A DNA stretch of 64,000 nucleotides from Cryobacterium sp. (GTDB taxonomy: Bacteria > Actinomycetota > Actinomycetes > Actinomycetales > Microbacteriaceae): assembly GCF_025463825.1 (NCBI RefSeq), contig NZ_JAODBG010000082.1:1-64000 (forward strand), in the 5' to 3' direction. Position numbers and translations under genes: made by a program. Of this stretch, positions 1 to 64,000 are shown in pieces. The notes beneath the pieces are model-generated. The model was not told the origin of the DNA. It worked only from the letters and a program-made list of their open reading frames with translations, and made no database searches. Within the stretch, counting starts at the first letter, position 1; each line of letters starts with the position of its first letter.

Positions 1-365
1 AGCCAGAGCTTGTGCTGGTAGACCGTTCCGGCGATCTCGCCCTCGCTCACGGCCCGGTTGATGGTGTTGCTGTCGGCGAGGCCCTTGAACTCGACCGTGA
101 TGCCGTATTTGGGTGCGACCTCTTCGGCGACGAAGTTGACCAGGGCCTGCTCGGCGGCGTTGCCCTCTGCGGTGGCGACGATGAGGGTGGCGCCCTCGGT
201 GGCGTTGGCGGACTTGGCCGGGTTGAGCAGTGGCACGGCAATCGCGGTCGCGGCGGCCACGGCGACCACGGCGATGCCGGCGATCCAGGGCCAGCGACGG
301 CGCTTCTTGAGTTCGAAGCCGTGCGGCTCGACGGGCGGAGTGGTGGGAGTGGTGGGTTCAGACAT
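1..365 (-). CDS. metQ: MetQ/NLPA-family substrate-binding protein, 3' part outside window
   Basis: The first about 121 residues are visible; the rest lies beyond position 1. The sequence after the anchor (TLIVATAEGNAAEQALVNF, then GLADSNTINRAVSEGEIAG) matches the start of the mature NLPA/MetQ fold, which captures methionine or related compounds for an ABC importer. The N-terminus is a Pro/Thr-rich head, a KKRRR stop and one hydrophobic helix (WIAGIAVVAVAAATAIAV). No cysteine lipobox is visible, although MetQ proteins are normally lipoproteins. It lies downstream of metN and metI on the same strand, separated from metI by 256 bp, so it is the last visible gene of that operon. The family call is firm; methionine as ligand is inferred from the neighbours. 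Confidence 0.85.
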   Translation of the reverse strand, partial: MSEPTTPTTPPVEPHGFELKKRRRWPWIAGIAVVAVAAATAIAVPLLNPAKSANATEGATLIVATAEGNAAEQALVNFVAEEVAPKYGITVEFKGLADSNTINRAVSEGEIAGTVYQHKLW

Positions 366-545
366 GGGGGGATCCTTCGGGGTGAGGTCTGCGTGCTGTG
401 CAGGAGTGCGGGTGAGTGCATGGCTGGGGGCGCATGCGGGAAGGCTCGAGCGAACGAAGTGCGGGGAGCCCGTCCGGCGCGAGAGGGCGCAGGCAGGCAA
501 GATCTGGGCGCACGGGCAGAACCGGTGCGCGTGGGGCTATCGAGC

Positions 546-579
546 GGGCGAGTTCGGCGTCAGGCCGGACAGCTCGCCC
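546..579. other. stem-loop in the metI-metQ gap
   Basis: A 7-bp perfect stem (GGGCGAG at 546-552, CTCGCCC at 573-579) closes around a loop that contains a further short CGGC/GCCG pairing. It lies in the 256-bp gap between the metI stop and the metQ start, the longest gap in this operon. I see no U-run on either side, so it is not a classic intrinsic terminator. It might stabilise the upstream mRNA or adjust metQ dosage. The rest of the gap (366-621) shows no convincing gene. Confidence 0.35.
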
Positions 580-621
580 CGGGCATTCGGCGCGGCGTGG
601 GCAGCGGAACAGTGCGGCGGT

Positions 622-1356
622 TCACACCAGGCTCGCTTCGCGGCGGGACGCCCGCGGAAGGCGCGCCTGCGTGCGGCTGTGCGGCGTGGTGAGGCGCACC
701 AGTCGGTCGCCGATCAGCTGCACCGACGCCACGGTGGCCACGAGGATCACGATGGTGGCGAGCATCACCGTGTTATCGAAGCGCTGGTAGCCGTAAGTGA
801 CCGCCACGTAGCCGATGCCGCCGGCGCCGATGGTGCCGGCGATGGCGGAGTACTCGATCATGGCGATGGTGTTGATGGTGAGGCCGCCGATGATCGACGG
901 CAACGCCTCGCTGAGCTGGGCGGTGCGGATGATCTGCAGCGGAGACGCCCCTGACGCCTTGGCGACGCGCACCAGCGTGGGCGGCACACCGCGAAGGGAG
1001 TTCTCCACGATGCGCGTGAAGAACGCGATGCCGGCAATGGCCATGGGCACAACCGCCGCCGCGATGCCGATGTTGGTGCCGGTGATGAACCGGGTGAACG
1101 GCACGATCGACGCCATCAGGATGAGGAACGGTAGCGATCGGCCGATACTCACGATCCAGCTGATGGTGGTGTGCAGGGCGGGATTCTCGAACAGGCCGCC
1201 CTGGGCGAGGTTGTGCACCAGCGCCCCCAGCGGGATGCCGACGAGCACGACGATCAGCATGACGATGCCGACCATGATCAGGGTGTCCAGCAGCGCAGGG
1301 AAAACCAGCGCGGGGATCTCAGCGAGGGGCACGTTGTTGTTCAGCGGCAGGCTCAT
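622..1356 (-). CDS. metI: methionine-type ABC transporter permease MetI
   Basis: This is the inner-membrane subunit of a MetNIQ importer. The 244-residue protein has about five hydrophobic segments, starting with ALLDTLIMVGIVMLIVVLVG near residues 21-40. The cytoplasmic coupling loop lies near residues 130-160 (ASGASPLQIIRTAQLSEALP), where MetN docks. MetI proteins are usually about 220 residues; the extra length is a basic C-terminal tail (about residues 225-244, rich in Arg). The start overlaps the metN stop by 4 bp, so translation is probably coupled. It sits between metN and the metQ-like gene. Family assignment is secure; the substrate could be another sulfur compound, given the monooxygenase at the head of the operon. 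Confidence 0.93.
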   Translation of the reverse strand: MSLPLNNNVPLAEIPALVFPALLDTLIMVGIVMLIVVLVGIPLGALVHNLAQGGLFENPALHTTISWIVSIGRSLPFLILMASIVPFTRFITGTNIGIAAAVVPMAIAGIAFFTRIVENSLRGVPPTLVRVAKASGASPLQIIRTAQLSEALPSIIGGLTINTIAMIEYSAIAGTIGAGGIGYVAVTYGYQRFDNTVMLATIVILVATVASVQLIGDRLVRLTTPHSRTQARLPRASRREASLV

Positions 1357-2369
1357 GCGACCGGCTCCAGGATCTCGGCCGGCTGCGCGGCCTGCTCGGG
1401 GCGGGCCTCAAGGCCCAGGCTGCGGGCCACGCTGATGAGGTGCTCGGCGTTCGCACCCGCGACGCCGATGCTGGCGTGGCCGACGGTGGCGCCGTCGACG
1501 GTCTCGATCGAGGCGCCCAGCAGCGACACCGTGGTGCCCAGCTGCCCGGCGAGCCGGGTGAGCCAGTCGGCGGGCACTGCCGCGGAGGTGTAGCTGACGA
1601 ACCACTCGGTGGCGTCGGCCGGGGCGCTCTCGTGCGAGCGGGCCGGCCGGAGGGCGCGGCCGAGCCCCGAGGCGGGGTCGCGCAGCAGTTCCACGATGCG
1701 GCCGCTCTCCACGATCCGGCCGTGGTCCAGCCGCGCGACGGAATCGGCGACCTGCAGCACGGTGTCCATTTCGTGGGTGATGAACAGGATCGACAGGCCC
1801 AGGTCGTCACGCAGCTCCTTGAGCAGCGCCACGATCGACCGGGTGGAGTCGGGGTCGAGGCCTGACGTTGCTTCGTCGCTGAGCAGCACGGAGGGGCGGA
1901 GTGCGAGGGCGCGGGCGATGCCCACCCGCTGCCGTTGGCCGCCGGAAAGCTGATGCGGGTAATGCCCGGCCTTGCCGGCCAGGCCCACCCGGTCCAGCAG
2001 CTCGGCCACCCGGGCGCGGGTCTCTTCGGCCGTGACGCCGAGGTACTCCAGCGGCAGCGCCACGTTCTGGGCGGCGGTGCGGCGCGAGTAGAGGCCATCC
2101 GACTGGAAGATTGTGCCGATCCGCCGGCGGGCCACCCGCAGCTGCTTCTCGGTGAGCTGTGAGAGGTTCTCGCCGTTCACCAGCACCGAGCCGCTGGTGG
2201 GTCGCTCGAGCAGGTTGACACACTGCGCCAGTGTGCTCTTGCCGGCGCCGCTTGGGCCGACGACGGCGAAGATCTCGCCGGCGTCGACGCTGAAGTCGAG
2301 ACGGTCCAGCACCACGGTGCGTTGGTCACCGTGGCCGTAGACCTTGGTCAGCTGTTCGAGGCTGATCAT
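1353..2369 (-). CDS. metN: methionine-type ABC transporter ATP-binding protein MetN
   Basis: This is the ATPase that powers the MetNIQ importer. The 338-residue protein shows Walker A GPSGAGKST (38-46), the Q-loop near FQSDGL (88-93), the signature LSGGQRQRVG (141-150) and Walker B VLLSDEA (161-167). The last about 80 residues have the length and position of the C-terminal NIL (ACT-like) domain, which in MetN binds methionine and inhibits transport when the cell is replete. The ATG at 2369 gives MISLEQLTKVYG, the usual family start; reading further upstream would run into the preceding gene. It starts 7 bp after the monooxygenase stop and overlaps metI by 4 bp. Confidence 0.95.
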   Translation of the reverse strand: MISLEQLTKVYGHGDQRTVVLDRLDFSVDAGEIFAVVGPSGAGKSTLAQCVNLLERPTSGSVLVNGENLSQLTEKQLRVARRRIGTIFQSDGLYSRRTAAQNVALPLEYLGVTAEETRARVAELLDRVGLAGKAGHYPHQLSGGQRQRVGIARALALRPSVLLSDEATSGLDPDSTRSIVALLKELRDDLGLSILFITHEMDTVLQVADSVARLDHGRIVESGRIVELLRDPASGLGRALRPARSHESAPADATEWFVSYTSAAVPADWLTRLAGQLGTTVSLLGASIETVDGATVGHASIGVAGANAEHLISVARSLGLEARPEQAAQPAEILEPVA

Positions 2370-2376
2370 GCGGGGC

Positions 2377-3756
2377 TCAGGCGACAGGCACGCCGACGCG
2401 GAAGTTCGCGCCGTGGTGCTCGTCGGGCAGGCGGTCGCCACGGCCGTGCAGCTTCTGCCGCAGGGTGCCCTCGGTGTACTCGGTGGGGTACACGCCGCGC
2501 TTCTGCAGCTCGGGCACCACCCAGGTGACCACGTCTTCGAAGGTTCCCGGCGTGATCGCGTAGGCGAGGTTGAACCCGTCCACGTCGGTCTCCGCGGCCC
2601 ACTCCTCGAGCTGGTCGGCGATCTCGACACCGGAGCCCACGATGAACGGGCCGAGGCCGCCGATGGCGCCGGCACGGGCGATGTCGCCCACGGTCCACTC
2701 CGACCCGTCGTGGTTCACGGCCTGGAAGTTGGCCACGGCGGACTGGATGGCGTTGCTCTTGACGTTGCCGATCGGCTCGTCGAGCGCGAACCCGGACAGG
2801 TCGACGCCCATCCAGCCCGACATGAAGACCAGGGCACCCTCTTCGCTGGCGTAGCTGAGGTAGTCCAGGTACTTCGCCTGGGCCTTCTCGCTGGTCTCGT
2901 CGGTGATGATCGTGAGCAGCGTGTAGATCGTGGCGGAGTACCGGTCGCGGCCGGCGGCTTCGAGCGCGTCGCGGATCTTGGTGACCGTGCCCTTGAGCAC
3001 GTCCTTGGTCGACGCGGCCACGAAGATCGCCTCGGCATTGCCGGCGGCGAAGGCGATGCCGCGGCTGGAAGCACCGGCCTGGTAGATCACGGGAGAGCGC
3101 TGCGGCGACGGCTCGGAGAGGTGGATGCCCGGCACCTGGAAGTGCTTGCCGGAGTGGCCGATCGAGTGCACCTTGCTGGGGTCGGTGAAGACGCCGGTCT
3201 CGGCGTTCCGCACCACGGCATCCTCCTCCCAGGAGCCTTCCCACAGCTTGTAGAGCACCTCGAGGTACTCGTCGGCGTAGTCGTACCGGTCGTCATGCTC
3301 GAGCTGGTCTTCCTGGCCCATGTTCCGGGCGGCGGAGGGCAGGTACCCGGTGACGACGTTCCAGCCCACCCGGCCCTTGGTGAGGTGGTCGAGCGTGGAC
3401 ATCCGCCGGGCGAACGGGTACGGGTGCTCGTACGCGGTGCCGGCGGTGACGCCGAAACCGAGGTGCTCGGTGACATATGCCATCGCGGGAATGACCAGGA
3501 GCGGGTCCGCGACGGGGATCTGCGCACCGTTGCGGATCGCGGCCTCGTTGGTGCCGCCGTACACGTCGTAGGTGCCCAGCACGTCGGCGAGGAAGATGCC
3601 GTCGAAGCGGCCCTTCTCGAGCAGCTTCGCCAGCTCTGTCCAATACGCGAGGTCGGTGTAGCTCTGCGACCGGTCGTCGGGGTGGCGCCAGAGTCCGGAG
3701 GACTGGTGGGCGACGCAGTTCATGTCGAAGGCATTGAAGCGAATCTGTCTGGGCAT
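2377..3756 (-). CDS. NtaA/SnaA/DszA-family FMNH2-dependent monooxygenase
   Basis: This is a 459-residue luciferase-like flavin monooxygenase of the NtaA/SnaA/SoxA/DszA group. Family members use reduced FMN from a separate reductase to oxidise chelators such as NTA or EDTA, or organosulfur compounds. The hallmarks are KGRFDGIFLADVLG (about 48-61), TLDHLTKGRVGWNVVTGYLP and the C-terminal DGFNLAYAITPGTFEDVV segment. It is the first gene of an operon with metN, metI and metQ. That suggests the imported compound, or its oxidation product, feeds sulfur supply. This is inference, because no flavin reductase gene is visible nearby. The ATG at 3756 follows a 128-bp leader with palindromes. It is only distantly similar to the cluster at 16.9-21.8 kb. 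Confidence 0.88.
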   Translation of the reverse strand: MPRQIRFNAFDMNCVAHQSSGLWRHPDDRSQSYTDLAYWTELAKLLEKGRFDGIFLADVLGTYDVYGGTNEAAIRNGAQIPVADPLLVIPAMAYVTEHLGFGVTAGTAYEHPYPFARRMSTLDHLTKGRVGWNVVTGYLPSAARNMGQEDQLEHDDRYDYADEYLEVLYKLWEGSWEEDAVVRNAETGVFTDPSKVHSIGHSGKHFQVPGIHLSEPSPQRSPVIYQAGASSRGIAFAAGNAEAIFVAASTKDVLKGTVTKIRDALEAAGRDRYSATIYTLLTIITDETSEKAQAKYLDYLSYASEEGALVFMSGWMGVDLSGFALDEPIGNVKSNAIQSAVANFQAVNHDGSEWTVGDIARAGAIGGLGPFIVGSGVEIADQLEEWAAETDVDGFNLAYAITPGTFEDVVTWVVPELQKRGVYPTEYTEGTLRQKLHGRGDRLPDEHHGANFRVGVPVA

Positions 3757-3775
3757 TCACCTATGCTCACCGTTG

Positions 3776-3812
3776 GACGCCGGGAGCACATCCCCCCATG
3801 AAACATGGCGTC
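3776..3812. promoter_or_regulatory. palindromic leader element upstream of the monooxygenase-metNIQ operon
   Basis: Twenty bases upstream of the operon start lies GACGCC (3776-3781) paired with GGCGTC (3807-3812). Inside it is the exact inverted repeat CCATG-AAA-CATGG (3796-3808). It could be a repressor operator or a leader hairpin. I do not recognise a SAM riboswitch core here. Position and symmetry are seen; function is inferred. Confidence 0.4.
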
Positions 3813-3884
3813 ATACACGGATGCCGCGCAGCATCTGTTGCTGCGTGGCTGCTCAGTGTTCCGGTATGACAGGTTCTGCGATTC

Positions 3885-4703
3885 TCAGCTCTGGAGCGCC
3901 AGCACCGCGGGCCACGCGCGCACCCGCTCCAGCCAGGCCGCGTTCGCCTCGGCGTAGTAGTCGCGGCGGGTCAGCCCGGCAGCAGCGTCCGCATCAAGCA
4001 GCACCGTCACGCTGGGGTGCAGCTGCACCGCCGACGTGGGGCAGGAACTCGACAGCGGCCCCTCGAGGGCTGCCCCGATGGCCTCCGCCTTGTGCGCCCC
4101 GTTGGCCACGACCAACAGCGAACGGGCTTCGAGAATGGTGCCGATGCCCTGGGTCATGGCGCTGCCGGGCACCGTGGCCAATTCGCCGCCGAAGAACCGG
4201 CGGTTGTCGTCGCGGGTGCGGGCGGTGAGGGTGACCTCGCGGGTGCGCGAGGCAAACGACGAGCCGGGTTCATTGAAGCCGAGGTGGCCGTTGGCTCCCA
4301 CTCCGAGGATCTGCAGGGCGACACCGCCGCTGGCCGCGATGGCCCGGTCGTAGGCGGGACCGGCGGTGTCGGGATCGCCCAGGCCGTCCGGCACGTTCAT
4401 GCGGGCCGGGTCGAGGGCGAGCGGGCGCACGACGTCCCGGGCGAGCACGGAGTGGTAGCTCTCCGGATGCGTCGGGTCGAGCCCGATGTACTCGTCGAGC
4501 GCGAAGCCCGTGACCTCGGAGAAGTCGAGCCCCTGGTCAGCGTGTTCCCTCAGGGCAGCGTAGAGCGGCTCGGGTGAGGAGCCAGTGGCGAAGCTGAGCA
4601 CGGCCCGCGAGTTCCGGTCCACGACGGCAGCGACAAGGGCTGCGCCGATCTGCGCCGTTTCGGCAGCGGTGGGCAACACGATGATTCTCACGGGGAGGTC
4701 CAT
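3885..4703 (-). CDS. nagB: glucosamine-6-phosphate deaminase
   Basis: This enzyme isomerises and deaminates glucosamine-6-phosphate to fructose-6-phosphate and ammonia, the entry of amino sugars into glycolysis. The 272-residue protein has the phosphate loop FATGSSPEPLY (38-48), the catalytic stretch FALDEYIGLD (67-76) and the lid/active-site block LGVGANGHLGFNEPGSSF (133-150) with the catalytic His. Length fits the family (about 260-270). It is the last gene of a leftward run containing a SIS isomerase, a lyase-like protein and a sugar permease, so a role in using an amino-sugar-containing polymer or glycoside is likely. A second ATG lies 12 bp from the stated start (VRIIVLP context); I kept the longer form. 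Confidence 0.92.
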   Translation of the reverse strand: MDLPVRIIVLPTAAETAQIGAALVAAVVDRNSRAVLSFATGSSPEPLYAALREHADQGLDFSEVTGFALDEYIGLDPTHPESYHSVLARDVVRPLALDPARMNVPDGLGDPDTAGPAYDRAIAASGGVALQILGVGANGHLGFNEPGSSFASRTREVTLTARTRDDNRRFFGGELATVPGSAMTQGIGTILEARSLLVVANGAHKAEAIGAALEGPLSSSCPTSAVQLHPSVTVLLDADAAAGLTRRDYYAEANAAWLERVRAWPAVLALQS

Positions 4704-4725
4704 TCCGGGGCGCGCACGGCGCCGG

Positions 4726-5771
4726 TCATTGGGTGGCTGACTTGCTCGCCAGTCGCTCGTGGAACCCGGCGAACACCGGGTCCTCGGGGGAGTATCCGCG
4801 GCAGGCGGCCAGCTCGACCGCGAGCAGCTGCAGCGGCGCGATGAAGGCGATCGCGCCGAGCGCGTCCCCGTCGACGACGGGCACTACCAGCTCAGGAGCT
4901 CCGGCAGGCAGGCCACACCGGGTGTCGGAGATCATGAGCACCCGGGCGCCGAGTCCCGCGGCGAACTCGCGCAGCAGCAGCGCCCGCTCGAGCATCGGCC
5001 CGTGCGGAGCCGCCATGACCAGCACGCTGCCCGCTACCAGCCGTCGATGAGGGCCATGCAGGTATTCCTCGACATCGAGGGCCTCGACGGGGAGGCGCGC
5101 GGTCTCGAATATTTCTAAGGCCGCCCTCGCGCACCGTGGCGAGGTTGGGTCCGTAGGAGAGCAGCGTGACGGACTCCGGCACCGCATCACCGAACAGAGC
5201 GTCGATGGCCGCGGGTGCGGCGGCTATCGCACCGTGCACGACCTGCGGCAACCGCGCCACGGCACCGGCACCCTGGCGCCCGGCCAGGGCGTCGCCGAGC
5301 AGTAGGAGGCTGGCCACGGTGCAGACGAACCCCTTGGTCTTGGCGCCGACCAGCTCGGGTCCAGAGCGGATGTCGAGCACCGGCCGCGAGGCGCTTGCTA
5401 CGGCGTCGCCGGTGACGAGCAGGGTGCGGCCACCGAGGTCGGTGGCGCGGGCGAGGGCCCGACCGGTCGCGGTGCTTCGCCCGCTCTGGGATACGCCGAC
5501 GACCAGCGTGCGCGGCGTGTCCCGGCAGGCTGGAAGATAGTGCACGAAGCTGCTCGGCAGGTGCGCCCGCGCCCCCCGGGCCATGCGGAGCGAACCTGTC
5601 GACCGCGGCCAGGGCCGCGTAGTACGACGACTCGGAACCGACCAGGCGCACCTCGTCGATGCCGCGCCCGACCTCCGCGGCCAGCGCCGACGCCACGGCC
5701 GGCACCTCGGCGAGAGTGCGCTCAAGTGCCGCCGGCTGGTCGTGGATATAGCCGAGCATCGTGGTGCTCAT
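4726..5771 (-). pseudogene. SIS-domain sugar isomerase/deaminase, two frameshifts
   Basis: Three reading frames together give one SIS-domain protein of about 345 residues. They are MSTTMLGYIHDQPAALERTL...YYAALAAVDRF, then VVGVSQSGRSTATGRAL...ESVTLLSYGPNLATVREGGL, then IFETARLPVEALDVEEYLHG to the end. The first SIS phosphosugar site is VGSESSYYAA and the second is VSQSGRSTA. Relatives are AgaS/GlmS-like aminosugar-phosphate isomerases, which suits the neighbouring nagB. The frame changes at a run of six C (plus strand 5572-5577), where one base fewer restores a continuous reading, and again near 5120 (GGCGGCCTTAGAA). The start overlaps the upstream gene stop (ATGA). As read the gene is broken; base-call error is possible. 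Confidence 0.8.
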
Positions 5772-7316
5772 ACCGGGCCGGCCGCCGTTCCGGTGCGCAG
5801 CTCGAGAGTGAACGGGGCATCCGTGCGGCCGGCGATGAGCACCCGCAGGCCCGGGATCCGATCGATGCCGCCGACGTAGCCGAACATCTCGCCCTCGTCG
5901 AAGCGGGGCCGGCGGCCGGGCAGCAGCACGCTGCCGGGTGCGGCGCGGAACTCGATCACGTCGTCCCCGACGCTGTAGCGTGCCGTGCCGTCGGCGAAAA
6001 CGGCGGCGTCGGTGCCCGGCAGGGCCGTCACGCCCTCGAGCACTCCGCCAGGACGGAAGACCAGTTCGATCGCGTAGTCGGTGGACACGCCGTCGAAGGC
6101 CATGCTCACGTCGACCCCACCGGCAACCTCGTCGACACTCACCGTGGTGTCCAGGACGATGGGGCTCAGGTCCCGCCGGGGAAAGCTCATGCTGCCGAAG
6201 AAGCGACCCTCGTCGCCGAGGTCGTACTCCCCGGTGCGGGAAAGCTTCGCGGCCGCCAGCGGCTGGTAGTAGCCGCTGGCTCGGCGTTCGCGCAGCACGA
6301 AGCCGTCGCCGTCGTTGTGCTGTTCAATGCTGCCCGCCCGGAATGCGCCGAGGTCGAAGAACTGCGGCGACACCCGCATGGCGTCCAGAATCGCGTCGCC
6401 GTGGCGCATCCGGAGGAACACCGCACTGTTGGCCAGGCCGGATGCGATTCGTCGGGTCCTGGCGAAGTCGCCGCCGCCGAACACGGTGAGGGTGTCCCGA
6501 CCGTTCCGGCGCCTCGCCAGGCCCACCCAGGAGTAGAACGCTTCGTCGACGGCGGCCTGAGGCGCCGCCGGCGGCAGGGTGCGGGCGAGCATCGGCTCCA
6601 CCAGGACCTCGGCGAGGTGGCGCACCGGGTCGAGCAGCTCGGGCCGGGCCGTCAGCCTGGCCAGGGTCAGCAGGCTGGGGTTGGAGACGTAGGCGGCGTA
6701 GTTGGGGCTCTGCTCGGAATAGAAGCCGTCGGCGTCGATGTCGACGCCCTCCCGCAACCAGTCGTCGACCCGGCCTGCGATGCACGCGTCCGGCCAGAGC
6801 TCGTCGATGCGGGCCAGGGCGCTGGCGATTTCCCAGCGGTGGTTGGGGGGTGTGCACACCGCCGGCGAGCAGGGCGGGCAGGGCCGCGGCGGCGATGGCC
6901 TGCAGCCGCACTGCGGTCTTCGGCAGCACCGCGGCGACCGGGCCGGGCACGCCGGCTTGCCCGGCGATGATTTCGACGGCGGTGCAGAGGTCGTTGATCG
7001 TGAACGAGGTGTCCGGCGGCGAACTGAGGTTGTCGCCGTCGAAGAGGCCGTTGGCGCCCTGGCTGGCCTCGAGGTGGCCGAGCAGGGTATCGATCAGCGG
7101 CAGGACGCTGGCATCCGCGTACCAGCGAGAAGTGCGCGATGCCATCACGGTGAGCACCGAGAGCACGGCGCGCATGGTCACCCGGTGCGGCAGGTCCGCG
7201 GGAACTCCGGCGGCGAATTCGGTCTTCAGGCCTGCGACGACGGCATCGGAGCCGCGCACCAGCAGGTCGAGGTACGCGCGATCGAGTTCGGTCTCCGTGT
7301 GTGCGGTCCCAGCCAC
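5768..7316 (-). pseudogene. heparinase/lyase-like alpha-toroid protein, one frameshift
   Basis: Two frames join into a protein of about 515 residues. The N-terminal part starts MAGTAHTETELDRAYLDLLV and contains RTSRWYADASVLPLIDTLLG and TSFTINDLCTAVEIIAGQ. The C-terminal part contains NHRWEIASALARIDELWP, DGFYSEQSPNYAAYVSNPS and a beta-rich tail. The helical first half with NHRWE and Y/H-rich motifs, followed by a beta-sandwich, resembles polysaccharide lyases of the heparinase II/III or alginate lyase type. I cannot assign a substrate. The frame breaks in a run of six G (6845-6850); five would restore GGVHTPNHRW. It sits between a sugar permease and the SIS isomerase with overlapping or 2-bp junctions, so it was part of a sugar-use operon. 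Confidence 0.65.
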
Positions 7317-7318
7317 GG

Positions 7319-7762
7319 CTAGTCCTTCAGTCCGGAGTTGAGGTCCGCGCTCATCACGTACTTCTGGAAGATCCCGAAGATGATGGCAAGCGGGATGATC
7401 GAGATCACAGATGCGGGCAGCAGCACGGTCCAGTCGATGTTCTCCGCGCCGACGAGGCCGCGCAGGGCCACCTGGATGGTGTACTGCTTAGGGTCGTTCA
7501 GTACGATCAGGGGCCAGATGTAGTCGTTCCAACACCACTGGAAGGAGAAGATCGCCAGGGTCAGGATGATCGGCTTGGCCAGTGGGAGCATGATGCGGAA
7601 GAAGATGCCCAGTTCACTGACGCCGTCGATGCGGGCCGCTTCGATGAGCTCGTCCGGCACGGTGATGAAGAACTGCCGGAACATGAAGATGCCGGTCGCG
7701 GTGATCACCGATGGCACGATGATCCCGGCCAGGGTGTTGTACAGCCCGAGGTCACGGATCGC
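7319..7762 (-). pseudogene. carbohydrate ABC transporter permease (MalG-like), 5' end missing
   Basis: Only the last about 147 residues of a sugar ABC permease remain. They begin near RDLGLYNTLAGIIVPSVITA, continue through the coupling motif (ELIEAARIDGVSELGIFFRI) and the NDYIWPLIVL segment, and end YVMSADLNSGLKD. MalG-type permeases are about 270-290 residues, so about half is gone. Upstream of about 7762 the minus strand no longer encodes a permease, because the plus strand there encodes an amino-acid permease. This is a rearrangement or misassembly junction. The remaining 3' end lies 2 bp from the lyase-like gene, so the two were in one operon. Confidence 0.85.
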
Positions 7763-8662
7763 TGCCCTCGTCCACTTCACCGACGGAACCGCCTTCGACA
7801 CCCTCGGGTTCAGCGCCTCCTGGTTCAACCCGTTCCTCGCCCCGTCCTTCTCGGCCTTCGCCGCCGGGGTGTCGTTGTCGATCTACATCTACTGGGGCTG
7901 GGACGTGACCCTCACCATGAACGAAGAAACCAAGGATCCCGAGCGCACGCCTGGCCGCGCGGCCACGCTCACCGTGGGCATCATCTTCGTTCTGTACATC
8001 CTGGTCTCGGTCGCGGCGTTGATGTTCTCCGGCGTCGGCACCGGCGAGCTGGGCCTGGGCAACGAAGAGATCCAGGGCAACGTGTTCGCCGCCCTGGCGG
8101 GACCGGTGATGGGCCCGTTCGCCATCCTGATGTCACTCGCGGTGCTGTCCAGCTCGGCCGCGTCGCTGCAGTCCACCTTCGTCGGGCCGGCCCGCACCAT
8201 GCTCTCGATGGGGCACTACAAGGCGTTCCCCCAGCGGTTCGCCGCGATCAGTCCCCGGTTCAAGTCACCCGGATTCGCCACCGTCATCGCCGGTGTGGTG
8301 GCCTGGGCCTTCTACGCGGTGATGCGGGTGCTGAGCACCGACGTGCTCACCGACACCATCCTCACCCTCGGCATCATGATCTGCTTCTACTACGGCGTCA
8401 CGGCGTTCGCCTGCGTGTGGTCAAGCTGCTCGCACCGCTTGTGGGCGGCATCATCCTCGCCGTGATCTTCGCCACCACCCTGATCGACAGCACCAATCCC
8501 GAGTACGGCAGCGGCTCAGAGATCGGCGGCGGCGGCCTGGTGTTCATCCTGGCGATGGTGCTGTTCATCGCCGGCATCGTGCTGATGTTCATCATGCGCG
8601 CGGTCAACCCGGCGTTCTTCCAGGGCAAGACCCTCACCAAGGGCACCTCGCGCGACGGCTGA
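7762..8662 (+). pseudogene. APC-family amino-acid permease, 5' end missing and internal break
   Basis: The reading begins abruptly at about 7762 with ALVHFTDGTAFDTLGFSASW. It continues through typical APC-superfamily helices (YIYWGWDVTLTMNEETKDPE; ASLQSTFVGPARTMLSMGHY) to GVTAFACVW near 8418. The C-terminus (VKLLAPLVGGIILAVIF ... NPAFFQGKTL) follows in another frame. Comparison with the usual family layout suggests that a short stretch between ACVW and VKLLAPL is deleted and the frame shifted. The N-terminal roughly 150-200 residues are absent. There is no start codon or RBS at the 5' end. It lies head to head against the truncated sugar permease, so both genes lost their 5' halves at the same point. 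Confidence 0.82.
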
Positions 8663-8745
8663 CGGATGTGCCGTGAGTGGCGGCCGGGCAGGGCGGACGG
8701 GAGCCCGGTGCCGGGCTTCCCCGCCGCGCAAGGCAGAATAGGACG

Positions 8746-9363
8746 GTGACTGCCACGACTACCTTCGCCCTTGTCCGCCACGGCCAGACCGACTGGAACG
8801 CCGCCGGGCGCATCCAGGGGGCGACCGACGTGCCGCTGAACGACATCGGCCGCGGCCAGGCGACCGACGCTGTCACGCCGCTGTCGCAGTACCAGTGGGA
8901 CTTCGTGGTGGCCTCACCGCTGTCGCGTGCGGCCGAGACCGCTGACATCATCGCGGTCGACCTTGAGCTGGAAGTGATCCGGCACCTGCCCGGACTCGTG
9001 GAGCGCAACTACGGACCGGCCGAGGGGCTGTCCGCCGGGCCCAAGCTCGACGCGTTGCGCGTCGACGGAAGTTACGGCTCGTTCCGCGGCGCCGAGGCCG
9101 AGGACAGCGTGTCGGGCCGCGGCCTGGGCGCGCTGCGGGAACTGGCCGAGGACTACCCGGGCGCGCGGATCATCGTGGTCTGCCACGGCACGCTCATCCG
9201 GCTCAGCCTGATGGCCGCGCTCGAGCGGGACATTCCGCCCATCACGAACGCCGCCATGTCGGTCGTGCAGTTCAACCCGGTCTCCGGCTGGACCGCCACC
9301 GTCATCAACAACGAACTCCTCGACGCGGACACCCTCGACGCCGGGGCCCTCGCCGCCCTCTGA
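8746..9363 (+). CDS. histidine phosphatase family protein (phosphoglycerate-mutase-like)
   Basis: This 205-residue protein of the branch-1 histidine phosphatase superfamily starts with a GTG codon (VTATTTFALVRHGQTDWN). The catalytic RHG motif (about residues 10-12) supplies the phosphorylated His. The conserved SPLSRAAETA, ERNYGPAEG and VVCHGTLIRL blocks supply the other active-site Arg, Glu and His. Family members include phosphoglycerate mutases, alpha-ribazole phosphatase and broad phosphatases; the sequence alone does not decide between them. It is a single gene followed by a 68-bp palindrome before the convergent methyltransferase. Confidence 0.9.
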   Translation: MTATTTFALVRHGQTDWNAAGRIQGATDVPLNDIGRGQATDAVTPLSQYQWDFVVASPLSRAAETADIIAVDLELEVIRHLPGLVERNYGPAEGLSAGPKLDALRVDGSYGSFRGAEAEDSVSGRGLGALRELAEDYPGARIIVVCHGTLIRLSLMAALERDIPPITNAAMSVVQFNPVSGWTATVINNELLDADTLDAGALAAL

Positions 9364-9390
9364 CCGTCCGCGGAACCCCCTCCCCTCAGC

Positions 9391-9458
9391 CAACTGTTCC
9401 CGCTGCGGACAACTGGTCCCGGCACACCGGGTGCAGATGCCCGATTCGGCAACAGTTG
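9391..9458. repeat. 68-bp palindromic repeat, family P1, copy 1
   Basis: This imperfect long palindrome begins CAACTGTTCCCGCTGCGGAC and ends GGCAACAGTTG, with its centre at about ACCGG. It lies between the convergent 3' ends of the histidine phosphatase and the methyltransferase. Three related copies of the same length lie at 15582, 18972 and 22539. When transcribed from either side it would fold into one 30-bp hairpin, so it could act as a two-way terminator. Confidence 0.85.
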
Positions 9459-9471
9459 CGAGGCCGCGTGC

Positions 9472-10632
9472 CTAGCGGCGGGTGGAGACCGTGACCGTGA
9501 ACTTGGTGTTGCGCCCCACCTGGTGGGTCTGGCCCACGATGCGGGTGAGCGCCGGGCGGTAGCCCAGGTGCGTGTTCCACACACACCAGAGTTCGCCGCC
9601 GGGGCGCAACACCCTGGCCGCATCCTCGAATAGCTTCAGCGCGATGCCCGCGTGTACCGACGAGCCGATGTGGAACGGCGGGTTGAGCACGATCAGCTCG
9701 GCCGACGCATCCGCTTGCGCGCTCAACGCATCCTCACGCAGCACCCGCACCCGGTCATCGACGCCGTTGGCGCGCATGGTCGCCGCGGCCGAGGCGACCG
9801 CGGCAGCGGACTGGTCGGTGGCCAGCACCTGCAGGCTCGGCCGGCGCAGGGCGAGCGCGGCGGCGAGCACCCCGGTGCCGCAGCCCAGGTCGATCGCGGA
9901 CGTGGCACCCGGCTTCATGCGGTCGAGGAATTCGAGCAGGTAGCGGGTGCCGATGTCGATGGTCGTGCCCGCGAACGCCGCGCCGTGCGCGCTCACCGTG
10001 AGCCCGAGGTCGGCGTGCTCGACCGACCGCGGCCACTCGGACTCCCCCGACGCCGGCCGGATCGGCTGCGTCGCCAGCAAGACGCGCGACTTCTGCCGCG
10101 CCGGGCTCACCTGCACCTCACCGAAATGCCGCCGCAGCACCTCGTTCATCGCCACGCTCATGTGTTTGATGCGGCCGCCTGCCACCACGGTCACGTCGTC
10201 AGCAGCAAACCGGGCGATGGCGCCGGCCAGTTCATCGAGCGCGGCCAGGCTGCGAGGAAGCTGCAGCAGCACCAGACGGGCGCCGCTGAGCAACTCAGCG
10301 GCCAGTGGCAGGTGCCGGTACGCCCCGGCCAGACCGGGCACGGTGGCCTGCAGATGGGCCGTGTTCAGGTTGAGGGCTCGCTGCCCCGACAGGGCATCCT
10401 GGGACACGCGGATGTCGGCGGGGACGTCCAGCCGCTCACTTAGCTGCGCGGCGGCGGCGAGGGTCAACGCGCCGTAGTGGTCCTCAAGCACCACGACCTC
10501 GCCGGGGCCGGCCGTGGCCAGCGCGGCCGCGGCCTCGTCGAGGATCAGCCGGTCGCTGGCGTCGACGGCGAAGAGGTTCGTCGCCTCGACATCGGGCCGG
10601 CGCCGCAGGCTCTCGAACGGGAAGTCAGGCAT
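9472..10632 (-). CDS. class I SAM-dependent methyltransferase, RsmC/RlmG-like
   Basis: This 386-residue protein has two Rossmann-type halves, as in the 16S/23S rRNA guanine-N2 methyltransferases RsmC and RlmG. The N-terminal half is probably non-catalytic (LILDEAAAALATAGPGEVVV). The catalytic half has motif I AIDLGCGTGVLAAALAL, the acidic loop LATDQSAAAV and the target-base motif LNPPFH (NPPF). The ATG at 10632 (MPDFPFESLRRRPD) is chosen because the frame upstream of it has no family similarity. It is divergent from the SNF2 helicase, with 133 bp between starts. The exact rRNA target cannot be stated from sequence alone. Confidence 0.88.
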   Translation of the reverse strand: MPDFPFESLRRRPDVEATNLFAVDASDRLILDEAAAALATAGPGEVVVLEDHYGALTLAAAAQLSERLDVPADIRVSQDALSGQRALNLNTAHLQATVPGLAGAYRHLPLAAELLSGARLVLLQLPRSLAALDELAGAIARFAADDVTVVAGGRIKHMSVAMNEVLRRHFGEVQVSPARQKSRVLLATQPIRPASGESEWPRSVEHADLGLTVSAHGAAFAGTTIDIGTRYLLEFLDRMKPGATSAIDLGCGTGVLAAALALRRPSLQVLATDQSAAAVASAAATMRANGVDDRVRVLREDALSAQADASAELIVLNPPFHIGSSVHAGIALKLFEDAARVLRPGGELWCVWNTHLGYRPALTRIVGQTHQVGRNTKFTVTVSTRR

Positions 10633-10765
10633 CCGCTCAGAATAGCCGCCCGAACCCGGCCAGGACCGCCCGGCCGGCCCGGAACTCGAACGGCTCCCGA
10701 GGGCCGGTGCGGCGTGGGACAATAAGAGACCCCTGCTCACCGAACCGACACGGAAACCGCACCCC

Positions 10766-13700
10766 ATGGCCCACAACCTCAGCGACCTGCAGATCGCCCG
10801 CCTCGTCGGGCCGCAGGCGTACTCGCGCGGGGTGCGGTATGCCAAGGAGGGCCGGGTCGAAGACCAGATCTGGCAGCTGGGCGGCAGCCGCCTGCTCGGC
10901 ACCGTCGGCGGCACCCAGGCACGCCCCTACGACGTCACTGTCACCTTCCAACAGGATGCCAGCGGCACCGTCGTCCGCGCGTCGGGCACCTGCAGCTGCC
11001 CGGTGGGCCTGAATTGCAAACACGTCGTCGCGCTGCTGCTGGCCAGCCGATCCACCGCCGCCGACCTCGCCCGCGCCCCGCACGCCGCCGCACTGGCCCA
11101 GCGGGCGCGCACCGCCGCGCCCGCCACCTGGCAGAGCGCCCTGGCTCCGCTCACCCGCACCCCAGAGGCCGAACCGACCACCGGAACCGCCCTTGCGCTG
11201 CAGTTCGAGCTGCTGCCGCCCCCGCGCGCCGCCCGGCTGCCCGCCCCCGCGATCTCCCTGGCCCGCCTCGGCGTACGACCCATGGTGCGCGGCAAGAAGG
11301 GCAAGTGGATCCGCGGCAATCTCACCTGGGACAACCTCGCGTACTCGCGCGGCATGCTCAACCGCACCCAGCTGCGCGTGCTCAGCGCCCTCTTCGAGCT
11401 GTACTCGGCGGGGCAGCGCTACCACGTGACCACCGACCCGTGGCTGCACTTGGACGGCTTCGCCAATCGCGCCCTCTGGGGGCTGCTCGGCGAGGCCCGT
11501 GAGGCCGGCATTCCCTTCATCGGCACCACGCCCGGGCAGGACCCGGTGCTCGTCGCCAAGGATCCGGCGGAGCTGTCCCTCGACATCCGGCGGGGCGAGT
11601 TCGGCCTCACCCTTTTTCCCACCCTCTCGCTGGACGGGCGCACCCTGGACCGCAGCGCCCTGGGCTACATCGGCGACCCGGCGCACGGCGTGTTCACCTG
11701 GGCGCCCGACACCGCCGACCTGCGCCTCACCATCGCCCCGCTGGCCCGTCCGGTGGGCCGCGATCTGCGGGTCCTCGCCTCGTCGCAGACCCCGATCACC
11801 GTGCCGCGCGACGAGGAGAACGTCTTCCTGGCCGATTTCTACCCGTTCCTGCGCGGCCAACTCTCGCTCACCAGCACCGACGAATCCTTCGACCTGCCCG
11901 ACACCGCCCGCCCGGTCCTGGCCCTGTCGATCAGCGCCCAGGCGGATGCCCGCATCACCCTGCACTGGGACTGGCACTACACCGGCGGCGCCGGCAGCTC
12001 GGGTGACCCCACGATCGCGCCCCTCCGCGGAGCCGCCACCACACACGCGCCGGCCGGCTACCGGGACACCGCGGACGAGGCCCGCATCTTGCATGCCGTC
12101 ACCGGCATATTTCGCGATTTCCCCGCCCACCTGCCCGCCCTGTTCGCGGCGACCCAGCCCGGCCAGGCCGATGCGGCACCCGCCGCCGCCGGCGCCCCGG
12201 ACTCCCCCGGCCTGCTCCGCGCCGATGCCACCCTCGACGGCGCCCGCATGATCGAATTCCTCGAGACCGTTCTGCCGGTACTCGACGCGGCCGACGACAT
12301 CCTCGTGCAGTTCGTCGGTGAGGCCCCCGACTACCGCGAGGCCGCCGCCCCGCCCACCCTCACCTTCGCCACCTCCGCCCGCTCGGAGAGCCGGGACTGG
12401 TTCGACCTGTCGGTGCGGGTCACCGTCGACGGCGACGACGTGCCGTTCGACGAGGTGTTCCGGGCCCTGGCCACCGGCCAGGAACTGATGATCCTGCAGG
12501 ACGGCACCTACTTCAGTCTGGACCGGCCCGAGCTGCAACAGCTGCGCCGGCTCATCGAGGAAGCCCGCGGCCTGCAGGACTCGCCGAACGACTCGCTGCG
12601 GATCAACCGGGCCCAGTCCGACCTCTGGGAGGAGCTGCAGGACCTCGGCAGCGCCGAAGCCGAGGCCGCCGCCTGGCGCGACACCCTCGCCGGCCTGGCC
12701 GACGGCGCCGAGATCGCCACCCGGCCGCTGCCCGCGGCGGTGAACGCGTCCCTCCGCCCGTACCAGCAGACCGGATACGACTGGCTCGGCTTCCTGCACG
12801 ACACCGGCCTCGGCGGGGTGCTCGCCGATGACATGGGACTCGGCAAGACCCTGCAGGCCATCGCCCTGATCGTCGACGCGCGTGAACGCCAGTCCGACAA
12901 CAAGCCGTTCCTGGTCGTGGCTCCCACCAGTGTGGTGCACAACTGGGCCACCGAATGCGCCCGGTTCGCGCCCGGTCTCTCGGTCGCCGCCATCACCGAG
13001 ACAACCGCCAAGCGCGGCGCCTCACTGGGCCAGGCCGTGGCCACGGCGGATGTCGTGATCACCTCGTATACGCTGTTCCGGCTGGACTTCGACGAGTACG
13101 ACGCCGTCAGCTGGGCCGGCCTGCTGCTCGACGAGGCGCAGTTCGTGAAGAACCACAAGTCGCGGGCGCACCAGTGCGCCAAGCGCCTGCAGGCCCCGTT
13201 CAAGCTCGCCATCACCGGCACCCCGCTGGAGAACAACCTGATGGAGCTGTGGTCGCTGCTCTCCATCACCGCCCCCGGCCTGTTCCCCAATGCCGCCCGG
13301 TTCTCCGAGTACTACCAGCGACCCATCGAGACCCAGGCCGACGGCGACCGGCTCACCCAGCTGCGCCGGCGCATCCGCCCGTTCATGATGCGTCGCACCA
13401 AGGACCAGGTGGCCAGTGACCTGCCCGCCAAGCAGGAGCAGGTGCTCGAGCTCGAGCTGCACCCCCGGCACCGCCGGGTGTACCAGATGCACCTGCAGCG
13501 GGAACGGCAGAAGGTACTCGGCCTGCTCGGCGACCTCAACCAGAACCGGTTCGAGATCTTCCGTTCGATCACCATGCTGCGCCAGCTCAGCCTGGACGCC
13601 AGCCTCTACGACGACAAATATGCCGACATCCCCTCGAGCAAGCTCGATGTGCTGATGGAACTGCTCGAAGACGTCGTCGCGGAGGGGCACCGCACCCTGA

Positions 13701-14143
13701 TTTTCAGCCAGTTCACCGGCTATCTCAGCAAGGTGCGCGCCCGCCTCGACGCCGCCGGCGTCAGCTACTCCTACCTGGACGGCCGCACCCGCAACCGGGC
13801 CGCCGCGATCGACGGGTTCAAGAACGGCGACACCTCGGTGTTCCTGATCAGCCTCAAGGCCGGTGGGTTCGGCCTCAACCTCACCGAGGCGGACTACTGC
13901 ATCCTGCTGGACCCATGGTGGAATCCCGCCGCGGAGGCACAGGCCGTCGACCGCGCCCACCGCATCGGCCAGACCAAGAACGTCATGGTCTACCGGCTGG
14001 TGGCATCCGACACCATCGAGGAAAAGGTGATGGCGCTCAAGGCGGTTAAGGCCAAACTCTTCGACAGCGTGATGACCGACGGCGCCACGGGCGGCACCGG
14101 CCAGGGGCTCACCGCCTCCGACATCCGCGAACTGCTCGAGTAG
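10766..14143 (+). CDS. SWIM zinc-finger SNF2-family helicase (RapA/HepA-like)
   Basis: This 1125-residue Swi2/Snf2 ATPase is likely a dsDNA translocase acting on protein-DNA complexes or RNA polymerase. A SWIM zinc finger (CxC...CxH: Cys76, Cys78, Cys84, His86 in TCSCPVGLNCKHVV) starts the protein. A long variable region follows. The ATPase core has Walker A DDMGLGKT (about residue 690), the DEAQ box in LLLDEAQFVKN (about 789), TGTPLENNLMELW, and the C-terminal lobe with FSQFTGYLSK, LISLKAGGFGLNLT and the arginine-finger block RAHRIGQTK (about 1064). Motifs are complete, so it should be active. It is followed 7 bp later by a DUF1206 gene. Confidence 0.95.
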   Translation: MAHNLSDLQIARLVGPQAYSRGVRYAKEGRVEDQIWQLGGSRLLGTVGGTQARPYDVTVTFQQDASGTVVRASGTCSCPVGLNCKHVVALLLASRSTAADLARAPHAAALAQRARTAAPATWQSALAPLTRTPEAEPTTGTALALQFELLPPPRAARLPAPAISLARLGVRPMVRGKKGKWIRGNLTWDNLAYSRGMLNRTQLRVLSALFELYSAGQRYHVTTDPWLHLDGFANRALWGLLGEAREAGIPFIGTTPGQDPVLVAKDPAELSLDIRRGEFGLTLFPTLSLDGRTLDRSALGYIGDPAHGVFTWAPDTADLRLTIAPLARPVGRDLRVLASSQTPITVPRDEENVFLADFYPFLRGQLSLTSTDESFDLPDTARPVLALSISAQADARITLHWDWHYTGGAGSSGDPTIAPLRGAATTHAPAGYRDTADEARILHAVTGIFRDFPAHLPALFAATQPGQADAAPAAAGAPDSPGLLRADATLDGARMIEFLETVLPVLDAADDILVQFVGEAPDYREAAAPPTLTFATSARSESRDWFDLSVRVTVDGDDVPFDEVFRALATGQELMILQDGTYFSLDRPELQQLRRLIEEARGLQDSPNDSLRINRAQSDLWEELQDLGSAEAEAAAWRDTLAGLADGAEIATRPLPAAVNASLRPYQQTGYDWLGFLHDTGLGGVLADDMGLGKTLQAIALIVDARERQSDNKPFLVVAPTSVVHNWATECARFAPGLSVAAITETTAKRGASLGQAVATADVVITSYTLFRLDFDEYDAVSWAGLLLDEAQFVKNHKSRAHQCAKRLQAPFKLAITGTPLENNLMELWSLLSITAPGLFPNAARFSEYYQRPIETQADGDRLTQLRRRIRPFMMRRTKDQVASDLPAKQEQVLELELHPRHRRVYQMHLQRERQKVLGLLGDLNQNRFEIFRSITMLRQLSLDASLYDDKYADIPSSKLDVLMELLEDVVAEGHRTLIFSQFTGYLSKVRARLDAAGVSYSYLDGRTRNRAAAIDGFKNGDTSVFLISLKAGGFGLNLTEADYCILLDPWWNPAAEAQAVDRAHRIGQTKNVMVYRLVASDTIEEKVMALKAVKAKLFDSVMTDGATGGTGQGLTASDIRELLE

Positions 14144-14150
14144 TCCACTC

Positions 14151-14999
14151 GTGAGCAATCTTCCCGCCGACTCCGAGGCGGACCAGCCGGGCGACGCCCG
14201 CGAGCGGATGAAGCAGGCCGCCCAGCGCGCCCACCGCAGCCGGTCCGTACGCGCCTCGGCCCGGATCGGCCTGCTCGCCAATGGCCTGGTGCACGCCCTG
14301 ATCGGCGGTATCGGCCTGCAGATCGCCAACGGCGCCGCCGGCGAGGCCGACCAGCTCGGCGCGCTCAGCGCCATCGCCACTCGCCCGGGCGGTCTCGCCG
14401 TGCTCTGGCTGTCGACCGTGGCGTTGTGGGGCCTGGCCCTCTGGCAGGGCACCAACGCCGCGTTCAGCGTCGCCCCCAACCGGCGGGTACTGGTGTTCCG
14501 CCGGTCGCTGAATGTGGGCAAGGCGCTCGGCTTCGCCCTGCTCGGGACGGTCACCTTCTGGGTGGCCCTCGGCGCCCGGGCCGGCGGCGCTGACAGCGTG
14601 CGGCGTGCCGACGCCGCCATCGTCGACAGCCCGATCGGCCTGTTCCTGCTGCTCGTGGTGGGCAGCACGGTGGGCATCATCGGCGGCGGTCTGGTCTGGC
14701 GCGGGGTGCGCCGCAACTTCCGTGAGGAGCTGCGTCACCTCTGGGGCCCGACCAAGGTGATCGTGCTCTCCCTGGGTATCTTCGGGCACACCGCGAAGGG
14801 CGTCGCGTTCCTGGTCACGGGCGGGCTGCTGGTCGCCGCGGCGGTGTTCGCCGACTCCCGCTGGGTGGGCGGCCTCGACGCCGGGCTGCGATACCTGCTC
14901 ACCCTGCAGTCCGGGCCGATCCTGCTGAACCTGGTCGCCGCCGGTCTGATCGCGTTCGGCCTCTACCTCGTGGCCAGGGCCGCGTTCCTGCGGCACTGA
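14151..14999 (+). CDS. DUF1206 membrane protein
   Basis: The 282-residue integral membrane protein has a charged N-terminal head (to about residue 40) and then about six hydrophobic segments arranged as three similar pairs. Each pair contains a G-x-x-x-x-G-hydrophobic start such as ARIGLLANGLVHALIGGIG and FGHTAKGVAFLVTGGLLV. This is the DUF1206 layout common in Actinobacteria; its biochemical role is unknown. It starts at a GTG 7 bp after the SNF2 gene stop, so the two are probably co-transcribed. I see no functional link between them. Confidence 0.85.
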   Translation: MSNLPADSEADQPGDARERMKQAAQRAHRSRSVRASARIGLLANGLVHALIGGIGLQIANGAAGEADQLGALSAIATRPGGLAVLWLSTVALWGLALWQGTNAAFSVAPNRRVLVFRRSLNVGKALGFALLGTVTFWVALGARAGGADSVRRADAAIVDSPIGLFLLLVVGSTVGIIGGGLVWRGVRRNFREELRHLWGPTKVIVLSLGIFGHTAKGVAFLVTGGLLVAAAVFADSRWVGGLDAGLRYLLTLQSGPILLNLVAAGLIAFGLYLVARAAFLRH

Positions 15000-15050
15000 C
15001 CGTTACCCGTACGGCCCCGCGGCCTCGCAAGGCTGGGAGTTGGGTGCGGC

Positions 15051-15551
15051 ATGAACATTCGCGAGATTCCGCTCACCGCCGCCGACGGCTCCACCACCTC
15101 GCTGGCCGAGTACGCCGACAAGGTCGTGCTCGTTGTCAACGTGGCCTCCCGCTGCGGCCTCACCCCGCAGTACGAAACCCTCGAGCAGCTGCAGCGCACC
15201 TACGCCGACCAGGGCTTCACCGTGCTCGGCTTCCCCTGCAACCAGTTCGCCCTCGGTGAGACCGGCTCCAGCGAGAAGATCGCCGAGTTCTGCTCCACCA
15301 CTTACGGCGTCACCTTCCCGCTGATGGAGAAGACGAAGGTGAACGGCGGCTCACGGCATCCGCTGTACGCCGAGCTCACCCAGACGCCGGATGATGCGGG
15401 CAAGGCCGGCAAGGTGAAGTGGAACTTCGAGAAGTTCGTGATCTCGCCCGCGGACCCCATCCACCGGTTCCGCCCCACCACCCTGCCGGACTCCCCCGAG
15501 GTGATCGCGGCGATCGAGGCCGGCCTGGCCGAACTCCCCTCCGCGGCCTGA
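15051..15551 (+). CDS. glutathione-peroxidase-family thiol peroxidase
   Basis: This enzyme reduces hydrogen and organic peroxides through a cysteine. The 166-residue protein has the peroxidatic Cys35 in NVASRCGLTPQY, the block GFPCNQFALGE (Gln65, with Cys63 as a possible resolving residue) and KWNFEKFVI (Trp124, Asn125), the normal tetrad of Cys-type Gpx. Bacterial relatives usually take electrons from thioredoxin rather than glutathione, and actinobacteria lack glutathione, so a thioredoxin- or mycothiol-linked role is likely. It is a single gene with a P1 palindrome directly after it. Confidence 0.93.
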   Translation: MNIREIPLTAADGSTTSLAEYADKVVLVVNVASRCGLTPQYETLEQLQRTYADQGFTVLGFPCNQFALGETGSSEKIAEFCSTTYGVTFPLMEKTKVNGGSRHPLYAELTQTPDDAGKAGKVKWNFEKFVISPADPIHRFRPTTLPDSPEVIAAIEAGLAELPSAA

Positions 15552-15581
15552 CCGGCGCCGACGGGCGGCGCCCGTCTGCCC

Positions 15582-15649
15582 CATCTGTTGCCGAAGCGGA
15601 CAATTGCGCCCGGTGTGCCGGCAGCAATTGTCCGGATCGGGAACAGTCA
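15582..15649. repeat. 68-bp palindromic repeat, family P1, copy 2
   Basis: This is the least symmetric of the four copies. It has CTGTTGCCGAAGCGGACAAT on the left and CAATTGTCCGGATCGGGAAC on the right around a GCCCGGTGTGCCGG centre. It sits between the convergent 3' ends of the glutathione peroxidase and the cupin gene. The inner arms (GGACAATTGCGCCCGG) are shared with copies 1, 3 and 4. Confidence 0.8.
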
Positions 15650-15657
15650 CTGCCGGA

Positions 15658-16038
15658 CTAGCTCGTGGGCGGCAGCACGCCGTAGGACGCCGCACTGTGC
15701 ATCTCGATCGCCACATACGGTTCATCGCCGACCACGCGGGCGTTGTGCCCGGGCGGGATCAGGTAGGAGTCGCCGGGCTCGATGCTCGCGCTGGTGCCGT
15801 CGTCGAGCGTCGTCTCCAAGCGGCCGGAGATGCAGTAGCCCACGTGCAGCAGCTGGCAGGAGTTGGTGTGCACGACGGGCTGGATGTTGTCCGCCCACGT
15901 CCAGCCGGGTTGCATGGTCATGCGCCCGATCGAGAATTCGTCCAGGTGGACGAGTTCCAACAGGGTCTTCTCGGGCGCGCGGCGTTCGTCGGGTGAGGAA
16001 TGCGACTTCACCTGCAGGGTGTGCGTTGCGGTGGACAT
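15658..16038 (-). CDS. cupin-domain protein
   Basis: This 126-residue single-domain cupin has the first metal-binding motif in modified form (HTNSCQLLHVGYCISGRLET) and the second as SIEPGDSYLIPPGHNARVVG, with PGH and the conserved Gly/Pro turns. Such proteins are small sugar isomerases, metal-dependent enzymes or ligand-sensing modules; nothing here decides. A Trp-rich WTWADNIQP segment precedes the barrel. The start ATG at 16038 has a plausible GGGAGG ribosome site just upstream on the minus strand. It is a single gene with no operon partner. Confidence 0.8.
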   Translation of the reverse strand: MSTATHTLQVKSHSSPDERRAPEKTLLELVHLDEFSIGRMTMQPGWTWADNIQPVVHTNSCQLLHVGYCISGRLETTLDDGTSASIEPGDSYLIPPGHNARVVGDEPYVAIEMHSAASYGVLPPTS

Positions 16039-16151
16039 GGTTCCCTCCCAGCATTGTGGGCCGATCGAGGGGCTCCGGCACGCGGCCCACTTCCGTGCGC
16101 GGCCTGTGACCCAGCCAGCGTAGACCTGGCCGGGGGCGGCGGTAAGCCCGG

Positions 16152-16853
16152 CTACCAGCCGATCCCAGCACCGGGTACCGAGGTGATCGTGACATCGAAG
16201 CCCGGGTACAGCTCGGGCCGGATGTCGTCGATCAGCTGCTGAAGGGCCGCGCCCTCGAGCACGGTGTGGTCGGTCTTCGTGCCGGAGTCCGGGTAGATCT
16301 CGACCTCCACGGTCACGGTGAAAACGTTCGCCCCGGTGATGAAGGATTGGTCGCCCACGGCCTTCTGCACCAGCTCGGTGACGCGCCTGATCTGCGGCTG
16401 GATGTCGAGCTCGGTGAAACCCACATTCTCGTGCAGCTCGTACGGGTCGCCGACCGCGTCGAGAATGGCGAGGGCCACCGGTGGGGCGTCGGCCTTGAAG
16501 CTCATGCCGAAACCCTCGTCGGCGATATAACCGTAGGCGTAGTCATCGGGGAACGTCGTGCGGATCTGCTCGATGGCGGTGCCGATCGGCCCCTGTCGCG
16601 CCTCGATCTCCGCCTCTTGTTCCGGCGTCAACGCCTCCGTGATCGGCGCGGGCCGGCTCTCCGGCACCGGCGTGGCCGAGATCACCGGGGTGGGCGACGC
16701 GTCCGGTGGCGGAGCGTCGGTAGCGGCGGGTTCGGTCTCGGCTGCCGCCAGCAGCGGCGGCACGGCGAGCAGGGCGACCACACCCACAGCCAGGATGATC
16801 ACCCCGGCCACGATCAACCTTTTTCGCATACCGCTACCGCCATTGCCAGCCAT
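16152..16853 (-). CDS. membrane-anchored secreted protein of unknown function
   Basis: I do not recognise a family. The 233-residue protein begins with a short Gly-rich head, a basic MRKR and a 20-residue hydrophobic helix (about 13-33) that is an uncleaved anchor or signal peptide. A Pro/Thr/Ala-rich linker follows (about 36-70, rich in DAPPPDASPTPV-type sequence), then a globular domain of about 160 residues. No cysteines are present. The layout fits a cell-surface protein exposed outside the membrane. A second start at the internal MRKRL is equally possible. It stands alone between the cupin and a monooxygenase. Confidence 0.65.
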   Translation of the reverse strand: MAGNGGSGMRKRLIVAGVIILAVGVVALLAVPPLLAAAETEPAATDAPPPDASPTPVISATPVPESRPAPITEALTPEQEAEIEARQGPIGTAIEQIRTTFPDDYAYGYIADEGFGMSFKADAPPVALAILDAVGDPYELHENVGFTELDIQPQIRRVTELVQKAVGDQSFITGANVFTVTVEVEIYPDSGTKTDHTVLEGAALQQLIDDIRPELYPGFDVTITSVPGAGIGW

Positions 16854-16937
16854 TGAAACCCCCGTCGTCTGCTGCCGAGGCTAGCCCAGGTGAGCGGATG
16901 CCCGCTGGCCCCCGTTCGCACCGGGACCTTGCGCGCC

Positions 16938-18242
16938 TCAGAAGTCGAGCAGGTTCTCCTTGAGGGTGGCGTGGGTGTATTCGGTGCCGGCCAGGCCGCG
17001 GCGCTGCAGTTCGGGCACCAGGCCGTCCACGATCTCGGCCACAGCCTGGCGGCTGAGCGCGCCGGAGATCAGGAAGCCGTCGCCGCCGACCTGCTCCATC
17101 GCATCCTGCATTTGCTGGGCGACGGTGGCCGGGGTGCCCACGAACGGCACCGCGTTCAGGCTCGGCATCGAGGCGAGCTCGCGCAGGGTGGCGGTGCCGG
17201 CCTCTCCGCCCTTGCGCAGGAATGCCTCAAGGGTGGTGCGGTGACCATTGGTGGTGATCTCGGGAACGGGAGCATCCATATCGAACTGGGTGAAGTCGAC
17301 ATTGGTCAGGGCGCTCAGATGGGCCAGGGAGACGTCCATGCCCTCCGGGGTCATCGTCGCCCGTCGGGCCGCCTTGGCCTGGGCCAGCTCATCGGTCTCA
17401 TCGAGCACCGGGCTCACCACGAACAGCACCTTGCAATCGTCGGGGTTGCGGCCGGTTTCCACCATGAGGGCACGGATGTCGTCCCGGTAGGCCTTCATCT
17501 CGGCGACGCCGGTCGCGGAGCAGATGATGGTGTTGGCATGTTTGGCGGCGAACGCGCGGCCGCGCGGGCTGCCGCCGGCCTGGCAGAGCGTGGGCTGACC
17601 CTGCGGGCCGGGCATCATGTTGAGCGGACCGCGCACCTTGTAGTACTTGCCGTCGTGGTCAATCGGGTGCACCTTCGTGTGGTCGGCGAAGACGCCGGTG
17701 TCGCGGTCGCGCACCAGAGCGCCCGGGTCCCACGAGTTCCACAGGCCCTTGACGACCTCGTATTCGTCGGCCATCTCATAGCGTTCGTCGTGTTCGTAGT
17801 GCAGGTCAAGGCCGAAGTTCTGCGCGGCGCGGTCCTCACTCGAGGTCACCACGTTCCAGCCGATGCGACCGTGGGTGAGGTTGTCGAGGGTGGCGTACAT
17901 GCGGGCCGTGATGAACGGCGGATAGAAGCTCGTTGATGCCGTGGCGATCAGGCCGATGTGCTTGGTGTGCTCGCCGAGCTTGGCCATCAGCGGCAGCGGG
18001 TCCTGCTTGGGGGCGTACATGTTGTACTTCAGGTCGGTCGCCATCGAGCCGCCGTGCACATCGGAGACCATCAGCGAGTCCTCGAACATGACGAAGTCGA
18101 ACTTGCCGCGCTCCATCATCTTCACGATGTCGACGTAGAACTCCCCGTCGATCCAGCTCTCGTCGTTGTTGCCGTCGAACTGGCCGAGCCAGGACGGAGA
18201 GGAGAAGTTGAGGAACCAGCCGAGGTGGAATTTGTTTGCCAT
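16938..18242 (-). CDS. NtaA/SnaA/DszA-family FMNH2-dependent monooxygenase
   Basis: This 434-residue luciferase-like monooxygenase has the group hallmarks KFDFVMFEDSLMVSD (about 49-63), ATLDNLTHGRIGWNVVTSS, YKVRGPLNMMPGPQGQPTLC (a substrate-loop block) and GGDGFLISGALSRQAV near the C-terminus. It shares the order MxxKFHLGWFLNF...SGEP-like start and the QAGGSPRGRAFAAKHA motif with the two genes at 19.4-21.8 kb, so it belongs to the same subfamily. It is transcribed leftward from a divergent region shared with a deacetylase. The upstream 11-mer CGGCGCATTTC also precedes the other monooxygenase operon, which suggests common control. The substrate is unknown; organosulfur or chelating compounds are typical. 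Confidence 0.88.
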   Translation of the reverse strand: MANKFHLGWFLNFSSPSWLGQFDGNNDESWIDGEFYVDIVKMMERGKFDFVMFEDSLMVSDVHGGSMATDLKYNMYAPKQDPLPLMAKLGEHTKHIGLIATASTSFYPPFITARMYATLDNLTHGRIGWNVVTSSEDRAAQNFGLDLHYEHDERYEMADEYEVVKGLWNSWDPGALVRDRDTGVFADHTKVHPIDHDGKYYKVRGPLNMMPGPQGQPTLCQAGGSPRGRAFAAKHANTIICSATGVAEMKAYRDDIRALMVETGRNPDDCKVLFVVSPVLDETDELAQAKAARRATMTPEGMDVSLAHLSALTNVDFTQFDMDAPVPEITTNGHRTTLEAFLRKGGEAGTATLRELASMPSLNAVPFVGTPATVAQQMQDAMEQVGGDGFLISGALSRQAVAEIVDGLVPELQRRGLAGTEYTHATLKENLLDF

Positions 18243-18258
18243 GACGAGAGGTTAGAAA

Positions 18259-18321
18259 CGGCGCATTTCACCTCGGCTACACGATGGCACCTGTGGCATT
18301 ACGCGAGGGCGGCGCAATACG
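18259..18321 (-). promoter_or_regulatory. candidate shared regulatory site upstream of monooxygenase
   Basis: Two short sequences here recur upstream of the second monooxygenase operon (21847-21896). CGGCGCATTTC lies at 18259-18269, 17 bp from the start codon, and GGCGGCGCAATACG at 18308-18321. The 14-mer is in the opposite orientation in the other promoter. Shared motifs before two related operons suggest a common regulator, but the sample is only two. Confidence 0.4.
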
Positions 18322-18373
18322 CGGGCAACACGGGATCGATCCGTCGAAACAGCCGCCGCCTAGCGTATGGGTC

Positions 18374-18973
18374 ATGACAGACACCGGCGCGCCCCGCCCG
18401 CACGGCACCACGGTGGCGTGGACAGTCGACGACGGCACCAACGCCGAGTCGATTCGCCTGTTCGTGGCTGAGACCGGGGTGCGCGTCACCCTGTTCCCCT
18501 GCGGCAGCTACCCCGGCTGGGCCGAGCATGCCGCGCTGTGGCGGCCGCTCGTCGCCAGCGGGCAGGCCCAGGTGGGCAACCACACCTGGTCGCACCGGGA
18601 GTTCACCGACCTCACCGACGACGAAATAATCGAGGAACTCACGCTCAGCGAGGAGTTCTTCCTGAAGCACTACGGCCTGAGCACCAAGCCGTATTTCCGG
18701 CCGCCGAACGGCTCCCGCGACGACCGCACGGATGCCGCGGCGGCGCGCGCCGGCTTCACGGTGCAGGCCATGTGGAGCAGTCTGCTCGTCGAGGGGCCGA
18801 CCCGCACCGCGGAGGAGCTGATCGCCTCGGCCGATGTGGCCTTCCACCCGGGCGGCATCGTGATCGGCCACCTCAACCTTGATGTGATGCAGGATGCGTT
18901 GCCCGCACTGCTGGGCGCCATCACCACGGCAGGCCTCCGCTCGGTCACGATCCGCGATGTCTTCGCCGCCTGA
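18374..18973 (+). CDS. polysaccharide deacetylase (NodB-type) family protein
   Basis: The 199-residue protein is a carbohydrate-esterase-4 NodB-homology domain without a signal peptide, so it is probably cytoplasmic. Motif 1 (normally TFDDG) is WTVDDGTN with the metal/base Asp pair. Motif 2 is NHTWSHREF with the H-x3-H metal site, motif 3 is RPPNGSRDD, and the C-terminal motif is VIGHLNLD. The ATG at 18374 is chosen because the deacetylase fold begins right after it. A P1 palindrome overlaps its stop codon. The target could be a chito-oligosaccharide or another N-acetyl compound. Confidence 0.85.
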   Translation: MTDTGAPRPHGTTVAWTVDDGTNAESIRLFVAETGVRVTLFPCGSYPGWAEHAALWRPLVASGQAQVGNHTWSHREFTDLTDDEIIEELTLSEEFFLKHYGLSTKPYFRPPNGSRDDRTDAAAARAGFTVQAMWSSLLVEGPTRTAEELIASADVAFHPGGIVIGHLNLDVMQDALPALLGAITTAGLRSVTIRDVFAA

Positions 18974-19039
18974 CTGTTCCCGCAACTGACAAATGCGCCC
19001 GGCGTACCGGGCGCATTTGTCCGTTCTGGCAATAGTTGT
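18972..19039. repeat. 68-bp palindromic repeat, family P1, copy 3
   Basis: This copy has a near-perfect core: CAAATGCGCCCGGCGTACCG facing GGGCGCATTTGTCCG, with outer arms GACTGTTCCCG and GGCAATAGTTGT. It begins at the stop codon of the deacetylase gene and ends 17 bp before the stop of the convergent monooxygenase remnant, filling the whole gap. Confidence 0.85.
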
Positions 19040-19056
19040 GACCGATGAAGGCACAG

Positions 19057-19371
19057 TCAATCGTTGGACTGCAGGCGCTGCTTGAACGAGCCCTCGGGCT
19101 GCCTGCCGCGCACGAGGCCACGGCGCTGCAGTTCGGGAACGAGGCCGTCGCAGACTTGGTCGATGTAACGGCGGGTGATCATGCCGCCGCCACCGGCGAA
19201 GATCAGGAAGCCGTCACCGCCGACCTCCTCGAACACCTCCTGCATCTGGTCGGCGACCGTGTCCGGGGTGCCGCAGAGCGGCACTGCCTCGAACTCGTCC
19301 GACGCTGCGGCCTCCCGTAACGGGCGGCCGGCGCCCCACTTCTGAAAATTGTCGGGCACAATGGGATCCAT
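19057..19371 (-). pseudogene. C-terminal remnant of an NtaA/SnaA-type monooxygenase
   Basis: The 104 residues match only the C-terminal quarter of this family: GRPLREAAASDEFEAVPL, GTPDTVADQMQEVFEEVGGD, GFLIFAGGGGMITRRYIDQV and ELQRRGLVRGR. About 330 N-terminal residues, including the flavin site, are missing. It follows two monooxygenase genes on the same strand with a 21-bp gap, so a third tandem gene seems to have lost its 5' part. It has its own ATG (MDPIVPDNFQKWG) and could be translated, but it cannot be a working oxygenase. Its sequence differs enough from its neighbours that it is not a recent duplicate of either. Confidence 0.88.
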
Positions 19372-19392
19372 GTGGATCTTTCAGCCCTGCAG

Positions 19393-20688
19393 TTAATACG
19401 CGAAGAGATTGTCGCGAAAGGTGCCGGGCAGGTACTTGTCGCGGATGAGGCCGCGCCGACGAAGCGCGGGGGCGAGGCCGTCGCAGACCTCGGTAATGTT
19501 CTTGCGGGTCACCGGCATCGCGACCAGGAAACCGTCGCCGCCGGCCTCCTGCATCGCCTCGTCCATCTGCCCGGCCACAGTCTCGGGCGAGCCGACGAGG
19601 GTGACGGATACCGTGCCCCGGCGCTGGGACGCCAGTGCCTCGCGCAGGGTCTTGCCCTCCGCCGCCTTGAGGAAGTCGTCGACCACGCTCTGGTGCCCGT
19701 TGTGCTTGCCGGTGAGGTCTGGAATCTCCTCGTCGAGCGCAAACTTCGACCAGTCCAGGCCGGAGATGTACGACATCCGCATCAGCGAGGCCTCGATGTT
19801 GCCCTCGTTCGCGGCATCCATGCGGCGCTTCTTCTCGATCGCGTCGGCATCCGTGTCGGCGAGCACCGGCTCCACCAAGAACAGCACCTTGACGTCTTCC
19901 CGGCCGAAGCCGATCATGCGCCGCGAGATGACGTCGCGGTAGCGCTTCATGCCGGCCGGACCGTCGGCCGAGGCGAGGATGGTGTCGGCATGCTTTGCGC
20001 CGAAGTCCATGCCGGCCGGGGATCCGCCGGCCTGGCAGATCACCGGGTGGCCCTGCGGCGACGGCACCGTGTTGAGCGGTCCACGCGTCTTGTAGAACTC
20101 GCCGTCGAAGTCGGCCCGGTGCACCTTGGTGTGGTCGGCGAACATGCCGCTCTCCTCGTCGAGGGTGAGCGCGCCGGGCTCCCAGGTGTTCCAGAGCGCC
20201 TTGACCGACTGCACCCACTCGTCGGCCATGCGGTAGCGCAGGTCGTGCTCGTAGTGCTTGGCCAGGCCGTAGTTCTGCGCCGCCGCATCCGGGCTCGCGG
20301 TCACCAGGTTCACGCCCACCCGACCATGGCTGAGGTGGTCGAGGGTGGTCAGCAGCCGCGCGGCCAGGAACGGCGGGTAGAAGGTGGTGGCGGCGGTGGC
20401 CACGATGCCGAGGTGTTTGGTGGCTGCGGCCAGCAACGGGATGAGCGGCATCGGGTCCACTCGCACGATGCCGGCGCGCAGGGACTCCTCCATGGTTCCG
20501 CGGAAGGTGTCCGGAATGACCGAGGAGTCTTCCATCATCATGTATTCGAACCCCGCCCGCTCCAGCGACGTGGCCAGGTCGATGAACAACTGCGGGTTCG
20601 CCAGGTCGGCCGCGGCATTGCCCGACCACTGCTGGTTCCAGCCGTAGGAACCGAAGCCGTAACCCGGGAACCAGCCCATGTGGAACAT
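19393..20688 (-). CDS. NtaA/SnaA/DszA-family FMNH2-dependent monooxygenase
   Basis: This full-length 431-residue member starts MFHMGWFPGYGFGSYGWNQQ and has the expected blocks: AGFEYMMMEDSSVIPDTFRG, LTTLDHLSHGRVGVNLVTAS, FYKTRGPLNTVPSPQGHPVI, CQAGGSPAGMDFGAKHADTI and EAGGDGFLVAMPVTRKNITE. It begins at the base next to the stop of the upstream paralogue (20689), so the pair is almost certainly co-translated. It is the only intact copy of this three-gene tandem set. The flavin reductase partner is not in the window. It probably oxidises a small organosulfur, amine or chelate compound; the exact substrate cannot be read from sequence. Confidence 0.88.
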   Translation of the reverse strand: MFHMGWFPGYGFGSYGWNQQWSGNAAADLANPQLFIDLATSLERAGFEYMMMEDSSVIPDTFRGTMEESLRAGIVRVDPMPLIPLLAAATKHLGIVATAATTFYPPFLAARLLTTLDHLSHGRVGVNLVTASPDAAAQNYGLAKHYEHDLRYRMADEWVQSVKALWNTWEPGALTLDEESGMFADHTKVHRADFDGEFYKTRGPLNTVPSPQGHPVICQAGGSPAGMDFGAKHADTILASADGPAGMKRYRDVISRRMIGFGREDVKVLFLVEPVLADTDADAIEKKRRMDAANEGNIEASLMRMSYISGLDWSKFALDEEIPDLTGKHNGHQSVVDDFLKAAEGKTLREALASQRRGTVSVTLVGSPETVAGQMDEAMQEAGGDGFLVAMPVTRKNITEVCDGLAPALRRRGLIRDKYLPGTFRDNLFAY

Positions 20689-21801
20689 CTAAAATTCCCT
20701 CAGGTTGTCGCGGAGCGTGGCTCCGGTGTATTCGCTGCGGATCAGGCCGCGGCGGCGCAGCACCGGGGCCAGGCCGTCGGCGACCTCGCTGATGTAGCGC
20801 CGGGAGAGCTGGCCGGCGATCAGGAACCCGTCGCCGCCGACCTCCTGCATGGCCTCGTCCATCACGCTGGCGACCTCGTCGACGGTTCCGCTCACCTCGA
20901 GCGAGCCGAGGCGCACGGGCCGCTGGGCGATCTCACGCAGGGTGGTGGTGGGATCTGACCCCTGCAGCATGCCGAGGGTGGTGGAGGACGCCGCATCCGT
21001 GTTGATGGTCGGCAACGGGGCGTCCAGGTCGAACTGTGAAAAGTCGATCCCACTGGTCCAGGAGATCCGGGCGAGGACGTCCTCCACGGTGGTGGCGTCG
21101 ATGCGCTTCTTCTTGGCCACGGCCTCGTCGTGGGTCTCGCCGGCCTGGCAGACCACCGGGCGGCCCTGCGGGGACGGGATGGTGTTCAGCGGTCCGCGGG
21201 ACTTGTAGAACCTGCCCTCGAAGTTCACCGCGTTCACCTTGGCGTGGTCCGCGTAGATGCCGCTCTCGTAGTCGGCGATCACGGCGTCGGGCTGCCACGA
21301 CGTCCAGAGCTGGTTGACCAGGTCGATCCATTCGTCGGCCATCTCGTAGCGCAGGTCGTGCTCGTAATGCTCGTCGCGGCCGAAGTTCTGCGCGGTGCGC
21401 ACATTGTGTGCGGTGACCAGGTTGATGCCGGCGCGACCGTTGGAGAGGTGGTCGAGGCTGGCCATCAGCCGGGCCGCGGCGAACGGCGGGTAGTACGGGG
21501 TGGCAATGGTCATGATCACGCCGAGGTGCCGGGTGGCCTGCATCAGCAGCGGCACCAGGATTGCCGGCTCGTGCTTGGGCGCGTGCGCCGCCTTCGCGAG
21601 GTAGTACTCCGCGGTGCCCTGGTAGGCGTCGGGGATGAACGAGCCGTCCTCGAGCATCATGTAGTCGAAGCGGGCGCGTTCCATCGCCCTGGCGAGCTCG
21701 ATATAGAGGTCCGGGCTGGTCCAGTCCCTGGCCGGCTCACCTGACCAGTCCTTGCCCCAGCCCGGAACCGTGTAGTTGAGAAACCAGCCCATGTGGAACA
21801 T
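20689..21801 (-). CDS. NtaA/SnaA-type monooxygenase with internal in-frame deletion
   Basis: The start (MFHMGWFLNYTVPGWGKDWS) and the end (GATLRDNLREF) are normal for the group, but the protein is 370 residues instead of about 430. Aligned with the adjacent paralogue, CQAG is followed directly by ETHDEAVAKKKRID. About 56 residues corresponding to GSPAGMDF...VEPVLA are absent, with the join near position 21138. The lost segment is part of the barrel and contains the strongly conserved G-S-P and AKHAD motifs, so activity is doubtful. The frame is kept. It heads the operon with the 431-residue paralogue (adjacent bases) and the remnant at 19057. Confidence 0.85.
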   Translation of the reverse strand: MFHMGWFLNYTVPGWGKDWSGEPARDWTSPDLYIELARAMERARFDYMMLEDGSFIPDAYQGTAEYYLAKAAHAPKHEPAILVPLLMQATRHLGVIMTIATPYYPPFAAARLMASLDHLSNGRAGINLVTAHNVRTAQNFGRDEHYEHDLRYEMADEWIDLVNQLWTSWQPDAVIADYESGIYADHAKVNAVNFEGRFYKSRGPLNTIPSPQGRPVVCQAGETHDEAVAKKKRIDATTVEDVLARISWTSGIDFSQFDLDAPLPTINTDAASSTTLGMLQGSDPTTTLREIAQRPVRLGSLEVSGTVDEVASVMDEAMQEVGGDGFLIAGQLSRRYISEVADGLAPVLRRRGLIRSEYTGATLRDNLREF

Positions 21802-21846
21802 TCGGATGCCCTGCCCTTCGTCGTTTGTCAGAACCCATTCCAGTGG

Positions 21847-21896
21847 CGGCGCATTTCCCGAAAGGTGACGCGGCGTTAACGCCGTATTGCGCCGCC
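21847..21896 (-). promoter_or_regulatory. candidate regulatory region of the monooxygenase operon
   Basis: It contains CGGCGCATTTC (21847-21857), the perfect palindrome GGCGTTAACGCC (21872-21883) and CGTATTGCGCCGCC (21883-21896). The first and the last (inverted) also occur upstream of the monooxygenase at 16938. It lies between the divergent monooxygenase operon and the RibD-like gene, so it may serve either. Confidence 0.4.
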
Positions 21897-21954
21897 TCCT
21901 GCCTGGCCGCGACCGGGCGACCGGAGTAGCGTCAGGGCGCAGGAGGCACGCACC

Positions 21955-22518
21955 ATGGCGAAACTCATCTACACCGCAATCACCTCACTGGACGGCTACG
22001 TGGCCGACGCCGAGGGGAACTTCGACTGGGGCGCCCCGGATGACGAAGTGCACACCTTTGTCAACGACCTGGAGCGTTCGGTCGGCACCTACCTCTACGG
22101 GCGAAAACTGTACGACGTGATGGTGGCCTGGGAAACCATGCACCAGGGCGACGACGAGCTGCCCGCCGTGATGCGCGACTACACCGCGATCTGGCAAGCC
22201 GCCGACAAGATCGTCTACTCCAGCCGCCTGGCCGAACCGGCGAGCCGGCGCACCCGCATCGAGCGCACCTTCGACCCGGATGCGGTACGGGCACTCAAGG
22301 AATCGGCATCCGGTCACCTGTCGATCGGTGGCCCGCACCTGGCCGCGCAGGCCTTCACTGCCGGACTCATTGACGAGGTCCAGCTGTTCATCAACCCCGT
22401 TGTCGTCGGTGGCGGGATCAGCTTCCTGCCGGACGGCCTGCGCGTCGAGCTCGAGTTGAAAGACGAGTACGCCTTCCGCAACGGAGTCGTCTACCTGGGC
22501 TACAGCGTGCGCCGGTAG
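21955..22518 (+). CDS. dihydrofolate reductase-like (RibD C-terminal domain) protein
   Basis: This 187-residue protein has the RibD-C/DHFR-like reductase fold. It starts AKLIYTAITSLDGYVAD, the usual opening of this family, and has LYGRKLYDVM, GHLSIGGPHLAAQAF (NADPH-binding Gly motif) and LFINPVVVGGGISFL near the end. Stand-alone members are often annotated as deaminase/reductase of unknown substrate. An AGGAGG ribosome site sits 8 bp before the ATG. It is divergent from the monooxygenase operon, so it could share its regulation. A P1 palindrome follows the stop. Confidence 0.85.
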   Translation: MAKLIYTAITSLDGYVADAEGNFDWGAPDDEVHTFVNDLERSVGTYLYGRKLYDVMVAWETMHQGDDELPAVMRDYTAIWQAADKIVYSSRLAEPASRRTRIERTFDPDAVRALKESASGHLSIGGPHLAAQAFTAGLIDEVQLFINPVVVGGGISFLPDGLRVELELKDEYAFRNGVVYLGYSVRR

Positions 22519-22538
22519 GTTCCCGCCGGTCAGCCGCG

Positions 22539-22606
22539 CAACTGTCGCCGAATCGGACAATTGCACCCGGCGCACCGGGCGCAAATGTCCGCACGGGCAA
22601 CAGTTG
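22539..22606. repeat. 68-bp palindromic repeat, family P1, copy 4
   Basis: This is one of the best-preserved copies. CAACTGTCGCC and CGGACAATTGCACCCGG on the left mirror GGGCGCAAATGTCCG and GGGCAACAGTTG on the right. It is the only copy between tandem genes (RibD-like stop at 22518, PfkB start at 22633), still at the 3' end of the upstream gene. Confidence 0.85.
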
Positions 22607-22632
22607 GCGAGCCGGCTGGGGATAATGGGGCC

Positions 22633-23565
22633 ATGACTGCTGACCGCCAGATCGCCGCGCACACCCACGCCCTCGTGATGGGCGAAGCCCTCATCGACAT
22701 CGTGCGCCGCCCGGGCGCCGACCCGGTCAGCCACGCCGGCGGCAGCCCGATGAACGTGGCGTACGGGCTCGGCAGGCTCGGGGTGCCCACCACGCTGGTC
22801 ACCCAGATCGGCGCCGACCCGTTCGGCGAGATCATCGCCGACCACCTCCGCGGAGCGGGCGTGGCCCTGCTGCCCGGGTCGGTCACGGCGAGCGCAACCT
22901 CCAGCGCCACGGCCGTCCTGGATGCGGCCGGCGCCGCCGACTACGACTTCGACCTGCGCTGGGACCTGCCGGAGCTGGCGCTGCCGGCGCCGTGCACCCT
23001 CATCCACACCGGTTCCATCGCCGCGACCCTGCAGCCCGGTGCCCTGGCCGTGCACCGCGCCTTCACCACCGCCCCGGCCGGCACGCTACTCAGCTACGAC
23101 CCCAACGTGCGACCGGGCATCATGGGCTCCCGCGACGACGTGGTGCGCGCCGTCGAGGAGCTCGCCGCGGTGGCGCAGGTGGTGAAGATGAGCGACGAGG
23201 ATGCCGCCTGGCTGTACCCGGGCCGGAGCCTCGACCAGATCTCGCGGGACTACACCGCGGCGGGGGTGGCGCTGTTCGCGATCACCCGCGGCGGGGACGG
23301 CGCCCTGCTCCGCGCTGGCGGCGCCACCACGGAACTCGCCGCGCATCCGGTGACAGTCGTCGACACCATCGGAGCCGGCGACTCGTTCATGTCCGGGCTG
23401 CTCTACGCCATTCTCGTGGGCGACTCCATCGACCCGATCCTGCAGAACGCGCTCGGTGCCGCTGACCTCGGGCGCCTGGGCCGAACAGCCCTGGCGAGCG
23501 CCGCGATCACTGTCTCCCGACCCGGCGCCACCCCGCCCACGGTGGCGGAACTGCGCATCCGCTGA
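22633..23565 (+). CDS. PfkB-family carbohydrate kinase
   Basis: This 310-residue ribokinase/fructokinase-like enzyme phosphorylates a sugar with ATP. It shows the N-terminal GEALIDIVRRPG substrate region, the Gly-rich GGSPMNVAYGLGRLG (PfkB signature 1), YDPNVRPGI, and signature 2 DTIGAGDSFMSGLLYA with the catalytic Asp. The pattern (GEALIDIV and NVRP) favours fructokinase, but the sugar cannot be fixed. The ATG at 22633 is preferred because upstream codons lie inside the P1 repeat. It is probably transcribed alone; the next gene is 141 bp away. Confidence 0.9.
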   Translation: MTADRQIAAHTHALVMGEALIDIVRRPGADPVSHAGGSPMNVAYGLGRLGVPTTLVTQIGADPFGEIIADHLRGAGVALLPGSVTASATSSATAVLDAAGAADYDFDLRWDLPELALPAPCTLIHTGSIAATLQPGALAVHRAFTTAPAGTLLSYDPNVRPGIMGSRDDVVRAVEELAAVAQVVKMSDEDAAWLYPGRSLDQISRDYTAAGVALFAITRGGDGALLRAGGATTELAAHPVTVVDTIGAGDSFMSGLLYAILVGDSIDPILQNALGAADLGRLGRTALASAAITVSRPGATPPTVAELRIR

Positions 23566-23706
23566 CCCAACCGGGGTGTTGCGCCGGAAAGCAGACGGCG
23601 TCGGGCAAGTCAATCCCCTTGAACGTGGGGGCCACCCCGGCTTTACTGTGCGTAAGTTGACCCCTTCTGGGGCAATGGCAACGGGTAACAGGAAGTCTGG
23701 TGCGAC

Positions 23707-24666
23707 ATGGCGGTCATAACAACCGACACGGCAGTACAAGTTTCGGTCGAACTCTCTCCGGTGGACGGAGTGGTGATCGAAGGCAGTTCGCTGGGGGTCC
23801 GGGTCCGGATCACCGCTCTTCGCCCCGCACTGATCGAACGGGCCGAGATCGCCCTGATCCGCAAGGTCAACTACACCTACGGCCGCGGCAACATCTACGG
23901 CGGCGTGTTTCCCGCCCGTGAGCGGTCCAGCGAGGTGCTCACAGCAGTGAGGGTGTCCGCCCCCGGGGCCATGCCGGCCGGGCAGACCCGGGTGCTGTCA
24001 GAGAGCCTGAGCATTCCCGAGGACGGCCTCGCATCGGTGCGGGGTGACCTTATCGACATCGGATGGTCGGTGCGCTGCGTGCTGCACGCCGCCAACGGCC
24101 AGATCATCAAGCGGGAACGCCTGATCGACGTGCAGTCCTGGGGCCAGACCAGCGCGACCGATATCGCCCACCCGCCGGTCGACGAACACCTCGGGCAGAT
24201 CGCCCTCGAATTCATCGCCCTCTCCTCCCGGGTGCTCGAACCGGGCACTCCACTCACCGGGGTGCTGCGGGTACGCGCACGCGAGGACATCTCCACCCGC
24301 GGCGTTCGCGTGCAGCTGGTGCGCTGCGAGGAAGTGTGGGGCGGCCCCGGCCAGGAGGCGAACCCCGATGCGAGCGAGTCCGAGGGCTACCGGCACTCGG
24401 AAGCCGTGGTGGCCGCCGTCACGGTGGGGCCGGCCGGAACTCTGACGGCCGGTACCGCGGTCGACCTGCCCTTCGCTGTGCAGACGCCCGTCGGCCTGCC
24501 TGCGCCGTCGCTGTCCATCGGCAACCTGCATGTGCGCTGGGAGATCCGGGCCGTGGTGAACCTGCCGCTTCGCCCCGATCCCCGGTTGTCACTCGACCTG
24601 CTCGCCGTCACGGCCACCCGCCAGCCGCGTGATTCCGGGCGACCCGGCTCCCTCGACACCGACTGA
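23707..24666 (+). CDS. arrestin-like / SpoOM-like beta-sandwich protein
   Basis: This 319-residue protein has no signal peptide or membrane helix and is made largely of beta strands. It has two halves. The first ends in LIDIGWSVRCVLHAANGQII, and the second ends in LHVRWEIRAVVNLPLRPD. The repeated pattern of a hydrophobic strand, W and R/E residues, and a basic tail is what bacterial arrestin-like or SpoOM domains show. I infer that fold from pattern only. No enzyme motif is seen. It stands alone with 141 bp upstream and 93 bp downstream. Function unknown; a scaffold or sorting role would fit the fold. Confidence 0.55.
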   Translation: MAVITTDTAVQVSVELSPVDGVVIEGSSLGVRVRITALRPALIERAEIALIRKVNYTYGRGNIYGGVFPARERSSEVLTAVRVSAPGAMPAGQTRVLSESLSIPEDGLASVRGDLIDIGWSVRCVLHAANGQIIKRERLIDVQSWGQTSATDIAHPPVDEHLGQIALEFIALSSRVLEPGTPLTGVLRVRAREDISTRGVRVQLVRCEEVWGGPGQEANPDASESEGYRHSEAVVAAVTVGPAGTLTAGTAVDLPFAVQTPVGLPAPSLSIGNLHVRWEIRAVVNLPLRPDPRLSLDLLAVTATRQPRDSGRPGSLDTD

Positions 24667-24759
24667 TCCCGCGCGGCCGCGCGATTGAGAAGGCGGGGTG
24701 ATGGATCGCATCCATCTCTCCTGTTGGACAGCGCGCAGCAGCAGGAGCAGCCTGAGGTC

Positions 24760-25731
24760 ATGGAATACACACACCTCGGTCGTTCGGGCCTGTCCGTTTC
24801 GCGTCTCTGCCTCGGCACGATGAATTTCGGGCCGCAGACCGATGAGGCCACCTCCTTCGAGATCATGGATGCCGCCCAGGCGGCCGGCCTGAACTTCTTC
24901 GACACCGCCAATGTCTACGGTTCCAAGCAGGGCCGCGGCGCGACGGAAAGCATCCTCGGCCGGTACTTCGCCCAGGGCGGCGACCGCCGCGAGAACACCG
25001 TGCTGGCCACCAAGGTTTACGGCAACATGTCCGACCGCCCCAACGACAGCAAGCTGTCGGCCCTGAACATCCGTCGTTCATTGGACGAGAGCCTGAAACG
25101 ACTGCAGACTGACTACATCGACCTGTTCCAGTTCCACCACGTCGATCGGGACACCCCGTGGGACGAGATCTGGCAGGCGATGGAAACCGCCGTCGCGCAG
25201 GGCAAGATCCTCTACTCCGGCAGCAGCAATTTCGCCGGCTGGCACATCGCCACCGCGCAGGCAGAGGCCCGCCGCCGAAACCTCACCGGCCTGGTGAGCG
25301 AGCAATCGCTGTACAACCTGCTCAAGCGCGACATCGAACGCGAGGTCATCCCGGCCGCGCAGGGCAACGGGATGGGCATCCTGCCGTGGTCACCGCTGGA
25401 GGGCGGCCTGCTCGGCGGGGTGCTGCAGAAGCAGAACGACTCCGGCCGGCGGGTGTCGGCGGACTCCGCGGCCAAGATCGAGAAGAACCGGCCGGCCCTG
25501 GAAGCGTATGAGGCGTTCTGCGCCGAGCTCGGCCACAAACCGGGCGATGTGGGCCTGGCGTGGCTGATGCACCAGAGCGCGGTCACCGCGCCGATCATCG
25601 GACCACGCACCATGGAGCAGCTGGAGGCGGGCCTCCGTGCCGTCACCGTGAAACTCGACCAGGCTGCGCTCACCCGGCTCGACGAGATCTTCCCCGGCTA
25701 CAGGACCGCGCCGGAAGATTACGCCTGGTGA
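24760..25731 (+). CDS. aldo/keto reductase
   Basis: This 323-residue NADPH-dependent aldo/keto reductase of the YajO/Tas type has the catalytic tetrad in FFDTANVYG (Asp and Tyr), LATKVYG (Lys) and FQFHHVD (His). The C-terminal NADPH-binding segment APIIGPRTMEQLEAGL is present. The ATG at 24760 follows AGGAG-like sequence and gives the family start MEYTHLGRSGLSVSRLCLGT. Its stop overlaps the GTG start of the epimerase gene (GTGA), so the two are translationally coupled. The substrate is unknown; such enzymes often act on sugars or aldehydes. Confidence 0.92.
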   Translation: MEYTHLGRSGLSVSRLCLGTMNFGPQTDEATSFEIMDAAQAAGLNFFDTANVYGSKQGRGATESILGRYFAQGGDRRENTVLATKVYGNMSDRPNDSKLSALNIRRSLDESLKRLQTDYIDLFQFHHVDRDTPWDEIWQAMETAVAQGKILYSGSSNFAGWHIATAQAEARRRNLTGLVSEQSLYNLLKRDIEREVIPAAQGNGMGILPWSPLEGGLLGGVLQKQNDSGRRVSADSAAKIEKNRPALEAYEAFCAELGHKPGDVGLAWLMHQSAVTAPIIGPRTMEQLEAGLRAVTVKLDQAALTRLDEIFPGYRTAPEDYAW

Positions 25732-26735
25732 GTACCGTGCCGGGTCTGAACCTGCTGTTCATCGGCGGCACCGGCGTGATCAGCGCCGCGGCCGCCCGCC
25801 TCGCGGTCTCCCGCGGCCACCGGCTGACCGTGCTCAACCGGGGTCAGTCCCGGCTCCGGGACCTGCCCGCCGACGCGGAACTCATCACCGCTGACGTGCG
25901 CGACGCTGCGGCGGTCAGCGCCGCCCTCGGCGAGCGCCACTTCGACGTTGTCGTGGACTTCGTGGCGTTCACCCCCGAGCATGTGCGTGCCGACATCGCC
26001 CAGTTCGCCGGTCGCACCGGCCAGTACCTGTTCATCAGCTCGGCCTCGGCGTACCAGAAGCCACCGGCCGCGCTACCGATCCGGGAGTCCACGCCGCTGC
26101 ACAACCCGTTCTGGCAGTACTCGCGGGACAAGATCGCCTGCGAAGACGCTCTGTGGGAGGCCTGCCGCGAGCAGGGCTTCCCGGTCACGATCATCCGGCC
26201 GTCGCACACCTACGACCGCACCCAGATCACCCTGTTGAACGGGTGGACCGACATTCACCGGATGCGCACCGGTCAGCCGGTGGTGGTGCACGGCGACGGT
26301 ACCTCGCTCTGGACGCTCACGCATAGCAGCGACTTCGCGAAGGCGCTCGTGGGCCTGTTCGGCCGGTCCCAGGCCGTGGGCCACAGCTTCACCATCACCT
26401 CGGACGAGTACCTGCCCTGGGACGCCATCTATGCCGAGTACGCCCGCGCCGCCGGCGCCCCTGCGCCGAAGATCGTGCACGTGACCAGTGACGCCATGGC
26501 GGCCGAGAACCCGGAGTGGAGCGGAGGGCTGCTCGGCGACAGGTCGCACTCCGTGATCTTCGACAACAGCAAGGTGAAGGCGCTCGTTCCCGACTTCGTC
26601 TGCACCACCCCCGTCGCGCTCGGCTTTCGCGAGGCGATCGCCTGGTACGACGAGCATCCGGAGCAGCAGGTGGTCAACGCGGCGCTGAACGACACCCTCG
26701 ACCGGCTCGCAAGCGCGCACTCCTCCCGTTCCTAG
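25728..26735 (+). CDS. NAD-dependent epimerase/dehydratase family protein
   Basis: This 335-residue extended short-chain dehydrogenase starts with a Rossmann motif LFIGGTGVISAAAARLAV. The FISSASAYQKP strand and the catalytic Tyr/Lys in YSRDKIACE follow, along with substrate-side TIIRPSHTYD. The start is GTG (VSTVPGLNLL), overlapping the preceding stop by 4 bp; another GTG lies 9 bp inside. It is similar to plant-type mRNA-binding/epimerase-like proteins that are usually annotated as sugar epimerases. With reductases on both sides it could process a sugar. It lacks an obvious nucleotide-sugar marker, so the substrate is open. Confidence 0.88.
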   Translation: MSTVPGLNLLFIGGTGVISAAAARLAVSRGHRLTVLNRGQSRLRDLPADAELITADVRDAAAVSAALGERHFDVVVDFVAFTPEHVRADIAQFAGRTGQYLFISSASAYQKPPAALPIRESTPLHNPFWQYSRDKIACEDALWEACREQGFPVTIIRPSHTYDRTQITLLNGWTDIHRMRTGQPVVVHGDGTSLWTLTHSSDFAKALVGLFGRSQAVGHSFTITSDEYLPWDAIYAEYARAAGAPAPKIVHVTSDAMAAENPEWSGGLLGDRSHSVIFDNSKVKALVPDFVCTTPVALGFREAIAWYDEHPEQQVVNAALNDTLDRLASAHSSRS

Positions 26736-26788
26736 CCCTGCCCAGGCCACCGCTGCCTGGGCATCCGCTTCACCAGATTGGACACCCT

Positions 26789-27649
26789 ATGAAGACCCGA
26801 CAGATCGGCGACCGCACCGTGAGCTCCATCGGCCTGGGCGGCATGCCCATGTCGATCGAGGGGCGGCCGGATGAAGCCCGTTCCATCGCCACCATCCACG
26901 CCGCCCTCGAGGTGGGCGTGACCCTGTTCGACACCGCGGATGCGTATCACCTGCACGCCGACGAGGTGGGCCACAACGAGTCGCTTCTCGCGAAGGCCAT
27001 CGCCTCCTGGGGCGGCGACACCTCCCGGGTGTTGGTCGCCACCAAGGGTGGTCACCTGCGCCCCGGCGACGGCACCTGGTACGTCGACGGCCGGCCCGAG
27101 TACCTCAAGGAGGCCGCGAAGGCGTCGCTGAAGCGACTCGGCGGCGACGCCATCGACCTGTACCACCACCACCGGCCCGACCCCGCGGTGCCCTACGCCG
27201 ACTCCATCGGCGCCATCCGCGACCTGCTCGACGACGGCGTCATCCGCCTCGCCGGCATCTCCAACGCCACCCCGGAGCAGATCCGCGAGGCCTACGAGAT
27301 CCTCGGCGGCCGGCTGGCCAGCGTGCAGAACCAGTACTCGCCCGCGTTCCGCAGCAGCCAGGCCGAGCTGGACCTCTGCACCGAGCTCGGGGTCGCGTTC
27401 CTGTCCTGGAGCCCGCTGGGCGGCATCAAGTCCGCCGGCGAGCTCGGCGCCCGCTTCGCGCCGTTCCAGCGCGTGGCGGATGAGCGCGGCGTCAGCCCGC
27501 AGGTCGTCACGCTCGCCTGGCACCTGGCCGCCTCCCCGCGCGTGATCCCGATCCCCGGCGCCAGCCGGCCCAAGAGCATCCGGGACTCGGCCCAGGCGGC
27601 CGACCTCGCCCTCACGGCCGACGAGCTGGCCGCCCTCGCCGCGGCCTGA
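26789..27649 (+). CDS. aldo/keto reductase
   Basis: This 286-residue aldo/keto reductase differs from the one at 24760. The tetrad is in LFDTADAYHL (Asp, Tyr), LVATKGGHLR (Lys) and DLYHHHRPDP (His), and the C-terminus has RVIPIPGASRPKSIRDSA. The start ATG gives MKTRQIGDRTVSSIGLGGMP. It follows the epimerase by 53 bp and precedes an antibiotic biosynthesis monooxygenase gene, so it is probably part of the same rightward operon. Presence of two AKRs and an epimerase suggests redox remodelling of a sugar or small ketone; this is inference. Confidence 0.92.
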   Translation: MKTRQIGDRTVSSIGLGGMPMSIEGRPDEARSIATIHAALEVGVTLFDTADAYHLHADEVGHNESLLAKAIASWGGDTSRVLVATKGGHLRPGDGTWYVDGRPEYLKEAAKASLKRLGGDAIDLYHHHRPDPAVPYADSIGAIRDLLDDGVIRLAGISNATPEQIREAYEILGGRLASVQNQYSPAFRSSQAELDLCTELGVAFLSWSPLGGIKSAGELGARFAPFQRVADERGVSPQVVTLAWHLAASPRVIPIPGASRPKSIRDSAQAADLALTADELAALAAA

Positions 27650-27717
27650 GCCAGTACCGCGGGGATTCCTCCCCGACTGCCGTGTTGACCGAGTACCCAC
27701 CTACCTCTGGAGCTTTT

Positions 27718-28020
27718 ATGACCGCCATCGTCCACCTCGACCTGCAGCTCGACCCCGCCACGCTCGACATCGTGCCGGCCATTCTCAACGAAACGCTCGC
27801 CGCCACCCGCGCGTGGCCGGGAAACGAGGGCCTCGAGGTGATCGTGGACGACGCCGACCCGGCTCACATCATCGTCGTCGAGAAGTGGGCGTCGGCCGCG
27901 GACCACGACGCGTACGCCGAATGGCGCACCACCCCGGAAGGCGCGGGGCGCATTCGGGAGATCATCGCCGCGGTGCCGGTGAAGACCATCTTCTCCGAGA
28001 CCATCCCGCTCGCCTTCTAG
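27718..28020 (+). CDS. antibiotic biosynthesis monooxygenase (ABM) family protein
   Basis: This 100-residue ferredoxin-like ABM-domain protein has an N-terminal strand AIVHLDLQLDP, a helix with NETLAATRAWPGNEGLEVIV, and HIIVVEKWASAADHDAYAEW, which is the usual WxxxxxxxxH/Y signature. Members are cofactor-free oxygenases (quinone or heme related) or simple stress proteins. The ATG at 27718 is chosen over the further upstream one because the domain begins right after it. It is the last gene of the AKR-epimerase-AKR group and converges on a LysR gene 4 bp away. Confidence 0.85.
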   Translation: MTAIVHLDLQLDPATLDIVPAILNETLAATRAWPGNEGLEVIVDDADPAHIIVVEKWASAADHDAYAEWRTTPEGAGRIREIIAAVPVKTIFSETIPLAF

Positions 28021-28024
28021 CAGG

Positions 28025-28945
28025 TCAGGCGGCCGAACCGACCACGTCTGCTGCCGTCGGCACGACCGCGGCGGCGACGTCCTCGAGGAGCTGGTCGAGG
28101 AAGGCCGACGCGGCCGGGCTGGGCTCGTCGGCCACCGCCACGGCCACCGTCCACTCGGGCACGGTGGCCGGTAGCGGCACGGCCACGAGGTCCTCGGGCC
28201 GTTTCAACGCGAAGCTGGTGGGCACGATCGCCACGCCCAGGTTGTAGCCCACCAATTCGAGCAGCGGATGCACGTCGTTGACCTCCATGGCCGCGCGGTA
28301 CTCGAACCCGGCCGCGGCGAACGCCCGCCGGGCGAGCATGTGCGCACCCCAGCCGGCCTGGAAGCCGATGAGCGGCTCGCCCCGCAGGGTCTCGAGGTCG
28401 ACCTCGGCCAGCGCCGCGACGGGGTGGTCGGGGTGGCAGAGCACCACCATTTTCTGGCTGCTCAGCGGGTGCAGACGCACTCCGGGCGGGATGTCACCGG
28501 TGACGACGACGAGCGCGACATCGGTGGTGCCGCTGGCGACGCCCTCGATGAGTTCCACGGAGCCCACCTGGCGCAGCCGCACCTCGACGCCCTGGTTCGC
28601 GGTGCGGAAGCGGGCCAGTTCGGCCGGCAGGTCGACGGAGCCGAGGCACGGCTCCGCGCCGACGGTCAGGCGTCCGCGCACCAGGCCGCGCACCGCGGCG
28701 ACGGCGTTCTGGGCCGCGGCGGCGGCGGCCAGCGTGCGGAGGGCATCCGTCAGCAGCGCCTGGCCGGCTGCCGTGAGCTCGACCCGGCGGGTGCTGCGGA
28801 TGAACAGGGAGGTGCCCAGTTCGATCTCCAGGGCCCGGATCGACGCGGACAGGCCGGACTGCGAAATGTGCAGCAGCTCGGCCGCCCGGGTGAAGTGACG
28901 TTCGTCGGCGACCGTCACGAAGTGCTCTAGCTGGCGCAATTCCAT
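28025..28945 (-). CDS. LysR-family transcriptional regulator
   Basis: This 306-residue LysR-type regulator has the N-terminal winged HTH MELRQLEHFVTVADERHFTR, with LLHISQSGLSASIRALEIEL as the recognition helix region. The effector-binding domain runs from about residue 90 and includes RGLVRGRLTVGAEPC. It binds DNA as a tetramer, and a small molecule normally switches it. It converges with the AKR-epimerase operon on its left and diverges from the XRE-type regulator on its right. Its target is unclear because the genes it would usually control (divergent) are represented only by that regulator. Confidence 0.92.
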   Translation of the reverse strand: MELRQLEHFVTVADERHFTRAAELLHISQSGLSASIRALEIELGTSLFIRSTRRVELTAAGQALLTDALRTLAAAAAAQNAVAAVRGLVRGRLTVGAEPCLGSVDLPAELARFRTANQGVEVRLRQVGSVELIEGVASGTTDVALVVVTGDIPPGVRLHPLSSQKMVVLCHPDHPVAALAEVDLETLRGEPLIGFQAGWGAHMLARRAFAAAGFEYRAAMEVNDVHPLLELVGYNLGVAIVPTSFALKRPEDLVAVPLPATVPEWTVAVAVADEPSPAASAFLDQLLEDVAAAVVPTAADVVGSAA

Positions 28946-29147
28946 TGACCAAGTCTACGTCTCAGTCGCCGCCCGCTCAGAAGCTCACGCTCTGGCCCGA
29001 CTCCCGCCCTCCGCTCAATACTCGATGCGGCCGGCGCGGTTGTGAGCGTGGCGCGACCGGGTACGACCGGCGGATGTCGGGCTGCCGGCCGACGCCGGGC
29101 GCCGCACCACGGGGCTGCGCCGGGAGGAGCTCGCCGCCCTCGCCGGC

Positions 29148-29861
29148 GTGAGCGTGGACTACATCGTGCGACTCGAGCAGGGCCGGGCGGTGAACCCGTC
29201 CCCGCAATTACTCGGCGCCCTGGCCCTGGCCCTGCGCGCGACCCCGGCCGAGCGTGACCACCTCTACAGGGTCGCCGGTGTCGCCCCTCCGGCGCGGGGC
29301 ACGGTCCCTCAACACGTCACCCCGGGGGTGCAACGGATCGTCGACAGGCTCGGAGACGTGCCGATGGCCGTGTTCACCGCCTCCCACGACATCCTGTTGT
29401 GGAACCCGCTCTGGGCCGCGCTGACCGGCGACCCGTCGCGCTATGTCGGAATCGAACGCAATCTGGTCTGGCGGCACTTCATCTGGGGGCATGACGGGGT
29501 GGAATTCGACGCCCAACACGAAGAGGACCTCGCCGGCGATCTCACCGCCGACCTGCGCACGGCCGTGGGCCAGTACCCGCACGACGCCGCCCTGGCGCAG
29601 CTCGTGGCGCGGCTGCGCACCGCGTCGGGCGACTTCGAACGCCGCTGGGGCGAAGCACGCGTCGCCGAGCACCGCTCGAGCCGGAAGACCGTCACCGGGA
29701 CCGCTGTCGGACCCATCACCGTCGATTGCGACGTCCTGACCGTGCCCGGCGGCGACCTGCGCATCGTGGTCTACACGGTCGTGCCCGGCAGCGCAGACGA
29801 ACAGAAACTCGATCTGCTGCGAGTGACCGGCTTGCAGGCGCTCACGGCAGCGCCCGCCTGA
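29148..29861 (+). CDS. XRE-family regulator with MmyB-like ligand domain, N-terminus damaged
   Basis: The frame encodes a helix-turn-helix protein of the MmyB-like class. Homology starts before the first usable start codon: RPADVGLPADAGRR, TGLRREELAALAG and then VSVDYIVRLEQGR (from the GTG at 29148). A TGA at 29043-29045 sits in this frame, and no ATG, GTG or TTG follows until 29148, which falls inside the HTH. The usual first about 30 residues are therefore missing or out of reach. The C-terminal ligand domain (FTASHDILLWNPLWAALTGD ... RVTGLQALTA) is complete. A short product without its first helices would not bind DNA normally. It is divergent from the LysR gene. Confidence 0.65.
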   Translation: MSVDYIVRLEQGRAVNPSPQLLGALALALRATPAERDHLYRVAGVAPPARGTVPQHVTPGVQRIVDRLGDVPMAVFTASHDILLWNPLWAALTGDPSRYVGIERNLVWRHFIWGHDGVEFDAQHEEDLAGDLTADLRTAVGQYPHDAALAQLVARLRTASGDFERRWGEARVAEHRSSRKTVTGTAVGPITVDCDVLTVPGGDLRIVVYTVVPGSADEQKLDLLRVTGLQALTAAPA

Positions 29862-29868
29862 CCGCGAG

Positions 29869-30282
29869 CTACTTCTCGAGGGGGCGCCAGATCACGATCT
29901 GGTTGGAGCGGCGGGTGCGGGTGCCGGCGCGCATCGAGATGACGTCGCCGGCCGGACCGGCCGCGAACACGCGGCGACCGGGACGGTTCAGCAGCTCGTC
30001 GGCCAGGGCCGCTTCGAGATCGCCCACCCGGGTCTGCAGGGTGCGCACGGCATCTTCCAGCGCGAGGATGCGCCGGATGCCTTCCAGGCTCACGCCCTGG
30101 GCGCCCAGGTCCGCGATCTCCCGCAGCCGGGCCACGTCGCGCATCGAGTAGCGACGCGAGCGACCCGGGGTGCGGCCGGGGCTGACCAGTCCCAGACGGT
30201 CGTACTGCCGCAGGGTTTGCGGGTGCATCCCGGCAAGCTCTGCGGCAGTACTGATCACGAAGACCCGGGTGTTCTCGTCCAT
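29869..30282 (-). CDS. hspR: heat-shock repressor HspR (MerR family)
   Basis: This 137-residue MerR-type repressor of the actinobacterial dnaK operon has the HTH FVISTAAELAGMHPQTLRQY near residues 8-27 and the DRLGLVSPGRT wing, followed by a short coiled-coil (about 75-100) and a C-terminal tail. In other actinobacteria HspR binds HAIR operators with DnaK as co-repressor. Such operators are present here upstream of dnaK (33887-33970). It is the last gene of the dnaK-grpE-dnaJ-hspR operon, 9 bp after dnaJ, so it controls its own expression. Confidence 0.95.
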   Translation of the reverse strand: MDENTRVFVISTAAELAGMHPQTLRQYDRLGLVSPGRTPGRSRRYSMRDVARLREIADLGAQGVSLEGIRRILALEDAVRTLQTRVGDLEAALADELLNRPGRRVFAAGPAGDVISMRAGTRTRRSNQIVIWRPLEK

Positions 30283-30291
30283 GGCGGTCGA

Positions 30292-31299
30292 CTATCCCTT
30301 GGCCCGGTGCAACAGTTCGTCGCGCGGGTTCTCCTTGGGCAGGGCCTCGCTGAAGGCGAGCAGTTTCTCCTCGGCATCCTTGGAGAGGTGCGACGGCACG
30401 GCCACCTGGACCACGGCGAGCAGGTCGCCGGAGCCCTTGGGAGTGACGACGCCGCGCCCCTTGACCCGCAGTACGCGGCCGCTCGGGGTGCCGGGGGCCA
30501 CGCGCAGTTTCACCGGGGGCCCGCCAAGGGTGGGCACCTCGATGGTGGCGCCGAGCGCGGCCTCGACGAAGGTCACCGGCACGTTCACACGCAGGTTGAG
30601 GCCCTCGCGTTCGAACACCGGATGCTTGCGCACGGTGACGGTGAGCACGATGTCACCGTTCTCGCCGCCGTCCGGGCTGGGCTGCCCCTGCCCGCGCAGC
30701 TTGATCTTCTGACCGTCAGCGACACCGGCCGGGATCTTGACCTTGATCGGCCGGCCTTCCTGCGTCTGCAGGGTGATCGTGTCGCCCTGGGTGGCCGTGA
30801 TGAAGTCGACCGTGGTGGACGCGATCACGTCACGTCCCCGGGTCGGCCCGCCCTGGCCGCGGAAACCCCCGGTGGAGGTGCCGAACCGGCCACCGCCGCC
30901 CTGGGCGCCCCGCCCGAACATGCCGCTGAGGATGTCGTCGAAACCGGCCTGCTCGTAGGAGTAGCCCTGTTGCCGGGCGCCACCCCCACCGAACATGCCG
31001 CCGAAGACGTCATCGAACCCACCCTGCTGGCCACCCTGGCCAGGGGCGGTGAAGCGAGCTCCACCGCCCATGGCGCGCACGGCGTCGTACTCCTTACGCT
31101 GTTCGGGGTCGCCGATCACCGAGTGTGCCTCGCTGATCTCCTTGAACTTGGCCTCCGCCGCCGCGTTGCCCGGATTGGAGTCCGGGTGGTACTTGCGCGC
31201 GAGCTTGCGGTAAGCCTTCTTCAGGTCGGCCGCGGAGACGTCCTTGCTGACCCCGAGAACCTTGTAGAAGTCCTTGTCGAACCAGTCCTGGCTAGCCAT
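30292..31299 (-). CDS. dnaJ: DnaJ-family co-chaperone (DnaJ1/CbpA-like)
   Basis: This 335-residue J-domain protein stimulates DnaK ATPase and delivers substrates. The J domain (about residues 9-75) carries HPD in LARKYHPDSNPG. A Gly/Phe-rich region runs to about 150, and two C-terminal beta-barrel substrate domains follow (VKIPAGVADGQKIKLRG; VPTLGGPPVKLRV). The cysteine-rich zinc domain of classic DnaJ is absent, as usual for the operon copy in Actinobacteria. Its start lies 8 bp inside the end of grpE. The ATG at 31299 gives MASQDWFDKDFYKVLGV, the expected start. Confidence 0.95.
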   Translation of the reverse strand: MASQDWFDKDFYKVLGVSKDVSAADLKKAYRKLARKYHPDSNPGNAAAEAKFKEISEAHSVIGDPEQRKEYDAVRAMGGGARFTAPGQGGQQGGFDDVFGGMFGGGGARQQGYSYEQAGFDDILSGMFGRGAQGGGGRFGTSTGGFRGQGGPTRGRDVIASTTVDFITATQGDTITLQTQEGRPIKVKIPAGVADGQKIKLRGQGQPSPDGGENGDIVLTVTVRKHPVFEREGLNLRVNVPVTFVEAALGATIEVPTLGGPPVKLRVAPGTPSGRVLRVKGRGVVTPKGSGDLLAVVQVAVPSHLSKDAEEKLLAFSEALPKENPRDELLHRAKG

Positions 31300-31971
31300 C
31301 GCTCGGTACCTGCACGACGACCTTGGCCACCCGCAACAGCGAGGATCCGAGGTAGTAGCCGGTCTCGACCACATCGCCGACGGTCTCCACCTCCACGTCA
31401 GCGCTGGGCTGCTGGAAGATGGCCTCGTGCACCGTGGGGTCGAACACGTCGCCGACGGAGCCGTACGGCTTGAGACCGATCCGCTCCGTGCTGGCGCGCA
31501 GCTTCGCGGCGATGGTCGCGAAGGCGGAATCGCCCTCGAGGTCGCCGTGCTTCTCGGCCCGGTACAGGTCGTCGAGCACCGGCAGCAGCACCTTGGCGAC
31601 CTCTCCGGTGACGCGCTCGCGCTCGATCTCCCGGTTGGCCTCGGTGCGCTTGCGGTAGTTCGCGTACTCCGCGGTGACCCGCTTGAGGTCGGCGAGGTGC
31701 TCACTCGACGGGTCGGAGGCTTCAAGGTCGGCCGCGTCCAGGATGTCCTGCACGGTCAGCTCGTCTTCCTCGATGCCTTCGGCGCTCGCGGCGTCGTCGG
31801 TGTCGGGCTCATCGCCCTGCTTCACCTCCGAGGCCTCGGTCGCGCCGACCGCTGCGGCCAGTTCGGCTTCAGCGTCGGTCTCCGCCGCGGGGGCGCCCGA
31901 CTCGGGCGCCCGGGCAGCGGCGGCTGACTCTTCTTCCGGAACGTGGTCGTCCGGACGCGTGGAGTCGGCCA

Positions 31972-31972
<1 letters not shown>
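31292..31972 (-). CDS. grpE: nucleotide exchange factor GrpE
   Basis: This 226-residue GrpE releases ADP from DnaK. It has an Asp/Glu/Ala-rich disordered N-terminus of about 75 residues and then a long helix (LKRVTAEYANYRKRTEANRE). The C-terminal beta domain contains YGSVGDVFDPTVHEAIFQQP. The first bases overlap the dnaK stop (TAATG) and the last 8 bp overlap dnaJ, so the operon is tightly coupled. It is longer than many GrpE proteins only because of the acidic N-terminal extension. Confidence 0.95.
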
Positions 31973-33837
<1,865 letters not shown>

Positions 33838-33886
33838 GTGAGAGTATCTCCTTCAAAAGAATTGGGTTCAAGGCCTGTTTCTAAGA

Positions 33887-33907
33887 CTTGAGTGTTGCAG
33901 ACTCAAG
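33887..33907. promoter_or_regulatory. HAIR operator (HspR-binding), perfect
   Basis: CTTGAGT-GTTGCAG-ACTCAAG matches the known HspR inverted repeat (CTTGAGT-N7-ACTCAAG) exactly and lies 50 bp before dnaK. On the minus strand, TTGAGT and TAGAAA spaced 17 bp apart overlap it, which would place the operator on the promoter. HspR with DnaK should repress here until heat shock. Confidence 0.92.
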
Positions 33908-33949
33908 TGTGGCACCGGCCGAAAATCGAGTCAAGCCGAGCGACGCAGA

Positions 33950-33970
33950 CTTGAGTCACTCTGGCTCAAC
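33950..33970. promoter_or_regulatory. second HAIR-like operator, imperfect
   Basis: CTTGAGT-N7-GCTCAAC has one perfect and one two-mismatch half-site. A single half-like GAGTCAAG lies between the two HAIR copies, near 33928-33935. Multiple HAIR copies upstream of dnaK are usual in this phylum. The neighbouring GntR gene begins 58 bp to the right, so this site could also affect it. Confidence 0.75.
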
Positions 33971-34028
33971 TCCCAGCAACTTCACGGCTCACCGCACACG
34001 ACCGGCGGGCTGCGAGTAAAATGATCCG

Positions 34029-34802
34029 ATGACTACCCCGGCCGATTCCCCGCACGTGGCGCACTCGCAGACCGACGTGGTGGTGCACGGGGTGAAACGG
34101 ATGATCATCACCGGTGTGCTCCGTGCCGGAGCCCGCCTCCCGATCGAGAAGGACCTCGCCGCCGAGCTGGGCGTCTCACGCGGCTCGCTCCGCGAGGGAG
34201 TGCGCGCGCTCTGCATCATGGGAGTGTTGGAGACCCGGCAGGGTGACGGAACCTATGTCACCTCCCTGGACTCCAGCCTGCTCCTGGCGCCGATGGGGTT
34301 CCTGGTGGACCTGCAGACCCCGGAAGGAAGCGTGCACCTTCAATCCGTTCGGCGGGCGCTCGAATCCGAGGCCGCCGCGCAGGCGGCCGTGCGCATCGAT
34401 CCGGCGACGATCGCGGAGGCCGAGGCGATTCTGGCAATCGTCGAACCGCTGCTCGCGGGCTCGGAGGTCAACCACGACGCCATCATGGATGCCGACATCG
34501 CCTTCCACCGGGTGATCGCCAGGGCCTCGGGCAACCCGGCGCTCGAAGCCCTGATCGAGGCCCTGGCCAGCCGCACCGTGCGCGGCCGGATGTGGCGAGC
34601 GATCAGCGAGGATGGCGCCGAGCACACCACGCACGCCGAGCACCGGGCGGTGCTCCGTGCCGTGGCGAACCACGACCCGGACACCGCCCGCCTGCGCATG
34701 GGAGTCCACCTGCTCGCCGTGGAAGACTTCCTGCGGACTCAGACCGCGGCAGACTCCACAACCTCGGCCGAGGCCCTGCCCGAGCCCGTCGACAACCAGT
34801 AG
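34029..34802 (+). CDS. FadR/GntR-family transcriptional regulator
   Basis: This 257-residue GntR regulator has the winged HTH near residues 15-75 ([20 protein letters not shown]) and an FCD effector domain (helical, about 85-235). The FCD domain contains the metal/ligand side chains in [16 protein letters not shown] and [13 protein letters not shown]. Its 3' end overlaps the convergent fuconate dehydratase remnant by 64 bp. It is next to a decayed sugar-acid locus, so it probably regulated L-fucose or a similar sugar. It is divergent from dnaK, sharing the HAIR-containing region. Confidence 0.9.
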
Positions 34803-35879
34803 CCGCCGTCGGGAAAGGCGAACCGAGCCACCGAGTCGGCGTGCATCTGCGCGCTGTAACCGGGCAGTGCGGGCAGTCGGTATGCACCGTTCTCGACGAT
34901 GCACGGGTCGGTGAAGTGCTCGTGCAGGTGGTCGACGTACTCGGTGACCCGCCCGTCGAGGGAGCCGGAGACGGCCACGTAGTCGAAAGCGGACCGGTGC
35001 TGCACCAGTTCACACAGGCCGACGCCGCCGGCGTGCGGGCAGAAGTCGATGGCCTCGGCCTGGAACATCTGCTTGAACAGCACGCGGTTCATGCCGTGCT
35101 CTCCGGTGGCGACTCCGATCGGCGCCACCGCCCGGCGCACGGCGGCGTGGCCGAGCACGTCGTCCGGGCTGGTCGGTTCCTCGATCCAGAGCGGCTTGAA
35201 CTCAGCGAGCGCGGTGACCCATTCGATGGCCTCCGGGACATCCCAGACCTGGTTGGCATCGATCATCAGGTTCGCGTCGTCGCCGATGACCTCGCGGGCG
35301 ATGCGCCGGCGACGGATGTCGTCATCCAGGTTGCTGCCCACCTTGAGCTTGATGTGCCGGTAGCCCGAGTCCACGGCCTCCTGGCAGAGCCGGCGCAGCT
35401 TCTTGTCCGAGTAGCCCAGCCAGCCGGCGCTGGTGGTGTAACAGGGGTACCCGGTGCCCTCGAGCTCGGCGATACGTGCGGCCCTGGTCGGTTCCATCTC
35501 GGCGAGCAGGCGCCACAACGGTTTGCCGGCCTTCCGCGCGGCCAGGTCCCAGACCGCGTTCATCACGGCGGCCATGGCCAGGTGTTCCACACCTTTCGCC
35601 GGGCCGAGCCACCGCAACTGGGAGTCCGACGTGAGGCCGCGGTAGGTGGCCCCGAGGTCACCGACGAGGATGTCGACGTCCTGCCCGATCAGCGGCAGCG
35701 CCCGCTGCTGGGCGGCCAGCACGCAGATGTCGTTTCCCCGGCCGATCGTGAAGGTGAATCCGTACCCGGCCAGCTCGGGGTCGTCGGTGTGCAGGATTGT
35801 TCATGGCATCGGAGCCGTCCATGCTCAGCGATGTGGGAAAGCGCACGTCGACGACGTCGACGGACGTGATGGTGGTCAT
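34739..35879 (-). pseudogene. L-fuconate dehydratase (enolase superfamily), several deletions
   Basis: The pieces match the L-fuconate dehydratase branch of the mandelate racemase/enolase family: [27 protein letters not shown], then [48 protein letters not shown] and [20 protein letters not shown]. The first frame breaks near 35797, where DGSDAMN should be followed by a short conserved stretch before [11 protein letters not shown]; about 29 bp seem lost. Two further joins look like in-frame losses compared with the family: LLAEM/EPT near 35493 and DFC/PHAGG near 35038. The catalytic lysine and metal-ligand segments remain, but the protein cannot be made in one frame. It follows an AKR stub with an ATGA overlap. 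Confidence 0.82.
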
Positions 35880-36005
35880 GGGATCTCCTGAGGGTGGGGT
35901 GCTGACAGATTCGGGGGTGCCGTGGTGTCGGCTGGAAGCAGCCCGGCAGCGCGCAGCTCGGCCCACAGCTCGGCCGGGACGGTGGCGCGGTACCGGGTCA
36001 ACTCA
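35876..36005 (-). pseudogene. C-terminal stub of an L-fucose-dehydrogenase-like aldo/keto reductase
   Basis: The minus strand between about 36005 and 35876 reads LTRYRATVPAELWAELRAAG, then LLPADTTAPP, and ends at a TGA that overlaps the dehydratase ATG (ATGA). This is how the C-terminus of D-threo-aldose/L-fucose 1-dehydrogenases of the AKR family looks (VPxxLWxEL motif). The rest of the gene is absent: upstream of about 36005 the sequence switches to the leader of the divergent alcohol dehydrogenase. An AKR-dehydratase pair is typical for L-fucose oxidation, so I take this as a deletion or inversion junction. Confidence 0.6.
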
Positions 36006-36023
36006 GGAATAAAAGGAGATCTT

Positions 36024-37052
36024 GTGCTCACAGCCAACTACGTCGGCAATCAGACCATCGATGTCCGGGAGGCCGAGCCGCAGGCACCGGCCGCGGGGAT
36101 GGTGCAGATCAAGGTGGCCTATGCGGGCATCTGCGGCACCGACCTGCACATCCTGCTCGGTCACATGGACTAGCGCGTGGCCACTCCCGCCATCCTCGGC
36201 CACGAGATGAGCGGCACCATCGCTACACTCGGCGACCACGTGGCCGGCTGGAGCGTGGGGGACGCCGTCACGGTGATGCCCCTGGCCTGGGATGGCACCT
36301 GCCCGGCCTGCGTGGCCGGCAGTCCGCACATCTGCCACAATCTCGACTTCATCGGGATCGACTCCCCCGGTGCGCTGCAGGGGTACTGGAACGTGCCCGT
36401 CGACGTCCTCGTGGCCTTGCCCGCCGAATTGCGCCTCGACCACGCCGCCCTGGTCGAACCCGTGGCGGTGTCGGTGCATGACGTGCGGCGCTCCGGCCTG
36501 GTACCGGGTGAAAAGGCCGTCGTGATCGGCGGCGGCCCGATCGGTGTGCTGATCGCCACCACTGCCAGGGAGTTCGGCGGCGACGTGGTCGTGGTCGAGC
36601 TCGATGACGGGCGCCGCCAGGCCGTCGCCGACCTGGGCTTCACAGTGCTCGACCCGCGCGTCGTTGACCAGGTGGCCTGGGTGGCCGAGTGGACCGATGG
36701 CGTCGGCGCTGACGTGGTGTTCGAGGTGTCCGGCGCCGCTGCCGCTGTGCTCGGCGCCACCGAGCTGGCCCGGGTACGGGGACGGTTGGTGATCGTCGCC
36801 ATCCACCCCGACCCCCGCCCGGTGAATCTGCAGCGCGTGTTCTGGCGGGAACTGACAATCATCGGCGCCCGGGTCTACGAGCGCGCCGACTACGAGACCG
36901 CAGTGGAACTGCTCACTCGTGGGGTGATCCCCGCCGACCTGCTGATTACCCGGATCGAACCGATCAGCCGCGCGTCCGGCGCATTCGAGGCCCTCGCCCG
37001 CGGCCACGCCATGAAGATCCTGATCGACTGCCAGGCGGAGGTCGGAGCGTGA
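36024..37052 (+). pseudogene. zinc-type alcohol/sugar dehydrogenase with in-frame TAG
   Basis: The frame from GTG 36024 encodes an MDR dehydrogenase of about 342 residues: VLTANYVGNQTIDVREAEPQ, AYAGICGTDLHILLGHMD (catalytic-zinc Cys), then a TAG at 36171-36173. It continues in the same frame as RVATPAILGHEMSGTIA (His-Glu), CPACVAGSPHIC (structural zinc, apparently with three instead of four Cys) and VIGGGPIGVLIATTARE (NAD fold). One base change would restore it. A GTG shortly after the TAG could restart translation but would lose the catalytic Cys. A strong AAAAGGAG ribosome site precedes the gene, and the stop overlaps the following SDR start by 4 bp (GTGA). Confidence 0.8.
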
Positions 37053-37813
37053 CGGCACTGTTCGACCTGACCGGCACCCTCGCGGTGGTCACCGGCGCCA
37101 AACGCGGTATCGGCTTTGCGATGGCCGAGGCGCTCGCGGGCGCGGGCGCCGACATCATCGGCGTCAGCGCCACCCTGGAGACCGCCGGGAGTGCCATCGA
37201 ACAACGCGTGACCGCGCTCGGGCGCTCCTTCACCGGTCGGGCCGTGGACTTCACCGACCGGGACGCCGTGCTCGCCTTCGCCGACTGGCTGGACGGCCTG
37301 GATCGCCCCGTGGACATCCTCGTGAACAACGCCGGCACGATCGAGCGGTCGCCGGCCATGGTGCATCCGCTGGAATCGTGGGACCGGGTGCTCGAGGTGA
37401 ACCTGTCCAGCCAGTTCGCGCTCAGCCAGGCGGTGGGCCGCGGCATGGTCGGCCGCGGCCGCGGGAAGATCATCTTCACCGCATCGCTGCTCAGCTTCCA
37501 GGGCGGGCTCAACGTTCCCGGCTATGCGGCGTCCAAGTCGGCCATCGCCGGCCTCACCCGCGCGCTCTCGAACGAGTGGGCCGGACACGGCGTCACCGTG
37601 AATGCGATCGCCCCCGGCTACATCGCCACCGACAACACCCAGGCCCTGCAGGACGATCCGGACCGCTCGAGGTCAATCCTCGAACGCATTCCCGCGGGCC
37701 GGTGGGGCCGGGCGGCCGACCTCGGCGGCGCCGCCGTGTTCCTGGCCAGCGCCGCCTCGGACTACGTGTCCGGCGTCGTGCTGCCCGTCGATGGTGGCTG
37801 GCTGGCCCGATGA
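37049..37813 (+). CDS. SDR-family oxidoreductase (KduD/2-keto-3-deoxy acid dehydrogenase-like)
   Basis: This 254-residue classical short-chain dehydrogenase has TGAKRGIGFAMAEAL (NAD-binding TGxxxGIG), the NNAG motif in ILVNNAGTIER and the active-site Ser/Tyr/Lys with YAASKSA. It ends VSGVVLPVDGGWLAR. The N-terminal LFDLTGTLAVVTGAKRGIG is typical of 2-deoxy-gluconate 3-dehydrogenase/KduD types, which act in hexuronate or deoxy-sugar acid pathways. It starts at a GTG overlapping the dehydrogenase stop. It is the only intact catabolic gene of this locus. Confidence 0.9.
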   Translation: MTALFDLTGTLAVVTGAKRGIGFAMAEALAGAGADIIGVSATLETAGSAIEQRVTALGRSFTGRAVDFTDRDAVLAFADWLDGLDRPVDILVNNAGTIERSPAMVHPLESWDRVLEVNLSSQFALSQAVGRGMVGRGRGKIIFTASLLSFQGGLNVPGYAASKSAIAGLTRALSNEWAGHGVTVNAIAPGYIATDNTQALQDDPDRSRSILERIPAGRWGRAADLGGAAVFLASAASDYVSGVVLPVDGGWLAR

Positions 37814-37855
37814 CACGCCTGCCTGCTCGCCGCGGCCGCCGTGTCAGGATGGGGC

Positions 37856-38258
37856 ATGCCCGTCGTTGAATCCCGTTGCGTCGTTCCGGTCGACGTCGCC
37901 ACCGCGTTCGCGGTCTCGCAGACGGGCGGGCGCGATCCGGCTGCGCTGGGATCTGTTCATTCGCACGCAGCATTTCCTGGGCGCGGCGGTCGCGCCGGCG
38001 AAGGGCGTGCGCACCCTCACGGTGCAGCGCTTCGGCTTCCGGATGGAGAGCGAGTACGTCTCGTACCACCCGCCGTCGAACGTCGGCATGAAGATGACGC
38101 GCTACAACTTCGCCTGCAAGCCGCGCTGGCTGGCCCCCGTGGCCGAACGCCTCGGCGCGATCATCCTGCAGCGCGACATCGACCGCCGGATCCAGGGGTT
38201 CGCGCGAGGCTGCACGGATCCACTGGTCCTCGAGTCCGTCCAATCCCGCGAATCGTAA
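37856..38258 (+). pseudogene. SRPBCC-family protein, frameshift and internal deletion
   Basis: The start (MPVVESRCVVPVDVATAFAV, then SQT) and the continuation (AIRLRWDLFIRTQHFLGAA) are in different frames, with the break in GGGCGGGCGCG near 37930. One G fewer gives a smooth reading. Later MKMTR is joined directly to YNFACKPRWLAPVAERLG near 38101, whereas actinobacterial relatives have about 30 residues with GPWFF-type sequence between them. The family is a START/SRPBCC ligand-binding fold of unknown function. It follows the SDR gene by 42 bp. As read, no complete protein is possible. Confidence 0.7.
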
Positions 38259-38262
38259 CGGG

Positions 38263-38748
38263 ATGCCCCGACTCGTGATCGTTCTCCCGGTGGCGCCCCT
38301 TCGGGTGGGGTCCAGCTTCCCCGTCGCCGGCTGGCCGCTGCACATCACGGTGCTGCCGCCGTTCCTCACCGATGCGCCTGCCGAGGCGCTCGCGGCGGCC
38401 ATCGCCGCCGCCGCCGGCACCCAGCCGCCCCTCACGGTGGTCGCCGGCGCCGACGAGCTGTTCGGGCGCCGGCACGACATTCCCGTCTCGCTGATCCAGC
38501 CGCACGACGAGCTCACGGCGCTGCACCGCACTCTGGTGGCAGCTCTCCGACCGTTCGCCGCCGAGCCGGACGAGCCCGCCTTCACCGGCCCTGGTTTCCG
38601 CGCGCACATCACGCACAAACCGCCCGTCCGCGTGCACCCCGGCGACACCCTCACCCTCACCCAGCTGGCGCTGGTGGACATGCTTCCCCGCGCCCACGCC
38701 GCCGGCCGCACGGTCCTGGCTGCCTACCCCCTCTCCCCAGGGCGCTAA
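38263..38748 (+). CDS. 2'-5' RNA ligase / 2H phosphoesterase family protein
   Basis: The 161-residue protein contains both H-x-T motifs of the 2H phosphoesterase fold: HITVLPP (His27) and HITHKPP near the end (about residue 115). Members hydrolyse 2',3'-cyclic or 2'-5' phosphodiester bonds of RNA or nucleotides. The C-terminus (LTQLALVDMLP) is the usual closing strand. It starts 4 bp after the SRPBCC remnant stop and precedes a GNAT gene by 9 bp. Confidence 0.85.
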   Translation: MPRLVIVLPVAPLRVGSSFPVAGWPLHITVLPPFLTDAPAEALAAAIAAAAGTQPPLTVVAGADELFGRRHDIPVSLIQPHDELTALHRTLVAALRPFAAEPDEPAFTGPGFRAHITHKPPVRVHPGDTLTLTQLALVDMLPRAHAAGRTVLAAYPLSPGR

Positions 38749-38757
38749 TTTAGGGGG

Positions 38758-39264
38758 ATGGAGATACGGGAGGCCCGGGAGGGCGACTGGGCACAGATCT
38801 GGCCGTTCCTGCGGGACGTCGTAGCGGCGGGCGAGACCTACTGCTGGCCACGGGACACCAGCGAGGCCGACGCGCGCACCTGGTGGATGGGCAAGCCCGG
38901 CGGGCGCGTGTTCGTGGCGGCTGACGCGGACCGGGTGCTCGGCACCGCCGAGCTGCACCCCAACCAGCCGGCCGCCGGCGGCCACGTCTGCAACGCCGGC
39001 TTCATGGTGGCATCGCACGCCGCAGGCCGCGGCATCGGCCGTGCCCTGGCCGGTCATGTGCTGGAGCAGGCTGCCAACGCGGGCTACCGGGCCATGCAGT
39101 TCAACGCCGTCGTGGAGACCAACACCAACGCCGTCAGCCTCTGGCAGTCGCTGGGGTTCCGCATCCTGGCCACCATCCCCGGCGCCTTCCGGCACCCCGG
39201 GCACGGCTTCGTGGGGCTGCACGTGATGCACCGCTCCCTCGAGGCGGATGCCCCGCAGCCCTAG
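38758..39264 (+). CDS. GNAT-family N-acetyltransferase
   Basis: This 168-residue acetyl-CoA-dependent acetyltransferase carries the CoA pyrophosphate loop AAGRGIGRALAGHVLEQA (motif A, R/Q-x-x-G-x-G/A). MQFNAVVETNTNAVSLWQSL is motif B, and it is typical of the group that acetylates amines or antibiotics such as phosphinothricin. A GGGGG stretch gives a ribosome site before the ATG. The acceptor is unknown. It is likely co-transcribed with the 2H phosphoesterase, 9 bp upstream. Confidence 0.9.
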   Translation: MEIREAREGDWAQIWPFLRDVVAAGETYCWPRDTSEADARTWWMGKPGGRVFVAADADRVLGTAELHPNQPAAGGHVCNAGFMVASHAAGRGIGRALAGHVLEQAANAGYRAMQFNAVVETNTNAVSLWQSLGFRILATIPGAFRHPGHGFVGLHVMHRSLEADAPQP

Positions 39265-39336
39265 CTCCGGCGGGCGGCGCGGCGACTCGCACGGCTCCGT
39301 CGCCCATTGTTCACCACCCGGCCCTAGGGTGGCACC

Positions 39337-40665
39337 ATGACCGAGATCCTCGACGGCAACGGCGCCGCCGCCGCGCCCTCAGAAGGCACCCCCACCCGCG
39401 CCGCCGTCCTCGCCTGGGGCCTGTGGGACTGCGGCTCGGCAGCGTTCAACGCCGTCGTCACCACGTTCGTCTTCGCCGTATACCTCACCGGCTCGTCGTT
39501 CGGCGACGAAGACGTCATCGCCGCCCAGCTGGGCTGGGCCCTGGCGATCGCCGGGTTCCTCATCGCCGTGCTCGCCCCGGTCACCGGCGCCCGCTCCGAC
39601 TCGTCCGGGCGGCGCAAGTTCTGGCTCGGCGTGAACACCTTCCTGGTGGTGGCGATGATCGCCGGCATGTTCTTCGTGCTCCCGTCGCCCGAATACCTGC
39701 TGTTGGGCCTGGTGCTCCTGGCCGCCGGCAACGTGGTTTTCGAGCTGGCCGGGGTGAGTTACAACGCCATGCTCTTCCAGGTGTCCACTCCCCGCACCAT
39801 CGGCAAGGTCAGCGGTTTCGGCTGGGGCATGGGCTACATCGGCGGCATCGTGCTGTTGCTCATCGTGTACTTCGGCCTCATCGGTCCCGAGGTGGGCCTG
39901 TTCGGCGTCACCGGTGACGACGGCCTCGACGTGCGGGTGGCCATGCTCGTCTCAGCGGCCTGGTTCGGCCTGTTCGCGTTGCCGCTGCTCCTTCGGGTGC
40001 CCGAGAACCAGGCGCCGGATGCCCAGGCCCGCGCCAGGGTCAACGTCCTGCGGTCCTACGTCGAGCTGGGGCGGGACGTGGCCGCGCTCTGGCGCACCAG
40101 CCGGCAAACCGTGTACTTCCTCGTGGCGAGCGCCATCTTCCGCGACGGCCTGGCCGGGGTGTTCACCTTCGGCGGCGTGCTCGCGGCCTCCGCCTTCGGC
40201 TTCTCCCCAGGCGAGGTCATCATCTTCGCCATCGCCGCGAACGTGGTCGCCGGCATCGCCACCATCAGCGTCGGCGTGCTCGACGACCGGCTCGGCGCCA
40301 AGCCCGTGATCGTCACCGCCCTGATCGGCCTGATCGTCAGCGGCAGCCTGGTCTTCCTGCTGCACGACGGCGGCCAGATCGTGTTCTGGACCGCCGGCCT
40401 CGCGCTCTGCCTGTTCGTGGGCCCCGCCCAGTCGGCCAGCCGCACGTTCCTGGCCCGCCTCATCCCGGCCGGCCGGGAGGGCGAGGTGTTCGGCATGTAC
40501 GCCACCACCGGCCGGGCGGCGAGCTTCCTCGCCCCCACCGCGTTCGCGCTCATGGTGACGATTTTCGGCGAGACCTACTGGGGCATCCTCGGCATCGTGC
40601 TGGTGCTGCTGGTCGGGCTGCTGTTCTTGCTGCCGGTGAAGGCTCGGCGGGTCCAGCCAGCCTGA
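39337..40665 (+). CDS. MFS transporter of the UMF1/Atg22 type
   Basis: This 442-residue membrane protein has about 12 hydrophobic segments. It shows the UMF1 start LAWGLWDCGSAAFNAVVTTF, the MFS loop APVTGARSDSSGRRKFWLG (between TM2 and TM3) and FELAGVSYNAMLFQVSTP in the middle. Family members export small peptides or amino acids in yeast vacuoles; bacterial substrates are unknown. It is a single gene 72 bp after the GNAT gene and followed by map. Confidence 0.88.
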   Translation: MTEILDGNGAAAAPSEGTPTRAAVLAWGLWDCGSAAFNAVVTTFVFAVYLTGSSFGDEDVIAAQLGWALAIAGFLIAVLAPVTGARSDSSGRRKFWLGVNTFLVVAMIAGMFFVLPSPEYLLLGLVLLAAGNVVFELAGVSYNAMLFQVSTPRTIGKVSGFGWGMGYIGGIVLLLIVYFGLIGPEVGLFGVTGDDGLDVRVAMLVSAAWFGLFALPLLLRVPENQAPDAQARARVNVLRSYVELGRDVAALWRTSRQTVYFLVASAIFRDGLAGVFTFGGVLAASAFGFSPGEVIIFAIAANVVAGIATISVGVLDDRLGAKPVIVTALIGLIVSGSLVFLLHDGGQIVFWTAGLALCLFVGPAQSASRTFLARLIPAGREGEVFGMYATTGRAASFLAPTAFALMVTIFGETYWGILGIVLVLLVGLLFLLPVKARRVQPA

Positions 40666-40733
40666 CGCATCCGCCACACTAGGAGTGGCGCCGCAACCGG
40701 TGCGCCAGTTCACACGATAGGAAAGGTGGCGGA

Positions 40734-41510
40734 ATGATCGAGTTGCGCACCCCGGCGGAGATCATCGAGATGCAGGCGGCCGGCGCGTTCGTCGCCGACA
40801 CCCTGGCGGCGTTGAAGGCCCGGGCCGCGGTCGGCATGAACCTGCTGGAGCTGGACGCCTACGCGCACACCCTGATCCGGCAGCGCGGAGCCGAGTCCTG
40901 CTACCTCGACTACGCGCCATCGTTCGGCAGCGGCCCGTTCGGCTATGTCCTCTGCACCTCGGTGAACGACGCGGTGCTGCACGGCAAGCCGCACGACTAC
41001 ACCCTCGCCGACGGCGACCTGCTCACCCTGGACTTCGCGGCCTCCGTGGACGGCTGGGTGGCCGATTCGGCGGTCAGCGTGGTGGTGGGCACCGCCCGCG
41101 CCGAAGACCTCGCGCTGATCCAGCTCACCGAAGACGCGCTGGCCGCCGGCATCGCCGCGGCCGTGGTGGGCAACAAGATCGGCGACATCTCACACGCCAT
41201 CGGCAGCCTGGCCGAAGCGGCGGGCCTGCGCGTCAACCTCGACTTCGGCGGCCACGGCGTGGGCCGCACCATGCACGGCGACCCGCACGTGGCCAACAAC
41301 GGGCGGCCGGGCCGCGGCTATCCGCTCCGACCCGGTCTGGTGATCGCGATCGAACCCTGGTTCCTTCAGGGCACCGACAAGCTCAAGACCGACCGGGATG
41401 GCTGGACCCTGCGCAGCGCCGACGGCAGCCGGGGCGCGCACTCCGAGCACACCATCGCGATCACCGAGACCGGGCCGCTCGTGCTCACCCGGCCCCGGCC
41501 GGCGGCTTAG
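40734..41510 (+). CDS. map: type I methionine aminopeptidase
   Basis: The 258-residue enzyme removes the initiator methionine from nascent proteins. The five metal ligands are in LDFAASVDGWVADSA (two Asp), HGVGRTMHGDP (His), IEPWFLQG (Glu) and SEHTIAITE (Glu). ALLKAR-type N-terminal extensions of eukaryotic enzymes are absent. A GGAAAGGTGG ribosome site precedes the ATG. It is not next to rpmJ/infA or secY, so it may be a second copy, as Actinobacteria often carry two. It is followed by two strong hairpins. Confidence 0.93.
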   Translation: MIELRTPAEIIEMQAAGAFVADTLAALKARAAVGMNLLELDAYAHTLIRQRGAESCYLDYAPSFGSGPFGYVLCTSVNDAVLHGKPHDYTLADGDLLTLDFAASVDGWVADSAVSVVVGTARAEDLALIQLTEDALAAGIAAAVVGNKIGDISHAIGSLAEAAGLRVNLDFGGHGVGRTMHGDPHVANNGRPGRGYPLRPGLVIAIEPWFLQGTDKLKTDRDGWTLRSADGSRGAHSEHTIAITETGPLVLTRPRPAA

Positions 41511-41522
41511 TCCGCCTGCCTG

Positions 41523-41613
41523 ACCCGCGCTGCGCAGCCAGCCCGGCTCCGCCACCTGCGCAACGCGGGTGCTGCGCCGCTACGCGGGTGGCGTGCCACG
41601 GGCGTAGCGGCGC
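41523..41613. terminator. tandem strong hairpins between convergent genes
   Basis: ACCCGCG (41523-41529) pairs with CGCGGGT (41564-41570). Immediately after it, GCGCCGCTACGC and GCGTAGCGGCGC (41574-41613) form a perfect 12-bp arm around GTGGC-GT-GCCAC. They lie in the 235-bp gap between map and the convergent small gene. They probably end transcription from both sides. No T-run is present, as usual in high-GC actinobacteria. The rest of the gap (41614-41745) shows nothing further. Confidence 0.65.
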
Positions 41614-41745
41614 CTGACCCGCGCGGCGCGGCTAGCGCAGCGGCGTGGTGGCGAGTACCGGTGATCGGGAACACCTCCGCCGACCAGCCCGCCAAGTTGC
41701 ATACAACCACGCTCGTCGTCGGACCGGAATCGGAAAGCGACCGAG

Positions 41746-42015
41746 TTAGAACTCCAGGTCGTCCGCGGGCAGCCACGGCATGATCCGAGCCTCATCGAAG
41801 ATCTGCTCCGGTTCGACCTTGCGGGTTTCCAGCACCACACTCACGCCAGGCGACACCAGCACCGTCACGCTGCTGCCCTCGCCGCACACCGGGATCTCCA
41901 CCATGCCGCCGCCGGCCCGCACCGCGGTGGTGAGGCGGGCAGAGAGCTCGGCCACGTCGGTGGTCAAGCGCAACCGGAACGGGCGTTCGCCAATGGTGAG
42001 TGTGACTGCCTGCAC
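41746..42015 (-). CDS. small conserved-looking protein of unknown function
   Basis: I do not recognise the family. The 89-residue protein is a mix of short strands with no cysteine, signal or membrane helix. It starts MQAVTLTIGERPFRLRLTTD, has an Ala/Leu helix (ELSARLTTAVRAGGGMVEIP) and ends in LVSPGVSVVLETRKV, EQIFDEARIMPWLPADDLEF. It has coding-like codon usage and a plausible GAGG site. It converges with map through a long hairpin region and diverges from the 3-methyladenine glycosylase gene with 149 bp between the starts. Confidence 0.65.
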   Translation of the reverse strand: MQAVTLTIGERPFRLRLTTDVAELSARLTTAVRAGGGMVEIPVCGEGSSVTVLVSPGVSVVLETRKVEPEQIFDEARIMPWLPADDLEF

Positions 42016-42164
42016 TGCGCCTCCTCAACCAACACCTCAGGCTAGGGCCAAAGCCACCGACTGTATACCGCGTGACACCACACGGGCCCGAACGAGACGC
42101 CCGCCGGGGCGAAGCCGGTGCCGGCGGTACGGCTACGCCGGCCCGCCCGGATTAGGGTGGTGCA

Positions 42165-42818
42165 ATGAACCTCCTACCCGGCTTCGTGCCGGCGACCCGC
42201 GACTTCTTCGCCCGCGACTCGCTGGTCGTCGGGCCCCAGTTGCTCGGCACGGTGCTGGCGCGCACGGACGCCGACGGCACCGTCGCCATCAGGCTCACGG
42301 AAGTGGAAGCGTACGGTGGCGAGCGCGATCCGGGCGCCCACGCCTTCCGCGGCAAGACCGCGCGTACCGCGAGCATGTTCGGCGAGGCCGGGCACGTGTA
42401 CTGCTACTTCACCTACGGCATGCACCACGCGGTCAACCTGGTCACCGGTCAGGTGGGGCAGCCGTACGGTTGTCTGGTGCGGGCCGGGGAAGTGGTGCTC
42501 GGAGCCGACCTGGCCCGGGCCCGACGCGAGGCCAAGCCGCGCAGCAGCCCGCTGCCCGACTGGCAACTGGCCCGCGGCCCGGCCTGCGTCGCCCAATGCC
42601 TGGCCGCCACCAGGGACGTCGACGGCGCCGACCTGTTCGGCGGGCAGTGGAGCGTCTGGCTGCCGGAAACCCTCGCGGTGCTGCCGCACGCCACCGGCGC
42701 CCGGGTGGGACTGAGCGGCCCGAGCGGCGACGGGGTCGCCTTTCCCTGGCGCTACTGGCTGCCCGGCGAGCCGTCGGTATCGGCCTACAAGCCGGCGGCC
42801 GCGCGACCGCGAACCTGA
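42165..42818 (+). CDS. DNA-3-methyladenine glycosylase (AAG/Mpg family)
   Basis: The 217-residue base-excision enzyme removes alkylated purines. The family hallmarks are VEAYGGERDPGAHAFRGKTA (catalytic Glu in the first strand), YCYFTYGMHHAVNLVT, ARGPACVAQCL and WRYWLPGEPSVSAYKP (C-terminal). This is the eukaryote-like AAG fold, unlike Tag or AlkA. The ATG at 42165 gives MNLLPGFVPATRDFFARDSL, the usual family start. It is a single gene. Confidence 0.93.
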   Translation: MNLLPGFVPATRDFFARDSLVVGPQLLGTVLARTDADGTVAIRLTEVEAYGGERDPGAHAFRGKTARTASMFGEAGHVYCYFTYGMHHAVNLVTGQVGQPYGCLVRAGEVVLGADLARARREAKPRSSPLPDWQLARGPACVAQCLAATRDVDGADLFGGQWSVWLPETLAVLPHATGARVGLSGPSGDGVAFPWRYWLPGEPSVSAYKPAAARPRT

Positions 42819-42902
42819 GTGCACTCTGGCACTGCGCTGAGTAGTGCGTCATTGTCCGACATTCGCTGGCACGCGTCGCCGGGAGCCGGGCAGACTGATG
42901 CC

Positions 42903-43703
42903 ATGACCAATTCAGTGATCCAGAAGGCCGAACTCCTCAACACACTGCATGTGCCCGGCACGCCGCTCATCGTCACGAACGTGTGGGACGCCATCACCGC
43001 GAAGATCGTCTCAGAGGCCCCCGGCGTGAAGGCGCTCGCCAGCGCCTCGCACTCGGTCTCCAATGTGCGCGGCATCCAGGACGGCGAAGGCCTCAGCGTC
43101 GACGAAGCGATCATCGCCGCCCGCATCATCACCGGCGCCACCGAGCTGCCGGTCTCGATCGACTTCGAAAAGGGCTACGCCGCGGATGCCGCGGGCGTGG
43201 CCACGAACGTCCGTCGCCTCATCGAGGAAGCCGGCGCGGCAGGCATCAACCTGGAGGACTCGGTGGGCGCCGCCAAGGCCCCGCAGTACGACATTCCGAC
43301 CGCCGCCGCTCGGGTGGCCGCGGCCCGTGCCGGCGCCGAAGCCGCCGGGGTCCCCCTGGTGATCAACGCCCGCGTCGACACCCTGGCCGGCGGCGGCGAA
43401 TGGGCCGAGGCCGTCGAGCGCGCCAACGCATACCTCGACGCCGGCGCCGACGTGATCTTCTTTCTCGGCCTCTCCGATGAAGACAAGGTCAAGCGGGCCC
43501 TCGACGAGGTGAACGGGCGCATCTCCGTGATCGGCGCGCCCGGCCTGGTTCCGCTGGGGCGCCTGGCCGAACTCGGCATCTCCCGGGTCAGCTTCGGCCC
43601 CGGCACCCTCGGCCTGGCCCTCGCCTCCCTGCAGCGTGCAGCCACGACGCTCACCGCGCTCGGCGACTACCCCGAAGACCTCGGCTTCCCCTTCAAGCTC
43701 TAA
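42903..43703 (+). CDS. isocitrate lyase/phosphoenolpyruvate mutase family protein
   Basis: This 266-residue TIM-barrel protein of the PEP mutase/ICL superfamily (carboxy-PEP mutase-like) has VTNVWDAITAKIVSEAPGV, SIDFEKGYAADAAGVATNVR (metal Asp/Glu block) and INLEDSVGA, followed by VINARVDTLAGGG. Such stand-alone proteins cleave or rearrange 2-hydroxy or 2-oxo acids, and most are uncharacterised. The ATG at 42903 is chosen because the barrel begins there. Its stop overlaps the end of the convergent PucR gene by 4 bp. Confidence 0.9.
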   Translation: MTNSVIQKAELLNTLHVPGTPLIVTNVWDAITAKIVSEAPGVKALASASHSVSNVRGIQDGEGLSVDEAIIAARIITGATELPVSIDFEKGYAADAAGVATNVRRLIEEAGAAGINLEDSVGAAKAPQYDIPTAAARVAAARAGAEAAGVPLVINARVDTLAGGGEWAEAVERANAYLDAGADVIFFLGLSDEDKVKRALDEVNGRISVIGAPGLVPLGRLAELGISRVSFGPGTLGLALASLQRAATTLTALGDYPEDLGFPFKL

Positions 43704-45208
43704 TTCTCCTGCAGCACCCGATCGAGCAGGGCGGCGGCCACCAGCGGTGCGGTGCTCGCCCCCAGGCTCGAGAGGGGTCCCACGACGCCCTCGATCCGGG
43801 TGATGCGGTGATGCAACGTCTGGCGCTGCACGCCGAGCGCTCGCGCTGCCGCGGTCTTGCTGCCCCAGTTGTCGATGAGGGCCGCGACGGTCGCCAGCAA
43901 GTCGGGATCGAGGGCCTTCAGGGCGCCGAGCTGTTCTTCGACGAAGGCGTCCAGCGCCGGTTGGGCCTGCAGCCCACCCAGAATGCGCACGAGCCGGGGC
44001 AAGGCGAGTTCACGGGCATCCGCGACCAGCCCGCCGGCCGAGGATTCGGCCGCGGCGACGGCGCCCCGGGCGGCAGCGACCTCCCGCACCAGGTTGGCCC
44101 GGCCGGAGCCGCCCGGTCCGATGCCGACGATCGCGGGCAGCCCGCCGGCCACAAGGTCGTCCAGTTTAGCGCGCACAACGGAGCGCAGCTTCTCCAGTTC
44201 CAGGCGGTCCGCGCACCACAGGATCACTATGAAGTCGGTGCCGACGAGGTGGCTCAACTGCCCCGGCGCCTGACCGTCGAGCGCCGCCCGCACCGCCCGT
44301 AGCGACTGGATGTCCCCGGACAGGTCGGCGACGATGCCCACAAAGGCGCCGGCGGCGGGCACGCCCAGCCTGTCGGCGATCTCCGGCAAACGCTCCGGCG
44401 CCGCCTCCGCCGGCACGCCCGCGTTGAGCATGGCGAAGAACTGGCCGATCAGCCGGTCGTCGATGCTCGGCGGGCGCAGCTGCAGCAGCGCGATCGCCAG
44501 CAGTTCCGGCGCCCGCTCCAGCGCCGCATTGATGAGGTAGATATCGGCCTCTTCCCTGGGCCGCAGGGTGAGGTGCGCCACGACGGTCCCACCGAAGCTG
44601 ACCGGGGCGGAAAAGGACAGCGGCAACACCGGCCCGCCCGGGCCCGCGGCGCGGCCGATTTCCTCGCCGGAGAGCGACATCAGCACTACTTCAGCGTGCG
44701 TCTGCGCGCTGAGCACGGCGAGCATCGCCGGGATTTCGGTGAGCTCCCGCACCGTGCCCGATAGCGCAATGGACATACTGTCCGCCAAGCGCAACCGCAC
44801 CAGCGAGCTGTCGGCGAGCTGCGTGTTGATGCTCTCGCAGATCTGCACGAACGGGATACGCCGCCCCAGCGCGATCAGCGGCAGCCCCAGTTCGGTGGCG
44901 CATTCCACCATCTGCAGCGGGACCTGCGGCATCCGGCCGGTCAGCTCGATCGCAAGGGCGGCCACCCCGGCGCCGTGCAGGGCCCGCAGATACGCGGTTC
45001 GATCGGAATCGGTGGCGGTGTCGGCCGCGAGGTTCACGGCCTCCATCAGCACCAGCTCACCGCCGCGGAGCAACGGCGCGATGTCCCGTTGCTCGCTCGC
45101 GTGCACCCACCGCAACGGCGAATCCAGGTGCGCGAAGCCAGCGACCACGGTGGGGTCCGCCGCGAAGAAGTAGGCATCCTCGAAAATCTGCCGCACCGTC
45201 ATCACCAT
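43700..45208 (-). CDS. PucR-family transcriptional regulator
   Basis: The 502-residue regulator has the N-terminal purine-catabolism PucR domain (TVRQIFEDAYFFAADPTVVA at the start), a central GGDEF-like segment and a C-terminal HTH (KTAAARALGVQRQTLHHRIT, about residues 455-475). PucR regulators respond to purine or allantoin catabolites. It is divergent from an NCS1 nucleobase permease and an amidohydrolase, which are its likely targets through the 126-bp shared promoter region. The ACTGAGTCAC-like sequences there could be operators, but I cannot assign them. Confidence 0.92.
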   Translation of the reverse strand: MVMTVRQIFEDAYFFAADPTVVAGFAHLDSPLRWVHASEQRDIAPLLRGGELVLMEAVNLAADTATDSDRTAYLRALHGAGVAALAIELTGRMPQVPLQMVECATELGLPLIALGRRIPFVQICESINTQLADSSLVRLRLADSMSIALSGTVRELTEIPAMLAVLSAQTHAEVVLMSLSGEEIGRAAGPGGPVLPLSFSAPVSFGGTVVAHLTLRPREEADIYLINAALERAPELLAIALLQLRPPSIDDRLIGQFFAMLNAGVPAEAAPERLPEIADRLGVPAAGAFVGIVADLSGDIQSLRAVRAALDGQAPGQLSHLVGTDFIVILWCADRLELEKLRSVVRAKLDDLVAGGLPAIVGIGPGGSGRANLVREVAAARGAVAAAESSAGGLVADARELALPRLVRILGGLQAQPALDAFVEEQLGALKALDPDLLATVAALIDNWGSKTAAARALGVQRQTLHHRITRIEGVVGPLSSLGASTAPLVAAALLDRVLQEN

Positions 45209-45334
45209 ACGTTCTGTCCAATCCGCGTCACGACGAATTTACACAACATCGCGGGCGCAGGAAATACGGCCCTCGCAAACTGAGTCACGAGCTCGCACCG
45301 AGCCCCCACACTTTCACCCTTCTGAGGAGTAGCC

Positions 45335-46819
45335 ATGACCGCCGCCTCGAGTTCAGGCACGCACGACGTCGAAGACCGCCTTCAACCCATTCCCGAGGAC
45401 CAGCGCACCGCCCGCATGTCCGGGCAGTTCTGGATCTGGGCCGGCGCCAACATCGCGCCGATCAACTGGGTGCTCGGCGCCCTGGGCATCCAAATGGGCC
45501 TGGGCCTGTGGGACACCATGACCGTGCTGATCGCCGGCAACGTGGTGGGCATGGCGATCTTCGGCCTGTTCGTGCTCCTCGGCCAGCGCACCGGCGTCAC
45601 GGGCCTGCTGCTCAGCCGCGCCGTCTTCGGCCGCCGTGGCAACTATGTGCCCGCCGCCATCCAGGCCGGCGTCGTGATCGGCTGGTGCGCGGTGAACACC
45701 TGGATCGTGCTTGACCTGGTCATCGCGCTGTTCGGCCAGCTCGGCTGGCTCAACCCCGAGGAGCCCAACTACGCCTGGAAGATCGCCGTCGCCGCCCTGA
45801 TCATGGCCGTTCAGGTGGCCATCGCCCTCGCCGGCTACAAGGCCATCGCCGCGTTCGAACGCTGGACCGTGCCGCCCACCCTCGTCGTGCTCGCGCTGAT
45901 GTCGGTGTTCGCCTGGTTCTTCATCGACATCGACTGGAACTACGCCGGACCGGCCGGCGTCGGCCTCACCGGTACCGAACGACTCGTCGCGATGTCCATC
46001 GTGATGACCGCCATCGGCATCGGCTGGGGCATCACCTGGCTCGCCTACGCCGGCGACTACTCCCGCTTCATCGGCCCCAAGCAGCCCAAGCGCAAGCTGT
46101 TCTTCGCCAGCGCCCTCGGCCAGTTCATCCCGGTCGTCTGGCTCGGCCTGCTCGGCGCCACCCTGGCCACCACCAACGGAAGCGTCGACCCCGGCGAGCT
46201 GATCGTCAGCAACTTCGGCGCCCTGGCCATCCCGGTGCTGCTGCTGGTGCTGCATGGGCCGATCGCCACCAACGTGCTCAACATCTACTCGTTCAGCCTC
46301 GCCGTGCAGGCCCTCGACGTGAAGGTGCCCCGCCGGGTGCTCAACGTCGTGATGGGCGCGCTCGCCTTCATCGCTTGCATCGTCTTCATCTTCCAGGAGG
46401 ATGTCGCCGCCGTGCTCGACGCCTGGCTGATCGGCATCGTCGCCTGGGTCGCCCCGTGGGCCGGCGTCATGATGGTGCATTACTTCGTCTTCGACCGCCG
46501 CTCCACCGACTTCGGGTTCGTCTTCGACCCGATCGGCGGCAAGCGGATGGCCGACATCGGCGGCCGCGCCCTCGTCTCCTTCCTGATCGGCATGATTTTC
46601 ACCTGGCTGTTCCTGAGCAGCTCCGTCGCGGTGCTGCAGGGCCCGGTGTCGGCGCTGCTGGGCGGCATCGACCTGTCCTGGCTGGCCGGCGGCTTGAGCG
46701 CCGCACTCAGCTACTACCTCCTGGCCCGCACGAGCCACGGCGTCTGGCTGACCAGGCAGCGCGCCGTGGTCGCCACCCCGGCGCCGGCCGACTCAGAACT
46801 CAGCAACCTGCCCGCGTAG
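45335..46819 (+). CDS. NCS1-family cytosine/purine permease
   Basis: This 494-residue nucleobase:cation symporter-1 protein has about 12 membrane helices, with the usual block IAPINWVLGALGIQMGLGLW in TM1 and the substrate-region NYVPAAIQAGVVIGWCAV. VAWVAPWAGVMMVHYFVFDR follows toward the C-terminus. It imports cytosine, uracil, purines, allantoin or hydantoins in relatives. It is the first gene of a two-gene operon with an amidohydrolase 35 bp downstream and is controlled divergently by the PucR gene. An AGGAG site lies upstream of the ATG. Confidence 0.92.
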   Translation: MTAASSSGTHDVEDRLQPIPEDQRTARMSGQFWIWAGANIAPINWVLGALGIQMGLGLWDTMTVLIAGNVVGMAIFGLFVLLGQRTGVTGLLLSRAVFGRRGNYVPAAIQAGVVIGWCAVNTWIVLDLVIALFGQLGWLNPEEPNYAWKIAVAALIMAVQVAIALAGYKAIAAFERWTVPPTLVVLALMSVFAWFFIDIDWNYAGPAGVGLTGTERLVAMSIVMTAIGIGWGITWLAYAGDYSRFIGPKQPKRKLFFASALGQFIPVVWLGLLGATLATTNGSVDPGELIVSNFGALAIPVLLLVLHGPIATNVLNIYSFSLAVQALDVKVPRRVLNVVMGALAFIACIVFIFQEDVAAVLDAWLIGIVAWVAPWAGVMMVHYFVFDRRSTDFGFVFDPIGGKRMADIGGRALVSFLIGMIFTWLFLSSSVAVLQGPVSALLGGIDLSWLAGGLSAALSYYLLARTSHGVWLTRQRAVVATPAPADSELSNLPA

Positions 46820-46854
46820 CCTCTCGCACCCGCTCCACCGACTCGAAAGTTCCC

Positions 46855-48366
46855 ATGCCGTACCTCATCCAGAACGCCACCGTCATCACCATGGACCCCG
46901 TCTCGGGCAGCGACCCGGTTCGCCGCGACATCCGCATCGTCGACGACGTGATCGAGAGCATCGCTCCGACCCTCGAACCCGTCGCCGGCGACACCGTGAT
47001 CAACGGCACCGACAAGCTGGTCATCCCCGGGCTTGTCAACGCACACACCCACTCCTGGGAGGCGCTGTACAAGGGCCGCTACGACAACCTGCCGCTCGAA
47101 CTGTGGATGGCGCTGTGTTACCCGATCCTCGGCAACAGCCGGGTGGAACCCGACCTGATTGCGCTCCGCAGCAAGCTGTTCGCGATCGAGTCGCTGAAGT
47201 CGGGAGTGACCACCCTGGTCGACGACGTGCTCGAGAACCCCGACCAGGACTTCGAGCAGCTCACCGCCGTCTTCGACGCGTACGACGAGGTGGGGGTGCG
47301 GGCGAATATCAGCGGCCACATCATCAGCAAACCGTTCACCGACACGCTCCCGTTCATGGACGAGTACCTGCCGCCGGCGGTGGCCGCCCAGGTGCGCACC
47401 CTCACCGTGCCCACCGCGGCGGAGTACCTGGCGCTGAGCCGGCGGGCGTTCGAGACCCTGGACGGCCGCGGCGACGGCCGGCTGCGATACATGGTCGCCC
47501 CGTCGGCCCCACAGCGCTGCGGGGAGGATGTGCTGGTGGGCGCGACCGCGCTGGCGAAGGAGTTCGACGCGGAGTTCCACATCCACGTGCTGGAGACCAA
47601 GACCCAGCTGGTCACCGGCACCGAGAAGTACGGCCAGTCCCTGGTCAGGTACCTGTCGGGCATCGGCGCGCTGGTGCGCAATACCACTTTCGCGCACGGC
47701 ATCTGGCTGACCCCCGAGGACATCGAGATGGTGGCGGATGCCGGCGCGTCCGTCTCGCACAACCCGATCTCGAACATGAAGCTCGGCTCCGGCATCGCCC
47801 CGTGGCGGGAACTGCTGAACGCGGGCGTGAACCTCGGGCTCGGCACCGACGGTTGCTCGAGCAGCGACTCCCCGCGGCTGCTCGACGTGATCAAGGCCAC
47901 CGCCCTGCTGCACAAGGTGACCGAGCCAGACTTCACCGCCTGGCCCACCGTGGGCGAGGTGCTGCACGCGGCGACGCTGGGCGGCGCCCGCAGCGCCGTG
48001 CGGGAGGCGACGATCGGGTCGCTCGAGGCCGGCAAGCAGGCCGACCTCGTGATCTTCGATTTGGAGACCCTGGCCTTCACGCCCCGGCAGAAGCTCGACG
48101 TGCAGCTGGTCTACTCGGAGAACGGTTCCTCCATCGAGACCGTGATGGTGGCCGGCCGGATCGTGGTCGACCACGGCACGATCACCACGATCGACGAGGC
48201 GGCCGTGCGCGCCGAGCTCGGGGAGCGGCTGGTGGAACTGCGCGCCTGGCAGGACCGCCTCGACGCCGCGAACAGCGTCTTCGCGGCCCCGTTCACGCAG
48301 ATGTACCAGCGGGCCATGAACACTCCGTCACAGATCCACCGGTTCAGCGGGCACACGCACGCCTGA
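46855..48366 (+). CDS. amidohydrolase (AtzA/TrzN/SAH-deaminase-like)
   Basis: The 503-residue metal-dependent deaminase or chlorohydrolase-type enzyme acts on N-heterocycles. The metal site is in GLVNAHTHSWEALYKG (HxH), FHIHVLETKTQ (His), FAHGIWLTPEDIE (His) and LGLGTDGCSSSDSPRLL (Asp). The next domain, ADLVIFDLETLAFTP, closes the barrel. It resembles the family of S-adenosylhomocysteine/guanine/atrazine deaminases. The ATG at 46855 gives MPYLIQNATVITMDPV, a normal start for this family. With the NCS1 permease and PucR regulator it forms a small N-heterocycle catabolic unit. Confidence 0.9.
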   Translation: MPYLIQNATVITMDPVSGSDPVRRDIRIVDDVIESIAPTLEPVAGDTVINGTDKLVIPGLVNAHTHSWEALYKGRYDNLPLELWMALCYPILGNSRVEPDLIALRSKLFAIESLKSGVTTLVDDVLENPDQDFEQLTAVFDAYDEVGVRANISGHIISKPFTDTLPFMDEYLPPAVAAQVRTLTVPTAAEYLALSRRAFETLDGRGDGRLRYMVAPSAPQRCGEDVLVGATALAKEFDAEFHIHVLETKTQLVTGTEKYGQSLVRYLSGIGALVRNTTFAHGIWLTPEDIEMVADAGASVSHNPISNMKLGSGIAPWRELLNAGVNLGLGTDGCSSSDSPRLLDVIKATALLHKVTEPDFTAWPTVGEVLHAATLGGARSAVREATIGSLEAGKQADLVIFDLETLAFTPRQKLDVQLVYSENGSSIETVMVAGRIVVDHGTITTIDEAAVRAELGERLVELRAWQDRLDAANSVFAAPFTQMYQRAMNTPSQIHRFSGHTHA

Positions 48367-48489
48367 TGTGCGCCAGCCCGGCGCCACGGTTTCCCTTGCC
48401 GCCGGGCGGTGTCAGGATGTTCGTGTTCGAGCCCGCGCGGATCCATGATCCCGAGCCAGGCGAGACCTTCGGACAGTGGGGCGGGGAGC

Positions 48490-49236
48490 ATGACGACGTT
48501 CGGCGTCGAGGAGGAATATTTCCTCGTAGATCCCGGCACTCTTCAGCCGGTTAGCCTGGCCGAGGCGGTCCTGGACGATCTGCCGCCACAGGAGGACGGC
48601 CAGCTGACCCACGAATTCCTTGCCTTCGAACTCGAACGGGCCACGGTGGTCTGCACGGAGCTCGCCGAGGCGGAGAGCGACCTGGTCGCGTGCCGGGCCG
48701 ATGTCGCGGTAGCCGCCCGTCGGCACGGGGTCCTCCCGGCCGGCACCGGCACCCCGTTCGAAGCGGCCACGCCCACCGTCACCGCCACCCCCCGATACCG
48801 CGCACTCGGCGCGGAGGCCCGTGGAGTGTTGGACGACCACCAGATCGGCGCCACCCAGGTGCATGTGGGCGTGCCGGATCGGGAGGCCGGCGTGCGCGCC
48901 CTCAACCGCACCCGGGTCTGGCTGCCCACCCTGATGGTGCTCACCGGCAACCGCCGCGTGGAGCGGCTGGTGGGAGTGGGCGGCACCGTCGACCGGGCCA
49001 CGGTGGCCTGGCACGCCCGACTGTCCGAGCGCTATCCCACGCTCGAGGTGCGGGTGACCGACGCCCTGCTGCGCCACGTCAGTGACGTTCTGGATGCCGC
49101 CGGCGACCGGCCCCGGGTGGTTGAGCTGCTCGACCGGCTCTGGCAGACCGGAACGGGCGCGGAAACGCAGCAGCGCGCGTTCCATGCCGGCGGGCTTCCC
49201 GGCCTGCGGGCCGTGTACGAGAGCTCCTTCACCTAA
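48490..49236 (+). CDS. glutamate-cysteine ligase-like (YbdK/GCS2) protein, internally shortened
   Basis: It starts like the carboxylate-amine ligases of the YbdK family (TTFGVEEEYFLVDPGTL) and has ELERATVVCTELAEAESDL, AGTGTPFEA and ATQVHVGVPDREAGVRALN. But it is 248 residues instead of about 370. After WLPTLMVLTGN the usual SPFW...DTGxxSxR catalytic region is missing, and RRVERLVGVGG follows directly (join near 48952). A second large gap lies after EVRVTDALL, near 49070. The end (LWQTGTGAETQQRAFHAGGL) is normal. Both losses keep the frame. Function is probably lost. It converges with the FBP-domain gene (4-bp overlap). Confidence 0.75.
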   Translation: MTTFGVEEEYFLVDPGTLQPVSLAEAVLDDLPPQEDGQLTHEFLAFELERATVVCTELAEAESDLVACRADVAVAARRHGVLPAGTGTPFEAATPTVTATPRYRALGAEARGVLDDHQIGATQVHVGVPDREAGVRALNRTRVWLPTLMVLTGNRRVERLVGVGGTVDRATVAWHARLSERYPTLEVRVTDALLRHVSDVLDAAGDRPRVVELLDRLWQTGTGAETQQRAFHAGGLPGLRAVYESSFT

Positions 49237-49724
49237 CCGGCGTTGACGACCTCCGCTATGAAGCCGGCCGAGCGGAGGCGGAGCATCTCGATGCGCTCGG
49301 TGCGCGCCGAAGCCACGTCGAAGCCGATGTAGGCCAGGGACGCGAGCTTCCGCACGATGAGCGAACACTGGAATTCGTCGCACACCCAGGTGGCGACGGT
49401 GTTGCCGTTCCGGCCCGCGGCGCCGGCCCGTTGGGCGCTGTAGAGCACCACCTCGTTGGGCAGCCTGACGTCCCGGCACCACGAGCATTGGGCGCGCTTG
49501 TGCGGTGACGCATCCGCCTGTCGTAGGACGATGCCGACGGGTTCGCCGTCGAGGGGCACGACGGCGTAGGAACGCCGTTTCATCTTGGGGTCGATCCAGC
49601 CGAAGTAGTCCAGTTCGGTCCAGTCGACCTCGGCGAATCGGGGCGGGAGGGTGATGTCGGCGACGACCTTGCGGGAGGCGTTCACGAACGAGGTCTTGAT
49701 GGTTTCGGGCGTCAGAGGCAGCAT
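49233..49724 (-). CDS. FBP-domain (treble-clef zinc) protein
   Basis: This 163-residue protein shows the C-terminal domain of EF-G-binding/fibronectin-binding-type proteins. It has CSWCRDVRLPNEVVLYSAQR (CxxC) and then VCDEFQCSLIVRK (C..C) as a treble-clef zinc knuckle. The N-terminal half has IKTSFVNASRKVVADITLPP and WIDPKMKRRSYAVV. In some bacteria such proteins bind elongation factor G and protect ribosomes from fusidic acid; the group here is the short actinobacterial form, of unproved function. It follows the TetR gene by 8 bp on the same strand. Confidence 0.85.
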   Translation of the reverse strand: MLPLTPETIKTSFVNASRKVVADITLPPRFAEVDWTELDYFGWIDPKMKRRSYAVVPLDGEPVGIVLRQADASPHKRAQCSWCRDVRLPNEVVLYSAQRAGAAGRNGNTVATWVCDEFQCSLIVRKLASLAYIGFDVASARTERIEMLRLRSAGFIAEVVNAG

Positions 49725-49732
49725 GCAAGGTC

Positions 49733-50332
49733 TCAATCGATGGAGCGGTCGGTGGGGTGCGGGTCGGCCCTCGGCCAGTTGCGCAGCGAGGTGTCGACGG
49801 CGTCGAGCACCCGGGTCCAGCTGTCGGCGGCAGGCGGGGTGGAGTGGTCGAAGCCGCCGCCGGCCTCGAGCGCCACGAAGCCGTTGATGGCGCTGCCGAG
49901 CAAGCGCACCGCGTGGACTTCGTCGTCGGGGGTGAGGCCGTAGTCGCTCATGATGGCCCGCGCCGACCGGGCAATCCGGCCGCCGGCGTCGGCGGCCGTG
50001 TTCCCGGGGGCGACCCGGCGCGCTGCCGCCTGCCACCGGCCGGGGTGCGCTCGTGCATAGTCGCGGTGCGTGTGGGCGAACGCCAACAGGGCGCTGCGCC
50101 CGGACTTGCCCGGCAGTGCCTCGGCGAGCTTGTCGGCGAGTTCGCGGAGGGCAAGGGCAGTGGTCGCATCGAGCAGGGCATCCAGGCTGGTGACGTGGGA
50201 GTAGATGCTCGCCGGCCGCACGTCGAAGCGGCGGGCGAGGGCGGAGATCGTGACGGTGGCCAGCCCGGTCTCGTCGGCCAGCTCGGCGGCAGCTTCGGCA
50301 AGCCTGGCTTCCGTGAGTCCCGGACGCTTCAT
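49733..50332 (-). CDS. TetR-family regulator
   Basis: This 199-residue repressor has an N-terminal HTH near residues 24-45 (TVTISALARRFDVRPASIYS) and a C-terminal ligand domain of the TetR_C WHG type (AIMSDYGLTPDDEVHAVRLL, then GSAINGFVALEAGGGFDHST). WHG-type ligand domains are usual for TetR relatives that control small-molecule resistance or efflux. Upstream, TATAGTTAAC and GTAGTTAATAACCTAC-like palindromic sequences (50352-50380) could be its operator. It is co-directional with the FBP-domain gene 8 bp downstream, its likely target. It lies after the arsenic genes but has no clear link to them. Confidence 0.88.
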   Translation of the reverse strand: MKRPGLTEARLAEAAAELADETGLATVTISALARRFDVRPASIYSHVTSLDALLDATTALALRELADKLAEALPGKSGRSALLAFAHTHRDYARAHPGRWQAAARRVAPGNTAADAGGRIARSARAIMSDYGLTPDDEVHAVRLLGSAINGFVALEAGGGFDHSTPPAADSWTRVLDAVDTSLRNWPRADPHPTDRSID

Positions 50333-50375
50333 GCACTCTCCCTATCCGGTGTAGTTAATAACCTACACCCTATAG

Positions 50376-51034
50376 TTAACCGGGTTTTGCGGCCTTCACG
50401 ATGGCGCCGTGGCCGCGGTCGACGCGGTCCTGGTCGCTGAGAGGGTTTTCGGCGACCACGTCGGAGATTCCGAGGCGTCCGCCTGGTTTGAGCACCCGGA
50501 ACATCTCGGTGATGACGGCGTCCTTGTCGGCGGAGAGATTGATCACACAGTTCGAGATGATGACGTCGATGCTCTTCTCGGGCAGCGGGATGGCCGCGAT
50601 CTGCCCCTTGATGAACTCGACGTTCGTGGCGCCGGCCGTGACGGCATTGGCGCGCGCCAGGGCCAGCATCTCGTCGGTCATGTCGACGCCGTAGGCGAAC
50701 CCGGTCGGGCCCATCCGCCGGGCCGAGAGCAGCACGTCGATGCCGCCGCCGGAGCCGAGGTCGAGAACGGTCTCGCCGGCTCGGAGGTCGGAAACGGCAG
50801 TGGGGTTGCCGCAGCCCAGGCTGGCCAGAAGCGCCTCCGCGGGATCTCGGCGCCCTCGCCGGTCGGGTAGAGGATGGAGCCGAACACGTCGCCGTTCCCG
50901 AGATCGGTGGGCACGCAGCAGGAGGCATTCGCGGTGCCGGACACGTCGGTGAGCTGGAGCGCCGCAGCGGCGTAACGCTGCCGGACGCGCCCGGTGATCT
51001 CGGCCTTTTCGGTGGCGTCGGATGTCGCGGTCAT
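50376..51034 (-). pseudogene. arsM: arsenite methyltransferase ArsM, frameshift and internal deletion
   Basis: Two frames together give an ArsM-type SAM methyltransferase: the start [33 protein letters not shown] and [10 protein letters not shown], then [35 protein letters not shown] and [20 protein letters not shown]. The frame slips near 50840, where one G (CCGGCGGAG) would restore it. The C-terminus joins DQDRVDRG to [11 protein letters not shown] near 50411. Relatives have about 45 more residues with the GxxxGALSxxEY region in between. ArsM converts arsenite to volatile methylarsenicals. It is last in the acr3-arsC-arsM operon, and the other two genes are intact. Confidence 0.82.
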
Positions 51035-51055
51035 GATGTGCTCCTTCGGTCGAAT

Positions 51056-51466
51056 TCAGTCGCGGCTGGGGAGGAGTTCGGTGAGCAGAGCGGTGACGCG
51101 GGCCTTGATGTCGTCGCGGATGGGGCGGACCTCGTCGATCCCCCTGCCCTTCGGGTCGGCCAGCTCCCAGTCCTCGTAGCGCTTGCCGGGAAAGATCGGG
51201 CAGACGTCGCCGCAGCCCATGGTGATCACGACGTCGGAGGCCCGCACGGCCTCGGTAGTCATCAGCTGGGGCACGCCCTGGCTGATGTCGATGCCCTCCT
51301 CCCGCATCGCCCGGATCGCGATGGGGTTGATCTCGGTGCCGGGTTCGGAACCACCGGAGCGCACGTTCACGGCGCCGCCGGAGAGGGCCGTCAGGTAGCC
51401 CGCGGCCATCTGCGAGCGGCCGGCGTTGTGGATGCAGACGAAGAGGACGGTGGGCTTGTCGGTCAT
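51056..51466 (-). CDS. arsC: arsenate reductase, low-molecular-weight phosphatase type
   Basis: The 136-residue enzyme reduces arsenate to arsenite for efflux. The P-loop is [18 protein letters not shown] (Cys11, CX5R to Arg17). A second cysteine pair in [12 protein letters not shown] (near residue 82) carries the disulfide relay typical of thioredoxin- or mycoredoxin-coupled ArsC. The catalytic Asp is in [17 protein letters not shown]. The ATG at 51466 is chosen because the family start ([18 protein letters not shown]) begins there. It lies between acr3 (25 bp upstream) and arsM (21 bp downstream). Confidence 0.95.
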
Positions 51467-51491
51467 GAGCGGGTTCCTTGGTTGAGTGGGG

Positions 51492-52604
51492 TCAGACACG
51501 TTCGGGAGTGAGGTGCCGGGCCGCCGCATCCGACGGCTCGTCGATGCGGGACGGGAAGAGCCGGGGGCGCAGCCACAGCGCAACATAGACCAGGGCGACC
51601 AGGGCGGGCACCTCGATCAGCGGCCCGATGATTCCGGTGAGCGCCTGCCCGCTGGTGGCGCCGAACGTTCCGATGGACACGGCGATGGCCAGCTCGAAGT
51701 TGTTGCCGGCTGCGGTGAAGGCGAGGGTGGTGGTGCGTTCGTAGGTCAGCCCGATGAGCAGGCCGGCGAGGTATCCGGCCACGAACATCACCACGAAGTA
51801 GACCAGAAGTGGCAGCGCGATACGCACCACGTCCAGCGGCCGGTCGAGAACCTGTTGACCCTGCAGGGCGAAGAGCATGACGATCGTGAAGAGCAGGCCG
51901 TACAGAGCGAACGGACTCACCCTGGGAAGAAACCGCTCCTCGTACCAGTCACGTCCGCGGGTGGCTTCGCCGACGCGGCGGGAGAGATAGCCCAGGGCCA
52001 GGGGAATGCCGAGGAACACGAGAACGCTGAGCGTGATCGCCCAGAACGAGAAGGACGCGCTGGTCGTGGCCAGGCCCAGCCAGGTGGGCAGGATCTGCAG
52101 GTAGAACCAGCCCAGTGCCGAGAAGGCGAGAACCTGGAACACCGAGTTCACCGCGACGAGGAACGCGGCGGCCTCCCGGTCGCCGCAGGCGAGGTCGTTC
52201 CAGATCAGCACCATGGCGATGCAGCGGGCCAGGCCCACGATGATGAGCCCGGTGCGATACTCCGGCAGGTCGGGCAGGAGGATCCAGGCGAGGGCGAACA
52301 TGAGCGCGGGCCCCAGGAGCCAGTTCAGCACCAGCGACGAGATCAGCAGCCACCGGTCGCCGGCCACCGCCCGCGCATCCGAATAGCGAACCTTGGCCAG
52401 CACCGGGTACATCATGACCAGAAGGCCCACCGCGATCGGCACCGACACAGACCCGACCTGGAACGAGTGCAGCAGCTCCCCCACCGCCGGCGCGAACACC
52501 GCGAGCACCAGACCGACCGCCATCGCCGCGAGGATCCAGGCAGGCAAGTACCGGTCGACCGTGCTGAGCCGCGCAGGCGGCGTGCTGGCGGAGGGGGAAG
52601 TCAT
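51492..52604 (-). CDS. acr3: Acr3-type arsenite efflux protein
   Basis: This 370-residue ten-helix arsenite exporter has the conserved cysteine in GLARCIAMVLIWNDLACG, needed for metalloid transport, with the paired NxxxxLAIAV segment near the end (NNFELAIAVSIGTFGATSGQ). The N-terminal RYLPAWILAAMAVGLVLAVF is the first helix. The ATG at 52604 (MTSPSASTPP) is preferred to an upstream start because it lies just downstream of the -10-like sequence. It is the first gene of acr3-arsC-arsM and divergent from arsR. Confidence 0.95.
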   Translation of the reverse strand: MTSPSASTPPARLSTVDRYLPAWILAAMAVGLVLAVFAPAVGELLHSFQVGSVSVPIAVGLLVMMYPVLAKVRYSDARAVAGDRWLLISSLVLNWLLGPALMFALAWILLPDLPEYRTGLIIVGLARCIAMVLIWNDLACGDREAAAFLVAVNSVFQVLAFSALGWFYLQILPTWLGLATTSASFSFWAITLSVLVFLGIPLALGYLSRRVGEATRGRDWYEERFLPRVSPFALYGLLFTIVMLFALQGQQVLDRPLDVVRIALPLLVYFVVMFVAGYLAGLLIGLTYERTTTLAFTAAGNNFELAIAVSIGTFGATSGQALTGIIGPLIEVPALVALVYVALWLRPRLFPSRIDEPSDAAARHLTPERV

Positions 52605-52632
52605 CGGGCTCCGAACGTTGACGACGGCGAAC

Positions 52633-52681
52633 ATTGATCACCGTCGATACAAAGTAGCCTCGTACATCGACGCTTGTCAAT
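52633..52681. promoter_or_regulatory. arsR box: ars operator pair and acr3 promoter
   Basis: Two copies of one sequence face each other: ATTGATCACCGTCGATAC (plus, 52633-52650) and ATTGACAAGCGTCGATGT (minus, 52664-52681). They share ATTGA..A.CGTCGAT, with centres about 31 bp (three helical turns) apart. The minus copy contains TTGACA, followed 18 bp later by TACTTT, a good promoter for acr3. Dimeric ArsR probably binds both and releases them with arsenite. Confidence 0.65.
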
Positions 52682-52701
52682 TTATCTGCGAGGATGGACC
52701 C

Positions 52702-53052
52702 ATGTCGTTCACCGAGCTCCTCCCTCTCACCGACGTCACCGCCTGCTGCGCCCCCCTGACTCGGGAAACCATCAGCGCCGAGGGCGCCGACAAGCTCGCG
52801 CGCACGCTCAAGGCCATCGCCGACCCGGCCCGGCTGCGCCTGATCTCGATGGTGGCCGCGCACGAGGATTCCGAGGCCTGCGTCTGCGATCTCACCGAAC
52901 CGCTCGGCCTGGGGCAGCCCACGGTCTCGCACCACCTGAAGATCCTCGTCGACGCCGGCATCTTCTCCCGCGACAAGCGCGGCACCTGGGCCTACTACCG
53001 GCTCGTGCCCGGGGCGCTGGACTCGATCGCACAGTTGCTCGTCACCGTCTGA
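52702..53052 (+). CDS. arsR: ArsR-family metalloregulator
   Basis: The 116-residue winged-helix repressor has candidate thiol ligands for As(III) in VTACCAPLTRE (near residue 15) and EACVCDLTEPLGLGQPTVSH (near residue 60). HHLKILVDAGIFSRDKRG is the wing and recognition helix. A double Cys near the N-terminus with a CVC in the alpha3 helix resembles actinobacterial ArsR. The ATG at 52702 gives a normal-length protein. It is divergent from acr3, with 97 bp between them holding two operator-like sequences. Confidence 0.92.
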   Translation: MSFTELLPLTDVTACCAPLTRETISAEGADKLARTLKAIADPARLRLISMVAAHEDSEACVCDLTEPLGLGQPTVSHHLKILVDAGIFSRDKRGTWAYYRLVPGALDSIAQLLVTV

Positions 53053-53080
53053 TCTGCTCCATCGCAGGCCCCGGCGTCGG

Positions 53081-54184
53081 TTACTCCGCCAACAGGGTGA
53101 ACTCGGCCCGACCCGAGACCACTCCGTTGACCTGCACCTCGAGGGCGTGCGCGCCCGGGTGGTAGCGCCGGGTGGTGATCGCCCGGAAGGAGTGCGACCG
53201 GGTCAACTGCACGTCTTCGCCCGGCGCCAGGGTCACGGTGGCGAGCTTGAAGGTCTTGCCGGTGAGGCTGCCGTTGGCCTTCTGGTGGTGCATGACGTAG
53301 TCCACGGCCAGCCGGGTGGGCTCGGTGCCGGCGTTGCGGATGCCGATGGTGAAGCCGATCGTGCCGCCGAAGACCACCGTCTGCGCATCCAGCTCCGGCC
53401 CGTGCACGTCCACCACGGCGGGGTGGAAGCCGAGCTGGACCAGGGCCTGCGGGTTGCCCTTCTTGACCAGGGTGCGCAGCGCGTGCCGCACCAGCTGGCC
53501 GGTGTTCTCGTCCGGCGCGGCCAGCCAGGCGGCCGTGGTGGCGACCACCAGTTCGGGCTGCAGCCGGCTCAGGTCGTTGAGGTGGTTGGCCACCGAGCGG
53601 CGCACCACCTCATCCTCGTCGCGGTAGAGCGCGTGCAGTACGGGCAGGGTCGCGGTGGGGTCAGCCAGGATCGCCGGCACCCGGATGGCCCAGGGCAGGA
53701 ACGGGCGGGTGCCCTCGGAGGCCAGCCGGCGCACATCCGGGTCGGCCGCGGTCGTCCAGGACTGCACGATCGGCATCGCCCGGGCGAAGTCGTGCGCGAG
53801 CAGCAGCCGGATGGCGAACTCGGCGGTGAGCCGCGGGGTGAGCGCGGCGAGCATCCGCATGCCGTCATCGAACGCGGCGTCGGTGCCGGCCTCGATGGCC
53901 TTCACGGCGATGGCCGTGGTGACCGGCCAGATCAGCCAGCCGGCGAACGGCAGGGCGCCGGCCTGCGCCGAACGGATGGTGCCGGCGAAGCTGTCGTAGT
54001 CGCCGGGCAGGTCGGCCAGCAGGGCATCGCGGAGCAGGTCGCTGCGCTCGCGCAGCGACAGCGGGTCGAGCGCCTCGGCGGCGGCGGCGAGCGCGGGAAG
54101 CGCGGCGTGCGGGGCGGCGGCCTGGATCGCCGCGGTGAGCGCCCGCGCGGCGGGCGCTGCGAGAAGTTCGTCGGCGAAGGGCAT
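53081..54184 (-). CDS. DNA alkylation repair protein (HEAT-repeat, AlkC/AlkD-like)
   Basis: The 367-residue protein is built of tandem helical HEAT-like repeats, for example DFARAMPIVQSWTTAADPDV and RRSVANHLNDLSRLQPELV. The block EDEVVRRSVANHLNDLS is typical of AlkC/AlkD-like alkylpurine glycosylase relatives. The last third (about residues 270-367) is a beta-rich immunoglobulin-like extension (VVFGGTIGFTIGIRNAGTEP) that resembles the AlkC type. It is a single gene. A role in base-excision repair fits the family; the specific base is not readable. Confidence 0.82.
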   Translation of the reverse strand: MPFADELLAAPAARALTAAIQAAAPHAALPALAAAAEALDPLSLRERSDLLRDALLADLPGDYDSFAGTIRSAQAGALPFAGWLIWPVTTAIAVKAIEAGTDAAFDDGMRMLAALTPRLTAEFAIRLLLAHDFARAMPIVQSWTTAADPDVRRLASEGTRPFLPWAIRVPAILADPTATLPVLHALYRDEDEVVRRSVANHLNDLSRLQPELVVATTAAWLAAPDENTGQLVRHALRTLVKKGNPQALVQLGFHPAVVDVHGPELDAQTVVFGGTIGFTIGIRNAGTEPTRLAVDYVMHHQKANGSLTGKTFKLATVTLAPGEDVQLTRSHSFRAITTRRYHPGAHALEVQVNGVVSGRAEFTLLAE

Positions 54185-54369
54185 GGGACTCCTGGCAGTG
54201 AAGGAACGGATCTCCAGCGTGGCACACCGCGCTGTGGCGGCGTCCGCATCCGGGGCCGCCGGCCGGTACTGACAGAGCCTGTTCGCCGCGGCCGCTCGTG
54301 GGTAACGTCGTCGTCAGAGAGGCACCGGCCCACCGCCGACCGAGCCCTCTTCCCTGAACGGAGCATCGA

Positions 54370-54750
54370 ATGAACGCCTGGACCGCTGACGAACTCACCC
54401 GCATCGGCGCCGCCGAGGAACTGCAGGTGTCGTCCACCCGCGCCGACGGCACGCTGCGCCCCTACGTCACCATTTGGGTGGTGCGCGCCGGCGACGACAT
54501 CTACATCCGCTCCGCCTACGGCTCGGCGAACCCCTGGTTCGTGCGGGCCGGGAAAAGCGGCACCGGCCGCATCCGGGCCGGCGGAGTGGAGAAGGACGTG
54601 ACCTTCGCCGAGGCAGCACCGGAGGCACACGCCGCTGTCGACGCCGCGTACCACGCCAAGTACGACCGCTACGGGGCCACGATCGTGGGCACCGTCACCG
54701 GGCCGGATGCCGAAGCGACGACGTTCCGGCTGGTTCCGCGCGCCGACTGA
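54370..54750 (+). CDS. DUF2255 family protein
   Basis: The 126-residue protein starts MNAWTADELTRIGAAEELQV and contains PYVTIWVVRAGDDIYIRSAY and GRIRAGGVEKDVTFAEA. It is a small beta-barrel of the pyridoxamine-oxidase-like (FMN-binding split barrel) type. Such domains bind FMN or F420 in relatives, but the function of this family is unknown. An ACGGAG-like ribosome site precedes the ATG. It is a single gene followed by a 130-bp gap and a long palindrome. Confidence 0.8.
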   Translation: MNAWTADELTRIGAAEELQVSSTRADGTLRPYVTIWVVRAGDDIYIRSAYGSANPWFVRAGKSGTGRIRAGGVEKDVTFAEAAPEAHAAVDAAYHAKYDRYGATIVGTVTGPDAEATTFRLVPRAD

Positions 54751-54880
54751 TTTCAGGCAGATCCCGTCGCTCGCCTGTTCGTACAGGCAAAGTCGCGACT
54801 CGCCGCATCGGCGGGCCGCTGCCGACCGAGTGGCCGACACCCTGATGCTGCGGCTGCCGTGATCCTCACCCCAAGCGGAA

Positions 54881-54957
54881 CTAAAGGCGGAGATGTTCCC
54901 GAAACGCCGTAGCTCAGGGCGGCGGACGCGGCGTGTCCCGGGAATCTCCGCCTTTAG
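54881..54957. repeat. 77-bp palindromic repeat, family P2, copy 1
   Basis: CTAAAGGCGGAGATGTTCCC faces GGGAATCTCCGCCTTTAG, with inner arms ACGCCG and CGGCGTGTCCCG. It sits between the convergent DUF2255 gene and the biotin carboxylase gene. A related copy is at 61391. The sequence shares no arms with the P1 family. It probably ends transcription on both sides or is a small mobile palindrome. Confidence 0.85.
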
Positions 54958-54970
54958 GTTCAGTTGAGGG

Positions 54971-56698
54971 TCAGTCGAGGGTCGCCAGCTGCTCGCCCGC
55001 GGTGACAAAATCGCCAGGAGCGCGGTGGTGGCGCAGCAACCCCGACCCGTTCGCGACGATCGTGGTCTCCATCTTCATGGCTTCCAGGACCACGACGGGG
55101 TCGCCCTCGGTGACGGTGATCCCATCCTCGACCAGCCAGGTGATCAGCGTGCCGGCCATCGGAGCCAGCAGGCCCGCCTCGGCTGCACCCGCATCGCTCG
55201 GGTCGGACCCGCCGCTGCGGACGGCCGTCGGTACTGCGGCGGGGACTGTGCCGGCGGGCATCCGCAGGGTGTGCCGGATGCCGTCGATCTCGAGCCAGCT
55301 GCTGGTGACGCCGGGCTCCTCCGGTGCGGGGCGGAGCGCCTCGGCGGGCATCCGCTCGGCGAAGGTGGTCTCGATCCACTGGGTGTGCACGTTCAGCGAC
55401 TCGCCGTTGACGAAGTCCCCGTCGCGGAGCACCGCCTTGTCGAACGGGAGCACCGAGGCGATGCCGTCGAGCACGAATTCGTCCAGGGCCCGGCGGGCGC
55501 GGCGGATGGCGATCTCCCGGGTGGGGCCGGTGACGATCAGCTTGGCCAGCATCGAGTCGAACCGGCCGGACACCACCGAGCCGGTCTCGACGCCGGAGTC
55601 GACGCGGATGCCCGGGCCGGTCGGCGGCTCGAACCGGGTGATGGTGCCGGGGGTGGGCAGGAACCCGCGGGCGGCGTCTTCGGCGTTGATCCGGAATTCG
55701 ATCGAGTGGCCGGTGGGCACCGGGGTGGCGCTGACCGATAGTGGCAGGCCCTCGGCGATGCGCAGCTGTTCGGCGACGATGTCCACGCCGGTGGTCTCCT
55801 CGGTGACCGGGTGCTCCACCTGGAGTCGGGTGTTCACCTCGAGGAATGAGATGGTGCCGTCGATGCTCAGCAGGTATTCGACCGTGGCGGCGCCCCGGTA
55901 GTGCGCGGCGGCGCAGATGTCCGCCGCCGAGCGGTGCAGCCGCTCGCGCTGATCGTCGGTCAGGTACGGTGCGGGAGCCTCCTCGACGAGTTTCTGGTTG
56001 CGGCGCTGCAGCGAGCAGTCCCGGGTGCCGAGCACCACGACGTTGCCGTGGCTGTCGCTGAGCACCTGCACCTCCACGTGACGGGGGGCGTCGAGGAACT
56101 GTTCCACGAAGCACTCGCCCCGGCCGAAGGCGGTCACCGCCTCGCGGACCGCGGCGTCGAACTGTTCGGCGACCTCGTCCATACTTCGGGCCACCCGCAT
56201 GCCGCGGCCGCCACCACCGAAAGCGGCCTTGATCACGATGGGCAGGCCGTGTTCCTCGGCGAAGACGATCGCCTCGGCGGCGGACGCCACCGGGTCGGGC
56301 GTGCCGGCCACGAGCGGTGCTCCCACACGGGCGGCCAGCTGGCGGGCGGCGATCTTGTCGCCGAGCAGGTCGATGCTCTCCGGGCTCGGCCCGATCCAGG
56401 TGAGCCCGGCCCCAGTCACCGCGCGGGCGAAGGCGGCGCTCTCGGAAAGGAACCCATAGCCCGGGTGCACGGCGTCGGCGCCGCTCTTCGCCGCGATGGC
56501 GAGAAGCTTCACGACGTCGAGGTAGCTGCTCGCCGGGCTGTCGCCGGCCAGCCCCCAGGCCTCGGTGGCCATCCGCACGTGGAGAGCGTCCGCGTCACTG
56601 TCGGCGTAGACGGCCACGGTGTCGAGCCCGCGGTCGGCGCAGGCGCGGATGATGCGCACGGCGATCTCGCCACGGTTGGCGATCAGGACTTTCTTCAT
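54971..56698 (-). CDS. biotin carboxylase-biotin carrier fusion (acyl-CoA carboxylase alpha type)
   Basis: The 575-residue protein has a biotin carboxylase half ([64 protein letters not shown]). It then has a short middle region and a BCCP domain with the biotin site VLEAMKMET (Lys about 542). It carboxylates biotin and hands it to a carboxyltransferase. No acyl-CoA carboxyltransferase beta gene is nearby. Instead it overlaps the fused PxpBC gene by 4 bp, whose KipA-like part belongs to the urea-carboxylase-type carboxyltransferase family, so a joint role with 5-oxoprolinase is possible. Confidence 0.92.
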
Positions 56699-58365
56699 GA
56701 CTGCACCTCGGGGTTGTCGACAGCGGAACTGTCGGCGGAGTACTCGGCGAACGGGCCGATGGGTCGAAACCGGATGCGGGCACCCGGAGGAAGCTGGCCG
56801 GCGAGCGGCAGGTGGTAGGTGGCGACCGCGCCGATCACCGGGTAGCCGCCGGTGAGCGGGTGATCGGCGAGGAAGAGGACGGGCTGACCGTTCGGCGGGA
56901 TCTGGATCGCGCCTGCGACGGTGCCCTCGCTGGGCAGTTCGGCGTCCACGACCCGGGTGAGCGAGTCACCCTCCAGCCGCAGCCCCACCCGGTTGGATCG
57001 TGGCGTGACCAGCCAGCTCTGGCCGGCGAGGGAGTCGACGGCATCGGCGGTGAACCAGTCCGTGCGCGGGCCGAGCACCACATCCAGCACCACCTCGGTG
57101 GTGTCAAGGGGTGCCCTGTCATCGCCGCCGGGCAGTGCCACCGCGGTGATGCCGCGCGGGGCCGTGGCGACGGGAAGCACAGTGCCGGCCGCAACCGGGT
57201 CAGGGCCGAGCCCGGCGAGGACATCGGTCGACAGGCTGCCGAGCACCGGCTCAAGATCGAAGCCGCCCCGCACGGCGAGGTAGCTGCGGATGCCCGTGGC
57301 CGGCGGGCCGACGACGAGCTCCTCCCCCGCTGCCAGGGCGAACGGGTGAGCGAAGGCGACCGTGCGAGTGCGGGCAGGAGCATCGACATCGGCACCGTCG
57401 GCGCCCGCCGGGCGGATGACGCTGAGCGGCACGGGAGCGCCCGCCACGGCGAGCACCTGCTCGCCCCGGGCCCTCAGCCGAAGCCCGCCGAAGGTCAGTT
57501 CGAGACAGGCAGACCCGGAGGCGTTGCCGACCAGCCGGTTGGCTTCGCGCAGCGACACCACATCGAGGGCGCCCGATGAGGAGACGCCCATGCCGGCGTA
57601 GCCCGGCCGGCCGAGATCCTGCAGCAGGGTCAGCATGCCCGGGTTGATGACCTCCAGCCCATGGGCGACCTCCGCCTCGACCGCCGACGCGGTCACCGGC
57701 GCGGCAGCAACGGCCGACCCGGCACCCGCTGCTCCGGCCGTGCCGCCGGCGCTGCCGGAGACGTCGACGAACCGCACCCGGTCGCCGGGCAACAGCAGGG
57801 CGGGGCGGTCACGCGACAGGTCCCACATCCGCACTGCGGTGGTGCCGATGAGCTGCCAGCCGCCGGGGCTTGCCCGCGGATACACCCCGCTGAAGGTGCC
57901 GGCCAGGGCGACGGAGCCGGCGGGGATGGAGGTGCGCGGGGAGCTGCGGCGCGGCACGTGCAGGGCGGGGTGGCCGCCGGAGAGGTACGCGAAGCCGGGG
58001 GCGAAGCCGGTGAAACCCACGGCGTACTCGCGCCCGGTGTGCAGCTGCACGACCTCCGCGGCGGTCAGGCCGAGCAGGCCGGCGACCTCCGCGAGGTCTT
58101 CGCCGTCGTAGGTCACCGGGATCTCGATGAGCGAGCCCTCGCCGGCGACGCGGCCGCCGAGGTCGCGGGAACGCGCGGCGCGCACGATCTGCCCGGGCGT
58201 CACGGCGCTCGGCCGGTAGGACACCAGGAGCGTACGGGCCCCGGGGATCAGCTCACCGCTGCCGGCGATGGGATCCCTGCTCAGGGAGTCGAACAGCGCG
58301 AGGGTGGTTCCCAGGTCGTCGAGTTCGATCAGCAGCGCGTCGTCGCGGACCGGCAGGAAGCGCAT
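56695..58365 (-). CDS. pxpBC: fused 5-oxoprolinase subunits B and C (KipI-KipA fusion)
   Basis: This 556-residue fusion has PxpB (KipI, about residues 1-215: [20 protein letters not shown] and [18 protein letters not shown]) and PxpC (KipA, about 235-556: [67 protein letters not shown]). With PxpA it forms the ATP-dependent 5-oxoprolinase that opens pyroglutamate to glutamate. The two are separate genes in many bacteria; they are one here, joined by an Ala/Gly/Ser linker. The ATG at 58365 is chosen; a GTG at 58377 is possible. The 3' end overlaps the biotin carboxylase start by 4 bp. Confidence 0.92.
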
Positions 58366-58378
58366 GCGGGTAGGCACT

Positions 58379-59164
58379 CTACGAGGCTCGCGTCTCGCCC
58401 GGCCGCGGTGCGAAGGCGGTGATGTCGATCCCCGCCGCGGTGAGGCCACGGCGCACGTGCCGGGCCATCTCGGTGGCGCCGGGGCTGTCGCCGTGCACGC
58501 AGATCGAGTCTGCGGCCACCGCGATGGTGCTGCCGTCGATGGCGGTGAGGGTGCCCTCGAGGGCCAGCTGCACCATCCGACCGGCGACCTGCTCGGCGTC
58601 GTGCAGCACCGAGCCGGCCTCCCGGCGCGACACCAGGGTGCCCTCGGGCGTGTACGCGCGGTCGGCGAACGCTTCGGTCACGCTGCGGAGACCCGCGGCA
58701 TCCGCTGCCCGCAGCACCTCGGAACCCGGCAGGCCCAGGATGGCCAGCGACGGGTCGATCTCGCGGACGGCGGTCACCACATCGTTGGCCTGGCGGGCGT
58801 CGTGCACGATCGTATTGTACAGCGCGCCGTGCGGCTTCACGTAGGTCACGGTGGTGCCGGCCGCCCGGGCGATGCCCTGCAGTGCACCGATCTGGTAGAT
58901 CACGTCGGCGACGAGTTCGGCGCTGGAGACGTCCATGTTGCGGCGGCCGAAGCCGGCCAGGTCGGGGTAGCCCACGTGCGCACCGATCGCCACGCCGGCG
59001 TCCCGGGCGCCGATCACGGTCTGGCGGATGACCAGCGGGTCGCCGGCGTGGAAGCCGCAGGCGATGTTCGCGCTGGTGACGATGCCGAGCATCTCCGCAT
59101 CGTCGCCGAGGGTCCACCGGCCGAAGCCTTCGCCCAGGTCGCTGTTCAGATCGATGATGCCCAT
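58379..59164 (-). CDS. pxpA: 5-oxoprolinase subunit A (LamB/YcsF family)
   Basis: The 261-residue PxpA starts [20 protein letters not shown] and contains [38 protein letters not shown] and VKPHGALYN. Its end is a His/Asp-rich loop ([20 protein letters not shown]). PxpA and PxpBC together use ATP to hydrolyse 5-oxoproline. It lies 13 bp before pxpBC and 51 bp after the NRAMP-like transporter, so all are on one leftward operon with the biotin carboxylase. Confidence 0.93.
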
Positions 59165-59215
59165 GCTGCGGTGTCCTTGCCTGTTGTCGGTGGAGTGCGG
59201 GTGGGGGCCGGCGGC

Positions 59216-60496
59216 CTAGAGGGTCAGCAGCGAGAAGATCGGCCCGACCGCCATCACGGCCATGTACCAGGTGAGCAGCGTGGCCAGGCTGCCGATGATC
59301 AGCAGCCACCTCGGGTAGCGGTAGCCGTTCATGAGGTCGCCGCGGAACCAGCCGATGTACATGAAGATCGTGAGGCCGATCGGCAGGATCAGGCCGTTGA
59401 ACCCGCCCACGAACACCATCAGGGTGGCCGGAGCGGTGCCGATGAGCAGGTAGACGATGAGCGAAACAACGATGAAGATGATGGTGGCGAGGTCGGCGGC
59501 GCGCCCGACGATCTTCTTCGAGAACACCGGCAGGAACGACACCGAGGTGTACGCCGCGCCGATGATGCTGGTGATCGCGGCGATCCAGAAGATCGCGCCG
59601 AAGACGCGCAGGCCGAATTCGCCGGCCGCGGCCTGGAAGGCCTGGGCGGCCGGGTTGGCCGCGGTGCCCGAGGTGTCGATGATCACGCCGCCGGCGACCA
59701 CGCCGAGGATGGCGAGGAAGAGCACGTAGCGCATGATGCCGGTCACCAGGATGCCGTTGAACGCCGCGCGGTTGACCTCCTTGACGTGCTCCATCCCGCC
59801 GGTGCCGCTGGCGAGCAGGCGGTGGGCACCGGCGTAGGTGATGTACCCGCCGACGGTGCCGCCGACGATGGTGGTGATGGTGGCGAAGTTGATCTCGTCG
59901 GGGAACACCGTCTGGCGCAGGGCGTCCCCGATGGGCGGCTGGGAGATGAACGCGACGATGACGGTGAGCACGATCATGACCAGCCCGGCGATGACCACCA
60001 CCCGGTCCACGACTGCGCCGGCGCGCTTGGCGAGGAAGATCGCGATCGCGAAGAGGGCGCTGAGTAGCCCGCCGATCTTCGCGTCCAGGCCGGTCAGCAC
60101 GTTGAGGCCGAGGCCGGCACCGGCGATGTTGCCGATGTTGAAGACCAGGCCACCCAGGATGACGAGGAACGCGAGCACGAATCCGCTGCCCGGAATGGCG
60201 AGGTTGGCGAGCTCGGGTGCGCGCTTACCGCTGACCGTGATCATGCGCCAGATGTTCAGTTGCACGGCGAAGTCGATGAGGATCGAGGCCAGGATGCCGA
60301 ACGCGAATGCCGCGCCCATCTGGGCGGTGAAGGTGGCGGTCTGGGTGATGAAGCCCGGGCCGATGGCGGAGGTGGCCATCAGGAACAGGGCCCCGATCAG
60401 CGCGGTGCGGCGGCTCTTGGCGATGCTGCGAATGTCGGCTTTGTCAGCGGGTTCCGCTGATGAGGTGGTGGTCGTGGGGTCGGTCACGGGGCACAT
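59216..60496 (-). CDS. NRAMP-related membrane transporter (YcsG-like)
   Basis: This 426-residue protein has about 11 membrane helices of the NRAMP/Slc11 fold. The canonical metal motif DPGN in helix 1 is replaced by SAIGPGFITQTATF, and the helix-6 MPH block by GGTVGGYITYAGAHRL. It is therefore unlikely to carry manganese or iron in the normal way. A homologue (ycsG) sits beside ycsF (pxpA) in Bacillus subtilis, so I infer that it imports 5-oxoproline or a related compound. The ATG at 60496 (MCPVTDPTTT) is used; a GTG 9 bp on is possible. It is the first gene of the pxp operon and divergent from the GntR gene. Confidence 0.85.
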   Translation of the reverse strand: MCPVTDPTTTTSSAEPADKADIRSIAKSRRTALIGALFLMATSAIGPGFITQTATFTAQMGAAFAFGILASILIDFAVQLNIWRMITVSGKRAPELANLAIPGSGFVLAFLVILGGLVFNIGNIAGAGLGLNVLTGLDAKIGGLLSALFAIAIFLAKRAGAVVDRVVVIAGLVMIVLTVIVAFISQPPIGDALRQTVFPDEINFATITTIVGGTVGGYITYAGAHRLLASGTGGMEHVKEVNRAAFNGILVTGIMRYVLFLAILGVVAGGVIIDTSGTAANPAAQAFQAAAGEFGLRVFGAIFWIAAITSIIGAAYTSVSFLPVFSKKIVGRAADLATIIFIVVSLIVYLLIGTAPATLMVFVGGFNGLILPIGLTIFMYIGWFRGDLMNGYRYPRWLLIIGSLATLLTWYMAVMAVGPIFSLLTL

Positions 60497-60591
60497 CCAT
60501 TTCGTCGGGGGAAAGATCCATCGGGTGTACAACAGCTCGAGGGGACCGGTACCCCACGCGACGAGCCTAATTGCGTGAACGATGACTATCG

Positions 60592-60606
60592 GATTGTTGA
60601 ACAATC
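60592..60606. promoter_or_regulatory. perfect 15-bp palindrome, likely GntR operator
   Basis: GATTGTT-G-AACAATC is a perfect inverted repeat in the 204-bp region between the divergent NRAMP-like gene and the GntR gene. TTGTTnAACAA is the kind of site FCD-type GntR repressors bind. Its position fits repression of the pxp operon and autoregulation. AATTGCGTGAAC at 60569-60580 and ATCGCGTAAAC nearby are similar half-sequences. Confidence 0.7.
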
Positions 60607-60700
60607 AATCGCGTAAACAGTTTATTTCGAGCATGTTTCGGTGAACAAGGTGCACGGCGCCGTCACCGTGGCCGACGGCCGCCTTCGATAGAGTGGCGAC

Positions 60701-61369
60701 GTGGCAGATCTCGACGAAGCGGACGACAGCAATTCGCGCGCCGATCAGGCCGCCGAACGGCTGCGCCGGATGCTGATCACCGGAGACCTCGTACCCGGCC
60801 AGCGCCTGTCCGAGACCGTCGTCAGCGAGCGTCTCGGCGTCTCCCGCAACACATTGCGCGAGGCCTTCCGGGTGCTCACCCACGAGCGGCTCCTGGTGCA
60901 CAAACCACATGCCGGGGTGTTCGTCGCGGTGCCGTCCCTCGCGTCGATCATCGACATCTACCGGGTGCGCCGCCTGATCGAATGCCAGGCGCTGCTCACC
61001 GCGCCGGCCAGGCACCCCGCCAGCCGGCGGATGCGCGCCGCCGTGGATTCGGCGCTGGCCAGCCGTGCCTCCGACGACTGGATCGCGGTGGGCACCGCCA
61101 ACATGGAGTTCCACTCCGCGATCGTGGCCCTCGCCGACAGCGACCACCTCGACCGGCTCTACGCGAACATCTCCGCCGAACTGCGCCTGGCGTTCGGTCT
61201 GCTCGACGACCCGGACTACCTGCACCGGCCGTACGTCGACCGCAACGTCGCCGTCCTGGAGCTCTACCTCGCGGGCGAGTCCGCCGAGGCCGCCGCCCTC
61301 CTGGAGGACTACCTGCTCACGTCCGAGCGCACGATCGTCGCCGCCTACGCCCGGCGGTTGCCCGCCTGA
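60701..61369 (+). CDS. GntR-family regulator (FCD domain)
   Basis: The 222-residue regulator has the winged HTH with GDLVPGQRLSETVVSERLGV and SRNTLREAFRVLTHERLL (about residues 25-65), followed by an all-helical FCD domain (IYRVRRLIECQALLTAPARH; NMEFHSAIVALADSDHLDRL with His). Such regulators sense carboxylic acids or amino acid derivatives. It is divergent from the pxp operon and probably its regulator, with 5-oxoproline or glutamate as a plausible effector. The start is GTG (VADLDEADDS). Confidence 0.9.
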   Translation: MADLDEADDSNSRADQAAERLRRMLITGDLVPGQRLSETVVSERLGVSRNTLREAFRVLTHERLLVHKPHAGVFVAVPSLASIIDIYRVRRLIECQALLTAPARHPASRRMRAAVDSALASRASDDWIAVGTANMEFHSAIVALADSDHLDRLYANISAELRLAFGLLDDPDYLHRPYVDRNVAVLELYLAGESAEAAALLEDYLLTSERTIVAAYARRLPA

Positions 61370-61390
61370 CCCTCCCGCCCCCGCGGATCA

Positions 61391-61466
61391 CTAAAGGCGG
61401 AGAATGTCGGGACACGCCGCATCCGCGGCCTGCGCAGGCGGCGGGTTGAGACAATCTCCGCCTTTA
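61391..61466. repeat. 77-bp palindromic repeat, family P2, copy 2
   Basis: CTAAAGGCGGAGAATGTCGG on the left faces ACAATCTCCGCCTTTA on the right, with ACGCCG and GGCGGCG in the arms. It lies 21 bp after the GntR stop and directly before a 5'-truncated VOC gene. The outer 13 bases are identical to copy 1 at 54881; the interior differs. Confidence 0.85.
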
Positions 61467-61486
61467 CGAATCGGCACCCTAGCGGT

Positions 61487-61856
61487 CTCGGAGCTTTGGG
61501 CATGGAGCCCTACTTCCGGATGCCCGGCTACGTCAAGTGGCGGGTGGGCGACTACGGCCACAAACTCGGCCTCATCGATGCCCGCTACTCCCCCCGCGCC
61601 GCTGCCGGATGCGCCGGGCGGCGCCGTGCTGAACTGGCACGTCGACGATGTGCGGGTGGCCCTCACCCGACTCCTGGAGCTCGGTGCGATGATGCGCGAG
61701 GAGCTTCGGGAGCGTGGCGAGGGCTTCACCACGGCGGCGGTGGTGGACCCGTTCGGGAACGTGCTCGACGTGATGACGAACCCGCACTACCTGCAGGTCC
61801 TGGCCGACGCGACCCCCGACGGGGAGGCCGACCGCGCCGGGCATCCGGCCCCGTGA
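61487..61856 (+). pseudogene. VOC/glyoxalase-family protein, 5' end missing and frameshifted
   Basis: The first readable part (GMEPYFRMPGYVKWRVGDYG, HKLGLIDARY) corresponds to the middle of a VOC-fold protein. After a run of six C (61590-61595) the frame changes, and the rest reads APLPDAPGGAVLNWHVDDVR to DPFGNVLDVMTNPHYLQVL. One C fewer would give RYSPAPLPDAPGG. The first about 50 residues, including the first beta-alpha unit, are absent; the homology begins about 20 bp after the P2 palindrome. Possibly the palindrome, or a deletion ending there, removed the 5' end. Confidence 0.72.
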
Positions 61857-62008
61857 GCGCGTACGTGCACCTCCACAACTGACCACCCCCCCTCTGGGGC
61901 CGCGGACCTCTTGCGGTTGAGGGGAGACGTGGGGGAGAGTGTGAGATATTTTCCGGTTCTTTCATCGCCGGCGCATGCGTAGCCAAGTCAAGGGGATAGT
62001 GAAACCGC

Positions 62009-62353
62009 ATGGGCACTTTGTCGTACGACCGGGTCGATATCGAATTTGATGATCGACCCCTGAATTACCTGCAAGTCGTCATGGTGCAGAAGCTGCGCCA
62101 GAACGAAAGCTTCCTCTTCTCCTGGCGGCATGCTGAGAGTGGCTGCCGCCGCTCGGTGTGGATGCACCCGACCATCCCGCTGTATTTCAAGTACAGCGAC
62201 AGCCAGACACCGGCCATGAACCGCGAGTTGATATCGGAACTCACCCGGTCCGCGAACAGCACCCAGGGGCTCATCGCGATCAGTGAAAGACCCGCATCGC
62301 TTGCGGCGGAGCCGTTGGTGCCGCGCCGGCGTTCGCCGCAACCGGCGTACTGA
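62009..62353 (+). CDS. DUF7882-type small protein
   Basis: The 114-residue protein starts MGTLSYDRVDIEFDDRPLNY and contains LQVVMVQKLRQNESFLFSWR and RSVWMHPTIPLYFKYSDSQT, then ELISELTRSANSTQGLIAIS. This small fold is widespread in Microbacteriaceae and is often mislabelled an ATP-dependent DNA ligase; I find no ligase motif. The function is unknown. It is one of the better indicators of the family. An AAGGGGA ribosome site precedes the ATG. It converges with nrdG. Confidence 0.75.
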   Translation: MGTLSYDRVDIEFDDRPLNYLQVVMVQKLRQNESFLFSWRHAESGCRRSVWMHPTIPLYFKYSDSQTPAMNRELISELTRSANSTQGLIAISERPASLAAEPLVPRRRSPQPAY

Positions 62354-62369
62354 CCCGGGCCGAAGACGG

Positions 62370-62972
62370 TCAGATCAGGGCCCGCTTCTCCAGCTGCTCG
62401 TAGCTCTGTGTCGCATCGACCCGGCTGGCCCAGAGCACCGCGTGACCGGTGGCGAGCGACTTCGGCACATCGATGATGCGCTGGTTGCTGCTGCCGCGGA
62501 ACTGCAGCCGGAGGTCCTTGAGCGCCTCGTCGAACGGTCCGTCGACGAGCACGTCGAGGTGGCCGAGCAGCTCGAGCTTGTCGGCGCTGTCGAGCAGCAG
62601 TTCCTCGTAGGTGTACCCGGTCCAGGACCAGATGTCCTTTGTGGCGCCGAACTCCGCCCGCACCCGGCGGGTCAACGACAGGCACACGCCGGTGTTCAGG
62701 AACGGCTCGCCGCCGAGCAGGGTCAGGCCCTGCACGTACGGCTGGCGCAGGTCGGCGAGAATCCGGTCTTCGAGCTCGGCGGTGTACGGGGTGCCGTACC
62801 GGAAGCTCCAGGTGGACCGGTTGAAGCAGCCCTCGCAGGCGAACAGGCATCCGCTCACATAGAGGCTGTTGCGCACGCCCTCACCGTCCACGAACATGAA
62901 CGGCTTGTAGTCGCCGACGAAACCCTGGCTGAGCTTGTCGGAGCGCCATTCCTGGGGCGCCGGACGCCGCAT
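62370..62972 (-). CDS. nrdG: anaerobic ribonucleotide reductase activating protein
   Basis: This 200-residue radical-SAM activase has the cluster motif CLFACEGCF (CxxxCxxC; here in VSGCLFACEGCFNRSTW). It uses SAM to install the glycyl radical in NrdD. GLTLLGGEPFLN is the SAM-side GGE motif. It lies 9 bp after nrdD on the same strand, so the pair is one operon. The start is ATG; the N-terminus (about 20 residues before FVGDYKPFMFVDGEGVR) is a little long for the family. Confidence 0.93.
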   Translation of the reverse strand: MRRPAPQEWRSDKLSQGFVGDYKPFMFVDGEGVRNSLYVSGCLFACEGCFNRSTWSFRYGTPYTAELEDRILADLRQPYVQGLTLLGGEPFLNTGVCLSLTRRVRAEFGATKDIWSWTGYTYEELLLDSADKLELLGHLDVLVDGPFDEALKDLRLQFRGSSNQRIIDVPKSLATGHAVLWASRVDATQSYEQLEKRALI

Positions 62973-62981
62973 CCGGGTCGC

Positions 62982-64000
62982 CTAGGCCGGCCCGCTGATG
63001 CCGGTGGCGCCGGCCAGGTGCTTGACCCGGGAGACGATCTCCTGGTGGCGGCCGTGCACCATCGGGCGGGCCTGCGGGTTGCCGAGGTAGCCGCAGGTAC
63101 GCTTGACCACATCGCAGGTGGCCGGGTCGTCGTTGCCGCAGTCCGGGCAGGCGAAACCGTGCGCGGTGGGAGTGAAATCACCCGAGAAGTCGCACTGGTA
63201 GCACCGGTCGATAGGCGTGTTCGTGCCCAGGTAGCCGACAGTGTCGTAGGCGTAGTCCCAGACCGCTTCGAGGGCCTTCGGGTTCTGCTGCAGCACCGGG
63301 TACTCGCAGTAGTGGATGAAACCGCCGGAGGAGAGCACCGGGTAGTCCTTCTCGAAGTCCAGCTTCTCGAACGGGGTCGGGTTCTTCCGCACGTCGTAGT
63401 GGAAACTGTTGGTGTAATAGTCCTTGTCGGTGATGTTCTCCACCGAGCCGAACTTGGCCTTGTCGAGCCGGGAGAACCGGTCGGTGAGGCTTTCGCTTGG
63501 CGTGGAGTAGACGCTGAACTGGTAGCCGTATTCGTCGGTCCAGGCCTTGGTGGAGGTGGACAGCGCGGTCAGAATCTCCAGGGTGAACGCCTTCGCCTCG
63601 GGGTTGCCCTCCCAGGCGCCGCCGTAGAAGGCAGCCGCGACCTCGTAGAGCCCGATGTAGCCCAGCGATACCGTGGACCGGCCGTCCTTGAACAAGGCGT
63701 CGACGGAATCGGTGCGGGAGAGTTCCTGGCCGAACGCGCCGTACACGTAGAGGATCGGGGCGTTCGCCGGGGTGGCCTGCTTGCACCGTTCGATCCGGTA
63801 GACCAGGGCGTCGCGGGTGATGGTGAGGCGCTCAGCGAGGATGCTCCAGAACTTGGCCTTGTCGCCGGCGGCCTCCAGGGCGATGCGCGGCAGGTTGAGG
63901 GTCACCACCCCGAGATTCATCCGGCCCTCTGACACGTCGTTGCCGGCGGCGTCGGTCCAGCCCTGCAGGAACGAACGGCATCCCATCGGTACCTTGAAGC
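62982..64000 (-). CDS. nrdD: anaerobic ribonucleoside-triphosphate reductase, N-terminal part outside window
   Basis: The visible 339 residues are the C-terminal half of the class III enzyme, which reduces NTPs to dNTPs without oxygen. GCRSFLQGWTDAAGNDVSEG and NLGVVTLNLPRIALEAAGD belong to the barrel. CYQCDFSGDFTPTAHGFACP followed by DCG is the zinc knuckle, and RTCGYLGNP holds the glycyl-radical glycine near the C-terminus. It is intact as far as visible. With nrdG it gives the cell an oxygen-independent route to dNTPs, so the organism probably tolerates or uses low oxygen. Confidence 0.93.
   Translation of the reverse strand, partial: FKVPMGCRSFLQGWTDAAGNDVSEGRMNLGVVTLNLPRIALEAAGDKAKFWSILAERLTITRDALVYRIERCKQATPANAPILYVYGAFGQELSRTDSVDALFKDGRSTVSLGYIGLYEVAAAFYGGAWEGNPEAKAFTLEILTALSTSTKAWTDEYGYQFSVYSTPSESLTDRFSRLDKAKFGSVENITDKDYYTNSFHYDVRKNPTPFEKLDFEKDYPVLSSGGFIHYCEYPVLQQNPKALEAVWDYAYDTVGYLGTNTPIDRCYQCDFSGDFTPTAHGFACPDCGNDDPATCDVVKRTCGYLGNPQARPMVHGRHQEIVSRVKHLAGATGISGPA

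Follow-up and report, generated by a model that had tools for sequence, protein, structure and literature searches.

We describe a 68-bp palindrome, here called P1, which is present in four copies in the window (the whole stretch of DNA that was analyzed, 64,000 nucleotides) and in at least 81 distinct copies in the genome to which the window belongs, where they are dispersed over the contigs, as found by a weight-matrix scan of stretches of that genome. Its plan of two inverted halves of tandem 12–13-nt units points to a REP/REPIN-like palindrome family of the Microbacteriaceae. The copies are packed behind stop codons, many of their sites are old, and both the arms and the repeated units change jointly between genera. 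With respect to function, we consider the chances to be about even that P1 is a REP-like element serving as a putative bidirectional 3'-end hairpin and recognized through its repeated unit by a lineage-specific factor.

The four window copies had been pointed out in a sequence-only reading, which held that all were intergenic palindromes of about 68 bp, that three lay between convergent genes and one began at a stop codon, and that the window contained no other. All four were confirmed to be present (Table 1), the third starting at 18971, one base before the claimed 18972, and being the copy that begins on the TGA stop codon; the convergent copies are those at 9391, 15582, and 18971, and the copy at 22539 lies between co-oriented genes. 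A position-weight scan of the + strand with a symmetric matrix returned the four copies only at a score above 5; they scored 82–97, and nothing in the reversed sequence was above −20. The inner-arm pattern, with up to 3 mismatches, had 7 matches in the window compared with 1.44 expected, a number reached in none of 100 shuffles, and each window copy folded better than all 200 of its own shuffles (z −3.2 to −7.5). When the half pattern was counted genome-wide, 79 forward and 72 reverse matches were obtained, compared with 0 and 1 for the pattern read backward. Taken together, the window scan, the shuffles, the folding, and the genome-wide counts rule out chance palindromes.

Table 1. P1 copies and a probable remnant in the window (parts are given for copy 1).
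Feature	Position	Strand	Loop	Context and parts
P1 copy 1	9391–9458	.	CACA (9423–9426)	Flanked by convergent genes; the 8746–9363 gene has its stop 27 nt away; U1 9391–9402, spacer 9403–9409, U2 9410–9422; mirror half: U2' 9427–9439, spacer 9440–9446, U1' 9447–9458
P1 copy 2	15582–15649	.	TGTG	Between convergent glutathione peroxidase (+) and cupin (−) genes; 30 nt behind the stop at 15551
P1 copy 3	18971–19038	.	CGTA	First bases are the TGA stop (18971–18973) of a polysaccharide deacetylase gene; convergent neighbor is the 19057–19371 ORF, without Pfam match
P1 copy 4	22539–22606	.	CGCA	Between + strand RibD_C and PfkB genes; upstream stop 20 nt away
Probable P1 left-end remnant, 18 nt	14997–15014	+		Starts on the stop codon of a DUF1206 gene

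The matching sites were also inspected in related sequences. At the site of copy 1, C. zongtaii also has a copy (L074:8637), and a short left-end trace was read by eye in Cryobacterium sp. 1639. The site of copy 2 is filled in the genomes G004, G030, and G023 and empty in L071, L072, L074, L093, and G022; that of copy 4 is empty in L074, L089, L093, and G022; and at the site of the remnant, an intact P1 is present in Cryobacterium sp. 1639 (L071:14217), G007, and G023. By sequence comparison, the source genome is a Cryobacterium near C. arcticum. The SNF2-type protein encoded at 10766–14143 has its nearest named relatives in Cryobacterium sp. 1639, N22, zongtaii, adonitolivorans, arcticum SK-1, and lactosi, with 90–91% amino-acid identity to them.

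Each half of P1 consists of U1 (12 nt), a 7-nt spacer, and U2 (13 nt), and a 4-nt YRYR loop separates it from its mirror half. A half has the Cryobacterium consensus CAACTGTTSCC nnnn CGGACAATTG nnn CCGG, and the loop next to it was CACA, TGTG, CGCA, or TGCG in 72 of the 81 copies. Across 146 copies, 79 from the own genome and 67 from a second Cryobacterium genome (G022), the information was high over 68 columns and fell off at both edges. U2 repeats U1 directly, 19 nt further on: identity at this offset was 66% in the own copies, compared with at most 40% at ten other offsets, and also 66% in 21 other genera, each represented by its single best-paired copy, compared with at most 37% at ten other offsets. 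The tandem units are plain to see in the copy at 9391, where they are CAACTGTTCCCG and CAACTGGTCCCGG. Moreover, U1 and U2 were 66% identical inside the same element compared with 45% across genera, a difference that none of 5000 permutations reached; the tandem repeat and its joint change between genera is, on these sequence comparisons, a new feature described here. When 464 kb of the own genome was scanned for half elements, 161 of the 163 matches fell inside full P1 copies, and the full palindrome is therefore to be regarded as the unit.

The pairing of the arms was evaluated between and within genomes. In 31 copies from four genera, collected by a pairing-aware search that itself favors pairing, 84.1% of cells paired compared with 68.9% in shuffles, and both sides had changed in 154 cells compared with 62.3, with none of 500 shuffles as high. 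Within the own genome, pairing in 21 copies was not above shuffles, and in 79–81 copies, only columns 8, 19, 23, and 28 paired above shuffles. Thus, the earlier claim that both arms vary together holds strongly between genera but hardly within the own genome, and the compensatory changes that had been named as a check are likewise present between genera and weak within the genome. In the 67 copies of G022, columns 7, 21, 22, and 23 were above shuffles and columns 9 and 12–14 below. The stem columns 16–25 paired above shuffled arms in both genomes (z 2.1 in the own genome and 3.9 in G022), and G-T pairs were not enriched among the 79 own and 67 G022 copies. Pairing in the internal loop, columns 12–15, was below shuffled arms in G022 (z −3.4) and weakly so in the own genome (z −1.4), whereas it was above in 37 copies pooled from several genomes (z +3.6), an effect that genome mixing alone can bring about. 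An internal loop that is kept open was not retained as a feature of P1, given that the effect was significant in G022 only, weak in the own genome, and opposite in the mixed set.

Further copies elsewhere in the genome, one of the checks named in the sequence-only reading, were also recovered with a covariance model built from 21 copies, which gave at least 150 strand matches at about 80 places of the own genome. When 37 Cryobacterium genomes were searched, the own genome included, 16 had at least 18 strand matches, 6 had one or two, and 15 had none, a patchy distribution from which P1 can be regarded as dispensable. With a model of the 31 copies from four genera (E ≤0.001), matches were found in 32 of 199 Microbacteriaceae genomes, representing 23 of 85 genera and including the own genome; several of these 32 had only one or two weak matches. 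When 198 genomes were sampled across the order, the own genome matched again and three others gave one weak match each. The spelling was lineage-specific, being CGTTTTCACCCG in G164, CAGTAGTnCCCG in G218 and G269, and CGTTTGTGCCC in G118.

The placement of P1 relative to genes, determined from simple codon-usage gene calls, was analyzed for 79 own copies, 2 of the 81 having been dropped because they lay near a stretch end. These were between convergent genes in 34 cases, co-oriented genes in 38, and divergent genes in 5, the remaining 2 having an undefined neighbor. A facing stop codon was found within 60 nt in 68 of the 79, at a median distance of 16 nt, and the stop codon coincided with the first three bases of the element in 15 cases. 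Where the flanking genes were co-oriented, the stop upstream was nearer to the copy than the start downstream in 36 of 38 cases in the own genome, 32 of 35 in G022, 8 of 9 in G008, and 6 of 7 in others, that is, in 82 of 89 over all four Cryobacterium sets. In other genera, a stop was no more than 60 nt away for 49 of 61 copies, and of the co-oriented copies, 26 of 31 were nearer the stop. This placement could be accounted for by insertion tolerance alone. The orientation of the loop relative to transcription was 25:11 in the own genome, which would be suggestive of a strand-specific RNA element, but 14:20 in G022, and this candidate was rejected.

To assess the age of the sites, the own genome was compared with G022, the two being 89% identical in the SNF2 gene. 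Among the 27 own copies that could be mapped on both sides in G022 stretches, a G022 copy was present at 24 and none at 3, although this proportion is inflated and is not a rate, because the G022 stretches were mostly chosen for holding copies; those that match the window had 0 copies compared with 4 in the own genome. Over the 24 shared sites, identity was 97.1% in the 30 best-conserved columns; in the other columns it was 68.6% compared with 62.8% for shuffled partners, with none of 2000 shuffles as high, whereas the ungapped flanks showed 38–44% identity, a figure that is lowered by indels. Because copies occupy matching sister-species sites with their columns kept and their flanks decayed, many P1 sites are old. 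The positions are accordingly inherited, and the conserved columns have been kept by either selection or within-genome homogenization. The matching G022 copy was among the three most similar copies at 7 of the 24 sites and in the lower half of the similarity ranking at 10. Furthermore, cells that had changed both bases and were still paired in the two species numbered 12, compared with 20.4 for shuffled partners, and 153 cells were paired in one species only, which argues against a strict site-by-site upkeep of pairing. The closest paralogs reached only 0.956 identity in the own genome and 0.971 in G022, so a fresh burst of copying is not indicated.

Traces of loss, read by eye, were also observed, namely the 18 nt at 14997–15014 compared with the intact copy in Cryobacterium sp. 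1639 and TATCTGTT in G004 compared with an intact copy in G023. In 400 kb each of G004, G030, and G023, there were 1, 7, and 3 copies, respectively, and no clean empty site was found among the alignable ones, which comprised a remnant, a site with a copy in all three genomes, and a site with a copy in two. At one stop-codon site, the G030 copy starts on the stop, whereas the stop in G004 has no copy, a difference that may represent a gain or a loss.

We also searched for a gene that might mobilize or read P1 and for a known family to which it could be assigned. A Y1/RAYT transposase (PF01797) was found in none of 25 genus genomes, the own genome included, compared with 5 of 14 control genomes, and a RAYT-driven REP was rejected on this ground. 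The tetranucleotides GTAG/CTAC were within 6 nt of an end in just 2 of 79 own and 1 of 67 G022 copies, and CGTC/GACG were near an end in just 8 and 4, respectively. No target-site duplication, one of the checks proposed in the sequence-only reading, was detected in the 146 copies when flanking direct repeats of 2–9 nt were scored at 13 boundary offsets; the largest excess was 12 compared with a shuffle mean of 6.6 and a shuffle maximum of 13, and among the eight largest excesses listed, none was above its own shuffle maximum. Among 552 clustered neighboring ORFs, none was recognized as a recurrent mobilizer, the largest group having 16 members. The proposal of a non-autonomous transposon finds no support in these results for duplications, neighbor genes, and RAYT or in the many old sites shared between species. 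Rfam gave no match in the window above the gathering score, which speaks against a known RNA family; the Cryobacterium half pattern had no exact counterpart in IMG/VR, and one copy (22536–22609) had no blastn match in the plasmid and phage collections, so that a phage or plasmid vector was also rejected for the Cryobacterium spelling. As searches of the open-licence PubMed Central literature brought up no description of this repeat family, the earlier statement that no named family matches stands with respect to Rfam (window) and these searches.

Among known systems, REPs come closest. According to PMC3733652, REPs are extragenic and placed close behind stop codons, and P1 resembles the REPs and REPINs described there and elsewhere (PMC3733652, PMC8049555, PMC3116915) in its tens to hundreds of extragenic copies, its inverted doublets capable of forming hairpins, its location near stops between convergent and co-oriented genes, and its long persistence. 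The REP-like reading suggested beforehand is supported by the high copy number, the extragenic hairpins, and the packing behind stop codons. In contrast to GTAG-type REPs and REPINs, however, P1 has no GTAG end, no RAYT is present in the 25 genus genomes, its length of 68 bp is constant across genera, and each half is a tandem direct repeat; because the GTAG end and the RAYT, two defining features, are both missing, P1 was not filed as a member. CGTC-tagged REPs, to which PMC3733652 ascribes 8–9-bp stems, 4–5-nt loops, and an unpaired CGTC end, share with P1 a REP-like placement and the lack of a dedicated transposase (PMC3733652); P1 differs in lacking this end, in its internal loop, and in a far longer stem of up to 32 potential pairs. 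P1 also resembles a bidirectional intrinsic terminator in its strong stem-loop close behind stops, often of convergent genes. It differs in that none of the four window copies scored as a U-tract terminator and in that its sequence is common to the copies, which a terminator does not need. A classical intrinsic terminator is disfavored by the missing U-tract; high-GC actinobacterial terminators are often without one. Bidirectional termination, one of the roles put forward in the sequence-only reading, is plausible from the placement and because neither strand was consistently preferred, but it is not backed by a U-tract.

On the reading that we favor, P1 transcribed from either side would fold into a strong hairpin, which would end or protect the 3' ends of the preceding genes on both strands, and a lineage-specific factor, a protein or other, would recognize the repeated unit. 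Such a factor is postulated because base pairing alone couples the left and right arms and not U1 with U2, and it would differ from that of REPINs because no RAYT was found. The factor, or rare copying by it, would keep the copies of one genome alike. In a wider version, which we put forward tentatively as possible though doubtful, the Microbacteriaceae would share a REPIN-type system with a non-RAYT factor reading four 12-nt units, the unit and the factor co-evolving to give a genus-specific spelling of the 68-bp gene-end hairpin. The four-unit design predicts a factor with genus-specific specificity. Most known REP elements come from other phyla, and those of the GTAG type are bound to one transposase family; PMC3733652 reports GTAG repeats from Proteobacteria, Cyanobacteria, Chloroflexi, and the PVC group and mentions M. 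tuberculosis as one of the organisms with untagged REP-like sequences. A 68-bp plan across an actinobacterial family, with no RAYT in the genus tested, is an independent case for the question of why REPs persist, namely whether repeats at gene ends persist as parasites, as 3'-end signals, or as both.

Chief among the rivals is a selfish REP- or MITE-like element without function for the host, which would be moved by another transposase and left at gene 3' ends because it is harmless there, its hairpin serving no purpose of the cell. The copy number is patchy within the genus, copies are present or absent at matching sites, the G030 copy on a stop that is plain in G004 may be a gain, the edges are sharp, and the copies of G022 are clustered (15 neighbor gaps below 2 kb compared with 3.1 at random), all of which would suit such an element. 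MITEs are short, non-autonomous, inverted-repeat elements of variable copy number, and P1 is alike in each of these respects; it differs in that no target-site duplication was found, no parent transposon was recognized beside the copies, and the whole element is a palindrome. Given also the lack of a recurrent neighbor and a Y1 transposase, the divergence of even the closest paralogs, and conserved columns that remained 97% identical at old shared sites with decayed flanks, we consider a purely selfish element unlikely. The element might instead act as double-stranded DNA, with a lineage-specific protein binding the four 12-nt units, the hairpin being incidental, and the possible role lying in chromosome organization or at a boundary of transcription or replication. 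The four related units that change jointly between genera would be expected of such a site, and the large independence of the arms within one genome, the lack of G-T enrichment, and the lack of a consistent strand preference are consistent with it. However, solo halves are rare (2 of 163 matches), the arms co-vary between genera as those of a hairpin do, and the tight spacing to stop codons is unexpected for an architectural site; we judge this reading improbable.

Two further explanations concern the hairpin itself. Template switching during replication, a process described in PMC8794818, might rewrite one arm from the other and flip the loop with no selection on structure. The loops do occur in both orientations, and at the site S3, G023 has TTC/GAA and CGC/GCG, both paired, G004 has ATC/GAA and CAC/GCG, both mismatched, and G030 has ATC/GAT and CAC/GTG, both re-paired. 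The path from G023 through G004 to G030, an order that we infer, would fit both template switching and compensatory change. Although template switching couples the arms, it leaves the joint change of U1 and U2, the 30 conserved columns, and the below-chance pairing of the internal loop in G022 unexplained, and we regard it as very unlikely to suffice alone; it may well act in addition. Integron attC sites, which let gene cassettes move, are structured hairpins that lie at the 3' ends of genes and contain unpaired stretches, and P1 likewise is a gene-3'-end hairpin with internal unpaired parts, located behind and sometimes overlapping stops and, in some G022 clusters, with gene-sized spacing between copies. 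An integron integrase (TIGR02249), however, was found above the curated cut-off in none of 57 genus genomes, matches below the cut-off being present in all 57 and in all 14 control genomes alike, and the P1 copies are dispersed over contigs across the genome. The absence of the integrase rules against an attC identity, to which we assign hardly any probability.

Finally, the same insertion sequence (IS), one with an rve integrase domain, had broken both solo halves of P1 just behind the loop. Among seven right ends read for this IS and related elements, only those two adjoined a P1 half; the others, namely one on the own contig C49, one in G069, one in G035, and two in G016, did not, and neither G016 nor G035 has a P1 match. 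REPs are known IS targets, according to PMC1525189.

The 68-bp REP-like palindrome P1 was clustered in the sister species G022, in which 15 of the gaps between neighbours among the 81 copies listed were shorter than 2 kb, compared with 3.1 expected, and some pairs were spaced only 124-242 bp apart. At two places, an insertion sequence (IS) with an rve integrase domain was found directly behind the 4-nt P1 loop, so that both insertions interrupt P1 at the identical point. Five further IS right ends were examined (one on contig C49 of the window's own genome, one each in the compared genomes G069 and G035, and two in G016), and none of them was within P1.

It was also observed that a stretch between P1 copies in the window, which contains three luciferase-like monooxygenase genes, differs among close relatives. 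The intergenic counterpart in C. arcticum SK-1 of the site of P1 copy 1 (window 9391) carries other repeat families, namely several GGTCTCGACAAGCTCGACC repeats and, in addition, TTTACGGACTTCGCAC palindromes; in 464 kb of sequence from the window's own genome, the former had three matches and the latter none.

Features and their positions
Feature	Position
P1 clusters	G022, contig C1, around 2.97-3.0 Mb, 0.52 Mb, 0.55 Mb
IS in P1	L160:1-670 (contig C7)
IS in P1	L203:8177-8337 (contig C67)
Variable stretch	window 16400-21900
Counterpart of 9391 site, C. arcticum SK-1	L073:8033-8698
Inverted repeat	window 41546-41641
Larger palindrome, copy	window 54869-54969
Larger palindrome, copy	window 61383-61475

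The window further holds an inverted repeat with 47-nt arms that are 77% complementary; of the 25 inverted repeats listed in which no more than 100 nt separate the arms, it is the longest. A second palindrome family, larger than P1 (approximately 93-101 bp end to end), was represented by two copies, which have the arms CTAAAGGCGGAGA...TCTCCGCCTTTA and an inner CGGGACACGCCG-like stretch in common. When up to one mismatch was allowed, these arms had five matches in the same 464 kb, compared with one for the backward control, and four of the five fall in the two window copies.
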